Part shown: piece by piece, positions 1 to 64,000 of the stretch | Layout of the letters: each line of letters opens with the position of its first letter | How positions within the stretch are numbered: position 1 is the stretch's first letter | Assembly (NCBI GenBank): GCA_963575745.1 | Contig: CAUYUJ010004347.1 | Span: forward strand, 72,001 to 136,000 | DNA from: Prorocentrum cordatum | Lineage: Eukaryota > Sar > Dinophyceae > Prorocentrales > Prorocentraceae | Direction of reading: 5' to 3' | Length of the DNA: 64,000 nt | Made by a program: the position numbers and the translations under genes | The notes under the pieces: generated by a model | Database searches by the model: none | Told to the model about the DNA's origin: nothing | What the model saw: the letters and a program-made list of their open reading frames with translations, nothing else

Positions 1-179
1 GGGGCTTCCGGCGCGTGAAACGGGGGGAAAGGGGGGAGGTAGCTTCCGGGGGGGGACCAAAAGGGGGAGGAAGGGTGGGTAGCTTCCAGCAGGGGGGCCA
101 GGGGGGAAGGTAGCTAAGGGGGGACCCCCCCCCCTTTGCGAGTTCCGCGCGCGCGCTCTCTCCTAACATATGCTAATCT
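1..179. other. G-tract rich sequence, no gene seen
   Basis: The stretch consists of runs of G broken by recurring tagctt/tagct words (around 39, 79 and 112), so it resembles a degenerate short-period repeat. No coding signal is visible. Confidence 0.5.
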
Positions 180-738
180 TCCTTGAGGGAAGTGCCCCGT
201 TTGACAACTGTTTGTATGATCGGAGTTGTGCCAGAACGTCCGTCCTGCGACGTCAACGCCGCGAATCACTGTTACTGCCTTGTTTTGACGGTCCTGAACA
301 CCGAACACCATTCCGGGGACTCCAACTACGCGGACCAACGTGATGGTTTCGCCGTGGTTTTCGGACATCATGCCAAAACAAGGACGTGAACCATGAGAAC
401 TCTTGAAGCTGATGCAAACTCGAAAGACGAACGTGCGCAGCACAAACGCAAGAGCCTCAGTTTGAAAACGGGCCGCCCTCGATCTGTGAAGCTCCTGCAA
501 ACTTATAAAACGAATGCGCGCGGCGCTAAAGCGAGAGTCGCATATTGAATCCGACCGCCCTGCAATCGCGAGCTTTTAAGACGAGTGTGCGCGGCGCTAA
601 GGCGAGAGCCACATTTTGAAGTCGGGCCGCCCTCCATCCGTGAAGCTCTTGCAAATGGTGAAGCTTCAGGGTCATACGTGATCGGGCAGTCTCATGCGAA
701 ACGCCCAGCCTTCACTTTCGACCGGCTTCGGGAGGAAT
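180..738 (-). repeat. Dispersed repeat family DR1, copy A (inverted)
   Basis: Read on the minus strand this matches the copies at 15759-16500 and 19241-20150: the words ggctgggcgtttcgc, gaccctgaagctt, ttcacggatggagggcgg and ctcgccttagcgccgcgc occur in the same order. The family has internal tandem units of about 80 bp followed by a unique tail containing ttctggcac and gaccgtcaa-like words. No protein is evident, so it is probably a non-autonomous element or the untranslated part of a larger one. The internal repeats are shorter here than in copy C. Confidence 0.7.
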
Positions 739-1770
739 TATTTTAAAGGAGATGAGATCGAAGATGACCCCAGTATACCCTAGGTGCGTCAATGATCCTG
801 CAATGTGCTCTCCCGTCCCAGGCCACCTCCTCAGAAGCCCCTGCGAGTCTCCCTTGTGCCATGCGGGACATGCCAGCCCTGACTGACGAACGCCCATGGG
901 CCTGCCATTCAGACGAGACCCCGTTTCGTAATGGATCTATCTTCCACCCTGCACGAGCGGGAGAAGCATCCATATCCACGACCTCGCGGTCTGGATTCTG
1001 GGCCCCCTCCCGCGGATACGCGGTAAACGGCCCGTATCCGCGGGGTTGCGGCCAAGGGGCCGGGCCCGCGAGGCCGCGGATACGCATATGGTCTTCGCCC
1101 GCGAATCCATCCAGCTAGGAGGGCGGGAGAGGGTTCCCGCGCTGCCGCCTGTGGGCCCCGCCCCTAGACGGGCTATGCCTGCGCGGTCGTATCCTGGCAC
1201 TCCTCTGCTACCTATCCGTGCATGGTTCGATGCGCCGTGCACGCTGGCTGCTGTCGGTGGGTTTTTGTTGTTGTGCACGTGTGTTTGCTTTCTGTGCGCG
1301 CGGCACGCGTGGCGCGTGTGTGGCGCGCGCGCGCCCCCAGTCCAGGACTGCCTCCCTGTTTCAGGGGCGGCGACCACGCGTTTGCGGCAGAGCCTCCAGG
1401 CCGCCGACCGCGGCGAGCGTGACCTCAAGAAACGCCCTCCTCCCAGACCCTCGACGTCATGATCTTTTCGTTGCGTGGGCCCAAGAGGTCTGGACCCCTT
1501 CCCTAGGGCCGACTTTCATCCCGATCCTGTTTTTGTTCCCGGTCCTGCGAGGCCTGGTAAGCCCCCCCCCCCTGGCGACCGAAGATAACGATCAGACCTC
1601 TGTCGTGATTTTTCCAAGACGTGAGGGGTTCTGGGCTCTTCCTCTTTTAGAATGCAACTCTTGGGAGGTTAAGGTCAAAACCGGCGCTGGCATATTCCTG
1701 TTCGAAAGCGGGCCTAACTCCCCAAACAGTGCTTGCACTTAGGGGGGGGTAATTCTACTCTAGGGAACTG
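739..1770. other. GC-rich sequence without a recognised gene
   Basis: Open frames occur on both strands (a 174-codon one on the plus strand at 1218-1742 and a 163-codon one on the minus strand at 937-1428). Their compositions are Arg/Ala/Pro-rich, as expected by chance in GC-rich DNA, and none matches a family I know. Confidence 0.4.
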
Positions 1771-1918
1771 GGCCTGCGGGCCAGTCTGGCGGCTCCGTGC
1801 TCGCCGTCGCCGCCCCGTCACCGCCTCGTCGTCGCCCGTCGGTTGGGCCTGCGTGCGAGTCTGGCGGCTCCGTGCTCGCCGCCGCTGCCCCATCGCCGCC
1901 TCGTCGTTGCCTTGCTCC
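1771..1918. repeat. 75-bp tandem duplication
   Basis: Two adjacent units (starting 1771 and 1846) share agtctggcggctccgtgctc and similar flanks. The 75-bp period keeps one reading frame open, but no known protein is encoded. It borders the pentanucleotide array. Confidence 0.7.
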
Positions 1919-2535
1919 GCATCTCGTTGCTTTACCTTGTTTTGCATTGCTCTGTATTGCATTGCTTTGCATTGCGCTGCTGTGCCTTGCTTTGCGGTAC
2001 TTTGCGGTGTTCTGCATGGCATTGATTTGCATTGCTTTGCATTTTGTTTTGCATTGATGTTCGTTGTTCGTCGTTGCCTACTCTTGCTTTTCGTTGCATT
2101 GCCTTGCGTTACTGTGACTTGCATTGCAACATGTGCGTTTATTTGCGCTATTGTGTTTTGGTGTGTATTGTGTTGCCTTGTCTTGCATAGCTTTGTATTT
2201 CGCTGGTGTGCTCGGTTTGCGTTGCTATGTATTGGGTTGCATGATGCACGGCATTGTTTTTTGTGTTATTGGTTCGTATCGATGTGCGGTACTTTCTATT
2301 GCTTTGCATTGTCGCATCTTGATTTGCAGTGTTTTGCATTGCGTTGCATTGCATACCTTTGCATGTATGTCCTTGCGTCATGTTGTAGTGATTTGCATTG
2401 CGTTGTGTTGCCGTGCTTTGCGTTGCATTGCTTTGCATTGCATTGCATCGCGTTGCTTCGTCTTGCAGTGGTTTGCATTGCGTTGCTTTGCATGGTATTG
2501 CTACGCCGTGGTTAGCATCACTTTGTATCGTTCTG
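1919..2535 (+). repeat. Degenerate TTGCN pentanucleotide array
   Basis: Sequence is dominated by ttgca, ttgct and ttgcg pentamers in loose tandem order. It produces long open frames on both strands (Cys/Ala/Leu/His-rich on plus, Asn/Ala/Met/Gln-rich on minus) which are artefacts of the five-base period. Confidence 0.85.
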
Positions 2536-2794
2536 CTTCCAAAGCTTAGATTATACCGAGTAGCTTTCTCCACGTAGCTCACACCACGTACGTGAGTGCG
2601 TTAATTCTTCTTTCTGAAAAGGGAATAGACTCTACCCCCCCCCCGGCGTTACCCGCCCCCATTTCGGGTATGTAAATCATATATGGTTATGACCACATGT
2701 CCATCCTAAATATGAATTTGCACTACCCCAGAGGGACCGGGATCGGTCCCCCTGAGGTTCCCTTTAAAAAACGATACGTGGGGACAGATTTCCA
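2536..2794. other. Spacer, no feature seen
   Basis: Moderately AT-richer than its surroundings, with short C and A runs (2635, 2764). The word ctcacaccacgta near 2579 recurs near 13802, which suggests a dispersed repeat fragment. No coding signal. Confidence 0.4.
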
Positions 2795-2935
2795 TACCTA
2801 GGCTCTGCCTAGAAGGGTTCTTACTCTCTGGGCTTAAAGGGGCCGGGCAGTGGAAAGCGCCCCGGGCGGTTCCCCCAGTATCCGCCCCGCGGTTCCCCCA
2901 GCTACGTCCCCTTAGCTTAGCGTTGCTTATCTCAT
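2795..2935 (+). repeat. Conserved 140-bp block, copy 1
   Basis: Nearly identical to 3501-3645: shared words include gggttcttactctctgggct, taaaggggccgggca and gtatccgccccgcggttccc. Each copy leads directly into an AGC-type pentanucleotide array, so block plus array form a higher-order repeat of about 0.7 kb. Confidence 0.85.
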
Positions 2936-3436
2936 CTTAGCTTAGCTCATTTCATATTAGCTTAGCTTAGCTTCATCTTAGTTCAGGTTTATCTTAGCGT
3001 AGCTTACCCTCATCTTAGCTTGGCTGAGCTTTAGCATAGCAGAGCACATCATAGCATAGCATAGCGTAGCACAGCATAGCGCAGCATAGCATATCATAGC
3101 ATAGCCCAGCATAGCATAGCATAGCGCAGCATAGCACAGCATAGCATAGCGCAGCACAGCACAGTATAGCACAGCGCAGCATAGCATAGCATAGCATAGC
3201 ACAGCAGATCATAGCAGAGCATAACGTAGCATAGCATTGCATAGCGCAGCTTAGCATAGCATATCATAGCATAGCATAGCTCAGCATAGCTTAGTATAGC
3301 TTAGCATAGCACAGCGCAGCATGACATAGCATAGCATAGCATAGCATAGCATAGCATAGCGCAGCATAACATAGCATAGCATAGCATAGCGCAGCATAGC
3401 AAAGCATGGCATATAATAGCATAGCATAGCATAGCA
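2936..3436 (+). repeat. TAGCA/TAGCT pentanucleotide satellite, block 1
   Basis: Pentamers atagc, tagct and gcagc run in tandem with few interruptions. Minus-strand Met-Leu-Cys-Tyr-Ala open frames are products of the pentamer, not genes. Confidence 0.9.
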
Positions 3437-3492
3437 ACTAATGCTGTTTTCCGGGGGGCTCCAACTTCTAGGTAGGGTCGCACTGGGGTAAT
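3437..3492 (+). repeat. 56-bp flanking direct repeat, left copy
   Basis: Aligned without gaps to 12573-12628, 48 of 56 positions agree, including ggggctccaact and tagggtcgc. The two copies lie on either side of the tyrosine-recombinase retroelement and may be its terminal or split direct repeats. Confidence 0.65.
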
Positions 3493-3500
3493 GTGTTCCC

Positions 3501-3645
3501 TACCGAGGCTCCGCCTGGAAGGGTTCTTACTCTCTGGGCTTAAAGGGGCCGGGCAATGGAAAGCGCCCTGGGCGGTTCCCCCAGTATCCGCCCCGCGGTT
3601 CCCCCAGTTGCGCCCCCTTAGCTTAGCGTTGCTTATTTTATCCTA
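3501..3645 (+). repeat. Conserved 140-bp block, copy 2
   Basis: Second copy of the block at 2795-2935, with a handful of substitutions (for example gggcaatgg versus gggcagtgg). It again precedes a pentanucleotide array. Confidence 0.85.
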
Positions 3646-4335
3646 GCTTAGCCTAGCTTAACTTAGCTTAGCTTAGCCTAGCCTAGCTTAGCTTAGCTTA
3701 GCTTAGCTTTGCCTATCCTAGCTTAGCTTAGCTCAGCTTAGCTTAGCTCTCAGCTTAGCTTAGCGCAGCGCAGCATTAGCATAGCAGCGCATAGCATAGC
3801 ATATCATAGCATAGCATAGCATAACATAGCATAGCGCAGCATAGCATAGCACAGCATAGTATATCATAACATAGCATTGCATTGCACAGCATAGCATAGC
3901 GCAGCATAGTATATCATAGCATAGCATATCATAGCATAGCGCAGCACCGCACAGCATAGCATAGCCTATCATCGCGCAACATATCATAGCATAACATAGC
4001 ATATCATAGCATAGCATAGCATAGCATAGCATAGCGCAGCATTGCATGTCATTTCATAGCATGACATATCATAAGACAGCGCATTATATCATAGCATAGC
4101 ATAGCATAGCGCAGCATCGTATATCATCGCATAGCATAGCGTATCACCTCATATCATATCATAGCCTAGCGTAACATAGCGCAGTCTAACATACACTAGC
4201 ATCGCATATCATATCATAGCGCAGCATAGCGCAGCGTAGCGCAGCATAGCATAGCATAGCATACCATGGCATACCATAACATAGCATAGCATAGCGCAGC
4301 ATAGCGCAACATAACATAGCATAGGAGTTGGATAA
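3646..4335 (+). repeat. TAGCA/TAGCT pentanucleotide satellite, block 2
   Basis: Same pentamer family as 2936-3436, more degenerate toward its end (atatcatatc, gtatcacctc). It stops just before the first ORF of the DIRS-like element. Confidence 0.9.
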
Positions 4336-4446
4336 GCTGGGTAGCTATGCTAATCTTTGCTTTGCTACAACTGCGACGATGAGGAGAAGGAGGAGGACGG
4401 CGTTTAGCGTTACTATTATGTAGAAGCTTACTTTAGTCGTGAGGGG

Positions 4447-5205
4447 GTGAGTGCTCTGGGGCAGGCCGCGGAGGGCCTCCAAGAGGCCCCTCCCTTCCGC
4501 TCTGCAGCCGCTTTGGCTTATCAGGCCCACTTGGAGGGCATGCGACGTCCTGGGCCCGCGGCCTCCCCTCCAGCGGGGCATAGCGGGCCCTGGTCGCCGG
4601 CGCCGCCTGCGCGGGGGCCCGCGGGCGGCTGGGAGAGCCGGGCCCCACGGCCGCCCTGGGTGGCGGCGCCCGCGGAGGCGGCGCGGGCAGCGGCCGCCCC
4701 CGCCCGCTCGACTGCTGAGTTCGGGGGTGAGCTGAGCCCGCCGCCGGCCGAGGGGCCCGCGGCGGGTGCTGCGGCTCCGCAGGCTGCGGAGCCTGGAGGC
4801 GCCGAGGAGCCGGCGCAGCTAGCGGGCAGCGCTGTGGGCTGGGCCCCAGCGTGGCGCCCGCACCCCGCGCTGGGGCCCGAGAGGTGGGCCCCGCGCGCGC
4901 CGCTGGTGCACCTGTGGCTGCCGCCGGTGCAGCTGCGCGAGAGCGGGCCGCCGCTGCGCGCGTGCGCGTGGTGCGGCGGGCGGCTGGGCGAGGCCCCGGC
5001 GTACCCGCTGGGCTCGCACTCGCTCGTCGTGCCAGGGTGCAAGCTCTGCTGGACGCTGGGGCGCGCGCTGCAGAACGTGCACCGCGCGCTCTTCACGCCC
5101 GGGGAGCGCCGCGCCGCGTTGCCGCTGGCCGAGCACGTCGAGGCCATCGTCGCGGCGCTGGCGGGCCTGGCGGACGTGCCCCCCCCTCCGCCGCCCCCAG
5201 CGTGA
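4447..5205 (+). CDS. ORF1 of DIRS-like element, CxxC-CxxC protein
   Basis: The frame is open for 252 codons. The first codon here is GTG; the first ATG lies at 4540, so the true start is uncertain and may be spliced or further in. The N-terminal two thirds are Ala/Pro/Gly-rich and probably disordered. The C-terminal part contains CAWC and, about 25 residues later, CKLC, spaced like a four-cysteine zinc-binding module, followed by a helical stretch with VHRAL and AEHVEAIVAAL. No catalytic motif is visible. It ends only 3 bp before the ATG of the Gag-like ORF, so the two were probably expressed together. I infer a nucleic-acid-binding or Gag-type role from position; I do not recognise a named family. 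Confidence 0.5.
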   Translation: MSALGQAAEGLQEAPPFRSAAALAYQAHLEGMRRPGPAASPPAGHSGPWSPAPPARGPAGGWESRAPRPPWVAAPAEAARAAAAPARSTAEFGGELSPPPAEGPAAGAAAPQAAEPGGAEEPAQLAGSAVGWAPAWRPHPALGPERWAPRAPLVHLWLPPVQLRESGPPLRACAWCGGRLGEAPAYPLGSHSLVVPGCKLCWTLGRALQNVHRALFTPGERRAALPLAEHVEAIVAALAGLADVPPPPPPPA

Positions 5206-5208
5206 AGG

Positions 5209-6979
5209 ATGCCGCCCAAGGGGCGAGCGGGGGCGGCCGCTGGGCCCCGGCGTGGGGCACGTGGGCGCGGTCGCAGGCGCGGCGGACCTGGGCGTGGGGC
5301 TGCGGCAGGTGCTGCTCGAGGGCGAGGTGCTGCCGCTGCTGCCCCCGCACCGAATCGGGCCCCGCGCAGGCGCGTGGCCGCCGCTGCTTCTGGGGGTTCC
5401 GCCCTCTTCGCAGCGGGTGGGCCTGGCTTCGCCCCCCTGCCCGCGGCAGCGGCCGGTGCGGGCGCGGCCGCCGCGGCGGGTGGCCTCCCCTGCGGCGGAG
5501 GCGCGGCGGCGCCAGCAGCGCCCGCGGCTGCGGCACGAAGGCGAGAAGGTGCTGCCGGCCTCAACCCCGCCGCGGTGGCGGCCGCCCAGGCGGGCGGAGG
5601 CACCCCCCAGGAGCTGGCGGCGGGGCTGGCGCAGATGGCCAGGGGCCTCGGCGTGGGCCTCAACCAGCAGCGCATCGCCGCCGCCCTGCAGGCCATGCAG
5701 GCTGGGGCCGCGCCCGCCGCTGGGGCCCCCGCCCAGCTCGGGCTCGGGGCTCAGCTCGCTGGAGCCCTCGCTGCCGCAGGCGCTGGGGGCATGCCAGGTC
5801 CAGCAGGGCTGGGAGCCCCGGTGCTGCCCCAGGGGCTAGCGGGAGCTGCCGCGGCGCAGCCCGCAGTGCCAGGGCCCCAGGCCGCGGGCGGAGCGGCTGC
5901 AGGCGTCGTAGCCGCCGACGGGCCTTGGCTCGGCAAGGGCCTGCAGCCGCGCGTGCTGGCCCAGGCGGCGCTGACGACGGGCGGCATCATCGCGGTGCCG
6001 ACGCACGACGACGCGCTGGAGGTCACCGGCACAGCGCTGCTGAAGCTGGGGACCATCTGGGCTGCGGACGCCCTCGGCGCGTTCGTCACTGCCGTGTTCG
6101 GCGGCGCGTCCACTCCCGTCAGCACGCTGCAGTTCGAGCAGGCGTGGAGTGCCGACGGCGGGGCCCCGCTGGTTCACCTCTACTCGTGCCCACGAGAGGG
6201 ATGCCAAGCGGTGGCGGGCGCGCACTCCGTGAACCACGTCGACGTGCTGCGCGTGAGGGCCCCCCTGCAGCTGAGCGAGGCTTGGGCCCGCCCTGCCGCG
6301 CGCTGCGCCGGCTGGGGATGCTGGCGCGGACCCGCTCAGCGGGGCGAGGTCCAAGGCGGCGCTCGAGGCGAAGGTGGCACAGCTCAAGCCGCGAGGGGCA
6401 CGCCGACCTCTTCAGCGCCGCGGCGAAGAGGGCGCGAGGCGCCGCCGAGCCCAAAATCACTGGCGACGGAGGAGATGCCGAGTCGCTTTTCCACGATGCC
6501 CCCTCCGGCTCCGTGACGAACCGGCTCCAACAGGCGGCGCGCCAACGCCCGGGCGCGCTGCTCGAGTCGGGTCTCTCCGAGATGGCTCGATTCCTGGGCG
6601 AGCGGGACGGGGCGACGACAGGGGGCAGCTCAGCACGAGTGGTGGCCTACCGGAGAACAGCATCTTCTTTGGGCAGCACCCGCAGAGCGGCATGTCGCAG
6701 CACTCAGCGCGCGAGACGAGAACGATCGCCCACGCGATCGAGGGGCTGCTCGAGGGGAAGCTGCCGGAGGTGGGCGACCTGCTCATCCAGCGGCTGAAGG
6801 CCCTCGAGCTGAGCGTCCGCGACAAGGACTGGGCCGTGGCCAGCCAGCTGGAGCTCATGGACGACCAGCCGGGGATCGTGAGCTTGTCGGAGCGCCAGGC
6901 GGCCGCCCAGCACGCGCTGATGCAGGCGCGGCTCGCGGAGGTGCGGAGCAAGGGGCGCCTGGGCGCGAGCCCTGGCTAG
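5209..6979 (+). pseudogene. Gag-like ORF of DIRS-like element, frameshifted
   Basis: The ATG at 5209 follows the ORF1 stop after 3 bp. Residues 1-250 are Arg/Ala/Gly-rich and low in complexity; then a more ordinary globular segment follows (around 5940-6270), containing AVPTHDDALEVTG and a CPREGC motif. Three frame changes are then needed: near 6350 into a frame reading KAALEAKVAQLK, near 6400 into one reading ADLFSAAAKRARG through GLSEMARFLGERDG, and near 6650 into one reading IFFGQHPQSGMSQHS and LIQRLKALELSV, ending at the TAG at 6977. The tail (helical, with GDLLIQRLKALE) resembles the Gag-like region I associate with dinoflagellate retroelements. The interrupted frame argues for a decayed copy, although small assembly errors in GC-rich DNA would look the same. 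Confidence 0.55.
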
Positions 6980-7225
6980 GGGCTCCACGGGGGCGAGGGG
7001 CGAGGGGCCGCTCCTCCCCTGAGGCGCCCGCCCCCCGCTCGCGGAGCCGCCGCGGGCGGGGCCAGCTCCGCTCCGCCTCAGACGGGGAGCGCCCCGTTCT
7101 GGAGGCGGAGTCACCGTGGTCGCCCCAGGGCAAAGGCAAAGTCCCAGCCGCGCCCGCCGTCGCCGCGGCGATCGGCGGGGCCCGCCAACGCAGCCCGTCC
7201 AGGCGGGGGAGCTCCCGACGGCAGA

Positions 7226-7492
7226 GTGCGGTTCGCCCCCGAGGCCGAGGCGGCGGCGGTGGACCGACGCTCGGCAGCGGACGCGGTCAGCGGCAACCCT
7301 GTCAGGAAGGTCCTGCTACGACCAGACGGCGACCAGCCACCTGGAAATGCCGAGGCGCCTCCTTGGGTCGAGAGGCTCCGCCCCCCTCGGCCGAAGGGGC
7401 GCGGCGGAGGATCGAAGGGCGCGAAGGGCAACAAGGGCGCCAAGGGCAAGCGCAGCAAGGGGGGGCAAGGGCAAGGGCAAGAAGGCCCATAG
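7226..7492 (+). pseudogene. Lys/Gly-rich linker upstream of reverse transcriptase
   Basis: An 88-codon frame whose last third is KGAKGNKGAKGKRSKGG, a basic Gly/Lys tract. Such tracts often separate Gag-like and Pol parts in dinoflagellate retroelements and could bind RNA. The frame stops at 7492; the reverse-transcriptase region continues in a different frame from about 7490, so one frameshift separates them. No ATG convincingly marks a start. Confidence 0.4.
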
Positions 7493-9001
7493 CCTCCCAG
7501 CCGCCCTGGCGGCGCCGGCGCCCCCCTTCTGCTGCTGCTGCCGCGAGCTCCGCGGCGCTGCCGACGGCCCTCGGCGCGACTGCCGGGGGGGGCCAGGCCG
7601 CCCTGGCATGCGGGCATTGCCCGCAGGGGGGCCCCTCAGCCGCCGGTGCCGCCGCCTGCGCCGAGGTCCTGCCGTCCGTTCTCGGGCGGCCTGCCGGAGG
7701 GGGATCCGCCTCCGGCTCGCGCCCGCCACGCCTGCAGGTCGCCGCCAAGGAGATCGAGGAGGCCACGCCGCATGACGTGCCGCAGGTGCTGTTGAAGCTG
7801 GCACGGTCGCTGCCCACGAGACCTGGCGAGGCTGCCAGGCGTCTGACACAGGATGGGGGCAGGCCAAGTTCCAGGGCAGAGGGGGGACAACGTGACCTCC
7901 TCCCCCTGCCCTTCGTTGCGCTTCCAGACGCAGAGCTTCGCAGGTTGGGGGCGACCACGTCCCAGCAGGTGAAGGCAGCGAAGCAGTGGGCGCACGTGCT
8001 CATCATCGGCCTCAACCAACTATGCGCCAACTGCTCGGCCGACCCCGAGAGGTGTGTGCAGCGCGGACCTCCCAGTCCAGCACAGCTCAGGAGCCTGCGC
8101 ATGCTGGCTCGGGCAGCTCTACTGTTCATCGCGCGGAGCCCCGAGCCCGTCGGGCGAACCGACTGGGCTAGCGAGCTGGCCAAGGAGCGGGTGGCCAACG
8201 ACGGGGAGGAGGTCGGCACGGCAGAGACGCTCGCGGTCGAGCAGGTGCTGCCCGCTGCGCCGCCCGTCGGCATCGCGGCCTCCGTGGAGGCGGCCCCGCT
8301 CTGCGATCCAGTGGTACGCTGGGCGCTCCTCGACGCCGACTCGATGGTCTTCCCCGAGGGCGTCGGGCCGGCGGTGCCGCCACAGGCCAAGATCTGGATT
8401 TCTAACGAGGTCTGGGAAGAGCTGGTGGAGGTCCTGTGGGCTCGCGGGCTCGTGGAGCCCATCGATCTCAAGGGCGTGCTGCGCGCGGGCGGCAAGCCAG
8501 TGCTGCGCGGGCCCTTTGGCGCGCGGAAGGGGACCGAGCGGACCGTCAAGCGGCGCGACGGCTCCTACGGTCACATCCTGCGCCTCATCATGAACCTCGC
8601 GTCGCCCAGCGTGATGCAGCGCGTGGTCGGCGGGGACATGGACCAGCTGCCCCTCTCGAGCCAGTTGTCGACTCTCACGCTGCTGTCGCGCGAGATTATG
8701 CCGTGGACCTCCTCGGACCGGCAGTGCTTCTTCTACGCGTTCAGGTTGCCGCCGTGCTGGGGGAGGCTCATGGTTTTCAGGGCTCCCGCGCCTGGCCGCC
8801 TGGTGGGCAGGCCGGACAAGGCTTGGGTGCACGTGGCCAGCGCCACGGCGGCGATGGGCTGGATCTCAGCCACAGGAGCGTCGCAGCACATGCATCGCAA
8901 CGCGCTCGAGGTAGGGCGCCCACGCGCTGCGGGACTCGAGCCTGAGGCAGAGTGGCGCAGAGACCGCAGGGAGCCCGCTCACGCCTCGCAGCTCGGACAC
9001 C
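7490..9001 (+). pseudogene. Reverse transcriptase (fingers and palm) of DIRS-like element
   Basis: This is part of a 602-codon open frame (7363-9171). An N-terminal helical region (about 7740-8240) precedes the polymerase core. Recognisable are a fingers segment with RLIMNLASPSVMQ (8581-8620), a motif A equivalent at about 8705-8745 reading SSDRQCFFYAFRLP, and a motif B-like segment at about 8830-8915 with AAMGWISATGASQHMHR, where related dinoflagellate proteins have a Met-Gly-Phe/Trp and Gln-His-x-His-Arg signature. The frame then drifts into Arg-rich nonsense after about 8920, and motif C is found in the next frame at 9008-9028 (WEVCVDN). The enzyme would copy element RNA into DNA; the split between motifs B and C needs a frameshift, so this copy is probably inactive. 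Confidence 0.65.
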
Positions 9002-10696
9002 ATGGCGTGGGAGGTCTGCGTCGACAACCTGGAGATCCAGGAGCTGATCGACCGGGTGGACGCCGAGGCGCTCCGCGGGAGCGTCAGCCCTCTGCTCGAG
9101 CTCGCGAGGGCGGCCTACGAGGCCCACGGCGCACCTGGCGTGGCGGCCAAGGACGTGCTCCGCCAACCTGAGACGCAGGCCCTCGGGGACAGGATCGACG
9201 GCGACCTGGGCCGCAAGGAGCCGCCCAAGGGCTACGCGAGCCAGCTCATCTCGCTCACCCTGTGGGTTCCGGCCCAGCGCGGCACCTGCAGGAAGCACTG
9301 GCAGATCGCGCTGGGGCGCTGGGTGCGCGCGTTCGCCCACCGCCGTGGCGGGGTGGCCGCCTTCGAGCACGTGTGGAGGTGGATCTCCGGGTCCTCCCGC
9401 GGGCGGGTTCTCCCGCTGCCAGTGGTCGACGAGCTCCTGCACGCGATGTCGTTCGCGCCGCTCTACTTCACCGGCTTCCGGCTGAGCATCTGGCCTGAGG
9501 TCACTTGCTCCGACGCCAGCCCGTTCGGAGGCGGCGTGGTGGTGAGTCGTGGCCTCACGCCTGCAGGGGGAGCGGCCCTGGCCCGCAGCGGCCGGCTGCC
9601 CTGGCAGCGCAGTGAAGACGAACTGGTCATCATCAGCCTCTTCGACGGGATCGCAGGTGGCCGCTGCGCTTGGGCTGCCCTGGGGCTCGACTGCTTCTGG
9701 CACATCTCGCCCGAGATCGACCAGGCGGCGACGCGCGTGGCAAGGAACGTGTCCCCAGACTTCAAGGAGCTCGGGGACGCCAGGCTCGCCACCAGGGAGG
9801 TCCTCGTCACCGTCCGCAATGGGTGCGCAAGGGGCCGCAAGCTCCTGCTCATGGGGGGCTTCCCGTGCCAGGGCTTGTCGCGCCGCAACGTGGACAGGAA
9901 TGGCCTCTCGGATCCTCGCAGTGCCTTGGTCGGCGAGATCGTGCGCGTCCTGGACATCGTCGAGGTGGAGTTCAGCGAGTGGGAGGTTGAGTTCCTTTTC
10001 GAGAACGTGGACTCCGCCGACGGGGCCGACGTCGCGGCGGTCACGAAGCTGCTGGGCCGCAAGCCCTACAGGGTCTGCGCCTCTCAGGTATGCCACGTGC
10101 GCCGCCCGCGGCTGCACTGGTGCTCATTCTGCTTCGTGGGGGGCGCCGAGCACAGCATCGAGGAGAGAGACCTCTGGCGCCAGGTGGAGCTCGACGCGGA
10201 CCCTGGGCACTACTCGCGCTGGCTGCGGCGAGGTGCCCCTTGGCCTGCTGGAGACGGCCCCGCAGCAAGGCTCCCCACCGCCGTGGGGAGGGAGCGGCGC
10301 TCGTCTCCTCGCCCGCGGCCCGCGGGCTTCTCTCAGTGCGATCCAGCAGCGCTGCAGCGCTGGGCGGACGACGGGTTCGCCCTCCCGCCGTATCAGTACA
10401 TCGAGAAGCACTGCATGTACGAGAGAGGGGAGTGGCGGCCCCCCTGTGCTGAGGAGCGGGAGGTGCTCATGGGCTTCCCGCGCGGCCGCGCTCAGGTCGC
10501 AGTCCCGTCAGGCGTGCTGAGAGACGACCCGCAGCACGCAGAGTCGGTCCGCTGCAGCCTCCTCGGGAATGCCTTTCACGTGGAGGTCGTGGCGTGGCTG
10601 CTGGGGCACCTCGCCGTCAAGTGGAAGTTCTTGGCGAGTGCTCCCTCGGTCGGCCTCCTCAGGGTGTCGGCCCGCCCGGTGGCCGCTAGCGGCTAG
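9002..10696 (+). CDS. Fused ORF: RT motif C and thumb, RNase H N-part, C5-cytosine DNA methyltransferase
   Basis: A 564-codon frame without stops. Residues 3-9 are WEVCVDN, the RT motif C equivalent (xVDN rather than YVDD). Residues 80-120 look like an RT thumb/connection (SLTLWV, LGRWVRAF). SDAS at residues 170-173 (D171) followed by FGGG is the first RNase H strand with its catalytic Asp. A full C5 methyltransferase follows: motif I SLFDGIAGG (about 211-219), motif IV GGFPCQGLS with catalytic Cys289, motif VI ENV (334-336), motif VIII RPRLHW (about 368-373), motif IX-like VLMGFP (about 488) and motif X LLGNAFHVEVVAWLL (about 520-534). Motifs I and VIII resemble DNMT3-type enzymes while PCQ is more DNMT1-like. 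All key residues seem present, so transfer of methyl from S-adenosylmethionine to cytosine C5 is plausible. The ATG at 9002 is not a natural start; upstream sequence belongs to the same polyprotein. Confidence 0.85.
   Translation: MAWEVCVDNLEIQELIDRVDAEALRGSVSPLLELARAAYEAHGAPGVAAKDVLRQPETQALGDRIDGDLGRKEPPKGYASQLISLTLWVPAQRGTCRKHWQIALGRWVRAFAHRRGGVAAFEHVWRWISGSSRGRVLPLPVVDELLHAMSFAPLYFTGFRLSIWPEVTCSDASPFGGGVVVSRGLTPAGGAALARSGRLPWQRSEDELVIISLFDGIAGGRCAWAALGLDCFWHISPEIDQAATRVARNVSPDFKELGDARLATREVLVTVRNGCARGRKLLLMGGFPCQGLSRRNVDRNGLSDPRSALVGEIVRVLDIVEVEFSEWEVEFLFENVDSADGADVAAVTKLLGRKPYRVCASQVCHVRRPRLHWCSFCFVGGAEHSIEERDLWRQVELDADPGHYSRWLRRGAPWPAGDGPAARLPTAVGRERRSSPRPRPAGFSQCDPAALQRWADDGFALPPYQYIEKHCMYERGEWRPPCAEEREVLMGFPRGRAQVAVPSGVLRDDPQHAESVRCSLLGNAFHVEVVAWLLGHLAVKWKFLASAPSVGLLRVSARPVAASG
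9622..10650 (+). other. C5-cytosine methyltransferase domain nested in RNase H
   Basis: Domain limits inferred from motif I (9634-9660) and motif X (about 10557-10602). It lies between the first RNase H catalytic Asp (codon 9512) and the RNase H Glu in NELEMGA (about 10900-10920). Target-recognition sequence would sit between motifs VIII and IX (about 10120-10450), which is Arg/Pro-rich here. Confidence 0.85.
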
Positions 10697-10709
10697 CGCA
10701 TTTTGCAGC

Positions 10710-11155
10710 TCGCGCGGCTTCGCTCGGGAGCAAGCCCTTGTGCTGGACGTGATGAGGGCGACGTCCACGAAGGGCTCCGACGTGAGGATCTCGACAGGGG
10801 AGCTCTTCTCACCGTCGGGATGGCCCCGACTGCCAATCCCCGCCAACTTGTGGCGCTGGTCCGTGGTCTTGCAGTTCAGCTGGCAGCAGACGGCCAACAT
10901 CAACGAGCTGGAGATGGGGGCGTACGTGTCGGCTCTCCGTTGGCGTCTGCGAGCAGAGAAGAACTTGCAGACGAAGTTCCTTCACCTGTTGGACAGCCAG
11001 GTGTCTATCGCTGTCCTCACCAAGCACAGATCGGGGTCTCGCCAGTTGAATCGCATTGCTCGCAAGGTCAGCGCACTTGAGCTGGCCTCAGGGGTCATGG
11101 CCATCTTGGGCTTCTGCCGCAGTGGTGACAACCCTGCGGACGCGCCCAGCAGGAA
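10710..11155 (+). pseudogene. RNase H C-terminal part of DIRS-like element
   Basis: In a frame shifted from the methyltransferase ORF the sequence reads RISTGELF, LWRWSVVLQFSW, then INELEMGAYVSALRWR, LHLLDSQVSIAVLTK and GDNPADAPSR. The Glu of NELE, the Asp of DSQ and the Asp of DNPADAPSR fit the second, third and fourth catalytic acids of retroelement RNase H; the first is D171 of the preceding ORF. RNase H would remove RNA from the RNA/DNA hybrid. The frame switch (stop at 10696, this frame open from about 10570) means that either a programmed shift, an intron or a mutation separates the halves. Confidence 0.7.
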
Positions 11156-11159
11156 GTGC

Positions 11160-11388
11160 GCGCGCCATGGTCAGACGCCTGCGCGCACAGGCAGATCGTG
11201 CGAGCAGAGCCGCAGCCAGGAGGACGCTGGGGCCTTTGCGACTTCAACGTGTGGCACCCCCGGCACGAATTCGGTATTTTCGTGCTGCATCCATGTTTGT
11301 CCAGTATCAGCTGGACCAGGGCTGGCCGCAGGCCGTCGACGCCGCCGACATGGACCAGCAGATCTGCACGTTCATTGAACATCTCTAG
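11160..11388 (+). pseudogene. Tyrosine recombinase N-terminal (core-binding-like) segment
   Basis: A frame ending at the TAG at 11386 reads IRYFRAASMFVQYQLDQ and AADMDQQICTFIEHL. Its helical composition and its place immediately before the catalytic domain fit the SAM-like DNA-binding domain of tyrosine recombinases. It is out of frame with both neighbours, so it is part of a broken reading frame. Confidence 0.5.
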
Positions 11389-11444
11389 ATTGACGGCGAG
11401 GGTCGCAATCTGGCAGGAGATACGTTGAGTGGTATTCAGTTTGC

Positions 11445-12116
11445 TTGGGCCGACGGCGTGTTTTCCCTATGTCCTGGGATCTTTGGCGGACATGGGGAAG
11501 GATCGAGATGCCGCAAAGAGCACCGCCCATGTCCGTCACCATGCTGTGCGGCATCGCCCATGTGCTGTGGCAGCTCGGGCGGCAAGATGCAGCGGTGCTC
11601 ATCCCGGTCGCCTTCCATTGCTTGCTGCGGACGGGCGAGCTCATGTCCATCCGCGCCGAGCACGTGCTGATCAATGCGAGCCACACAGGCCTCGTCGCCC
11701 TGCCTTGGACCAAGAGCGGGGCCAGGAGAGGCGCGCAGGAGCTGGTCGCCGTCGACGACCCAGTCGTGGGCCGTGCACTGGCGTGGCTCCGCCAGCGGCA
11801 GGGCGCGGGGCCGCTGCTGCTGGGCGCAGGCGCGCAGTTCCGCCTGCTGTTCGAGCGGGCGTGCGTCCAGGCTGGGCTCAGTGAGGTTGGCCTCAAGCCC
11901 TACAGCCTGCGCCGTGGCGGTGCGACGCGCGACATGTGCACCCGCGGCGACCTGGGCCGCGCCGTGCACCGCGGCCGCTGGTCCGACCCGCGCGCGGCGC
12001 AGATCTACATCAACGACGGGCTGGCGGCGCTGGCGCAACAACGAGTGCCAGACGCCGCCGCCCGAGACCTGGCTGCGCGAGCTGCCGCTCTCGCGCGGCT
12101 GCTCGCGTCCCTGTGA
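11445..12116 (+). CDS. Tyrosine recombinase catalytic domain of DIRS-like element
   Basis: A 223-codon frame (first ATG 11451-region in an unlikely context; the true protein starts upstream). Arg62 in LLRTGEL is the first catalytic Arg, Lys90 in WTKSG fits the beta-hairpin Lys, YSLRRGGAT at 153-161 is the HxxR box with Tyr153 in place of His and Arg156 as second Arg, Trp179 in GRW takes the His/Trp position, and Tyr188 in AQIYI is the nucleophile. The enzyme would integrate circular element cDNA by site-specific strand exchange through a 3'-phosphotyrosine. The catalytic set is complete, so the domain itself looks intact; length (about 180 residues after Arg62 to the end) is normal. The stop is at 12114. 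Confidence 0.8.
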   Translation: MGRRRVFPMSWDLWRTWGRIEMPQRAPPMSVTMLCGIAHVLWQLGRQDAAVLIPVAFHCLLRTGELMSIRAEHVLINASHTGLVALPWTKSGARRGAQELVAVDDPVVGRALAWLRQRQGAGPLLLGAGAQFRLLFERACVQAGLSEVGLKPYSLRRGGATRDMCTRGDLGRAVHRGRWSDPRAAQIYINDGLAALAQQRVPDAAARDLAARAAALARLLASL

Positions 12117-12572
12117 AACAGGGACGCCTCCCCTCATGTTCTCACCTGCTCCTCCCCTCCTTGCCTCTAAGAAGCCTCTCCTGCCACTGGTGGCGGCCGG
12201 TCCCCCTTGAAGGGTGGCCGAGCGTTCCCGGGGGGGGTCGGGGTTGTTCGCCTTCGGCCGCCCACGCCGCCCTCCCTTCTGCAGTCGAGGTTCTTAGCGG
12301 GGGGGGGTTCTCGGAGTAGTTTTAATTTTTAAGAGTTCGGCACACCAAATGGGGAAGACGTGGAAGGGTCCCCCCCTCGAACCCCCCCGTCGGACTCGCG
12401 AGACGCCCTCGCGGACCGGGGGCCCCGTGGGCCCCCGTTGGACCAGGGTCTGAGCCTTCGGGCGAGCCACTTGGACCGGGGGCGTTTCTTGGGGGGCGCG
12501 GGCCCATGGGCCCGTGGGTGCGATTTCCTTTGGCCTGCCTCCAAAAAAGCGCGCCTCCCCCGGGGAACGACT
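12117..12572. other. Probable 3' untranslated part of the DIRS-like element
   Basis: Contains G/C homopolymer runs (12229, 12300, 12370) and no coding signal I recognise. It lies between the recombinase stop and the right 56-bp repeat. Confidence 0.4.
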
Positions 12573-12628
12573 ACTAATATTGCTTTCCTGGGGGCTCCAA
12601 CTCCTAGATAGGGTCGCTCTGGGATAAT
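12573..12628 (+). repeat. 56-bp flanking direct repeat, right copy
   Basis: Partner of 3437-3492 (48/56 identical, same orientation, no gaps needed). It follows the recombinase ORF by about 450 bp. Confidence 0.65.
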
Positions 12629-12639
12629 TCTAACATAAC

Positions 12640-13117
12640 ACTTTTTCGCGAATCCCTTGCGACAAAAAACGGAACGAAGTGCAAGCGCGCGCGTCGTCGC
12701 GCGCGCATGCCGAAGTCCTTCAACAACCTTCGGTGCCGGAAGGATTTCGCAATCGAGTTCCCATAAACAACATACAAAACACAGGGTTTCGCAACATTGA
12801 TTTGCTAAAACAGCTTCCGCGCGAGCTCTTGCGAAATCTTAAGAAAACCATAGGTGTTTCAAGATTTTCACAAACTTCTATCAAACGGGTTTCGCGCGCG
12901 CATGTCGAAATCTTTCGAACGCCCTTGCGCGTGTGCCGTCGCGAGAATCCACTGCAAAAAACGGAACGAAGTGCAAACTCGCGCGTCGTCGCGCGCGTAT
13001 GCCGAAAACCTTCAAGGCCCATCGGTTTCGGAAGGATTTCCAAATTGTGTGTCCAAACAACATACAAAAACACGACGTTTCGCAACACGGATTTTCAACA
13101 AAAGCGTGCGCGCGTGC
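12640..13117 (+). repeat. About 294-bp tandem duplication
   Basis: The block beginning aaaaaacggaacgaagtgca (12664) recurs at 12956, with shared downstream words such as ggaaggattt, aacaacatacaaaa and cacgcgcg-like tracts. The second unit is cut short by the trinucleotide array. It is rich in gcgcgcg words and encodes nothing recognised. Confidence 0.75.
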
Positions 13118-13640
13118 TCTTGTGTCGTCGTCGTCGTCGTTGCCGTCCTCCCTCCTCCCGCGTCGTCGTCGTCGTCGTCGCCTCCGTCGTCCTCTGTTTT
13201 TCCTCGTGTTCGTCGTCGTCGTCCGCTTTGGCGTCGTGGTCGTTTCCGTCGTCGTTGTCGCCGTGGTCGTCCTTCCTCCTCCTTCCTGGTCGTCGTCGTC
13301 GTCCGTCGTCGTCGTCTCGTCGTCGTCCCTTCTATTTCGTCGCCCCGTCGTCATCGTCGTCGTCGTTGTCGTCGTCGTCTTCCCTCCTCCCTCGTCGTTG
13401 TCGTCGTCGGCGTCGCCGTCCTTCCTCCTTCTTCGTCGTTCGCGTCGTCGCCGTCCTCCCTCCTCCCTCGTCGTTGTCGTCATTGTCGTCGTTGTCGCCG
13501 TCGTCGTCCTCCCTCCTCCCTCGTCGTCGTCTTCGTTGGCGACGTCGTCGGCGTATTCGTCTTCGTCGGCGTCGACGTCGTCGTCGTCTTCGTCGTCGTC
13601 GACGTCGGCGTCGTCGTCGTCGCCGCCGTCGTCGGCGACA
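13118..13640 (+). repeat. Imperfect GTC/CGT trinucleotide array
   Basis: Dominated by gtcgtc with cctccctcc interruptions at a spacing of about 60-130 bp. All six frames are open for long distances (Ser, Val, Arg, Asp, Thr-rich products), which is an artefact of the triplet. Confidence 0.9.
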
Positions 13641-14239
13641 TCCAGCACCCAGCACTCATCGCAATCGCTCCCGCATGGGTTTTGCAAATCAAGTTGCGGG
13701 TGGGTGGGTGGGATGATTGCGCGAGCAGTGGAGTTGACAACTTCAAGTTCGGCAAGTGGGCTCCTACCACATAGATTGCACCACACAGCTTACACCACGT
13801 AGCTCACACCACATACATGGATATCCTAGCTCTTACCACACGATTGCACTGCGTGGTAGGAGCTGGAATAACTCACGTCACATAGATTGCATTGACTGCA
13901 AGAACACCACTCTGTGGGGTCCACGCTGGTTAAGGTCTGTTAGGTTATCCCGCCAAATGCAGCTCAATCCACATCATTCCGTGTGAATCCCATGCTCAAT
14001 TCAAGCTTCATGGCCCGTTTTCAACAGTGTTAATGGAGTTCAGTCGTTCTCACGGAGACCGTCCAGAATGTGCCTCCTCCTCCGAATTTCCCAGCGAGAA
14101 ACCTCCAGTCGTGATGTGTTCACGACGCGAGCATGCGATATCCAGATTGTTTCATGCGGGGCCAGTCTTCCATTGCGAGTCTTGTATTGGCGGCGGCGCC
14201 GACCCTTGCTGGCTCCGCGCGCCGTGAAAGGGGTTCCAG
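13641..14239. other. Spacer with short caccacata-type repeats
   Basis: Around 13765-13880 the words caccaca/cgtagctcacacca/agattgca recur several times. Otherwise no gene is seen. Confidence 0.4.
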
Positions 14240-14965
14240 TTTATCAAGTCTTCTCGCCAGTATATCAGATTACATTTGATACTGTCACAACATCTGGACA
14301 GTTGGACGCGGCAACCGTCCTTCGGCAGCACCCTACAGGAAGCACTCTTGGCCCCTCCGCTCCGGCCTGCGGGCCGCAACCCCTGACCCAGACCGAAGGG
14401 GAAACGCACCTGCGAAGACAGCTCCGGGCCGTCTTCGCGTTGCCAGGGCGGCGTGCGCGCGCAAGGCCACGGCGCAGTGCGGACAGGAGTAAGATGAGGA
14501 GGTGACACGACAGAAGGCGGCGCGTGCCCCTGGAGCGCGCCACCGGCCCTCTTCGGAGACGAGGTGGAGGAGGAGGAGGGGGAGGAGGAGGAGGAGGAGG
14601 AGCACCAGCGCAGGGTACCCGTAGGTGTCGAGGATGCCGTCGCACGCTTGGCAGGAAAGCCTCCTCGTCCGCCAGTTGTTCCCGCAGGCGCCTCTGCAGG
14701 GCGATCTGCACCAAGCCCTGCGGAACGTCCGTGCCGACCTCGGCGCAGGGCCGCGGCTGCAGCCAGCCGCTGGCGCCGGCGGCGCCAACCAGCGGGCATG
14801 TCTGGGCGGGGGCTGGGGCCCCTGCGCCCGCCAGGACGGCCCAGCGGCGGGTGGCGGCGCTGGGCGGCCCAGCGGCCTCCCGGGCCAGTTGGGCAGCCCG
14901 CCGCCCTTCTGGGGCGGTCGGGCGGCGGGCGGCGGCGCCAGCGCCAGAGGCCTCCGTGTATGCCC
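14240..14965 (-). pseudogene. C-terminal fragment of a retroelement polyprotein (antisense)
   Basis: On the minus strand one frame reads EVGTDVPQGLVQIALQRRL followed by REQLADEEAF; a shifted frame continues CQACDGILDTYGYPALV; a third part reads EEGRWRAPGARAAF, then SGSGVAARRPE and, after another shift, SNCPDVVTVSN. This order (an ALxxRL helix, a CxxC-plus-DxxGxxAL zinc-like motif, then an RP-D and DVAVT-like segment) is what I associate with the 3' end of dinoflagellate non-LTR or related pol genes. The zinc-like motif should be followed by a second Cys/His pair; here a GGA run (14563-14605 on plus) interrupts the frame. At least three frame breaks make it a fossil. Confidence 0.5.
14563..14605 (+). 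repeat. GGA microsatellite inside retroelement fragment
   Basis: Near-perfect (gga)n tract. On the minus strand it inserts Leu or Pro runs between the CxxC motif and the downstream part of the antisense fragment. Confidence 0.9.
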
Positions 14966-15758
14966 GACCGTCGTTCCCCCATCGACCCTCGGAAAACAAG
15001 CATTGACATGAGCATGACCACCCGATGGTCCGCGCAGACCCCTCAGATCGGCGCTGGGGCCCCCTCAGATCGCCAGGGGCGGCGTGGGAGAGTGACCCAG
15101 CGCCGATCCGAGATATATGCGCGGACCTCAGAGTTTGTATGTTTGTGTCATTATTGCTCCCGAGTCCCATCGATCCCAGGGCATCGATATTCGATCGATC
15201 ATGGGCCTCCGTTTTTTCCTCCTGCTCCCCCTCCTCCCCCATCCCGTCCCAGTGCCTTCACCTGAGGCCTTAAGCTGCAGGCAGCGCCCCCCTGCAGGGA
15301 CGAGTCTGTACAGCCAGGACGCGGAGAGAGGGACTACCTGAGGCTCAGAGGGGCTTTGGTTTTCGGGCTGCTTTCAGGTACGGGTTGTGCAGCCGATTCG
15401 TGGCCGAGGCTTGTCGTGGCCAGCTCACTCAGCGCTTCCCAATGCAACACGTTGAGTGTATACCCGCTCCTCCGGTCCTCCATCGATCCGCAATCCTCCA
15501 TCGATCGTCGGATTGTTTCCTTATCCTTGTCCGCCTCCTCCTCTTTCTCATGCTCCTCTCATTTTTATCGGGCTCCTAGGATGAGTACGCGCAGGATCCA
15601 CAATCACCAAATAAGCACAACTGCGGCCTCGAGATCGACATGTCGCTACACGTGTGCAGCCTTCATCAAGTCCATCCTCCATCTCCTAAGTCGGGCTCCT
15701 CCCCTCCCATACAGACTGTACTGATCCTCCTTCCCCTCTTCCTGCTGTTCCTCCTCCA
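14966..15758. other. Spacer with atcgatc words, no gene seen
   Basis: Words built on catcgatcc recur near 15168-15202 and 15480-15510. Open frames are short and unlike any family I know. Confidence 0.4.
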
Positions 15759-16325
15759 TGTCGCACCCCGAGGCCAGTCGGAAGGGCGGGCCGGAAGTTT
15801 TGCTTGATATGTCCTTACTCTATCTGATCCTGAAGCTTTACAAGTGGTAACAGCTTCACAGATGGAGGGCGGATTGTTTTTAAAAAATGTGGTTCTCGCC
15901 TGAGCGCCGCGCACCCTCGTCTTAACAATGTACAAGAGTTTCACGGATTGTGGGCGGGTCGTTTTCGAAATTCGATGTTCGTTTCGGTGCCGGGCACATT
16001 TATTTAAAACAATTACAAAGTTCTGCGGGGTGACCTTTTTCTGAACATGCGGATCTCGTTTCAGCGTCATTCACATTTGTATTAAACAGGTGTACAAGTT
16101 CCAAGGATTCACGTGGTTATCGTACCAGCATGTGTGCTTTTCAGCGCATCAGGATAGTCAAGGCGCAACAATTACGTGGATTCGCAGTTGGAAGCCCAGG
16201 AATGGTTCTCTGGCACGATTCAGGATCGTCGAGGCGCAGTTGACAGGTTGATTCGTGGTGTTGGTAAGTCCAGATAGCGGTGTATTGGCACGCTTTAGGT
16301 TTTCCAAACGGTTGTATCCCAACGG

Positions 16326-16397
<72 letters not shown>

Positions 16398-16500
16398 AGT
16401 GGAAGCGAATTTTGTAGGTTCTATGAAGAGGGAGCGTTGAGGGATGGTTAGTTCTAACATCGTTGGTGAGTCTGGGATTTACACTGGTCTTCGTCCTCCT
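15759..16500 (+). repeat. Dispersed repeat family DR1, copy B
   Basis: Begins gtcgcacc..gaggccag as in copy C, has about three internal units of roughly 80 bp (ttcacag/ttcacgg, gggcgg, cgcctgagcgccgcgc), then the unique tail with ggcacgattcaggatcgtc and, after a CT run at 16329-16393, ttgtaggttctatgaagag and gagggatggtta, matching copy C at 20080-20115. The CT run is an insertion compared with copy C. Confidence 0.8.
16329..16393 (+). repeat. CT microsatellite
   Basis: Two tctctc runs separated by a short T tract. It interrupts the tail of DR1 copy B. Confidence 0.95.
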
Positions 16501-16679
16501 CCGTCTCCTTTACCTCCCCCTCCCTTCCCCCTCCCTCTCCTCCTCTCTCATACACTCCCCCTTGCTCCTCCTCGTATCCCCCCTACTGACACCGCAAGCA
16601 GGAGGCACTGATGTCGATAGTCTACCTTCTGCTCCTCCTTCTCCTTCTCCTTCTCTTCCCCCATATCTGAGCATTGCCT

Positions 16680-17530
16680 CTTCCTCTGTCAACATGGTTG
16701 GCTGGGCAAGTACCTGACGGACTTCTTTCAAAACTTCTGCTTTGGTTTGGTTTTGAACAGTGCAATCTCCCAGGCAATTCGCAGAAAAACCATGCCACGA
16801 CTGTGCAATTCCAACTCGGCATGTACTCGGCTGCCTGCGGGAAACGGCGCTTCTCCGTTGCACAGTATCTCGAGCGTGCTCGTCTGCCTCCACCTCGGTT
16901 CGCGCGTCTTGAGAAATGGCTCGCAGCGGTACGGGGAGCGAGGGAACACACTCGCCAAACAGTAAGATATTGCAAGAAGACGTACCACAGCGAGCATCTG
17001 CCATATTGTCTTTCCCGTATGCCTGTCTTGACATGTTTGCATTTACTCTTCTGCGCAGGACCAGTGCATGGGGCATCGATCCTGGTGGTGGGGTTCGTTG
17101 GTTGGGGGGGCTCTTAGAGCTTTCGCAGATGCACGGGCTACCCCACACCGCATGCACGTAGGCATTCAAAATTATCAGTGCGGTTGGGGATGTTCAGCTC
17201 CAGGCGAGATCTCCCACTATTTCCGCTGTCCCCGTATGCGTCATTATATGGCTATACATGCGGTGTGGAGGCGGGGCGACTTTCCGTCAGAGCCGATTTG
17301 TGGTTGGCGTTGGGCTTGAGGCGGGTACGGGGCTGAGGGTTCAGAATTGCCATGGCTCGAACGCCTTGAAGCGATCGCGGTGGCATTCCATATGTGTCAT
17401 AAATCCAAAGATTTTGTCAGCGAACGCGGGCGAGCTGCAGACGAGCAACGTCCACCCGCATGGCAACAAGGGTTGCGATGGACCGACAGCATACTCAATA
17501 GTCTCTGGTACTGTTTATTTTCAGTGTGAA
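16680..17530 (+). pseudogene. Decayed LINE reverse-transcriptase tail
   Basis: Fragments in different frames fit the region after the RT domain of dinoflagellate LINEs: FSVAQYLERARLPPPRFAR (about 16852-16905), then RAFADARATPHRMHVG (about 17120-17165) and, directly after, YQCGWGCSAPGEISHYFRC with PRM (about 17175-17235). The last has the C-x3-C...H-x4-C spacing of the C-terminal zinc knuckle, where related elements read like 'C-GC...DxIxHYxxC'. Downstream LERLEAIAVAFHMCHK (about 17360-17400) continues the C-terminal tail. At least three frameshifts are needed; the RT core and endonuclease are absent, so this is a 5'-truncated fossil. Confidence 0.6.
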
Positions 17531-17697
17531 GTCCTCGACCTCCTGTGTTGGTGCTTTGCAGAAGGTGTTGGTCCTTCTTGTCGGCCCCAGACGCCTCTGT
17601 CTGAATGTGGTTTCGTGGGCTCCGAGGGCGCTCCTTTTTACTTGGCCCCCCGTTGTCCCCTCTGGCGTGCCCTGTCTGTCTCCTCCCCCCCCCGCTC

Positions 17698-17881
17698 AGA
17701 AGCCAGGCGAAGGCTGGCAAACCCGTGGCTGCTAAAACGGAGCTCTGGGACATTGTTTTTTACTGTGGGAAGCAGCTCGGTTATTATTTAGTGCGCTGAG
17801 CTTGATTGTTGGAATTCGTTTTCTGCCTTCTGGGAAGACCGTTGTAGCAGCCACGGATTTGCCAGCCCTCGCCCAGCTTCC
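17698..17881. repeat. Foldback element 1 (43-bp inverted arms)
   Basis: Arms 17698-17740 and 17839-17881 are inverted copies with 37 of 43 positions matching (core ggctggcaaa, cgtggctgct). The loop is about 98 bp. No coding content; it resembles a MITE or hairpin element. Confidence 0.75.
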
Positions 17882-18635
17882 AATTCTGGCCGTCCTGGGG
17901 CTCCGTCCGCCGCCGTCTTCGACACGCGTTGAAATCCTCCCGTGGCATTTTCTCTCTGCCGTGCGCACCATGGTCGAGGCGCCGTCCTTCCCTTGGCGTC
18001 CCGCCTATGGTTGAGTCCCCCCTCCGGGACTGCATTGCAATGTGGAGGGTGTTATCCAAGAGATCGAGGTGTCTGCCACCTTGCTTGCCGCGGCAGGCGA
18101 GACTGTGGACAGAAATCATTGTTACGTCATCTCCTCGTCCTCCTCCGCCTCCTCCTCATACTTCTCGTCCCAATGGATCGCATAAGGAGGGATCAAATTC
18201 TTGGTAGCAGATCTCCGATCCGAAGGTGGTATGAGATTTGCAGTCCCCGCGTTTGTTCTAGGTTTGTATCTGGGACCCGTAATCATGCCGCGGAGCTGTC
18301 AAACATGTATCCTGGAAAAAGAGCTGGCCCTGAGGAAAGGGGTTGGGACCTCTGGGACCGCCCATTGAACAACAACGCATCGTCAGATGTTTGAGATCGT
18401 AGGAGGAGCGAGTGAGTAGATAGCGAACAAGAGCACAGCCAAGACGCTGTAGAAGGGGCTATGGTTTTTTTTCGGCCGCTCCTCAGATCCAGGTCAACGG
18501 ACCTACCCGTGGCTCACCGTTGCCAGACAAACGCCCTCCGCTGCTTATTTGGCGTTCCCCACAGTAGCATGGTGTCTGTACCCTGGGCCGCAAATGAGGG
18601 AGAGAAAGGGAGGGAAACTAATCAGATCATATAGG
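17882..18635. other. No gene recognised
   Basis: Contains a short cctcctccgcctcctcc tract near 18140. Open frames up to 150 codons exist (17942-18394 plus) but lack recognisable motifs. Confidence 0.4.
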
Positions 18636-18837
18636 GAGGAGGAGGAGGAGGAGGAGGAGGAGGAGGAGGAGGGAGATATCGAGGAATGATGATGGGGAGG
18701 GTGAAGAGGAGGTGGAGGAGGAGGAGAAGGGGGAGGAGCAGCAGGACCAGAGACAGAATCAGGAGCAGGAGCAGGAGCAGCCGCAAGAGCAGAAGGAACA
18801 TGAGGAGGAGGAGGAGGAGGTGGAGGAGAAGGAGGAG
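18636..18837 (+). repeat. GGA-rich microsatellite
   Basis: Pure (gga)n at about 18636-18670, then imperfect gga/aga/gca triplets up to 18837. Confidence 0.9.
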
Positions 18838-19240
18838 TGAGAGGGGACTGACGCTCCGAGCGAGCGCTCCAGCGACCTTCCTGAGAAGGGGAGGGGAAGG
18901 CGGAGTCGCGAGGAGCGGGTGGTTCGGAAAAGGAAATCGTCGTCGGCGTCATCGTCGTCGTCGTCGCGCCCAGGCGGCGGCCGCGCCCGCGGCGGCCGCG
19001 CCCGCGGCCGCGCGCGCGGCCCGGCGGCGGCCGCCGCGGTTGGCTCGGTGGGCCCCGCGGTCGTGAGCGCCCGCCTCGCGCAGGCCGAGGCCCGGGTGGG
19101 GGAGCGGAAACGATGCGGATGCTCGGGGGCGGCCAAGGGGAGGAGGTAGGTCCGACTCCGCTCCGGGGGTCGGAGGTGGGGGGTTTCTCCGAAGGGCTTA
19201 GGCGACCCGTCCTCCATTCCTTCTCCTCCTAGATAGCTTC
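18838..19240. other. GC-rich stretch with GGCCGCG runs
   Basis: Includes a cgtcgt run at 18938-18965 and alternating gcggccgcgcccgcgg around 18975-19035. Potential peptides are Ala/Arg/Gly-rich on every frame; no gene can be supported. Confidence 0.4.
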
Positions 19241-20150
19241 TGTCGCACCCGGAGGCCAGCTGTTAGGGCGGACTGGGCGTTTCGCCTGAGGCTTCCTCAC
19301 CATTTGTGACCCTGAAGCTTAAACAGTGACAACAGTTACACAGATGGAGGGCGGGTGGTTTTCAAACTGTGGCTCTCGCCTTAGCGCCGCGTGCATTCGT
19401 TTTAAAAAATGGCAAAAGTTTCACGGATTGAGGGCGGGTGGTTTTCAAAATGTGGCTCTCGCTTCAGCGCCGCGCACCTTCTTTTGAAACAAGTGCAAGA
19501 GTTTCACGGATTGAGGGCGGGTCGTTTCCAATATGTGGTCCTCTCTTTAGTGCCGTGCACATTTGTTAACAAATCGCAAGGGTTTCATTGATGGAGTGCG
19601 GTTCCTTTCCAAAATGTGGCCCTCGCCTTAGCGCCGCGCATTTTTTGAAAAACGCAAGAGTTTCACGGATTGAGGGCAGGGCGTTTTCAAGATGTGGCGC
19701 TCTCTTTAGCGCCGTGCACACTCCTGTAAACAATTTGCAAGGGTTCCACGGATTGAAGGCGGTTCCTTTTCAAAATGTGATTTTCGCCTTAGCGCCGCGC
19801 ATTTTTTTATATGTGCAAGGGTTTCACGGGTTCCAGTGGTCAGCTCGCCAGAAATTGTGCTTTGGAAGGATTCAGGATTATGCGGGCGCAGCAGTGATGT
19901 TCATTCGCTGTGTTGAAGTCCCCCCAAAAACGTTATGGCACGATTCTGGACCGTCAAGGCGCAGCAGTCAGGTCGACACGTGGCGTTGGAATCCCGAGAA
20001 CAATGTTTTGGCACGCTTCATGATCTTCAAACTGGTGGCTTCTAACGATGCAGTTCCCTCAATGGAAATAAACCGTTGTAGGGGCCTATGAAGAGTGAGC
20101 TTGGAGGGATGGTTAAATCCATCATCGTTGATGGCTCTTGGGTTTCCACT
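19241..20150 (+). repeat. Dispersed repeat family DR1, copy C (longest)
   Basis: Six internal units start near 19421, 19504, 19585, 19663, 19745 and 19824 (spacing 78-83 bp), each with a ttcacgg-ttgagggcggg box, a ttttcaaaatgtgg box and a ccttagcgccgcgca box. The unique tail (19830-20150) contains two ttggcac/tggcacga boxes and ends gagggatggttaaatcc, then a ctcctc run. It is the best copy for defining the family. Confidence 0.85.
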
Positions 20151-20180
20151 GGTCCTCCTCCTCCTCCTCCTCCTCCTCGG
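20151..20180 (+). repeat. CTC microsatellite
   Basis: Tandem cctcct of about 28 bp, immediately 3' of DR1 copy C. Confidence 0.9.
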
Positions 20181-20459
20181 GTCGCCTACGGCCCCGGGGG
20201 AAACCGTGCAGTCTGGTTCTGGCGAGCAGGCAGGCGGGCGAGGTCCGAGGTGCTGGCTCGGCATGGTGTTTTGCCCTCTTTGGCAACCTCCGGGGGGGGG
20301 TCGTTTGCGGGCCCCGGGACGGTCAAAGGCTGATCCGGGGAGAACAAGTGCGCCAGATGGACCCCTGGCGGGGTCGGGGCGCTGATTTTGAGCATATCTG
20401 GTTTCATCTCTCCTTCTGGCCAGTTTACTAGGTTCCCAACCAGTGCAGACCCCTGGCCG

Positions 20460-20637
20460 CCTCCCAGATGGGGTCCGAGTAGATGGGGTCGGAGGATCGA
20501 TGTGGAGCACGATCTTCTCCCACGCCGACGGCGACGATGCATCGCCGACGTCGCCGATGCATCGCCGATGCATCGACGATGCACCGACGATGCAGCGCGA
20601 TCCCCCGACCCCATCTACTCCGACCCCATTCGGGAGG
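20460..20637. repeat. Foldback element 2 with GCATCG-rich loop
   Basis: Arms 20460-20499 and 20598-20637 are inverted copies, 36 of 40 matching (core gagtagatggggtcgg). The loop repeats gatgcatcgccgac-type words at roughly 12-bp spacing. A degraded relative of the loop occurs at 24170-24262. No coding content is expected. Confidence 0.85.
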
Positions 20638-21347
20638 CCTTTATCGGGGACGGTCAAGAGGGGGGTAATGACCAGGGGGGTCGGCGCAAGTCATGGGAGA
20701 CCCTTGTGTCTCCGCGTCGTTCTGTCTTGAGAGTGCGTTGGCGGCGATTGGCGTCTGGTAGTCAATGAGATAGCGCCGTTTTAGGGTCGATTAGCGCCGA
20801 GCTGGCGTGGATTAGCGTCGAATAGCGTCGGCTTGCACGAGCCAACAAGATGGCATAGGAGGCTCCAGTGAGTTGCCACCGAAGGGGGGGGTATCGTGGC
20901 CCGGGGCATGACATCGTCCCAGAGGTCATGGCCCCGGTTCTTACTCCAATGCGGCTCTTGGCCGCCCCTAGGCCGCGCACGTGCCTCGGGCCATGATTTA
21001 CGAACCTCCGTCTTGGACGCTGCCAGGATGCCCCGTGCCGCGCCGACAGGGCTCAGTTCGATCCGACCGACTCGATTCGATATGAAACCTCGCCGGTCCG
21101 ATCCGAATCGAGTCCGATATTCCGACCAGCCAATGCGGCACAATGCCTGCACGGTCCTGTTGTGCATCCTGTCGCGGCCGAGCCGATTCGAGTCCGACTC
21201 CGCGCCGATGCTGCCCGATGCGGCGCACGTTCTGACTCTAGCTGGCTCCCCGAGTCGATGCTGACTGATCCTGCGTTGGCGGCGCGCGCAGCAGGGTGGC
21301 GCGAAGGAGGTCCGAAGAGGGACATCTACTGATGCCGCTACCCTGAA
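20638..21347. other. No gene recognised; short degenerate repeats
   Basis: 20765-20835 repeats ttagcgccg/ttagcgtcg words, and 21055-21215 repeats gattcgagtccga words. The words gaggggggtaatgaccagggg (20657) and ccgcgcac.tgcc (20972) recur in order near 39652 and 39762, so part of this stretch is a dispersed repeat. Confidence 0.45.
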
Positions 21348-21499
21348 GTCGGGACTGTCCCTCTACAGGGGGGGTCTTCAAAGATAGTCCAGAGATAGTC
21401 TGGCGACGATTTTGGGAGTATTTTTTTGGACCATTTTGGGGTGTTTATTGGGTATTTTGATTTTCGTCCAAAATTCCCCCGTAGGGGGACAGGCCCGAC
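21348..21499. repeat. Foldback element 3
   Basis: Arms 21348-21371 and 21476-21499 pair at 21 of 24 positions (gtcggg-ctgtccc-ctac-gggg). The interior is AT-rich and T-run rich. Related right-arm sequences (gtagagggacacgaccgac near 39117; gtgggaggacacgcccaac near 40240) suggest further partial copies. Confidence 0.75.
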
Positions 21500-23440
21500 C
21501 TGACGCTAACCCCTCTCTGGTCGCAACGGCCGGCTTGGTTCGCATCGGCCTTCTGGTCAGAACGCAGCCTTGGAGCGGTCCAGGGAGTTGAGGTATGACG
21601 ACCTCCTTGCTTGCCCTGAGGGTGGCCCTCTAAGGGGGCGGGGGGCGTGCAGGACGGCTGTGGCTCCAGTCAAGGACACAACTGTACGATAACAAACTCT
21701 CCTGTTTTGGGTGCACCTAGCCCGGTTGAGCGTGCTTCAGTCGAGGGCTCTCCCTCTCGACACCCTGAGCCAAGGACACATACAGGACAAATCTAAGAGG
21801 GCGGGGGGGCGTGCAGGACGGCTGTGGCTCGGGGGGATTGCAATGCCCTTATCATGGACAGGTGTTGCCATCTTGAAACATGTCAAAGTAGCAATAAACA
21901 GGATCACAAAATTCGGCGATCATCAAGATATAAACATGGTATTCAAAGTACGCTGGCAATCCCATGCTAGTGCGCACGAATGCGCGCGGCGCGGGGAGAC
22001 GCTGCCAAGGAGCTGACATCCCGGCGCCAGCGCGTCGCGCGCGCGCGCTTTGCCATCTGAGCCCCCCCGGGGCTGGGCGAACATCTCGAGCCCCCCCACC
22101 CTTCCGTTCCCTTCCCTACCTTTTTCTTTCCCTTGTCATGCGTTTTTTTTGTTGTTCAGTTCCCCCCCCGTTCCTCCCACGAATTGTGGTTTCCCCCTTC
22201 CTGCCCTCCCGGGGCCCCCCCCCCCTGCGGGCCCCAGCCCACTCGCGCTGCCTTCGTAGGGGGGCGGCCAGTGGCGCCGGCGGCGCGCCGCTGCGCGCTT
22301 TCCCTGCGACCCCCGGCATTTCTTCGCCCGGGCGAGGGGTCGGGCGGGGAAGCGAGGGGGCGCAGGGCGGCTCTGGGAGGGCCCGCCTTGCATGGAGGCG
22401 AGCTCCCTCGGCCGGCGGCTGGACGTCGACGGCCAGGCGCCAGCGGCTGGTCGCTGGCGGCCGGGCGCCCCGGGGGCGCGGCAGCGCTCTGCAGTAGAGG
22501 CTTGTCCGCCGACTCAGAGCCGCCGCACCTGGAGGGTGTGCCACCAGCTAGGCCCGAAAGTTCTGTTGGGCGAGGGGCTCTATTTGCCCAGGCCGGGCCG
22601 GGGCTGAGCCGGAGCCGAGCCAGCAGGTCTGGGCCAGTGCTTGGCTGGGCGCCTCGCCGAGCTGGGCCCAGGTGGGGTCGGCCCAGGGCGGGCCTTGGAG
22701 CGAGCGGGCGCCGCAGGTAAATACTTCGGGCCAGCGAAGCCGAGCTGGGATTGGGCAAAGACGAGGTCGGGGCGCTGGGCCGGCGTGGAGTCGGCACTGG
22801 GTCTGGCGCCAGAAATGGCCCGGGGGCCGGAGCTGGGCCAGGGCGTCCATTCATCTTCTCCCCGTTGCTTCGTTTTTCTCGTGCGAGCGGCCGCCTTGGC
22901 ATCGCCCGCGCTGATATCGTTTCGGCATCGTCGAAGCTGTGCAAATTGAGCAGACCGACGCCGTCGACGCGCAAGACAGGCGTTCGAAGTGCCGAAGGCG
23001 AATCACGTTTGAAAGCGACGTGCGCGCTTGCTCTCCGTGCCCCCCGCGCAGCCTCATTATCCCAGCGCCTCTTGAGCTAGATTCGCACAGAACGTGCACA
23101 TGTTCCGCCTTCTTCATGCAACTCATTTCCATTGCCCCGCTAATTTAATTTTCTCGCAAATCGGAGGCTGTCCATGGGTAGGGACATTTACCGGGGAAGG
23201 AGCAGGTGCGATGCTAATGGCGATGCGTGGTCGTCTCCATGCGGCGCGCACAAGTTAGCGACATGACAGTTGCGCCGACATTCGCGCGTCAGCTGCCCGC
23301 CCGAGGTCGTGCATAAGCGCCCTCTTCTCCACGCGGTGTGCCGCACTGGCGGGCCGCGTACGTCGAGGCGTACAAACGCTGTGTGATTTCGCGTCCCGCT
23401 CCGTTTCGTCGCTCAAGTGGGTTGCGCTTGGCGTAGGGGG
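21500..23440. other. GC-rich region without recognised genes
   Basis: 21622-21660 and 21797-21835 share gggcggggggcgtgcaggac and ctgtggctc, a short direct repeat. 22150-22850 is very GC-rich with many gggcc words; overlapping long frames on both strands are Pro/Gly/Arg/Ala-rich and not convincing. Confidence 0.4.
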
Positions 23441-24169
23441 GTTCTTAGAAGGCGGGGTGTTTCTTAGAAGGCGTGGGGCCTTTTGGACGCCCTCCGCTTG
23501 GAAACCGCCAAAACGAGGCCGATGCCCTATAGGCCTCCCGTTTCGTCTTTGTGTGCCTCTTCCGGTGGGCCCTCCTCGCCACGGCCGGACCCGCCTTGGA
23601 GTCCTCAGCAGAACGCACCCCAGGAGAGGCCCAGGGACAGCAGGATCCGCATTCGGTCAGGAGGCTCGGCCCAGCGTGTCGCTTCGCCGGTCCTGGCCCA
23701 CCGTCCCGAGCGGTTGCCAGCCTCCCGCCCCGCGGAGCGGAGCGGCACGCTACGGTAGGTTCGCGCTGCCTTGACGCGGCGGCGACCCCAGGGCGGGCGT
23801 TCCTGGTTCAACGCCGCCAGTGGCCCAGAGTCGGCCGATGGCGAGCGATCTGCGCAGTCGGAGCCGCGATCGTGCAAGGTGGAAGGATCCACGCGGAGTC
23901 AGAAGCCAGCGCCCGCGACATCCGGCGTGAACCAGCCCTGGCTGCCTGCAGACCACAGCGTGTCGCAGGGGCCGCCGCCGCGACACGCTGCGAGCAAAAG
24001 ACAGCTCGAGGCCGCCTGCCGCTTCACGATCGGGGCGGAGGGCGCCGGCACGTGCCCAGAGGGCTCGGAGCCCCTCGACGAGCTCGAGTGCAGGACCCCT
24101 CCCCCTCCCCCTACTTCCCCTGCCCCCCCCCTCCTCCTTTGCCTCCTCCTCTTCTTCCTCCTCCTCCGA
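23441..24169. other. Possible exon-like GC-rich sequence, no family recognised
   Basis: Open frames on plus (23551-24669 and 23771-24364) include a segment around 23990-24090 with more balanced composition, but no motif identifies it. Ends in a ctcctcc pyrimidine tract (24110-24165). Confidence 0.3.
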
Positions 24170-24262
24170 TGTGGAGAACGATTTTCTTCAAGGCGGTGGC
24201 GCCGATGCATCGCCAACGTCGCCAGTGCATCGCCAATGCATGGCAGATGCATCGCCATCCGC
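24170..24262 (+). repeat. Degraded relative of the foldback element 2 loop
   Basis: gtggagaacgatttt, then gatgcatcgccaacgtcgcc and further gcatcgcc words, aligned with 20501-20595 (gtggagcacgatctt, gatgcatcgccgacgtcgcc). No inverted arms are visible here. Confidence 0.65.
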
Positions 24263-25389
24263 CGAAACCCTCTGGGGAGGCCTCTGAGGACCTGCGCGCG
24301 TGCCTGGAAGCCAGGGGTGTCGCATGGTGTGGCTGCGCCTTGGCCAGAGCTGGATACTCCCTGAGGTCGTGCCGTGGCCATACGGTTTCGCACTGGGTGG
24401 TTTCGGTTTCGGACCCCCCGGGGCCGTCGCAGATCGTTCTGGTGCGGAGGATGCTGCACACAAATGGGGTTTATGGGGCTATGGTCGTGATTAATTGGCC
24501 ACCTTGCATGTTATGCAAGCGTTCGGCCCTCTCGGGATGTTGCGTCTGTGAGTTCAACTATTCATTTATGTTTCCAGTTTCCTGGCGGAAACCTGCGGGG
24601 GGGACGTCCTCTTGTCCAGACGCCTGCTCCGTTCTGCGGTATCCGGTATCCAGGTGTCGCCGAAATTAGCATCGGGTGTGGCTTCGGGCAGCCTCGGAAT
24701 TGTTCAGGTAGCCTCGGAATTGCCCTGGCTACCCTCGGATATTTTCGGGTGGCCTCGGTAATGACGCGGATTCACCGGTCATGACGCGGATGACCCGGTC
24801 ACGGGGGCATATACGGCCCCCCGTAGATTCAACAGAACAGAACGTCGCCATGAAGAATCGGTGTCCTGGAGATTGTTCTCAGTTTTCTGGGGCCTGAGTC
24901 CCCTTTGGGCCCCAGGGCCGTCAAACAAAACAAACATATTCGGGATGAAACGCTGGTCCCGGGGAAGCACTCCGAGGACCAGAATTCGTATCCACTATAG
25001 CCCGTTCCTGAATGCCAAAAGGACGATGCCGTACCGCTTTGGCGGCTCGCTGGGCGTCCCCTTTGAGGACTCAGTGCTGCTATTAACGAGCCCGGGAGGT
25101 TGTGGGAAGGGAGGCATGAGCTCAGTTCTCGTGGCAGAGTTGTTGATGCCCTTCCTTGCGCCAAGTAGGACAGGCGGCGGAAGGCGGCAGCACGCGGCTT
25201 CAGGAGGCACGGACGGCCTTCGGAGTCCCCAAGATGTAACCCAGGACGATCCCGGATTGCCTTCAAGACGCCTCCAGACAGGCCAGGATGTTGCCAGGAT
25301 GACCCAAGATGGCCTCGATGTTGCGTTGCCCCAGACGGCATCAAGACAGCTCAGGAAGCGCCCAATATAGTTTCGATAGCACCTCCAGG
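24263..25389. other. No gene recognised
   Basis: 24690-24790 holds short repeats built on gcctcggaatt and atgacgcggat. 25215-25370 has repeated caagatg/ccaggatg words. Open frames up to 171 codons are unassigned. Confidence 0.4.
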
Positions 25390-25426
25390 ACCGTAGTCAT
25401 TTTGGCGCACGCCGTTTTGGCTCAGG
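25390..25426 (+). other. Decayed double DinoSL relic
   Basis: 25390-25411 is the 22-nt dinoflagellate spliced leader with changes (starts accgtag, then tcattttggcgcacg). 25412-25426 is a second, shortened leader lacking the first seven bases (ccgttttggctcagg). This is the arrangement expected when an mRNA already carrying a relic leader is trans-spliced again at the AG inside the leader, reverse transcribed and re-inserted. It marks the downstream sequence as a retroposed cDNA. Confidence 0.8.
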
Positions 25427-26301
25427 GTGTTTGCGCACAAACTATCCTCAACAAACACTTTTACAAATGGTGTATATCACGGCGAGCGTGCATGGTCGGC
25501 GTGGCTTTCCGGTGTCTTATGGACTGTCTTCAGTGTTGGTGTGCGGAGGGGAGTGCGACACCGACCCGCCGTTCTTCACCCAAGAGCCTGGCTCAAGGCC
25601 GTCTGCTGTGCCCGCGCAGAACCCGCTCTCGCGAGCGCCATCTGCTGGCGCTCCCCCCTGTGCGGGTGTCGCGGTCCCGTCCCGCCGTTTTAGCCAAGGA
25701 GGGTCGGTACGGGGAAGCCAGGACATGTCTACATACAGTAGCATGTGAAGCGAGGTCGCGGCGTCGACGAGCTGCTCAGGAACACGACGGATCCTGAGAA
25801 GAGCAGCGATGCGTGGCGGCGCAAGGTGCGCGATGAGATCGAAGAGACCCAGAGGCTCGGGGTGAAGAAGCTGCTTATACAAAGGGCGGTCTCGGACCCC
25901 CCCAGAAACACCCCCGGGAGGCGGAGCAGCGTTGTCTTTTACGGAAAACCTCAGGACAACGACGCCGCAGCAACGCAAATGTTTTTCGATAATCTGTTGC
26001 GTGATGGGCAGTTTCTCATCGCCGAGTGTTACGACCACAATGAGAAGCCCCAGGGCAACGCCATGCTGCGCGCCTGGGCGAGGACAACATGTTGTTGGAT
26101 TTTGCCGACGGCGCCATTCAGGGCGAGTGCCTCGCTGTCACCCAAACGTATTACGACCCGTGCGCCAAAAAACATGTCGTCCCGATGGTCAGGGCGGCTT
26201 GCCACTTGTGCCACGGGTGGGGCCCCGTCAGGGACAAGAAGGTGGCCCACTTGAAGACGCACAGGCTGACCGCGTCCGGCGAGGCGCAGCGCGGGGATTA
26301 G
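25427..26301 (+). pseudogene. Retroposed unidentified protein-coding sequence
   Basis: Downstream of the double leader, a frame beginning in-frame at 25745 (GTG, no ATG) reads VKRGRGVDELLRNTTD, DAWRRKVRDEIEETQRLGVK and VVFYGKPQDNDAAATQMFFD up to about 26075. A shift of one frame then continues GEDNMLLDFADGAIQGE, TQTYYDPCAKKHVVPM and ACHLCHGWGPVRDKK, ending at the TAG at 26299. The C-terminal CHLCH and a preceding Cys in DPCAKK could bind metal. Charged, balanced composition distinguishes it from chance GC-rich frames. About 300 bp lies between leader and frame; whether that is 5' UTR or decayed coding sequence cannot be told. I do not recognise the family. Confidence 0.55.
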
Positions 26302-27500
26302 GATTCTCAGGGGCTCCATGCAAGTTGTTGCACAGGAGGCTACTAAGGTTACTTTGGCTGGTCGCGCAGAGGAGGCCGAGAACGCCAAAGGCGATGCCAG
26401 GCCGCGTTCGCCGCGTTCCGCGCGGCCTCGCCTGCCGCCTCCCCGCTTCCACCGCTGTCACTTGACCGCTACAGCTGCTGACCCCATGTTTGGAGGTCGG
26501 GTTTTTTGTTGGCGAATCCAACACAGAAGTCAGTATCACAATTGCGTATTGGAACAAATGTTGCACGCCATCGCCTGAATTGCGATCGGGCCGTGGATGC
26601 AGGTCAGGGCGACGTTGTCGCATGGGGAAGCAAGCAACAACCTGGTATTGCAAACGGTAAGGATGGTACATCATGCGGCACATGTTGTTTGACCCATGTG
26701 TTCGCGTTCTACGTTGAGGACCTTAGCCCCGGCTCCCGAGCCACCCGCTTGAGGGTTCAGACCAGGGTCTGGATGCGCATATGTCGGCGTTGCGGGCACC
26801 GTGGTGGGGGGTAGCAGGCCGTCGCCGCCTGTGGGTTGTCTGGCCGCAGTAGTGGATACAGACACTTCTTTTGCGTTTTCCCTTCGTCTTTATCCTTATC
26901 CACTGCTGGCTGCTTTGGTGGGGCCGTCTGTGAGAAATCGTGCTCTGGTTCGTTGGGCGGCCTCCCAGATGGTCCGCGGCGTCGCGGGCGCGGGGCAGAT
27001 GAGATCGCGGCACATCCATGGCAACAAGAGGCCGCTCGAAGGTTCTGCCGAGGTCGCCAGGCTCGGCGACTCTGAACAGCGGCGGTCGTGGTGCACTCAG
27101 GCATGCCACCCCGTTTCTGGGGACCTCCGTATAGAATGTGGACGATGGGGCTCCTGCTCGGCCACGTCTTGCTGTCCCTGTGGCCTAAATGCTCCGGTCG
27201 CTTCGCGCATCCATACCGCGGAGGCAATCAGTCCCGCTGCTCGAGAAGTTACCAAGAAAAACCCCCGCCAGCGCTGAGCATGGTCATCGATTGCCGGCGC
27301 GCCGTGACCTTCCCGCCAGACGTCGCAGAAGAAACCGCCCGAAGCGGCGCGGGGGGGGGGGGGCGGCGCGGGCGTTCTGCCGGGGTCGCGCCGCCGCGCG
27401 GTGGAACTGAGCGGTTGCTGATTCTGGCCAGCCTGGGGCCTCCTAGCCCCGGCTGTTTACCGACGTAGTTGGGGAGCGGGACTCCCTATATCTACCCGCG
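26302..27500. other. No gene recognised
   Basis: Mixed-composition sequence with open frames on both strands below 160 codons and no recognisable motif. A run of 14 G lies near 27348-27364. Confidence 0.4.
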
Positions 27501-28530
27501 CATCCTTTCCAATCGTTCCATCCTTGGCCACTTTCGCTGGCGGCGCCCCGCGCGCGAAGTGCCGACGTGGCCTTCCAAGACCCTTGCGTGCTTATCCTGC
27601 GCCCGCGTCATACAGGATGATTGTAGTGGGCGACGGCGACATTCTCGGAGAGGGCGCGTGGAACGCAGCTTCCAGAGCGGCAGCGGAGGGGCGACAACGA
27701 CGCCGGGCTGATGGGGAGCGCGGCGAAATCTGCAGGCGAGTCGCCCCGCCGCCGCCGCCGTCAGCTGTCAGCGCGAGGTCGGCGCCAGAGCGTTGCCGAT
27801 CAACTTCGCCACCGCGCGCGCGATCGCCGCGGGGCTGGCCCGCGCAAGCTGGAGGGGGCGCGAGGCTGCGATCGGGGATCCGGCGGTCACGATGGCGCGC
27901 GCGGTGATGCAATGAGGAATGCGAGGTCGAGGTCCCAGGCGGCGGCGCAGGTCCAGTTCGTGGAGTCGGTCGGCGCCGACATTTTGCCCCAGGGGCCAAC
28001 GCGCGCGAGTTTCTACAGTCGAGGCCATCGCAGAAGCGGAGCCCTGGTGCTTCCCGAAGCAAGGGCTCGGGAAGATGTCGAAGTTCTTGGAAGCGCGCGG
28101 GGGCCCAGGCTTGCCGCGTGGAGGTCCGCGTCGCGGCCTGCCAAGCCGCCGCGCGCTGGGGCTGGCTCGCGAGCGCCAGGCCCAAGCGGCGCGAGGGGGG
28201 GGCTCTGGGCGCTTGCCGACACGATCGGCGCCTTGAAAGATGGCGACCTGCTTCGAGTCTGCCACAGCGGATGGATGGCGGGGCGCCGCCCGCCATCTGG
28301 AAGCCGCCCCCCCCGCGGACGCTGTCTCGGGCAAGCGTCTGATGCTCGAGCTGGCGGCAATGGTCGAGGCGCGGGGGCCGTAGCTGGTGGGCGCCTTTCT
28401 TCGCGCCGCGCAGCGAGGCTAGGGGCCCGGCGCGGATTGTCGCCGGGAGCTCGAGTCGCCGATCCTGAGGCCGCCCAGACACCCAGGCCATCGCGCACGA
28501 GGTCCGACACCGCCCGCTGGGCCCTAGTCA
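27501..28530. other. GC-rich region, possibly decayed coding sequence
   Basis: Several overlapping frames are open on both strands, the longest being 299 codons on minus (27592-28491). Short stretches with plausible composition (for example FATARAIAAGLARAS at about 27800-27845 and VQFVESVGADILPQG at about 27951-27995, both plus) hint at an old protein-coding origin in shifting frames, but no family can be assigned. Confidence 0.3.
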
Positions 28531-29160
28531 AGCAGTGGCGAAGCGTCCCCGCGAAGGCCCCAGAAACAACCGCAACGGCCCAGGAGAGCCGCAGGACGGC
28601 CTCAAGAGGGCCCCAAAATGGGCCAAGAGGGTCCCGAAGATCCCCGGACGGCCCACGAGGGCTGCGAGTCGTCGAGAGATCTCTCCAAGACGCTCCAGAT
28701 TGCCTCCCGGCGGTCCTACAGGCCCCCAAGGCGGCCCAAGAAATCGCCTGGAGACGTCCCAAGAGGCTTTCCAGAAGCCAGAAGCGTTTCATTTCGATGG
28801 ACAACAACACATTTCAAGCACGTTCGCCTTTTCGGCTTGCACGAGGCCCGCAACAGCCCAAGAAGCCTTCCAGATCAATCCAATACGACCCAAAAAGGCT
28901 CTTGAAAGGACTCCAAGACAATCCAAATGGGCGCCAAGAGGCCCCAGAAGCCACCAAACCGACCCAGGACGGCCCCAGAACGGCTCCCCAAAAGTCCCCA
29001 AATGGGTCCTACAAGGCTCCCCCGACGGCTCCAGAGCGCGAATTACGACTCGCGAAGAGATCGTTCCCAGACGCCCGCCATTGCCTCCAGCTGACCCCTG
29101 AGGCCCCCTAGACGCCCCCGCACGCCACCAGGACGCGTCCCAAGAGGCCCGGCAGAACCA
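28531..29160 (+). repeat. CCAAGA(C/G)GGCC-type minisatellite, block 1
   Basis: Degenerate 11-12-bp words such as ccaagaggcc, ccaaaacggcc and ccagacggcc recur throughout. Open frames with Gly-Pro-Arg or Lys-Pro-Pro-Gln repeats on plus and Gly-Leu-Leu-Gly repeats on minus come from this period. Confidence 0.75.
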
Positions 29161-30471
29161 GACCTCGGCCCCTTCCCGAAGGAAACGCTTAAGTTTAACA
29201 CATACGCTTCTTGAGCTTCCACGAGTCCCACAGCAGCCCAAAACGCTTCCAAAATCAACCCAAAAGCCCCCGCATGCCCCAAAGAACGCTCCAAGACGGC
29301 ACAAACGGGCAAGAAGTGAAACCCGAATGGAGAATTCGAGCACTTCGCCCCGAGAAAACATGAAAGGGCGCCTGAATGCACCCAAGAGGCCCTGACGGGG
29401 ATCCACAATGACCCCGAATGACTCCGGGGCCCGAAGGCGGCCCTTCGACGACGAAAACAACGACAAATTGAAAAGACCAAGACTCTGCAACAACATGTTT
29501 CTCTTTTCCCCACGCAGAAATCGTTCGCCATGGGCCCCCTGGACCCTTCCCGGAATCCAGTCGCAATCGTTTTCCCAAATGCATCCAGCCGCGGGAGGGG
29601 CCCGGACCCCCCCCAACCACAACAAACCTCCCGAGTCCGACGGGTTACTCCGCGCAAATTCATTCCCCGAACCTCTCCCCGGGTCCGCCGATGCAATTTC
29701 TCGCCCCAGGTCCGTCCAGTTTTGAAAGTCCTGGGGCCCAGCAACGGCCCCCGGAGAACAACACCTATCAAAACAAAAGCTGCTCAAACAAAATGTTTGG
29801 AAAGGCGGACAGAACTGCCGCGGGCATCTACCTCGATCGAGAAGAAGAGGAGAAGGACGAGGAGGAGGAAGAGGAGGAGGAAAAGGAAAAAAACGAAAGA
29901 AGATTTCGTCGTCGCCGCCGATGTCTCACTGATTTTCGTGGTCTTTCGACCGCCCGAGGCATCTCTTCGAATTCAGCCTCCAGGAACCGTTTTCGGTGCC
30001 TGGAAACACCACAGAGGTTCCGGGATGAAGATCGACCTCCTTGGCCGGTGCCACCCCTTCGCAAAGGAAGGAACACGGGGTGGATCGAGATTCGAGGCAT
30101 GAGACTCCTAGTTCTTGGGCGCTCTCCGCCCCCTCTGGTCCTTCAGGAAGCTCCTCATCGACACAGCTGGGTCCACTCTCGAACTTCTGGCCGGACGCAC
30201 CCCCAGCTGGGTCTCAACGATCCCCGAGCATATCCAGCGGGTGGAGAAGGAGGCCTGGGACAGGCCCCGTGAAGGCCCCAAGAATCCCACATAAGACCAC
30301 GAAAAAATTCAAAACAATCCCCTACAAGGCCCTCGCTTGAACCCCACACGCACGCTACGTAGAACAGGCCGAAACCCTAAGATTGCCCAGCGATCGCGCG
30401 CGTTCCGCGAACTCCGTCTTTCACTCTCGCTGCCACCCCAAGGGGTCGGCGGTGCGGCGTAAGCCAATGAA
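29161..30471. other. No gene recognised
   Basis: Contains a gaggagg run at 29845-29890 and continues, more weakly, the Pro-coding character of the preceding minisatellite up to about 29400. A 193-codon plus frame (29691-30272) has a Glu/Lys run and no known motif. Confidence 0.35.
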
Positions 30472-30691
30472 TACACGTCCGGAGGTGACGTGCTGAGCAG
30501 CAGCGTTTTTCGGCGAACGCCTTAATGCAACGTATCCAATGTATCCTATGATTGCATAATTGCCACATAGTGCATTGTGTTACATTATTATGTCTCCCCC
30601 TAACCCCCCTGGGAGCCGCGCCACAGGAACGGACCAACATGATCGGCCCTCCTTCTGGGGCCCCAAACCTACAAAAACCTATGAAAAATCC
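30472..30691 (+). repeat. Module D, copy 1
   Basis: About 220 bp (cacgtccggaggtgacgtgc through aaacctacaaaaacctatga) nearly identical to 34579-34798. A partial third copy, starting cacgtccggaggcgacgtgc, follows at 30691-30790. Confidence 0.9.
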
Positions 30692-30819
30692 ACGTCCGGA
30701 GGCGACGTGCCCCCTGGGAGCTGCGCCACAGGAACGGACCAAAGTGGCCCCCCCCCTCCCGGGGCTCATAAACCTACCAGAACTTACAGAAAATATATGA
30801 TTTCGATTTCTTGGGCCTC

Positions 30820-31190
30820 TTGGGGGGCCAAGAGGGCGCCAAGACGGCTCAAGATGGGCTCCAGAAGCCAAAATCATTGATTTCCCTTTGGTTTGGTCAT
30901 ATTTTAGCGTTCTCGCCTTTGCGGCCCAAGCAGCTTCCCAAATCGCTCCAGAACAACCCAAGAAGCCCCCAAGAGGGCCCCAATACAGCCCAACAGAACC
31001 CCAAGACGGCCCAAAGAGGCCCCCAAGACGGTCCAAGAGGCCCCTATGACGGCCCAAGAGGACCCCAAGACGGCCCCAAGGCGGCCGCGAGAGGCCCCCA
31101 AAACGGTTTCCGCAGGGGCGAAACGGCGCAAAAGCGCCCCAATACGGCCGAAGACGCCCCCAAGAGACCCCAAGAGGCCTTTTTTTTTCA
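30820..31190 (+). repeat. CCAAGA minisatellite, block 2
   Basis: Words ccaagacggc, ccaagaggcc and gcccaagagg in loose tandem at 11-12-bp spacing. Ends directly before the antisense ORF at 31236. Confidence 0.85.
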
Positions 31191-31235
31191 CCCCTGATCC
31201 AACGCCGCGGACTCCGCCACGCTGGAGGCTGGCCC

Positions 31236-32243
31236 TCAGTCGAGAGCCTCCCACGACCCCGCCAGGTCGTCGAGGAAGATCGGGACGATCTTGCCCCTCG
31301 GCACGGCGAGCCTGTCGAGCCTGACCGTCACGGCGGCCGAGCCCACGGTCATCACCACGCCCTCGCGCCCTTCCCAGGGGCCCTGCACAGCGCGCAACCG
31401 CGCGCCAAGCGGGGGCGGCCACACGGCCCAGGACACGGCACCACCGACAGGAGGCGACAGCTCCCTCTCCTCGTCCTCGCCCTCGGCGACGGGCGGCCCC
31501 GCCAGCGGCACCTGCACGAACCGAAGGCCCGCGCCTGCCCCCCCAGCGGCCACCCCGCCGCTCGCAGCCGCTCCGCTGGCTCCAGCTGCCGCTCCCGCGG
31601 CCGCCTCCGCCTGCTCCACCGCTGCTGCTGTCGCCGTCGCCCCCCCCACGTCGGGCGCCCTGCCGAGCCCGTCCGCCCAGGAGTCGTCCAGGGAGCCACC
31701 GCCGTCGTCGTCGGGCAGCTCGGCCACCGCCGCTGCCGCCTCCGACGCCCGCGCACGCCGCGCGCGGCGTCTCCGCCGCCGAGCCTGCGCCGCCGCCGTC
31801 GCGCCTGGGGCCCCACCCAGCGCTCCAGCAGCCCGTGCCACACCTTCCGCACCCCCGCCCCGCTCCTCCACGTCGTCGCCATCGCGGTCGCCCTGCGCGC
31901 CAGGCGGAGCCCCAGCGCCACGCCCGGCACGGCCGCGCGGCCGGCTGCGCCGCCCGGGGCGGCCCTCAGCTGCCGGCGCCGGCGGGGCGGGCGCTGCCCG
32001 CGCGCCGAGCTCCGCGATGGCCGCGCGGAGGAGGCCCTCGGCGGCCCGCAAGAGGCGGGTCCCGTCGCGGGACACCGCCACTCCTGCGAGGCCGCTGGCA
32101 GCGTGCGCCGCCAGGAGCGCGCCGCGGGCCGCCTCGAGGGCCCTGCGGCGCGCCGCACCCGCGTCGCCAGCGTCAGCGCGCGCAGCGGCCCCAGCTGCCA
32201 TCCCGAGGACGGCGCGGGCCCAGGCGAGGCACGGCTTGAGCAA
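31236..32243 (-). CDS. Unidentified 335-codon ORF set inside the minisatellite
   Basis: ATG at 32241-32243 on the minus strand, TAG/TGA-type stop at 31236. Residues 1-200 are Ala/Arg-rich with a helical N-terminus; an acidic patch (ELPDDDGG, about 188-195) follows; then Ala/Gly-rich linker and an ordered C-terminus with RFVQVPLAGPPVAEGEDEE, GARLRAVQGPWEGREGVVM and AAVTVRLDRLAVPRGKIVP. The last part (RAVxGPWxGREGVV, VTVRLD) looks like a small beta-barrel of KOW type, which often binds nucleic acid. Both ends abut CCAAGA minisatellite sequence, so it appears as a coding island. It could be an element-encoded accessory protein or an exon; function unknown. The sense-strand frame here is also open (31291-32253), so coding strand rests on composition. 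Confidence 0.45.
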   Translation of the reverse strand: MLKPCLAWARAVLGMAAGAAARADAGDAGAARRRALEAARGALLAAHAASGLAGVAVSRDGTRLLRAAEGLLRAAIAELGARAAPAPPAPAAEGRPGRRSRPRGRAGRGAGAPPGAQGDRDGDDVEERGGGAEGVARAAGALGGAPGATAAAQARRRRRRARRARASEAAAAVAELPDDDGGGSLDDSWADGLGRAPDVGGATATAAAVEQAEAAAGAAAGASGAAASGGVAAGGAGAGLRFVQVPLAGPPVAEGEDEERELSPPVGGAVSWAVWPPPLGARLRAVQGPWEGREGVVMTVGSAAVTVRLDRLAVPRGKIVPIFLDDLAGSWEALD

Positions 32244-32251
32244 AAGCGACT

Positions 32252-32370
32252 AAGAGACCCCAAGAGGCCCCCAGGAGGCCCCCAAGAGGCCCCCAAAGGC
32301 TCCCAAAGGCCCCCAAGAGGCCCCCAAGATGTCCTCAAGACGCCTCCCAAAGGCTCCAAAGAAGCCCACC
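32252..32370 (+). repeat. CCAAGA minisatellite, block 3
   Basis: Starts aagagaccccaagaggcccc with tandem caagaggcccc units. It lies between the antisense ORF and module B/C copy 1. Confidence 0.85.
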
Positions 32371-32372
32371 AA

Positions 32373-32665
32373 GGGCCACACAGCGACTGGAGTGTAATGC
32401 CATTTTTCCAACCTGGGCGAACTGCGGCGCAGCGCCAGCCAGGTGGAAGTTGGTCACAGCGGCGCCCATGATTGGAGCCGGCGCTGGAAGGAAATACAGG
32501 GAGGGAGTATGAAAAGGAGGGAGGGGGGAGAGGCCCCAAAGAAGTCCCCAAGAGGCCGAAGGAAGCTCCCAGGAGGCCTCCAGGAGGCCCCCAAGAGGCT
32601 CCCAAGAGACTCCGCGACGACGTGACTGTACGTGCTCCGGACGTGCACCCCGCGAAGCGAGAGGA
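32373..32665 (+). repeat. Module B/C, copy 1
   Basis: Begins ggccacacagcgactggagt, includes gccagccaggtggaagttgg, cggcgctggaag and ends gtgcaccccgcgaagcgaga. Nearly identical copies lie at 34286-34583 and 35380-35668. Confidence 0.9.
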
Positions 32666-32990
32666 ATCAACAAATTCTGCCTCTTGGGCCTCTGGGGATT
32701 CCAAGAGGGCCTCAAGATGGCCCAAGATGGCCCCAAGACGGCCCAAGACGGCCCCAAGACGGCCCAAGATTTCCCAACGGGGGCCCATGAGGCACCAAAG
32801 ACGGCCCAAAGAGGGCCCCAAAAGCCCCAAGGACGGCCCAAGAGGGCCCCAAGAGCGCCCACAACTGCGCCTCCAGAGGCCGAAACCATTGATTTTCTTA
32901 TGGTTTTTTTGTTAAATAGTTTAGCGTTCTCGCCTTTTTCGACTCTCAAAAATCCATTATCCCGGCAAAGCAACCTAACAGCGATGTGTA
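32666..32990 (+). repeat. CCAAGA minisatellite, block 4, with tail
   Basis: Regular caagatggccc/caagacggccc units followed by a unique tail (ccattgattttcttatgg, gttctcgcctttttcgactc). The whole block recurs at 34798-35092 with few differences. Confidence 0.9.
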
Positions 32991-33104
32991 GGAGCATATC
33001 TGGAAGCATTCCCCTTAAGATTCAGATGAGAATCCAGTTGTAGAATTCTGCTGTTCTCGCAGTCGTAGTCGCATTCGCGATGACAGTCGCAGTGGCAACG
33101 GCAG

Positions 33105-33440
33105 TCGCAGTCACAGCCTCAGCCTCAGCCTGCCTCAGCCTCAGCCTCAGCCTGCCTCAGCCTCAGCCTGCCTCAGCCTCAGCCTCAGCCTGCTTCAGCC
33201 TCAGCCTCAGTCTGCCTTCAGCCTCGGCCTCAGCCTCAGCCTGCCTCAGCCTCAGCCTGCATCAGCCTCAGCCTCAGCCTCAGCCTGCCTCAGCATCAGC
33301 CTGCCTCAGCCTCAGCCTCAGCCTGCCTCAGCCTCAGCCTCAGCCTGCTTCAGCCTCAGCCTCAGTCTGCCTTCAGCCTCGGCCTCAGCCTCAGCCTGCC
33401 TCAGCCTCAGCCTGCCTCAGCCTCAGCATCAGCCTGCCTC
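33105..33440 (+). repeat. CAGCCT hexanucleotide minisatellite
   Basis: Tandem cagcct with variant cagcctgcct units and a longer internal duplication (33140-33260 resembles 33310-33420). The Ala/Ser/Leu/Pro peptides are artefacts. Confidence 0.95.
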
Positions 33441-33444
33441 AGCA

Positions 33445-33930
33445 TTCAAAATGTGGCCCGGGAATGGAGTTCTGGGAACTCGAAGAACACGAAGTGGCCT
33501 ACAGTTGGCTCCGGGCATTCAAAATCATGCCCAGGAATGGAGTTCTGGGAACTCGAAGACCACGAAGTGGCCTACAGTTGGCTCCGGGCATTCCAAAATG
33601 TGGCCCGGGAATGGAGTTCTGGGAACTCGAAGAGCACGAAGTGGCCTACAGTTGGCTCCGGGCATCCAAAATGTGGCCCGGGAATGGAGTTCTGGGAAGT
33701 CGAAGAGCACGAAGTGGCCTACAGTTGGCTCCGGGCATCCAAAATGTGGCCCGGGAATGGAGTTCTGGGAGAAGTGGCCTACAGTTGGCTCCGGCGAATG
33801 TGGCCCGGGAATGGCGTTCTGGGAGGTCAAGGAGCACCAAGTGTGTGACTGTTGCATCCGGTTATTCAGAATGTGGCCTGGGAATGGGGTTCTGAGAGGT
33901 CGACGAGCACGAAGTGTGTGACTGTTGGTG
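33445..33930 (+). repeat. 73-bp tandem repeat, about 6 units
   Basis: The word tggcccgggaatggagttct recurs; units start at 73-74-bp spacing (aaaat at 33448, 33521, 33595, 33668, 33741). The last two units diverge (gcaccaagtgtgtgactgtt). 73 is not a multiple of three, so the open frames are overlapping artefacts. Confidence 0.9.
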
Positions 33931-34059
33931 AAAAACGAGCCCGGCACAGGCCCGGCCGGCAACTCCCAACGCCTGCCCGGACCCCCCTGTGGAGTGATCT
34001 GTGAGTTTTTTTGAGTCAACTAGAAACCTATCAGTCTTCGCTGTTAGGTAATGACGGCC

Positions 34060-34285
34060 CAAGCAGCTTCCAGAATCGCCCCGGAACAGCCCAAAAAACC
34101 CCCAAGAGGGCCCCAAGACGGCCCCAAAACGGCCCAAAGAGGCCCCCAAGACCTCCGAGGGGGAGAAACGGCGCAAAAGCGACCCAAGACGGCCCCAGAC
34201 GCCCCCAAGAGGCCCCAAGAGGCCCCCAAGAAGCCTCCAAGAAGTCCCCCAGAAGCCTCCACAAGGCCACCAAAAAGCCCCCCAA
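34060..34285 (+). repeat. CCAAGA minisatellite, block 5
   Basis: Starts acggcccaagcagcttccag and matches 35093-35379 closely. It leads into module B/C copy 2. Confidence 0.85.
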
Positions 34286-34583
34286 CGGCCACACAGCGAC
34301 TGGAGTGTAATGTTATTTTCCCCCCTCTGGGCCAACTGCGGCGCAGCGCCAGCCAGGTGGAAGTTGGTCACTGCGGCGCCCATGATTAGAGTCGGCGCTG
34401 GAAGGGAAGATGGAAAGGTGTATGAAAAGGAGGGAGGGGGGAAAGGCCCCAAAGAAGTCCCCAAGAGGTCAAAAGAAACTCTCAGGAGGCCTCCAGGAAG
34501 CCCCCAAGAGGCTCCCAAGAGGCCCCGCGACGACGTGACTGTACGTGCTCCAGACGTGCACCCCGCGAAGCGAGAGGAATCCA
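34286..34583 (+). repeat. Module B/C, copy 2
   Basis: Same module as 32373-32665 and 35380-35668. It runs directly into module D copy 2. Confidence 0.9.
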
Positions 34584-34798
34584 CGTCCGGAGGTGACGTG
34601 CTGAGCAGCAGCGTTTTTCGGCGAACGCCTTAATGCAACGTATCCAATGTATCCAATGATTGCATAATTGCTACATAGTGCATTGTGTTACATTATTATG
34701 TCTCCCCCCTAACCCCCACTGGGAGCCGCGCCACAGGAACGGACCAAAATGATCGGCCCTCCTTCTGGGGCCCCAAACCTACAAAAACCTATGACAAA
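34579..34798 (+). repeat. Module D, copy 2
   Basis: Nearly identical to 30472-30691, including the tcctatgattgcata/tccaatgattgcata stretch and the ccttctggggccccaaacc stretch. Confidence 0.9.
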
Positions 34799-35092
34799 TC
34801 AACAAATTCGGCCTCTTGGGCCTCTGGGGACTCCAAGAGGGCCTCAAGATGGCCCAAGATGGTCCCAAGACGGCCCAAGACGGCCCCAAGACGGCCCAAG
34901 ATATTCCCAACGGGGGCCCATGAGGCACCAAAGACGGCCCCAAGAGGGCTCCAAAAGCCCCAAGGACGGCCCAAGAGGGCCCCAAGAGCGCCCACAACTG
35001 CGCCTCCAGAGGCCGAAATCATTGATTTTCTTATGGCTTTTTTGTGTTAAATAGTTTAGCGTTCTCGCCTTTTTCGACTCTCAAAAATCCAT
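34798..35092 (+). repeat. CCAAGA minisatellite, block 6, with tail
   Basis: Copy of 32666-32960 with the same unique tail (cattgattttcttatgg, ttctcgcctttttcgactct). Confidence 0.9.
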
Positions 35093-35379
35093 GACGGCCC
35101 AAGCAGCTTCCAGAATCGCCCCAGAACAGCCCAAAAAGCCCCCAAGAGGGCCCCAAGAGGGCCCCAAGACGGCCCCAAAACGGCCCAAAGAGGCCCCCAA
35201 GACGATCCCAAGAGGCCGCGAGAGGCCCCCGAGACAGCCTCCGAGGGGGAGAAACGGCGCAAAAGCGACCCAAGACGGCCCCAGACGCCCCCAAGAGGCC
35301 CCAAGAGGCCCCCGAGAAGCCTCCAAGAAGTCCCCCAGAACCCTCCACAAGGCCACCAAAAAGCTCCCCGAAGGCCACA
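35093..35379 (+). repeat. CCAAGA minisatellite, block 7
   Basis: Copy of 34060-34285, longer by about 60 bp of extra caagagggcc units, which shows recent unit gain or loss. Confidence 0.85.
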
Positions 35380-35668
35380 CAGCGACTGGAGTGTAATGTT
35401 ACTTCCCCCCCTCTAGGCGAACTGCGGCGCAGCACCAGCCAGGTGGAAGTTGGTCACTGCGGCGCCCATGATTAGAGCCGGCGCTGGAAGGGAAGATGGG
35501 GAGGGTGTATGAAAAGGAGGGGGGGGGAAAGGCCCCAAAGAAGTCCCCAAGAGGCCAAAAGAAACTCCCAGGAGGCCTCCAGGAGGCCCCCAAGAGGCTC
35601 CCAAGAGGCCCCGCGACGACGTGACTGTACGTGCTCCGGACGTGCACCCCGCGAAGCGAGAAGAATCT
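35380..35668 (+). repeat. Module B/C, copy 3
   Basis: Third copy of the module. It ends at gcgaagcgagaagaatc and passes into a more divergent minisatellite. Confidence 0.9.
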
Positions 35669-35689
35669 TGGTCTTTGCCGTCTCGGGCA

Positions 35690-36000
35690 TTCGACAGCCC
35701 ACGGCGGCCCTGGAGGCCGCCAAGATGGCGCCAAGACAGCCCTGCCTCTAAGACTGCCCTGGGACGGCCCATGCGGCCCGAAGACGGCCCCAAGACGCTT
35801 GAAGAGACCACTACGACCGCCCTAGAGGGTCTCAAGAGGACCTCCAGCCCAAGTCGACCCCAGAGGGCGCGAAGACGGCCGAAGACACCCCCACGATCGC
35901 CCTAGAGGACCCCCAGACGGCCCAGAGACGCCCCCTGGACGCCCCCCGAACCGAAGAGCGCCCGCGGGCCCCACCAGAGGCTCTCCGGCACCCTCCCCTC
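35690..36000 (+). repeat. CCAAGA minisatellite, block 8 (divergent)
   Basis: Words gaagacggcc, ccaagacgct and cccagacggcc recur less regularly than in the earlier blocks. Confidence 0.65.
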
Positions 36001-36670
36001 CGGAGGCCCCGCAACGACCACGCGAGTCGACCAGGAGCGGCCGCAGACGTCTTGCAGCACTCCCCTATTTACTCATTCCGAGTTTTCCTCGCTCCCTGTT
36101 ATCCCCTCCTCCATCGCGCAGTTGTCTCGGCAGAGCGGGAATCAACATAGGATGTCTTGCTCAACGTTCCTTCCCTTCCGATCCTTCTCAGTCCTGCCTC
36201 TCCCATCCTCCATCCTGTAGCCCCGCAGTTCTCTCGCTATTCCCCCTGCTTCCTTTCCGCCTTGAACCTCTTCAGAGGGCACAGTCATAGTCTCATGTCT
36301 CATATTATATGGACAACGGACCTCGCGGGAACCAGCATCGGGTCTCCTGTTGGCTTAGGCTTCCTCACCTCTCTCCTTCTCGCAAGTCATGCCCGCCCTC
36401 GCTCCAAGGCTGGACATTCGTGGCTCTATCAGGTCAGAGACCCCTCCTTGCGCCCAGCAGCAGTGTGATTTTTCGATGGTGCGTCCTCAAGCAGATCGGC
36501 ACCCCTCTCTTCTGTCACCCTTTGATTCGCAGCAGCCTTAGGTCGGATGTGCCCCCCCTGCAGGCGGATTTTGAACGAAAAATATTAAACACCCAGAACA
36601 TAGTCCAAAACTATTCAATCAGCCTGGCGAAGGACCCAACCATATGCAGTTGTGAGTAATGCTGGTGTGA
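36001..36670. other. No gene recognised
   Basis: Mixed sequence with no clear repeat. Two overlapping plus frames (36157-36468, 36309-36659) are unassigned. Confidence 0.4.
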
Positions 36671-38808
36671 GTACCGTCTTCGGTGGATCTCCCTATGGGG
36701 CCACGAACCGTTTGAGGGGTGTGCCGAAATGGGTGTGGGGGCGGCATGCGAACGTTGCCACTGGGGCCTTCGGTGGAGCTCCTTATGGGGCCACGAAACG
36801 TGTGAGGGGTGCACCGAAGTTGGTGTGGGGGCGGCATGCGAACGCAGCCACTGGGGCCTTCGGTGGAGCTCCCTGTGGGGCCACGAAACGTGTGAGGGGT
36901 GTGCCGAAATTGGTGTGGGGGCGGCATGCGAACGCAGCCACTGGGGCCTTCGGTGGAGCTCCCTATGGTGCCACGAAACGTGTGAGGGGTGTGCCGAAAT
37001 GGGTGTGGGGGCGCATGCGAACCCAGTCACTGGGGCCTTCAGTGGAAATCCCCATGGGGCCACGAAACGTGTGAGGGGTGTGCCGAATGGGTGGTGGGGA
37101 GGCATGCGAACCAGGCCACTGGGGCCTTCGGTGGAGCTCCCTATGGGGCCACGAAACGTGTGAGGGGTGCCGAAATGGGTGGTGGGGAGGCATGCGAACT
37201 GGGGCCTTCGGTGGAGCTCCCTATGGGGCCACGAAACGTGTGAGGGCCGGGGTGGTGGGAGGGCATGCGGACCCTGCCACTGGGGCCAGCTCCCTATGGG
37301 GCCACGAACGTGTGAGGGGTGTGCCGAAATCATTAGCTCCCTATGGGGCCACGAAACGTGTGAGGGGTGTGCCGAAATGGGTGGTGGGGAGGCATGCGGA
37401 CCCTGCCACTGGGGCCTTCGGTGGAGCTCCCTATGGGGCCACGAAACGTGTGAGGGGTGTGCCGAAATGGGTGGTGGGGAGGCATGCGGACCCTGCCACT
37501 GGGGCCTTCGGTGGAGCTCCCTATGGGGCCACGAAACGTGTGAGGGGTGTGCCGAAATGGGTGGTGGGGAGGCATGCGGACCCTGCCACTGGGGCCTTCG
37601 GTGGAGCTCCCTATGGGGCCACGAAACGTGTGAGGGGTGTGCCGAAATGGGTGGTGGGGAGGCATGCGGACCCTGCCACTGGGGCCTTCGGTGGAGCTCC
37701 CTATGGGGCCACGAAACGTGTGAGGGGTGTGCCGAAATGGGTGGTGGGGAGGCATGCGAACCCTGCCACTGGGGCCTTCGGTGGAGCTCCCTATGGGGCC
37801 ACGAAGCGTGTGAGGGGTGTGCCGAAATGGGTGGTGGGGAGGCATGCGGACCCTGCCACTGGGGCCTTCGGTGGAGCTCCCTATGGGGCCACGAAACGTG
37901 TGAGGGGTGTGCCGAAATGAGTGGTGGGGAGGCATGCGGACCCTGCCACTGGGGCCTTCGGTGGAGCTCCCTATGGGGCCACGAAACGTGTGAGGGGTGT
38001 GCCGAAATGGGTGGTGGGGAGGCATGCGAACCCTGCCACTGGGGCCTTCGGTGGAGCTCCCTATGGGGCCACGAAACGTGTGAGGGGTGTGCCGAAATGG
38101 GTGGTGGGGAGGCATGCGAACGCAGCCACTGGGGCCTTCGGTGGAGCTCCCTATGGGGCCACGAAGCGTGTGAGGGGTGTGCCGAAATGGGTGGTGGGGA
38201 GGCATGCGGACCAGCCACTGGGGCCTTCGGTGGAGCTCCCTATGGGGCCACGAAACGTGTGAGGGGTGTGCCGAAATGGGTGGTGGGGAGGCATGCGGAC
38301 CCTGCCACTGGGGCCTTCGGTGGAGCTCCCTATGGGGCCACGAAACGTGTGAGGGGTGTGCCGAAATGGGTGGTGGGGAGGCATGCGGACCCTGCCACTG
38401 GGGCCTTCGGTGGAGCTCCCTATGGGGCCACGAAACGTGTGAGGGGTGTGCCGAAATGGGTGGTGGGGAGGCATGCGGACCCTGCCACTGGGGCCTTCGG
38501 TGGAGCTCCCTATGGGGCCACGAAACGTGTGAGGGGTGTGCCGAAATTGGTGGGTGGGGATGCATGCGAACCCTGCCACTGGGGCCTTCGGTGGAGCTCC
38601 CTATGGGGCCACGAAACGTGTGAGGGGTGTGCCGAAATGGGTGGTGGGGAGGCATGCGGACCCTGCCACTGGGGCCTTCGGTGGAGCTCCCTATGGGGCC
38701 ACGAAACGTGTGAGGGGTGTGCCGAAATGGGTGGGGAGGCATGCGGACCCTGCCACTGGGGCCTTCGGTGGAGCTCCCTATGGGGCCACGAAACGTGTGA
38801 GGGGTGTG
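36671..38808 (+). repeat. 90-bp satellite array, about 24 units
   Basis: The unit includes ccactggggccttcggtgga, gctccctatggggccacgaa and acgtgtgaggggtgtgccga. Period is exactly 90 bp from about 37330 to 38180, with shortened units near 37157-37330, at 38213 and at 38730. Early units (36671-37080) differ (gtgtgggggcggcatgcgaa) from the uniform later ones, the pattern of expansion at one end. As 90 is a multiple of three and no frame-specific stop occurs in the unit, four frames are open on both strands; the longest (638 and 584 codons) run into the GAT array. No known protein is encoded. Confidence 0.95.
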
Positions 38809-40319
<1,511 letters not shown>

Positions 40320-40321
40320 AT

Positions 40322-41368
40322 TCAGGGGCGGCGATGGTCCGCACCTTCGGCGAGGCTCCTGGACGAGTGCATGAAGTGCCCGCCCCTGGACCAGTCGCCT
40401 CCTCTCGTCGCCTCAGGCAACCTTTGATAGTCATTGGGCATGATACAACCCACCACGAATCCGTGGCCTAGTTTAAATCGAAGGTTTTTGCAGAAATTCC
40501 TGAACATATGGGTGGCGTCTTTTGACACGTCAAGCCAGAAACCCGATCCTGTTTGTGTAGGCCTCCTCCCAAAGGACCACGGGTACTTGTATTGCTTGTC
40601 GCTAGACCCCATCGTTTCTGCGCCACTTTTCAGGCCCAATCGATCTGTGATGGCCCTCAGGCCCGAACCGGGCGAAAACACCCCGTGCCACACAATGGCA
40701 ACGTTGGAGCCTCAGGGGGGGAGTATGCAAGGAAGAGGGAGGAGGGCTGGGGAATGCCAGGTACCCCAGCTACCACTTCAACGCCAACCCCCGCGGTGGC
40801 GGCCGCGCGGGTGTCTCGCCGTGCTGCAGGCGCTGCGACCCGGTCGGCGGAAACGCCGCGTCACACGAGGACCGCTCCCAGGGGTCGAAGACCGAACAGT
40901 AGTTGCCGGCGACGCGCAACAGTGACCCTTCACCAGAGTGATTTTTGGTGCGGGCCCAGAGGGGTCCCCTGAGCATTGCCTCGCGCGCCTGGATTTGGCC
41001 CCACGCGCCCCTCTGATTCCACGCACTTGTTTGTAGGCTGCATGCGAAGCCCCTGTCCATCTGGAACAGGACTCGCTGTCTGCGTCGCCGCGGACCTGGT
41101 CCATCTGAGACATAACGTCGTCTGCCCTGAAACGGCCACTGCTGGTTTGGGACAACATTCGGTGCTGGGCGTCGTGCTCATTCTTTGTCCGTACCCACTT
41201 GGGGCGTGCCAGCACGGGTGTTTCGAGCTTCGTGGTGTTCTGTTGTTTCGTTTGGTCTCGGATCAACCCGAACGGGCGCCAGAGGTCCGAGTTATAGCCA
41301 GGGTGGACCGCATCGACCCCTAATGGCCCACTCATCGCCGATGGGGGGGGCCTGATAGCCCACCCCAC
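40322..41368 (-). other. Possible decayed coding sequence, family unknown
   Basis: On the minus strand, 40322-40693 is open for 123 codons with balanced composition: SDKQYKYPWSFGRRP, GFWLDVSKDATHMFRNFCK and RFKLGHGFVVGCIMPNDYQ. Further upstream on the same strand (40778-41368) other frames give LLRVAGNYCSVFDPWERS and LWRPFGLIRDQTKQQN. This is unlike the Arg/Ala/Pro bias of chance frames here, so I suspect an old gene or element with several frame breaks. No motif lets me name it. Confidence 0.35.
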
Positions 41369-41369
41369 C

Positions 41370-41985
41370 CAGCGTGCGCATTCACTATCGGGGATGTATC
41401 GCCGATGCTTCTCCCCCCGAGCGAGTTCCCCCCACTTCGCTGCCCTTCAAGAGGTGGGTCGAAGATGGGGCCCGGAGGTGTGCCCTCCCTATGTCTGGGG
41501 CCCCTCCGTGGCCCTCCAGAGCTGCGAACCATCGGTCGCTTTCGCCCAGGGCCACTATTGCGCGTAGCCGGGGGGTGAGGGACAAGGGGTCAGCCGTTTT
41601 TCGCGCCTTGGGGGAAGGGGTGCCCTGAAGGAACGGGAAAGACGGTCTTGCGGGAGGGGTCCTGAGAGAAGGGGAGCGGGGCCTGCGAGACATAGGCGGG
41701 AGATCGCCATGAAGGAAGGAGGCCCTGAGGGACAGAGTCCTGGCGTTTTTCCGCCGTTGTCGCGCTCCCGTCACGGAGCGGTACAGGATGAAAACGTTGT
41801 CCCGGGGAAGGCCCCAGGGCCCAGGACCCGTTTCCTTCAGGACGATGCTCTTCCATGCCAAGGAGGGGGAGGGAGAGGCGGCGAGACTGCATAGGCGGAA
41901 GGTTCGTCGGACGTGCCCCTCCCAGTTAGAAAACGGCAGCCGAAAAAGAGAGAGAAAGAGAAGGATACAGAGGGTAAGGAGGAGA
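41370..41985. other. No gene recognised
   Basis: Mixed sequence; open frames below 160 codons on both strands without motifs. Confidence 0.4.
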
Positions 41986-42250
41986 TGGATGAGGAGGAGG
42001 AACAGCAGCAGCAGCAGTAGCAGCAGCAGCAGGAGGAGGAGGGAAGGAAGGGCGATGAGGAGGAAAGGAAAAGGAGGAGTATCGAGGAGGAGGAGGAGGA
42101 GGAGGAACAGAAAAAAAGGAGCTTCTAGGGAGGCGGGGGGGGGGTATGGCGAGGTGGAGAAGGAGGACGGGCAGGAGGAAGAGGGGGTGGATGCAGAGGA
42201 GGAGGAGGAGGAGGAGCAGGAGGAGGAGGAGGACGACGATCAGGGACAGG
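41986..42250 (+). repeat. GGA/GCA-rich microsatellite
   Basis: Imperfect gga and agc triplets with one G run near 42136. Glu/Arg-rich frames are artefacts. Confidence 0.85.
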
Positions 42251-43085
42251 AGGAGAGGGAGGAAGGGAAGGAGGACAAGGCATAGGAGGTAGTCCCATCC
42301 CCTCTTCTGCCTTCCCCTCCTCATCCACCGTCCTCCTCCTCAATCGATCTGGATGCTTGGTAGCCATCTGGTTCAGCGCCAGCCCGACTCATCAGCATAC
42401 CTGAGAACCAAAAGAGTTGCGTTATCACAGCTACTGCCGCCATGCCAACCTGTTGTGCCACTCCAGCCCCCACAACTCTAGTTGGTAGCGGAGCTGGGAG
42501 CGACCCTGGCTCGCGATCCACGGGGACCGTGCAAAGTGCGATGCAGATGCACGTTCGCACTGCCCGAACTCTCCGCATGGATAACACCCTTCACTCCGTG
42601 AACAGTTTGTGCTGAGGGCGGTTCTGCAACCCGACGGGCTTTTCGCCACGGGCATTCATGGGCACGATTAAACTATCGTCAAACCGTGTGAGTTCGGTGC
42701 GATTTTTGTTGCGTAGGCAACAGAAGGGCACGCGGAGGCCCGTCCCACAAGGACGCCACGACGCCCAGGAACCCACGTCAGCACCACCCAGCATTCGCCG
42801 CGGAACGTAAGCATCTGCGTTGCGCCGCATGACTGGGGCAGTACTTGAATTCGGGTTGCATGCAATGGTGCTGGCGTACATGTTTGGGAGCGCGGTGCGC
42901 ACCCTGGATGATCCTGGATGATGTACAGCTAGGTAATGGTATTGCTCAGCACTACCACGGAGGTCCTAAGCTTCGAGCTGGCGGTCGTCTTTGTGCAGGT
43001 CCGAGCTCCAAGGCGCCTGTGCAGCTCTGTTCGTGGTGCGATCTTTCATAGAAGGATGTCCATCGTGGCGCTATGGGGCAGCATA
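42251..43085. other. No gene recognised; one dispersed-repeat fragment
   Basis: 42385-42484 resembles 53440-53535 (shared: tcagcata, tgccgccat, ccaacctg/tcaaccgac and attccagcccccgcaa/actccagcccccacaa), so both are probably fragments of one family. Minus frame 42591-42902 is unassigned. Confidence 0.4.
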
Positions 43086-43170
43086 AGCATCATCACAATC
43101 ATCATCATCATCAGCATCAGCACCATTCGCATCATCACCATCATCATCATCACCATCAACATTATCTTCT
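43086..43170 (+). repeat. CAT microsatellite
   Basis: Imperfect catcat/caccat triplets. Confidence 0.9.
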
Positions 43171-43797
43171 TCTCCTCCTCTCTGTGATCGCCCTGTCCTT
43201 GCTCATTTTTCCGGATGCTTGGAGGAAGCAGACAGCAAGGAGGAACAGGCGGAGGCAGAATAGACAACTTCTGTCAGCGACCTGCCTTGTTCCACAAAAC
43301 GGAGTCCGTCTACCCGCTCCGGCTCTGCATGCAAGACTTACCCACCTGGCATCATTTTGAATTTCGGCGGCGTTTCCCGAGAGTGTATTCGTCTTATGCC
43401 GACAACCGCGGATAATTCCCAGCGAGGAATGATCAACCGCCAGCCAAAGGACGCTGTCACCTTCCTTTGTACGCGAACCTCGCCACCCAGTTCGGTCCCG
43501 TCGGCGAGGAGTCGCGCCCACGGGAAATCCGGGAACTCTTCGGCACTTGAGTCGGCGCCACGAGACCACCAATGCGTTGTTTCGAGGTTCGACAGAGCGC
43601 GTTCTGTGGTCGCTTGGAAGGGGGGGGGGGTGGAACCGGACCCCTCCCCCCGTCCTCCCCTACTTCTGCTCTCTCCCTCTCCTCGGGCCGGCGCCTGCGT
43701 CGGCGGTGGCTGGCGGCGGCGGCAGGGACGACGATTTCTGTTTCTGGGCCGGCGACGGCGCCTGCGGCGGCGGGCGGCGGCGGCGGGGAGCGCCGGT
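43171..43797. other. No gene recognised
   Basis: GC-rich toward its end (gcggcggcgg near 43770). No coding motif. Confidence 0.4.
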
Positions 43798-44395
43798 GAG
43801 GACGACGGTGGTGGTGGTGGTGGTGGGTTGTGGTGGTGGTGGTGGCGGTGGTGGTTGTGGTGGTGGTGGTGGTGTGGTGGTTTGTTGTGGTGGTGGTGGT
43901 GGTTGTGGTGGTGGGTGGTGGTGGTGGTGGTGGTGGTTTGGTGGTGTTGTGGTGGTGGTCTGTGGTGGTGGTGGTGGTGGTGGATTGTGGTGATGGTGGT
44001 GGTGGTTTGTTGGTGGTGTGGTTGTGGTTTGTGGTGGTGGTGCTGGTGGTGGGTTGTGGTGGTGGCGATGGTTTGTGGTGCTGGTGGTGGTGGTGCTGGC
44101 GGTGGTGGTGGTGGTAGTGTGGTGATTTGTGGTGGTCTGTGGTGGTGGTGGATGGTTGTGCTGCTGGTAGTGGTGGTGGTGGCGGTGGTGGTGATGGTGT
44201 GGTAGATTGTACTGGTGGTGGTAGTGGTGGTGGGTTTTTGTGGTGGTGGTGGTGGTGATGGTGAGTTGTGGTGGTGGTTGTGGTGGCTGTGGTGGTGGTG
44301 GTGGTTGTCGTGTGGTGGGTTGGTGGTGGTGGTGGTGGGTTGAGGCGGTGGTGGTGGTGGTAGTGGCGGTGGTGGTGGTAGTGGTGGTAATCGTC
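43798..44395 (+). repeat. Long imperfect GGT array
   Basis: About 600 bp of tggtgg with ttg, gtg and single-base interruptions. Every frame is open (Gly/Trp/Val on plus, His/Thr/Pro on minus). Confidence 0.95.
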
Positions 44396-44585
44396 GCTGC
44401 GTCCCCGCCGTCGCCGGCGCCAGCGCCGGCGCAACTGGCCGCCGTTAGCGCCGGCGCCGGCGCCGGATCCAAGGGGGGGGGGTTGAAACCCCCGCCCCCC
44501 CCCCTTTGGGCTGCCTCTGTCATCGTCGCTGCGTCCCTGCCGTCGGCGTTGCTGGCGGCCGCCGTCGCCGGCGCCGGCGCCGAGG
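44396..44585. repeat. Duplicated GC block around gtcgctgcgtcc
   Basis: 44393-44470 and 44523-44590 share cgtcgctgcgtccc, ccgccgtcgccggcgcc and a G run, so this is a short direct duplication next to the GGT array. Confidence 0.65.
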
Positions 44586-44837
44586 GGGGGGTCGAACCAA
44601 ATCCCCACAAACGTGGCACCGTACGTGCAATGCCAGGGGCGGCGGCCCGTCTTCCCATCTTACCATCACAGGGTGATGCGACGTCCCTGAAGACGGGACG
44701 GGGTGGGCACGAGCGGGCATCATAGCCGGCTCAAAATCAAAAGAGGCATCATAGCCTCATCAATCTAGATTGATCCACTCAAAGATCCACTGCAAATTAT
44801 TTCCATTGACTTCATTCCATGCGTTGCATGCTCTCCC
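44586..44837 (+). repeat. 251-bp direct repeat, left copy
   Basis: Nearly identical to 45542-45792: shared gtcgaaccaaatccccacaa, ggcggcccgtcttcccatct and tctagattgatccactcaaa. The pair brackets the 81-bp repeat ORF, in an arrangement like a small terminal-repeat element; no target-site duplication was found at the outer edges. Confidence 0.9.
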
Positions 44838-44927
44838 TTGAAGGACGGCGAACGGGACCCAGTCCCCGTCCAGTGCCGCCATCATAGGCAATCATAGGGG
44901 CCATCATAGGCAACCAGAGGGGCCACC

Positions 44928-45491
44928 ATGGGCACCTCGCACCCAATTCGGGGCCATCAGCAAGGCTCGTTGTGGGAAGAAGGACCATCAGAGGCCTTCT
45001 CGCTCAATTTGTTCATTGAACTCCACTTTCTCGTCGTCGTCATCATCCTCCTCCTTCTCCTCCTTTTGGTCTCCACCCCATCGGAGCCGCGATACAGGCA
45101 GTGCGGGCAACACCTCGGCCTCGATCGGGTCGTGCTCGTGAATGTCACTGTTTCCGTGATCATGGGTGTGCTCACGGTGCGTTTCAGGGAGTCCGCAATC
45201 GTAGGTCGGGTCGTGCTCGTGAATGTCACGGTCTTCTTTTTCATGAGTGTGGTCACAGGGCATTTCACGGAGTCCGCAATCGTAGGTCGGGTCGTGCTGG
45301 TGTGTTTCACGGTCTTCGTGATCATGGGCGCGATCACAGTGCATGTCACGGAGTCCGCAATCATAGGTCGAACCGTGCTTGTGAATGTCATGGTTTTCGT
45401 GGTCATTAGCGTGGGCAGGGTGCGTTTCACGGAGCCCGCAATCATAGGTCGGGCCCCCCCCGGCGAGGACCATCATAGGCCTTACCAGTGA
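44928..45491 (+). other. 81-bp tandem repeat inside an open frame on both strands
   Basis: Units with gtccgcaatc start near 45191, 45272, 45353 and 45434 (81 bp apart), plus a partial first unit. On plus the 187-codon frame gives hydrophobic 27-residue repeats (SAIVGRVVLVNVTVF) after a Leu/Val-rich segment. On minus (44988-45563, 191 codons) the repeats are His/Asp/Cys-rich: EHDPTYDCGLRE and DHTHEKEDRDIHEHDPTYD, followed by an acidic tail. The minus reading resembles a metal-binding repeat protein, but with both strands open I cannot prove coding. Confidence 0.6.
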
Positions 45492-45541
45492 GGACCACCA
45501 TGAGGCCTCACACCCCTCGCAGTTTCCATCATTGTTACTGC

Positions 45542-45792
45542 GGGGGTCGAACCAAATCCCCACAAACCTGGCACCGCACGTGCAGTGCTAGGGGCGGCGG
45601 CCCGTCTTCCCATCTTACCATCATAAGGGGATGCGCAGTCCCTGAAGATGGGACGGGGTGGGCACGAACGGGCATCATAGCCGGCTCAAAATCAAAAGAG
45701 GCATCCTAGCCTCATCAATCTAGATTGATCCACTCAAAGATCCACTGCAAATTATTTCCATTAACTTCATTCCATGCGTAGCGTGCTCTCCC
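45542..45792 (+). repeat. 251-bp direct repeat, right copy
   Basis: Partner of 44586-44837, with scattered substitutions and a two-to-three-base length difference. Confidence 0.9.
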
Positions 45793-46559
45793 CCCCCTCT
45801 TTGGGAGGGCGGGGGGGGGATTCGGAAGGGGAGGGGTGCGGGGGGAAGGGGGGTCCCCCTGGTTTTGATCGACGGCGCCGGGTGTTCGAGGACGGGGGCC
45901 CACCCCTCGGTTCGAAACGCGCCGCCGAATGTTCCCAAGGCGAGCGCCCGTGAAACGCGTTCTCTCATACCTCACGTTGCAATTTCCGAGCGACGTGCAA
46001 CGGTGGGTAGACTTGCGATGTCGTAGGGCGGTTGCATACGGTTGCTCTCCGAACGGTCGGCGCCACTGTTCGCGAATTCGCGGCGCTGCCCCAAACTTAC
46101 GGCAATCGGTTCCTGGCAACAGAGCCAGATACACAATGTCCCACGACCTTGCCCAGGAGCGCCGGGCACATTGCGAAGCAGGCGTCTAACAGCATTGGTG
46201 GCGCTCTTCGCGCAATTCCCTTTTCCTCGGCATGTGCGCGTGCACGACCAAGGACAACCGCCAGCAACAAACGCAACAACAAGGCGAGCTTTGCCGCAGA
46301 CCTTTTCGCACGATCGAGGGATTCGGATTGACCCTTTGGCTGCGAGCGCTGCCGCTGCACCAGGTGCGGGACGCGCCCCTGCTCAAGCTTGCAGCTGTGA
46401 GCCGGGCGCTTCGCCGCCGCAGGCCGCTTTCGCAACCGCCGCGCGGCAGCCCGCCGATATAGCGCCAAGTTACAAAGAGTACCTCAGCGGCACCTGTTTG
46501 GACACCTGTTCGGACCGTGGAGAAACGAGTCAAGAGGCTTTCGCCGTCCCGCTCAATCC
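45793..46559. other. No gene recognised
   Basis: G/C runs at 45790-45870; then mixed sequence. A plus frame of 198 codons (46042-46638) is Ala/Pro/Arg-rich and unassigned. Confidence 0.4.
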
Positions 46560-47090
46560 CAGAGGACGGATGAAGTCCACGGGTGGGGCCTTTGGGGCCT
46601 CTTGGGTCCCTGTGGGGCCTCTTTTGGGTCTCTTGTGATCCTGCTCGGGACTCGTCGGGGTTTCCTGGGCGACCGCTGGCGGTCTCGGGGGTCGTCTTGA
46701 GGCAGTCAGTTCGAGTTGCCTCCCTTGGGGCCCTGTTGGGGCTCCCTTGGGCCATCTTGAACGCCTCTTGGGGAGTGTAGGGGTCCTCTTCGGCCGTCTT
46801 GTGGCCCTCTTCCGGGCTTCTTGAGCGGTACTGGAACAGTCTTTGGGGGGGTGTCGGCCCGTTTTGGACGTTGTTCAAACGAACAGGGCATGCGAATGTG
46901 CACGGCATGTGCGCTTCCTGTCGCGCGATTATGACAGCACTTGTTTCTTGGGGCTGCCTTTGGGCTTGTCTTCGAGTTTTTTCGGGGCGTCTTTGAAAGC
47001 CCCCCTGGGAGTCTTGAGGGCGTTTTCTTGTAGTATTCCCCGGCGTGTTGGAGCCCAGGTTGGGCCGGCTTAGATGGCATCTCGAGCGTC
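46560..47090 (-). repeat. CCAAGA-type minisatellite, inverted block
   Basis: ggggcctcttggg and gggtctcttg words are the complement of the 28531-36000 minisatellite. Spacing is loose and decays toward 47090. Confidence 0.7.
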
Positions 47091-47439
47091 CTGGGGGCCA
47101 CGGGGTGTAGGTTTTGAATTTTCTGAATCCCCGGGAGCGCGTGGGCGAGCAGCCCCCCCCCCGGGTCATTCCGCCCCGCCCGCCCCCCCCCCCCCCCCCC
47201 TCCCTTTTTCATCGGATTCCAGATTCCAGAGGGGGAGTGGAAAAAAGGGAGGGTGGCATCCAATCATTTCGCGCGCCTTTTGCACCTCTTCTGACAAGCG
47301 GGGGTCGGCGGAATATGTATTCCAGATGCTTCGCGTAGCCCCGCCACTTAGGCAATTCGGCTCTTGCGCGGCACGCTCGGACCTCACTCGCCGCTGGCGC
47401 GCTCGCCTGCGGCTGCGACAAAAAAGTAGCCCCGCCAGC
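47091..47439. other. Spacer with C run
   Basis: A C-rich stretch at 47154-47202, then mixed sequence. No gene seen. Confidence 0.4.
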
Positions 47440-47510
47440 CAGGGCAGAGGCAGAGGAGGGGGGAGGAACAGGCGGATGAGGAAGACGAGGAAGAGGAGGA
47501 AGAGGAGGAA

Positions 47511-47542
<32 letters not shown>

Positions 47543-47565
47543 GGAGGAGGAGAAGGGCGACCAGG
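47440..47565 (+). repeat. GGA/GAA microsatellite
   Basis: Tandem gaggaagag and gga triplets. Confidence 0.9.
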
Positions 47566-47814
47566 AAGGCCAGAGGTCTCTCGGAGTTTTCTCGGAGTCT
47601 CTTCGGATGTCTCTCGAGAATTCCTCGGGGTCTTACTGCCCATATTCCAAGATGGGGTTCTTGCTATTATTATGACAGCGCCGACTCCTCAGTTAGGCCT
47701 CCTCCCATTTTCGTTTCCTACTGCCTAGATTCGCCCATGCTCAGATTCATTCGCACCCATACTATTCAGAGTTGTTCACATTCAGATTCACTCGCACTCC
47801 TACTCCCTCGAATG

Positions 47815-49135
47815 TTTGGTACCCGACATCCTCCGCTGTCGGAGCAGATTTGGAGGATGTCTCGAGCAAGGCGCTCACTGTCGCCTCCACGGGGGGGCCG
47901 CCAGGGAGCGTCATCTGTTCGCGCAAGCATGGCGGGGATATCTCGAGCGGTTTGCTTGCGCTGGTGGCCGACGTCCTCCAGCGGGGAGCCGCCAGGGGGG
48001 ATTGCATGCGTCCGTTCGCGTTAGAATCGCTGAGATGTCTCGCGTTGTTCCTCCGCTTTCGGAGCAGATTTGGAGGCTGTCTCGAAAGAGACGCTCGCTT
48101 TCGCCTCCAAGGGGGAGCCGCCAAGGGGGTATGACATTCCTTTCTTCGCGCCAAAATGGCGCGGATGTCTCGAGCGGTTTGCCTGGTTTCGTGGCCGGCA
48201 TCCTCCGCTTTCGGAGCAGATTTGAAGGATGTCTCGAGCGAAACTTCACTTTCGCCTCCAAGGGGGAGCCGCCAGAGGGTATTGCATTCTTACGTTCGCG
48301 CCAACATGGCGGGGATATCTCGAGCGGTTTGCCTGGTTTGGTGGCCGACATCCTCCGCTTTCGGAACAGATTTGGAGGATGTCTCGAGCGAAGCGTTCAG
48401 TTTCGCCTCCAAGGGGGAGCCGCCAGGGGGCATTGCAGTCGTCCGTTCGTGCAGATATGGCAGGGATGTCTCGAGCGGTTTGCCTGGTTTCGTGGCCGAC
48501 ATCCTCCGCGTCTCGAGCGAGGCGCTCATTTTCGCCTGGGGGGGCCGCCAGAGGGTATTGCGTTCGTCCGGTCGCGCCAAAATGGCGGGGATGTTTCGAA
48601 CGGTTTGCCAGGTTTGGTAGCCGACATCCTCCGCTTTCGGAGCAGGCTCGGAGGATGTCTCGAGCAAGGCGCTCACTGTCGCCTCCAAGGGGGAGCCGCC
48701 AGGGGGTATTGCATTCGCCCCTTTGCGCCAAGATGGCGAGGATGTCTCGAGCGGTTTGCTTGGTTTGGGTGCCCGACATCTTCCGCTCGTAGAGCAGTTT
48801 CCGAGGATGTTTGTATATCACAAGCCCGTTCGCGCCCACATTGGGGGGATGTCTTTGGCGGTTTGCCTGTTCGGGTGCCCAACATTCTTCTATTTCGGAG
48901 CAGTTCCCGAGGATGTCTCAAGCGAAGCGCTGGTTTCAGCGCTCTCAAGGGGGGGCGCCTGGGGATTTATCACAGGCCCGTGCGCGCCCAGAATGGGGGG
49001 ATGGCTCAGGCGGTTTGCTTGTTCGGGTGCTGAGCATCGTTCTCTTTCGGAACAGTTTCCGAGGATGTCTCAGGCGAGGCGCTGGCTTCAGCACTCCCAA
49101 GGGGGGGCGCCATGGGGGTGTTGCACGGGCCCGTT
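47815..49135 (+). repeat. About 150-bp tandem array, roughly 9 units
   Basis: Each unit has tcctccgctttcggagcaga, ttggaggatgtctcgagcg, a cgcctccaagggggagccgc box and a gcgccaaaatggcggggatg box. Starts near 47841, 48061, 48213 and 48363 give spacing of 150-152 bp with some partial units; later units (48790-49135) diverge. Fifty-codon repeats (MSRAVCL, FGADLEDVSS) are open in several frames because 150 is a multiple of three; no known protein. Confidence 0.9.
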
Positions 49136-49985
49136 TTCGTTTTCACTGATGATTTTTCCTGACGGGCGTTCTTAGGGAAAGGAGGAGAAAGAGGAGGAGG
49201 ATAAGGAGGAGGAGGAGGAAGACGGAAAGAGGAAACAAGTATCTAAAGCCGTCGAAGTCGTCGGCGTTTCTCTCGGCCTTGTTTTCCACGCGGATTCGCT
49301 GACACTCGGATATTGAAAAAGACAATGTCTTCTACCGAAGTTTGCCATCACTATGATATGCACATCTGGGGATCTCCGCGTCGAGTATTTGTGGCGTCCT
49401 GGGGGCCTCTTGGCGGTCCCGCGGGCGTCGTGGAGCGTCAAGGGCGTCGGGCGAAGTCATGATGCAGCTCCGCTTGCATTGGCGACTCACTTCGGATGGG
49501 TCAGAGCAGAGTTCGCCGCTGCGTCCAAGTCTCAGGGTGACGCGACGAACCCGCGCGCAGTTCCGCTGCTATGCTTGGCGAAGAGGCTTTGGCAGCCTCA
49601 TCGAGCACCCAGCGCGCTCAACCTCCGGATTGTTCGTCAGCCCGGCAATCCCCCACTCGAGTCTGACAGGCAGCAGGGATAGAAATATCGCGCATCGGAG
49701 ACGCCAGGCAGCTGCCAAGTTAAGCGCGACTGCCACCACAGTACTGCTCTACAGATACTAGTGAGAGCACCGTGTCCCGCGTGCACGCGATGTTCTGAAC
49801 CGCCCTCTCCGCGCTTGCCAAGACCGGTTGTCTCGTGCCAACCGCGCGCCTGGCCTCCGCCGGGGCCACTCGCATGAACCCCGCGCACGAGCCCGACAGT
49901 CTCGCCACCAACGCTTCTCACCGGCGCCAGAAGATCACAACGCATGAGGCCATGCCTTATCAGAGGATAGCATTATCCACGTTTC
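49136..49985. other. No gene recognised
   Basis: A gaggagg run at 49178-49225, then mixed sequence. Frames below 110 codons. Confidence 0.4.
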
Positions 49986-50049
49986 AAGTTGCCGCCCGCT
50001 TGCCTCGGCCGCATCAACCGAAGGCGTCAAACGAGCCGCGCGGCGCACG

Positions 50050-50672
50050 ATGCAGGGCCACGTGCCCGCCAGGCGCCAAAAGAAAGTGGAAGACGTCTGC
50101 GACGAAGTCGGCGACGACCTTCCAGGACTGAGCGCAGAGGAGCAGCTTGCGAAGCATTTTTTAAAGTGCGACCATTCGGCGCGCCAGTGGGCCGTCAGAT
50201 GGAAAGCACCCTGCCGAGGCACCCGCAGCTGGAAACACCGTTGAAATCCGAGCTACATTTCCCGCATCGGTCTACCGGGCCACCAACTTGTTGCATGCCA
50301 CCGCCGTGGCCTTTCCACGGGGCCGTGGCGTGGACCTCCGCGAAATGTGCGGCGGAGAAGCCCGCTCCTCGCAGATCGCAATGCGCCGACAGATCGCGGC
50401 TGCCGAAAATTTCGACACGGCGACTGGATGCGACCTGGGCGGCCCCGCGGAGGGGGGCCGTTTCCTCGGCCAAATCAGGCCCAAGTATTCTGTAATTGCG
50501 GATATGGCGCCTCCCCGCAGGGCCCCCCCCCTCGGCGGCTTCAACGACGGGGTGCAAGGCATTGTCGCCCTGGGATTGCGGTGGATACCTTGGCCGAGCT
50601 CCACCCCGCCGCCGCCTCGAGCCAGCCCCGAGGCGTTTCAAGAGCTGGAAGCCTTGAAGAGGCGCCGCCGCT
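50050..50672 (+). pseudogene. Probable retroelement-associated Rossmann-like fragment
   Basis: Two adjoining frames have protein-like composition. The first (50050-50244) reads KKVEDVCDEVGDDLPGLS then AEEQLAKHFLKCDHSARQW. The second (about 50275-50672) reads GRGVDLREMCGGEARSSQIA, AAENFDTATGCDLG, IRPKYSVIADMAPP, FQELEALKRRRR. The order VDL-x-GGEA, then NFDxxxGxDL, then PKxxxMxPP is one I recall from dinoflagellate retroelement-associated proteins that look like degenerate methyltransferase folds (the MAPP position corresponds to a PPC/PC motif, here without the Cys). A frame break between the parts and loss of the Cys make it a decayed copy. Assignment rests on memory of the pattern only. Confidence 0.4.
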
Positions 50673-53639
50673 AGCGCTGGCAGCCACCCCTGCAGCGGCA
50701 GGTGAGGCCCCAGCCAGGCCCAAGCCTTCCGGGGCGACGACCCGAGCTCCTGGCACTCAGAGCCGCGCCGATGCCTTTGCTGCCCCGCGCAGGCGGTCAA
50801 CGCGCCCACCTGGGAATTGTAGACAGCGAGCTCATGGCAGCGATCAATCATTCGGATCGCGGCCTAGCTTCAGCCGCCGCGCTTCGCGAGGCGTTCCAAG
50901 GCCCGCGCGGGCCCGGCGCCGCGCGGTGCCAGCGTGGCAGGCGGCCCCCTTTCCGCGCTGCAGGTCTAGCTTCGCTTGGACGCAATGGGCTCTCTCTCCG
51001 CCGCGACCGCGCCCCGACCCATGCCTCCAGCGGAGCTCTCACGAGACTTCTTGGGTTCGGGTCAGCCATGGGCCTTGAGCTGGGAGGGCGCCCGAAGCGC
51101 GATCGCCGACGGCATGGCCGAAGCCAGCTTCGACCGAGCTGCGCTTGGCGACGTCGCTGTCGGACAGCGCCAGAGAACTCGCCCCCCGTTCGCTGCCGCG
51201 CCCCATTCGGCAGGCAACCTCATTGTGCTCTCAGGACAGAAGCGCCGGCCGACTGCGCGCGACGACTGGCGGCAGCCCGAAGGGCCGCTTTGCACCTGTC
51301 CGCCCCGATCGAGCCTCAGTCTCCGCGCTGCTCTCGACTTGGGGCGCCCTGTGCCCCCACTGCGTCTCGGTCAGGGAAGACGAGCCCCGAGCTGCCGCCG
51401 GTTTCTCCTGGGGCGGGAAGGGAAGAGCGCGGCGTTAACTGGTGGGCATCAGCGCGACAGGGATTTGAGAGTCGTCGCCAGCGCATGCGCGAGAACGCTA
51501 GTCGCGATGCGTGGGCAAAGGTGAACCCGCGCGCAACGCTATATGTAAATTCGGTCCGCTGCCATTTTGTTCCGAGCGCGAGGTCAGCGCGCGCGCCTGC
51601 CGATCGGCCGCGCGCGCACGGCCCAACTGAGCGAGGCCCGCGCGCCGGCCCTGCCCGGCCGCGTTCGCGGAGCCCCGCGGCGAGAGGCTCGCGCCCCGGC
51701 CCCGCCCGGGCCCGGGCCCCGCGCCGGCGCCCCGCGAGGCCGAGTCGTCTCCAACGCAAATCCCATCGGAGGAGCTACGGACGCCCTAGCCGATGACCCC
51801 TGGACTAGGTCGGGCCGGGCGCGGGCGCCGCCTCCGCCAAATCGCCTGCCGGCCGGGCTGCTCGGCCCGCTGTTGCCGCGCCCGCCCGCCGCGACTTCGA
51901 GCGCCCATGCTGCCGCGCGCGCGCCGCGGCGCGACAGCGCCGCCGCCGCGCCTCCTGGCGAGCCCCGCACGGCCCAGGCTGCGCGCATCAGGCAAGCCTC
52001 CGCCTCGGCGCCTGCAGCCGTCTCCGCCGGCCCCCGCGACGGCCCTGGCAGAGGCCGAGGCGGGGGATTGACGGGGGCGCCCGAGCGCGAGCCGAGGGAG
52101 ATCGCGCATCGTGGCCCACCGACCATGGAGGGCCGCGCGGGGGCCGGCGTCAGTCGCGAGACGCAATGGCTGGACCGCCGGCCTCAGCAGCGCCATGCGG
52201 CGCGGCGCCCCCCTATGAACAGGCCGCAGATTCCGGCCTGCATGCTCCTCTTCGCGCGCAAGTTATCCCACGTCCACTGATGTTTTCCGCGCGGAGGACA
52301 GGCGGCAGCGCCGGCGCTTGCGGGCCCTCCGCGGCCAGGAGTGCCCAGGGTTAGGGGCGAACTCACGCTGGCGGAGGACGTGGATTCGTTCGAGGGCAGC
52401 CCTGGCGCAGCGCCTCCCCTTTCACGCGGCGCTGGCCACGCGCGGCCCCGTCGGCCCGCGGTCGCGGCTTGGGCCCCGCAGCCGCAGGGGCCCGCGGCCG
52501 CCGCCGCACGGGCCGCTCCCCCCGCCGGCGCGCGGCGAGCGTTGCGATGGCGAGCAGAGGATGACGCCCGCGATCGGGCAGGGCAAAGGGGCTCAGGCTC
52601 CCATCGGCAACGCGGGCAGAGGCGGCAGGTCCTCCAAGGGCGACGGCGATGACGCGATCACCAGCGACGGCGCGGGGCGCAGCCCGCCTTGTGGCGCCCG
52701 CGCCCGGGGGGGAAGAGCCCCCCCCTACTGCCGCTGGATCGCGCTCGCAGACGCAGCCCACCTGCCAGAATGAACCGATCAGGCGCGGCGGGGAGAAGGC
52801 GAGGCGCAGGCGCGAGAAGGCCGCGGGCGCCCGCGCGGCGAGCCCGCCGAGTCGGAGGCCGCAGCGACAGCGGGTCTTGAGCAAGGGGGCGGGTCACCGG
52901 GGCCGCCAGTTCCAGCAGGGTGTCCCCAAAGTGGGACTTTGATTGGGCGTGTTCGGTGGCCGAGCTTGCGACGCGCGCCCCCCGCGTTCCACTCCGCATC
53001 CTTGCTCTTGCTCGACCGGTCGAAAGAGGCACCCCTGTCCACCTCGCATCTTGCCACGGCCCTCGGGCCCCCCCATGTGGCTGGACATCTCGTCGCAGGC
53101 GTGCAGGCCCTTTGGCCTGCGGGTCGGGGCCCTGCACCGACGCGGCGCCGGTCTGCTCACCCCACGCCCCCGCGCTAATTTCAGCCCGGCGCTCGTAAAG
53201 ACGCGGACGAGCTCTCGTGGCTCAGCCGGTTGGGCCCGCCATCCGCGCGGCCCCATTGCGTTTTAGGTGGTGGCTGGGTATCTTTGCCGGCGTGGGACAG
53301 TGCTGATGGGCTGAACTGTTCGACTGTTTCGGTTTCCTTGTCTCGTTCCCCTTTGCTCCGCCAGATCTGTTCGATCGCCCTACAATCTCGACCCGAACAA
53401 GATGCTTGGCCGCCATGTGACTCGCGGTCAGCGCAACGCTTCAGCATATGAGCAGGAAGCGAGCTCCGCTTTCACATATATTGCCGCCATATCAACCGAC
53501 TGCTTCATTCCAGCCCCCGCAAGTATAGTTCCTCCTTTTCTTTTTCATTCCATTCGTCAGGGTCCCCAGGGCCCAGGGGCAGCTCGGAACCGAGGGTTGG
53601 CGCAGGTCCTGGCACGAAACGGGGAAGAGGAATCATGTG
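50673..53639. other. Very GC-rich region with overlapping unassigned frames
   Basis: Long frames are open simultaneously on both strands (364 codons plus at 50702-51796; 180 codons minus at 51584-52126; 173 codons minus at 52363-52884). A stretch at about 51185-51300 (AAAPHSAGNLIVLSGQ in one plus frame) has more balanced composition. 53440-53535 is the partner of the dispersed fragment at 42385-42484. No gene can be supported. Confidence 0.35.
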
Positions 53640-54030
53640 GAGGAAGCGCGGGGGATGGGGGAAGGAGAGAAACAGGGAAGATAAGGACGCGCAAGGATAG
53701 GCGGAGGAGGGGGAACTGGAGGAGAAGGACTACAGTGAGGAGAGCTGGGGTACAGTGAGGACAGTTGGTGGGAGGAGGCAGGAGTTATGGATACATGGAG
53801 GGGAAAGGGTAGAATGAGGAGAGAAGAAAGCGAAGAGGGGGAGACGGAAGAGGAAGAAATGGCGGGAAGATGATGCGAAGAAGTGGAGGAGAAGGTTGCG
53901 AGGGGAACTGGGGGCAAGCAAAAACGAAATAGGGGCGGGGGAGGCCGCAGAGGATGTAGAGGTGGAGAAAGAGGATGAGGAGGAGGAAGACGAGGACGAG
54001 GACGATGAGGGGGAGCAAGGGGAAGAGGAG
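53640..54030 (+). repeat. Purine-rich GGA/GAA region
   Basis: Almost all A and G with a few C/T bases, densest at 53960-54030. Not a pure microsatellite. Confidence 0.75.
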
Positions 54031-55095
54031 GAGGATGGAGAGCTCGGCCCCCTGCATCTTCATTTGGTCCTATCTTCGTTGCCTTTCTCCTCTGCTCCTC
54101 CTTTCACCCTTCTGCTGCCGCATGCCCAACTTACGATCCTGCTCCTCATGCCGCTGATGCTGCACCTTCTCCACCACACGCAGACCGATGGAAGAAAAGC
54201 AGCAGCGGGAAGTGACAATAAAGAAACAACAGCTGGAGGAGGGGGTCCAAAAGGAATGCGTTTCATGACGCGTCCAGGGCCACCGCCGGGCCTTTCTGTT
54301 CAGCCGAGAGGACGACCTGGGGGACTGGACAGGATGGTGCGATTCTGCTGATGGTGACGACGTCTCTCCGAGGTATTGCAAGGCTTGAGGGTCTGGACAA
54401 ATCGCCTCCCCTCAGCCCCTCCGCCTTGCCACACTGTGTCCACTTTGCCTCTCCCCCCTTTCACCTCCACATCTTACTCCCATCCGGCCCCTTCCTTCCA
54501 GCCGATTCCCCTGCACCATCACACACTGTGATTGCGAGTCTCCTGTCTCTACTGGTGTCGTGTTGTTTGATCGAGGGTGTAGGCATGTGTGTACAAGAAT
54601 GTGTATAGTTGAGTTTTTCTGTTATGCATGCATTTGTAGATAGAAAATGCAAGCGTTGCCGTGGCCTGTCACAAAGAATGGGCTTGGTCAAACGGCGCCC
54701 TGCCTTTGGAGTGTGGTGCTCTATTTGCGGTTTTCGCTTGGTTGTCTTGATCATCAGAGAGCCCTTCGCCCAACGGAGCGACTTTGTCGCTGCAGTGCTG
54801 GCAGCGGTGGTTGTTTGCTTGTATGCAATTTGAACGTTTGCTCCTGTTCTCCCTGGTGCGCTTTATGTTTTTAATGTTAATCGAGGTGCGTGCGTCCATC
54901 GGAACGAGCGCATTTAGTTTTTCCCCAACTGTCACCTCTTCCCCTTCTCTTCCTTCTCCCTCATCTCTCAGCCTCCCATCCCATCTCCTGTCCGCTTCCT
55001 CATTCCCGCTTTCCCCTCTTCCTTGATTTTCGCTCCCCTTCTCACCCCCTGCCCCACGGATACAAGTACTCCTATGTTTGCGGTTTTTTTTTTTT
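54031..55095. other. No gene recognised
   Basis: AT-richer sequence between purine and pyrimidine tracts. A 74-codon plus frame (54609-54833) has CKRC and CSIC but nothing else to support it. Confidence 0.35.
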
Positions 55096-55146
55096 CTCTC
55101 TCTCTCTCTCTCTCTGCTTCTCTCTGTCTCTCTCTCTCTCTCGCTC
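55086..55146 (+). repeat. CT microsatellite
   Basis: T run followed by tctctc, broken by two short variants. Confidence 0.95.
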
Positions 55147-55613
55147 TGTATCTTCCCTGGCCGCGTTCCAATTATTCGGCAAGGGTTTCCCACAGGCTAG
55201 AAGTAATCACGCTATAATCGCAGCCCGGCGGCTCCGAATGGCACATTCGATGTTGCGCCGATGGCGCCCCCGCCCCGTCCCCGCCATGAGAGACAGGGGT
55301 CATCAGGAAAATGAGTCCGTCACCCCTGAACCCTTTCTCTTGCTCGGTTTTGGTAACGCCCCCCAGAGCCCCTGGATGCCCCCAGGGGATCTGAAGACGG
55401 CGACAGACTTTCCGGCACCGCGTTTGTCCGCGACTTGTCTTCTCCATGTTGACCAATCACAACAGAGAGAGTTAGTTCATGTCTACCTCATCTGAAACAC
55501 ATCCATATCCCCATGATTGGCATCGCCGCATCTCGATGCCGATCTGAATGATTCCCTCAGCATCTGGGGGTGCATCCCTAAGAGTGCCATCGTCTTTGGG
55601 CTTGTCAATCTCA
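55147..55613. other. No gene recognised
   Basis: Mixed sequence; 94- to 106-codon minus frames without motifs. Confidence 0.4.
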
Positions 55614-55853
55614 GGGTTGACCCAAAAAGGGGTCCAGCGACAAGGGGGTGGCGAAATAGATGTTCTTGTGGAGTTGCAGTACATTCGGGGCGTGCAATAC
55701 ATTCCGGGGTTCAAATGTATTGCTGGATGCTCGCGAGCAATACATATTTGCAATACAATGCAATACAACTTTCCGGCGCCATACATTTGCAATACGATTG
55801 CCCCGAATCTATTGCACCCCCCCTTTCATCTGGACCCCCTTTTGGGTCACCCC
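55614..55853. repeat. Foldback element 4
   Basis: Arms 55614-55637 and 55830-55853 pair at 22 of 24 positions (gacccaaaa-gggtccag); weaker pairing continues inward for about 20 bp. The interior holds repeated caataca/tgtattg words, themselves palindromic around 55720-55745. Confidence 0.75.
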
Positions 55854-55979
55854 AAACAATTTTCGAGGCTGGTAATTTCGCAGGAACAGGAACGCCTGCT
55901 CCTCGCAGGCGCCACGCCTGCGTGGGCGGCGGCACCCGGCGGACCTCGCAAGACTCTTCCTCCTTGCCCTCCCCGTCTC

Positions 55980-56128
55980 CCTTCTCCTCCTCCTCCTCCT
56001 CCTCCTCCTCCTCTTCTTCCCCTTCCTCCTCCTCCTCCTCCTCCTCCTCTTCTCCCTCCTCCTCCTCCTTCTCCTCCTCCTCCTCCTCCGCCGCCTCCTC
56101 CTCCTCCTCCTCCTCCTCCTCCTTCTCT
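55980..56128 (+). repeat. CTC pyrimidine array upstream of the spliced leader
   Basis: About 145 bp of (ctc)n with a few ttc and cgc variants, almost purine-free. It ends directly at the spliced-leader relic, so the pair has the form of a polypyrimidine tract plus AG acceptor (the AG in accgtag). Confidence 0.9.
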
Positions 56129-56129
56129 C

Positions 56130-56166
56130 ACCGTAGCCATTTTGGCTCAAACCATTTTGGCTCAAG
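56130..56166 (+). other. Double DinoSL relic at LINE 5' end
   Basis: 56130-56151 matches the 22-nt dinoflagellate spliced leader (accgtagccattttggctca then aa; final G replaced by A). 56152-56166 is a second copy lacking the first seven bases (ccattttggctcaag). The break is exactly after the AG of the leader, the site where a genomic relic would serve as acceptor for a second round of trans-splicing. The following base pattern (taaaac) is not a splice donor, so this is not an SL RNA gene. Confidence 0.93.
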
Positions 56167-56453
56167 TAAAACATTTCCCAAGGCAGCTGGCCGTTCAACC
56201 CTGTTCCTTTCCATGACCCACAGGCTCGCCTCGGCTGCCCAGCCTGCGGGGCCGCTCCATATCAGCAGTGCGAAGATCCCCTTTCGCACTATCACGAATT
56301 CAATTCATTTAACAGCATGCCGTTGGGCTGGCTATTCTTTCGCTTGGCATCGGACACGCGGTACGTGGCCTTGCTCTGCACAACACTTCCTAATGGATAC
56401 ATATTCTGCGTCAGCATCTTTTCGAAACTACTCAAAAAGCAGAAGCCAAGCCT

Positions 56454-57788
56454 GTGGACACCGACGCGATCGACGCAGACACCTTGAAAGACGCAGTGAG
56501 AGAGATAGAGACCGTGACCGTGGTCGACACCGCCGACGTGATAGGGATGGGCGCCACCATTCTTTTTTTCCCGAATGGATCACACCAGCCGCACAAAGGA
56601 TATAGTAGACGATCTAGAAAACCTCGCGGACGCGAAGCATCGGGAGCCCATCAAGGATTCCACTCAGCTGCTACCCGAGAAGCCTGCCAACGAGCTGCCC
56701 TTGAAGACTTGGAGGCAGCTCCGACCTTCCCCTCTCAAGAGCAAGCACAGTGGCAAACCCACCAAGCTCAGCGAGAACGAGATCGGCGCGAAGCTCTGCA
56801 GCACTCTCCTATCACGACAGCATCAAATGCTGCCGCAGCCAGTTGTGGACAAATGGCATCAGCTCCAGCCCCAGATCCAGTAGAAAAAAGCACAGCCACG
56901 CCTACAGAAGCACCTTGGCCACAGTCAAATCTCGCCCCAGATATTCAGCGCGAGGTCGAGCATATCATGGCATCGCAGCTCGCCGCCATCAATACAGCCG
57001 TCGGCAACACTGTTTCAGCCTCGCAGACTCAATTTCTCGCTGCACTACAGCGACATGAAGCAGCTACTACTCGCAGATTGGATGGCCAAGAGCAAGATCG
57101 CATGGGAATCAAGACCGCACAAGCAAAGCAAGATGCCCAGCACCGGAATATCTGGAGTGCAATCCAGCACATCAGCCAGCAGCTCAGCCTCGGCGGAGCA
57201 GAGGCACCCAAATTGGACATGGCCAAACTATCATATTGGGATCGCGAGCCAGATCCCACCATGTTCGTTCTCTCCTGCGCGCATCCCGTCGCCGCCGCCG
57301 CCGTTCGCATCGCCATCGCCGAGTGGCTCGACGCAGCAGAAGTGGCCCCGCAGCAGTTTCGAATCCATGGAGAAAGGCGCTTCATCCTACAACTCCTTGG
57401 GGGTCGCTCAATCGCCATCACCAAATCAGAGGCCCTTGCTCGGGCACTTCAGTTACCAGGCCGTGGTGGCTACAGACAGCTCATAGTTCAGACACCTACC
57501 AACAGCGCCATCAACAATGGCCAGTACGTTCCGCTCTACGCCAACCCAGGCAGGATCATCAAGCGCACCAGAATGGCAACTCAAACTGAAAAGCTGCGCG
57601 CCCTCTGCCAGGCTCACTACCCCGCGCAGAAGTGGCGCGCTGTTGCGATCAAGGGCGCGTATTCTGCAACACCATTCTCGTTGGAATCAAGATTCGCTAG
57701 CCATGGTTCCCATCAACAAGGCCACTATCGCTGCATAAATTGCCGCTCTCTACACAGCCGAGGACACAGTGGATTTAACAAACGCTAG
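56454..57788 (+). pseudogene. LINE ORF1 (RNA-binding Gag-like protein)
   Basis: A 444-codon frame. The N-terminal part is acidic then basic (SRRSRKPRGRE). Around 56950-57190 a helical segment follows (DIQREVEHIMASQLAAIN, FLAALQRHEAATTRRLDG, HRNIWSAIQHISQQLSLG), probably a coiled coil for multimerisation. Around 57240-57480 a compact domain reads DREPDPTMFVLSC, AAVRIAIAEWLDAAEV, IHGERRFILQLLGG, consistent with an RRM-like RNA-binding fold in LINE ORF1 proteins. The C-terminus includes YRCINC at the end of the frame; alternative frames after 57640 give LAMVPINKATIAA and DLTNASCHGGRLQMTRI, suggesting a frameshift near 57650-57720. No ATG with clear support starts the frame. Confidence 0.6.
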
Positions 57789-58191
57789 TTGCCATGGTGG
57801 ACGACTGCAAATGACGCGGATCACGCGCGCCCTCCTGGACCTGATTTACCTGCGCGGCAGCGACCGCGTCCTCTACAGCACCTTCGACCAGCGCCTGAAC
57901 AGGCTCCACCTTGTCCTGCCGCCGCTGACGCTCCACAGCTTCCTGCGCGCGCTCCGCGTGAACTCGGGCAAGCCCCGCGGCGTCGCAGGTCTCATCTTGC
58001 ACGGGCCGCGCCGCGACGACGGGCGCGCGAGGATCGGGGCGCCCCTGATGCCCTCGAGGGACTGGAGAGCCCCCCAAATTATTGTTCAGTCTTCACAGGC
58101 CTGGAGAGCCCCGGAGCAGCGCTTCTTCCCCAGCATGAAATACTTCACCCAGCTCAAGCCCTTCTTCTTCCAGAACAAGATCGCCTATTGA
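57769..58191 (+). pseudogene. LINE inter-ORF coding fragment
   Basis: A 140-codon frame reading MTRITRALLDLIYLRGSD, LYSTFDQRLNRLHLVLPP and SFLRALRVNSGKPRGVAG. It continues the ORF1 protein in a shifted frame or belongs to a second small ORF. The Arg/Ser-rich end and the ttcttcttc run downstream (58255-58325) separate it from the endonuclease. No motif identifies it. Confidence 0.4.
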
Positions 58192-58394
58192 ATGCCGACA
58201 GGACTCAGGTCGCATCAGCTCCAGGATTCAGCTCATCACTGGGCAACGCTTCATCCTCCAGTTCCAGCAGCTCATCTTCTTCTTCCTCCAGTTCCAGCCG
58301 CTCATCTTCTTCTTCCAGCTCCAGCAGCACATCCTCGCGCACCCGTCGTGCCGAGCCGACGCGGATTACCGCCGCGCCTACTAGCCTCAGAGGC

Positions 58395-59160
58395 CGCAGG
58401 CAACCGCATCTGCTGGAATGCCAGGGGTTTCTCTCGCCATGACGATCGTAAGAGATGGGGGGAGATAAAGCAGATTACTCCCTTCATGCGCACGCAGGCC
58501 CTGATAGCCCTGCAAAAAGTACACGGCTCGCAATTAGATCTCGGATCGCACATCGGCAAATTTCTGTGTGATTATCAAATGCATGTCAGCGGCTGCCCCC
58601 ATAACCGCGGCAAAGGGGGAGTGGCCCTTCTGGTTCCGACATCTACATCGACCGCTACATCAACGTCGCTCTGGCCAGTTGTCCGCGGTCGAGTTACAGC
58701 CCTGCGCATTGCCAATCACACCGCGGGCTTCGAGGCGCTCATTATGAGCGCACAGAAACATGAGTTACCGAGGCGCGGCATGCCTCGCGGAACTGGGCAG
58801 CAGCAGCGCCCCAGCAAAGACTCTTCATCGCCATGGGCGACTTCAATGCCAGTGCCGCTCCCTCCTTCAACTCCAAGGATCCTTCTGCATGCTGGCGGCC
58901 AATGGCACCTGGCGGAGAGTATCGGCGAGAGCAAGCGCGGCGGTGCCAACTCCTTGCCTCGCCCACAGAGATCGCCCACGACTTCCCCGCGCACTTCTCG
59001 GCCAACGCGCAAGCGGTCACGGCAACCGGCCGCGTCTTCATCTCCCTCTCGGGAATCGACTTGATGAATGCGGGCGCGCACCTGAATATTCACACAGACG
59101 GCGCGGCTCTATCTGACAAAGGCCTCAGCGATCACGCCAGTCTTCATTTTCTTCTGGTCA
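58395..59160 (+). pseudogene. LINE AP-like endonuclease domain
   Basis: Starts with ICWNARGFSRHDDRKR (about 58408-58455; the Asn of motif I), then TQALIALQKVHGSQ (about 58494-58535; the Glu of the usual LQExH position reads Lys) and NRGKGGVALLVP. After a frame change, MGDFNASAAPS (58833 on) is the GDFN motif, followed by TGRVFISLSGIDLMN and GLSDHASLHF (about 59120-59150; the catalytic SDH). These are the ordered motifs of exonuclease-endonuclease-phosphatase domains that nick target DNA for target-primed reverse transcription. The Glu-to-Lys change and the frameshift near 58760-58830 indicate loss of function. Confidence 0.7.
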
Positions 59161-60790
59161 GCCTCACGGCCAGAAGAGCAAGCCATCGACCCGATCATCT
59201 TCCACGACCCCACCTACCGGCGCCACTTCAACTTTCTGAAGGGCAACATTGCAAAGGCTGCGCTTGCGCCTAGCGCAGCATGGAAGCAGCGCAAGCTCAT
59301 CATCAAAGAGGCGGCGAAGCTCACTCGCAACCTTCGGCAACGCGCCCCCCTTCATGACCACAGTCGCTGGGCACATAGCAGGCTCGCTAGTCGTGTTATC
59401 TCACGGGCGATTTGGCGAACGGATTCAGACGCAGCGTCGCCCCCCATGGCAGCGACCGGCATCGGCAGCGCGCGCCTGCGCCTCACGGACGACGGCCCCG
59501 AGCTCACGAACAGGGGCGAGTATGTCAAGCTGATGGGCGCGGCGGTCACCGCCGACTACGACAGGCGCATCGCACTCGCCACGAAGCGCCAGCTGCAATC
59601 CAACGCCGAGATGCAGCGGGACCAGGCCGGCAGTAGGAAGGCCGCGATGCAGCTCGCGCGCCGGGCGCAGGCCTGGAATCCGTTCCGCCGTCGTCTCGCA
59701 CTCTCAGAACTTAGGACACCGAAAGAAGGTGCACCAGGGGCCAGAGGGCATTCTCGGAGGCCTCCAGAGACGTTGGCAGCCCATCCTCCCCAGCAGCGCC
59801 TGTCCCAGCACCTCCCCAAGTTCGATTGCGCGGACCTGCGGGTTCCAGCTCTTCAGGACTTTCAGAGGGCCCTCCGCAAGGTCAGACATGCCGCTCCAGG
59901 CCCAGGCCAGATTCCATGCGCTGCACGGGCCACCTCGCCTGGATCCGTTCAGATACTTCATGACCTCACGATGCAGATGTTGGAGACGGCCTGGCCCCGC
60001 ATCAGTTCAACGACTCGGTCTTCGTGTTTTTTTCTCCCGAAAGGAGACGAATCCCAGGACCAGTATGCCGTCTTTTGAGCTCCAGGTGCCATTCGCCCCC
60101 TCTCCTTAGAACCGCGACGCCAGACTTATCGCTTCTGTCGTGAATATGGGTCTCGTGGACATGGTTAGGGATCGGACAATAGACGCACAACAGGGTTTTG
60201 TAAAAAGGGGCGGAACTTTGGACAACATGCATTGACCCTAGACTCTGAGGCCCGTGGAGTAGGTCACTCCCCAGAGGCGCCAGATGCGCTCCCTATCCTT
60301 ACCAGCTGTGATCTCAAAGCTGCCGTCTCATCCTTCGGGTGGGAGTTTGCGTTTGCATCATTGGTGGCTCGCGGGGCTCCTCCAGGCTATCTCAGTGTCA
60401 CTTATGCTCTTTATCACTCCCCCAAAGCCTGGGCCCGTGTAGGTGGCCGTCTTCCATAAATGTTCGAAATAGGCTCAGGTGTTCCCCAGGGCTGCCCTCT
60501 CTCGGGATCGATTTTGGCCTTGGGTTTTTATGCCCCCATTAGACACATTGTCCAGATTATAAGCGCCCTCCCTGGATCCAACAATCTCGGTGCCTGCGCA
60601 GATGGCCTGGGTCTCGTCCTCGCTCGCCTTGGGACCCTCCCTTTCCCCCTTCCCCCGTTTCGGGCCATTGATACTCTCGCAGGACTCGAGCTACATATCC
60701 AGAAGACAGTGATTGTGCCCTCATGGGCCCTTTTTTTCACTTGCCGTGCACTCCCTCACTCAACGCCTCTTACTATTTCCAGTGCCTGAG
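59160..60790 (+). pseudogene. LINE reverse transcriptase domain
   Basis: A linker reads AIDPIIFHDPTYRRHFNF and APLHDHSRWAHSRLASR. The RT begins with FQRALRKVRHAAPGPGQIP (about 59858-59915). A shifted frame holds DARLIASVVNMGLVDMVRD and AQQGFVKRGGTLDN (60116-60230). Motif A is at about 60307-60340 (CDLKAAVSSFGWEF, Asp at 60310), motif B at about 60475-60505 (SGVPQGCPLSG), and motif C at about 60592-60615 reads ACADGLGLVL, so the second Asp of the xADD box is Gly. GLELHIQKTVIVPSW follows as the primer-grip/thumb side. TAA stops at 60457 and frame changes confirm a pseudogene. Confidence 0.75.
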
Positions 60791-62005
60791 TGGCAGCGCA
60801 TTCAGATTATAGAATACGCACGCTATCTAGGCGTGCTCAGTGGCCCAGCAGTTACCTTAGACATCCAAGGGGAAGCCGCATGTGAGACATATTGGCTGCG
60901 CGTTGCACAATTAGCGGCGAGCGCCCCTGGCCCAGCAGTGGCGTTCAAACTGTATAACACGTGTGTTAGCACTGTCCTCTCGTACCTTACGCAGTATTTT
61001 CCATGTCCAACCACGTTCCTGAGGCGCGAACGTGGCACCCTACATGCGATTCTCCGGTTTCCCCCAACTCCTGGCGCCTCGTCGACATCCTCGGTGCTCG
61101 CTCGTGGTCGCATTCGTCCTCCCCCAACTCACTGATCACGCTTTCACTGGCCTCGGCGCGGCGCACGGCATCTGCCGCGCTTCCCGACTGGAAGCCACTG
61201 CGTCGCTCTTTAGTACTTGCCCAAGACAAGCTCAACCCAGAACCGACCCTGGCGGATTGTGCCCAGGCCCGTATTCGGGCCACCGTTTCTCCCGCGTTCT
61301 GGAAGTGCCCTGGCATCGTCGAATGCTGGCGCGAGCTTGCTGACGGTATACCACCGCACTCGGTCTCACCGCTCGTCTGGCGCGCAGCTCAGCGAACGGC
61401 CGCACATGAACAGACGGCCGCTGCCCAAGAATCCGGGCGTGCCCGGGCCCATCGCCCCCTCGCCTCGGTTCTCCACTCTTCCCTCTTCCCCGACGAGTTC
61501 GCTGGGACTCTTGCGCGCCGTCTCTCATCGGCGCTACCTGGTCTCGTAGTGCCGCGGCGCGGAGTCTGTCCAACCGCTGGCAGGAACTAACCAGTCACCT
61601 CTCGAAGAGGGTCCCAGCCATCCGCTGGGCCGCGTATAAGACGTTGGCGGGGGCGCGGTGGACCAGCCACCGCTTCCCCTTCGGCCCGGGCCGCGCCTGT
61701 CTGCTCGGGTGCGATGCTTGCCAGGTTGTCTCGGCCATTACCTCACCTGCCCCCGTCCCCTTCACTTCCTCGCGTTACCTCGCCCCTTCCTCTCCTCGGA
61801 CCCTCTCGTTCGCATCGGCCTAGGGGCGCCCGGACAACGCGCTGACCCTGAGCACGCTATTCCTGACGCTGTCCGTCGGGCAGCACTTTCATTTCACGTG
61901 TCCAACAAACTGCGCATCATCACGCACGCCGCGCCCAGCGCCGCGCTTCTTCACGCTACTGGCACTGAGTACCGAGCCGCTGCACTGCACGCGATGAGGC
62001 CGTAG
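60780..62005 (+). pseudogene. LINE connection and C-terminal zinc-knuckle region
   Basis: Segments in shifting frames: QIIEYARYLGVLSGP (about 60804-60850), FKLYNTCVSTVLSYLTQYFP (about 60942-61005), SLITLSLASARRTASAAL (about 61130-61185) and ATVSPAFWKCPGIVECW (about 61278-61330). Near 61675-61760 one frame reads CLLGCDACQ and the overlapping one CLGHYLTCPRP, together giving the C-x3-C...H-x4-C knuckle found near LINE C-termini. A final frame ends at the TAG at 62003. The order is normal for an APE-type LINE; the frame breaks are not. Confidence 0.55.
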
Positions 62006-62094
62006 CCTGAGACGAACCGGAGCGGGGGCACTTGCCCGCTTCTCGCGTCTTGTCCGCTTGCCCTCGTGTCTTCCTTTCTTGGTGCGGTCGCTCC

Positions 62095-62160
62095 ACCTCC
62101 TCCTCCTCCTCCTCCTCATCCTCCTCCTCCGCGCCCTCCCCCTCCTCCACCCCCTAGCAT
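62095..62160 (+). repeat. CTC microsatellite in LINE 3' region
   Basis: Tandem cctcct between the LINE C-terminus and its short A run at 62181. Confidence 0.9.
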
Positions 62161-62187
62161 AGTCTGCTCAGGTCTGCAGAAAAATTA

Positions 62188-64000
62188 ATGTTCAGAGGCC
62201 CCTGGCCAGCGATGGTCACTTCGGCTCTTGCCTACAATCCTCTGCGTGCGACAGGAAACAGACTCGGGGCGATATCGCTCGAGCGCTCGAGCTCGTCAAT
62301 GTCAATGTTGTGGGGCTGCCAGGTACACAGAGAGAGGCCGTGTCGGAGTTGGACTAGTCTTCATGATTCAGGATCGAGTTTGCGTAGACGCAGGATAGAG
62401 AACAGGGGACTTCACACACCGCTGAACAGGAGTCATCGCGGTGCCCCCGCAAGGATGGAAACAACGTGGCATGCGTGTAGCATTCCCACCTCCTGCACTC
62501 CAGGGCCGATGGGGTCTCAGCCGAGTGCGGCAAGGGGGGCGTGGGAAATGTGTATCATGGTACTTTACTTCCCTCCTCGCCCGTCATCTGCAGTTGGTAT
62601 GAGAGCGTACCTTGTTTGCTGCTGTCAGTTCTCGTCTTGGGCACAAGGGCAGCTCAAGAAACGACCTGGCCGATTTCATCCCATAGTATTGGCTGATGTT
62701 GTTGTTGGCGTGGGTTTAGTCAAGAGAGAGGGGACGCAGGAGGAGGTGGAGACGGAGGCGGTGGGGAGGATACGGGCTAATGAGCGACACCATGGAGGAG
62801 GAGGCCGGAGGTTTCGTGAGCTGCTAGAATCAGCCGACCTGCTCGCACACACCACGCTGAGAGAGTATGCCCCGACTTTTTACGGAGGGAATCGCAACAG
62901 CTCGATGTTGGACCATGTGGCCATCCCTATTCGTTCGTGCGACGCTGTGCAGTGTGTCAGCCCAATTCACGCCATAGGACGCAAGTTGCTGGTAGTACCC
63001 AGCCGCGAACCTAGAGACCATATACCCTTACAGGTCCAGGTCCAGGTTCAGAGATGGGGGCGGGGGCAACAGCAACAACCAGTGCAGGCCCTTGATGGCC
63101 TTGAAGGGGAAACTATTAAATGGAAGAGGGATGTGCTTTTGCAGAGTGTTCTCGGCGGGCCCGTTCGGGAAGCTTTTATCCAGGAGGTTGAGGCTGCTCT
63201 AGGAGAGGTCTGGGGTCATATGCTGCTACAGCCTCATGACACTCCTTGGCCAGATGAGCTCGTTGCGAAAGTAGGTTCGGTTCTTCGCCGCTTGGGTGCT
63301 AAACCTTTCTCTCATGGCTCGCAAAAGACGGGCGTAAAAACTACTCAGTGCCAAGAGCGCCTTGAACTGCTCGCCCTTCGTCGCCAGCTTCCCGGGCAGA
63401 TCTCAGCTCTCAAAGATGACGAGTATCAGGCGTGTTGTGAGAAACTTCGTGATGCCACCCGTCGCAGTAAGGCTCTCTACCGTCGTCGTCGTCATGATCG
63501 ACATGAAAGGATCGTTTGGGAGATCTGGGACGCCTGGCGAGCTCGCGACTTCTCTTTGGTGAACTGGCTATCGCTACGCCTCGCAGGAGGACGTTTCGGC
63601 CGCGCCATGCGAGATCTACGGAAGCTGGACGGCGCCTTGTCAACGGCTGATCAGTGGATGGAGGTGTGGGGACACAAGGGAAGAATGAGATAGATGGGGG
63701 CTACTCGCGCTACGTGGTCAGACTTCTGTGAGCATCAGAATGCGCTGGCCAATACTCCTGGGCTGATGGACGACTCCCGCGCGTCACCGGCTTGTTTTCG
63801 TGCTGCGTTCGACCTGGAGCTGATTCAGAAATATTTCTCGAGGGCCCGAAAGCGAAGAGGGGTTCCAACGTGGGCGCTTCCCATGGAGCTCTGGCATGTA
63901 TGTATAGGCTCACCTACTGCTCATGCTGCCTCCACTGCTCGTGATGGTCTCGGGTCCGACTATAGCAATATTGATGTATACTATTCTAAGCTATTGCTCC
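62188..64000 (+). mobile_element. Second LINE, 5' part, running off the window
   Basis: Begins immediately after the A run of the first LINE. It lacks an ORF1 in this window and starts within the endonuclease domain, so it is 5'-truncated or the first LINE inserted at its edge. It is less decayed than its neighbour. Confidence 0.65.
62188..64000 (+). pseudogene. LINE endonuclease to pre-RT region, partial
   Basis: A 501-codon frame (62188-63693) plus 102 more open codons after one TAG (63691-63693). Early on, SALAYNPLRATGNRLG is followed, in a frame shifted near 62270, by DIARALELVNVNVVGLPGTQ, the start of an APE-like endonuclease. The main frame then gives IVLADVVVGVG (GDFN-like position), TFYGGNRNSSMLDHVAIP (about 62875-62930, the SxxDxxxxP motif) and REPRDHIPLQVQV (about 63006-63045, the terminal SDH-like motif). 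A charged linker (RRHDRHERIVWEIWDAWRA) leads to PTWALPMELWHVCIG (about 63868-63912), typical of the stretch before the RT palm, which lies beyond the window. One frameshift and one in-frame stop suggest recent inactivation. Confidence 0.65.

Follow-up and report, generated by a model that had tools for sequence, protein, structure and literature searches.

Retrotransposons that carry a DNA methyltransferase pose a puzzle, as a parasite then encodes the enzyme usually used to silence it. The locus analysed here raises this question in a particular form: does a C5-cytosine methyltransferase (MTase) lie inside the ribonuclease H (RNase H) of such an element, as an earlier note on this DNA had proposed, and what might it do there? 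The window, by which we mean the whole stretch of 64,000 nucleotides that was analysed, comprises positions 72,001-136,000 of contig CAUYUJ010004347.1 from the 4.13 Gb genome of Prorocentrum cordatum. Our answer, which we consider probable, is that the MTase was inserted in the hairpin between RNase H strands 2 and 3, is kept by selection, and likely methylates the element's own cDNA. To our knowledge it is unusual for a complete enzyme to be folded inside another while both remain conserved. The parts of the element in the window are as follows.

5917..6967, + strand: remnant of a gag-like region in three frames (tblastn with the L033 upstream ORF)
7681..8985, + strand: reverse transcriptase (RT) part of Pol, frame 1 (62% identical to L033 Pol in a 437-aa alignment)
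9455..9598, + strand: RNase H first part (RNaseH-1), strands 1 and 2, with the first catalytic Asp at codon 9512 (profile match, E 2.5e-18; L004 model)
about 9620..10650, + strand: DNMT3-type C5-cytosine MTase nested in RNase H (Cys codon 9866, Glu 10001, RPR 10103)
10710..11171, + strand: linker containing GSDVR (10773-10787), followed by RNase H second part (RNaseH-2), strand 3 to the C-terminus (Glu 10911, Asp 10992, Asp 11139)
11083..12116, + strand: tyrosine recombinase region that overlaps Pol at its end and changes frame once, near 11440 (identity to the L033 ORF; PF00589 below cut-off)
12141..12573, + strand: 3′ non-coding stretch of the element (88.5% identical to L037 along 435 nt)

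Compared with the L033 open frames, RNaseH-1 and the MTase match at 8972-10678 of the window and RNaseH-2 at 10710-11156. The gag-like pieces (5917-6291, 6447-6659 and 6656-6967) are 52-67% identical to the L033 upstream ORF by tblastn, and the recombinase pieces (11083-11442 and 11439-12041) are 59-61% identical to the L033 recombinase ORF. The RT, RNaseH-1 with the MTase, RNaseH-2 and the two recombinase pieces lie in changing frames, with most of the RT in another frame than the MTase. Because these frame changes split gag, Pol and the recombinase, the window copy is a dead, decayed element. Its likeness to L037, the nearest copy read, stops at 12573; A-B-A-B or terminal repeats sought around the copy were not found, and a tRNA scan gave none.

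The window element is a DIRS-like retrotransposon that resembles SymbioDIRS-Dnmt3. Split repeats in the order A-coding-B-A-B are complete in locus L041 (A1 930-1016, B1 8284-8522, A2 8525-8611, B2 8661-8897), and in L033, L034 and L035 a match to A2 of 37-40 nt lies at the start of the stretch. B1/B2 pairs, 84-99.6% alike, occur in 11 of 15 loci (L032-L036, L038, L039, L041, L043-L045) and are absent from L031, L037, L040 and L042, three of which are partly masked. In 8 of the 15 loci the two B repeats match at 97-99.6%, so some copies inserted recently. Open frames of 1498-1669 aa holding the RT motif YIDN, SDAS and the MTase motifs are likewise present in 8 of the 15, and several loci have a downstream ORF of 286-372 aa with the motifs RRGGAT and HRGRW..Y, which we take to be tyrosine recombinase-like. 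Pfam Phage_integrase (PF00589) reaches the window at E 0.019, below the cut-off, and gave no match in the L033 recombinase ORF, while a PDB sequence search with the recombinase retrieved no recombinase; the RT reaches Pfam only below the cut-off or not at all. One relative, P0001, is named Tyr recombinase domain protein in UniRef. The RT catalytic motif, located in 77 of 95 related Pol proteins (18 not located), is YxDN-like rather than YxDD in 75 of them, and reads CVDN at about 9017 in the window.

The MTase motifs reported by the earlier note are present in the frame 8915-10693, namely FDGI, PCQ (Cys 9866), ENV (10001) and RPRLHW (10103). The window MTase matches Pfam DNA_methylase at E 2.5e-9, above the family cut-off, and its best PDB sequence match is DNMT3A (E 9.6e-9). 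Among C5 methyltransferases, the DNMT3 family is the closest to the nested enzyme both by PDB sequence and by fold, which bears out the suggestion that it is DNMT3-like; DNMT chains fill one set of fold matches, so that no RNase H appears among the matches listed there. Its suspected departure from DNMT3 at motif IV is also real. The window reads PCQ, and PCN, presumably the DNMT3 form and also visible in the PDB DNMT3A alignment row, is absent; motif IV has Q in 80 and V in 36 of the 131 full-coverage rows of our conservation set, which were retained from 147 matched rows (16 dropped for partial coverage) and comprise 114 proteins and 17 genome copies.

On either side of the MTase lie the motifs that had been assigned to RNase H: SDAS, with its D codon at 9512, ahead of it, and NELEM, DSQ and NPADAPSR after it in the frame 10521-11375. 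The RNase H acids run in the order D-E-D-D (D 9512, then E 10911, D 10992 and D 11139), with the MTase between the first and the second. Profiles of the two RNase H parts, built from relatives with the window copy left out and applied at a cut-off of E <= 1e-3, each gave a single match in the window, at 9455-9598 (E 2.5e-18) and at 10815-11171 (E 5.7e-46). No RNase H family of Pfam was matched by the nested region or by the relatives tested, and the RNaseH-2 profile retrieved no RNase H chain from PDB sequences; the RNase H assignment rests on conserved motifs and predicted structure, not on sequence-family matches. In the AlphaFold model of the nested region, made for the homologue L004 (pLDDT 90.6, pTM 0.89), strands 1-2 come before the MTase and strand 3 onward after it, which places the MTase between RNase H strands 2 and 3; the first-part strands are model residues 22-26 and 30-39. 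The proposed split between the first and second acids, with the two enzymes folding as a nested pair, is thus supported by sequence and predicted structure, and the flanking acids fit RNase H in their conservation, spacing and fold. By these models an RNase H fold with its D-E-D-D acids is present, and cleavage of RNA in an RNA-DNA hybrid is its putative activity. Between the MTase and strand 3 lies the motif GSDVR (window 10773-10787), where G442 is invariant and D444 is kept in at least 90% of the alignment; AlphaFold confidence is low here despite the strong conservation.

The nested order recurs in other copies and in relatives, the same order being found in a single open frame. Searching the P. 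cordatum genome with 9503-10693 gave at least 105 matches (104 scored of 2632 first-look candidates). One open frame with SDAS, PCQ, ENV, RPR..W, NELE or NVLE, DS and NP.DAPSR was found in 9 of 30 loci (L003-L009, L023 and L030); the frame of L017 reaches only NPAD, in L019 the last D is replaced by G, and the remaining loci are without one or more motifs or the frame, several being frameshifted or masked. A protein search returned 166 relatives from genomes and metagenomes, 120 of them listed, and among those listed are proteins named Skav that are nested likewise. Within the 131 rows, which favour nested proteins and show conservation rather than frequency because they were retrieved by nested-region searches and required to cover that region (many being related copies), the four acids of RNase H are present in 130 (D1), 130 (E), 130 (D3) and 127 (D4), and the catalytic Cys, the ENV Glu and the second Arg of RPR of the MTase in 125, 129 and 129. 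Spacing in RNaseH-2 is nearly fixed, at 27 from E to D in 130 of 131 rows and at 49 from D to D in 128 of 131, and the distance from D1 to E across the insert is 371-596 residues (median 475, 131 rows). No intact RNase H lies elsewhere in the other copies, each half occurring once in 14 of 15 loci of ~10 kb. L037 has its second half in two pieces around a stop, and the partly masked L040 has the first half only.

An uninterrupted RNase H was found neither among the 32 new proteins from an RT-only search (34 proteins in all) nor in the 18 of 72 genome places that were read in part. In 21 of the 32, the MTase motif-VIII pattern lies 150-240 residues after SDAS. The other 11 (P0121, P0124, P0127, P0131, P0134, P0135, P0142, P0145, P0146, P0151 and P0152) were judged by motif alone: several stop in or before the MTase, P0134 stops before SDAS, P0127 bears an annotated DNMT, and in P0124 an MTase motif is accompanied by no clear SDAS at the right distance. 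The motif H-I-N/T-x-x-E within 90 residues of an SDAS-like motif is absent from P0001-P0152 except P0104, where it occurs by chance in the linker of a protein that is itself nested. In a genome search with RNaseH-2 only, 150 of the 7439 first-look candidates were scored; 78 of these places share a contig with an MTase match and 72 do not. Seven of the 18 places read hold the PC, ENV and RPR motifs (L046, L047, L050, L051, L053, L056 and L058); L054 has RPR, with GNV replacing ENV, together with DUF4326; L064 and L067 have an MTase in broken frames and L057 a frameshifted MTase end; L052 is masked, and L065 and L066 are short, with no SDAS within ~100 residues. L055 has lost its first RNase H part to an internal deletion. 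No relative read shows an RNase H without the insert, even in the lineage whose insert seems dead, probably because clean loss would need precise excision from an essential domain.

What fills the RNase H varies among lineages. In one P. cordatum lineage (L017 and L023), DUF4326 (PF14216, E 1.2e-12 and 1.8e-16) separates the MTase from RNaseH-2. The same domain was recognised by motif in L054 and L055, a matching long MTase-RNaseH-2 distance of 225-238 residues is seen in 10 of the 17 genome-copy rows, and a precomputed DUF4326 domain is present in P0009, P0122, P0124, P0125, P0126 and P0129. DUF4326 has been proposed to process ADP-ribose derivatives in viruses (in a passage of PMC9503650). 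A second lineage has a dead insert (L048, L049 and L059), without PC, ENV and RPR, and retains SDAS together with RNaseH-2; L060-L062 are upstream stretches of this lineage, and L063 is joined to it by linker likeness. The open frames of L048, L049, L059 and L063 are 1600, 1820, 770 and 427 aa, and the three dead-insert copies are 96-98% alike in protein (424/441, 433/441 and 425/442). The RT motif of the dead-insert lineage is YCDD (L060, L062), not YxDN.

Between L033 and L036, dN/dS is 0.089 in the RT, 0.052 in RNaseH-1, 0.090 in the MTase and 0.049 in RNaseH-2, and L033 gives similar results against L035 and L009 (MTase 0.09-0.10). Pairs with L038 are less clear, with 0.30-0.48 in the MTase, and L038/L030 gives 0.72 in the RT and 0.80 in RNaseH-1; L044/L045 gives 2.7 in the RT and 2.6 in the MTase, on few changes. 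The low values of the L033 pairs support the maintenance of both enzymes by selection where the frames are open. Across 95 proteins, pairwise distances correlate at r 0.925 between MTase and RT and at r 0.879 between MTase and RNaseH-2; the MTase, RT and RNase H have been inherited together, with no sign of swapping. The elements show no CpG depletion of the kind that self-methylation might leave, the observed/expected ratio being 0.93-0.97 in 8 loci and 0.97 in the window copy. Between copies there is a modest surplus of CpG transitions, which varies among the 6 pairs compared (ratio 1.05-2.14). Both sets of figures count against a strong self-methylation footprint.

The nested MTase likely serves to methylate the element's own new cDNA, and the order of the polypeptide suggests how it might proceed. 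The chain would start RNase H, make the MTase, and then finish RNase H, an order supported by sequence and models. Nesting of this kind would hold the MTase at a 1:1 ratio by the site where RNA is removed from new cDNA. The CG sites of the cDNA would then be methylated as the second strand forms, before insertion by the tyrosine recombinase, and the methylated copy would resemble host DNA if the host is heavily CG-methylated, as passages of PMC5890265 report for Symbiodinium. According to the same passages, the DNMTs of SymbioDIRS-Dnmt3 methylate CG de novo in yeast; however, Symbiodinium elements without a DNMT expand as much as DNMT carriers, which counts against the explanation (PMC5890265). 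Because nesting would tie the MTase to the step freeing cDNA from RNA, cDNA self-methylation becomes a specific, testable idea, for which the dead-insert lineage is a possible natural control.

It could be argued instead that the MTase is extended at its N-terminus by the SDAS segment, that RNase H is the second part only or is degenerate, and that the enzymes stand side by side. That Pfam and the PDB sequence search leave the RNase H unrecognised would fit such an arrangement, as would the length of the first part, only ~48 residues, and the weak Foldseek E-values of the second part, 0.096 at best. However, the second part predicted alone matches the RNase H fold without strand 3, which forms only in the model holding the first part, and a fold search with it gave only RNase H chains among the matches listed. 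The alignment with RNase H1 begins at residue 28 in the best rows listed, and that with HIV RT at 459-460 in most rows (earlier in two, 6dpg at 61 and 4b3o at 404). The first catalytic Asp of HIV RNase H is D443. These starts (28 and 459-460) fall after the first catalytic Asp and thus count against SDAS lying outside RNase H. With D1 conserved in 130 of 131 rows along with E, D and D, and no other RNase H start found within the 15 loci of ~10 kb, we regard a side-by-side order as highly improbable.

Alternatively, the MTase might act on host DNA or RNA, either blunting silencing or driving genome-wide CG methylation, with its place in RNase H a tolerated accident. Symbiodinium DNA carries heavy CG methylation, and parts of PMC5890265 discuss how element DNMTs may influence the methylome of the host; the lack of CpG depletion in the elements studied here points the same way. 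We nonetheless think a host target unlikely, given that MTase, RT and RNase H distances run together with no sign of swapping, and that in those parts of PMC5890265 the authors favour cDNA methylation on the basis of the place of the DNMT in Pol. A further option is that the insert is now mainly structural, as a spacer or a nucleic-acid grip on RNase H, and that methylation is dispensable. It draws on the 3 of 18 sampled places (L048, L049 and L059) that have a motif-less insert and keep the RNase H motifs, L063 being similar in its linker. Against this stand the MTase catalytic residues kept in 125-129 of 131 rows and the low dN/dS in L033/L036, and the dead-insert copies themselves show dN/dS of 0.52-0.82 in the insert (few changes), 0 synonymous versus 1-5 non-synonymous changes in RNaseH-2, and an internal RT deletion in L061; a mainly structural insert is in our judgement decidedly unlikely.

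Beyond cDNA self-methylation by the nested MTase, we tentatively raise the possibility that the strand 2-3 hairpin is a socket for whole enzymes (the DNMT3-type MTase and, in one lineage, also DUF4326), in which RNA removal and cDNA methylation would be physically coupled. The dead-insert lineages suggest that a filled socket is not easily emptied.

Insertions into RNase H-like folds and methylases in DIRS elements are each known in other forms. The hAT-type transposases have an insertion domain within an RNase H-like fold, which is mostly helical, at another place, and not known to be a second enzyme. In classical DIRS elements, as the earlier note states, an adenine-type methylase-like domain is located after RNase H, and this methylase is structurally unrelated to the C5-cytosine enzyme. 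The DIRS order and the presence of a (Dam-like) methylase in the polyprotein are alike in the two, by the partial accounts in PMC5890265 and PMC6338049. Passages on SymbioDIRS-Dnmt3 (de Mendoza et al., 2018; PMC5890265) describe the same A-coding-B-A-B repeats, a DNMT3-type enzyme in Pol with the RT, and a separate tyrosine recombinase ORF. The alignments of the Skav proteins, taken as S. kawagutii, cover 98-99% of the nested region for P0077, P0095, P0111 and P0119, and 90% of it for P0120. KnitGypsy-Dnmt3 of Klebsormidium nitens likewise has a DNMT3-type enzyme in a retrotransposon Pol but is described as a Gypsy element and an independent capture (in sections of PMC5890265). For SymbioDIRS-Dnmt3, those sections give two domain orders in Pol and make no mention of a split RNase H, with RNase_H among the domains listed in a figure legend (PMC5890265). 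No literature text describing an MTase inside RNase H was found, and a prior drawing in the figures or supplements of PMC5890265 is possible. The present loci extend SymbioDIRS-Dnmt3 by copies from P. cordatum, by the DUF4326 passenger and by a lineage with a dead insert. The element kind has been known since 2018; what we offer as new within that kind is the nested topology, together with the second passenger and the dead-insert lineage.

Other repeats lie around the window copy. A 56-nt stretch occurs twice in the window, at 3437-3492 and 12573-12628, with 86% identity; its second copy starts where likeness to another element copy stops, and it could be a genomic repeat that served as target. 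Simple repeats of ATAGC and CGTCGTC types lie near both sides of the element (window 2790-4320 and 13115-13640), and a long tandem array with a period of ~90 bases occupies window 36678-38809.
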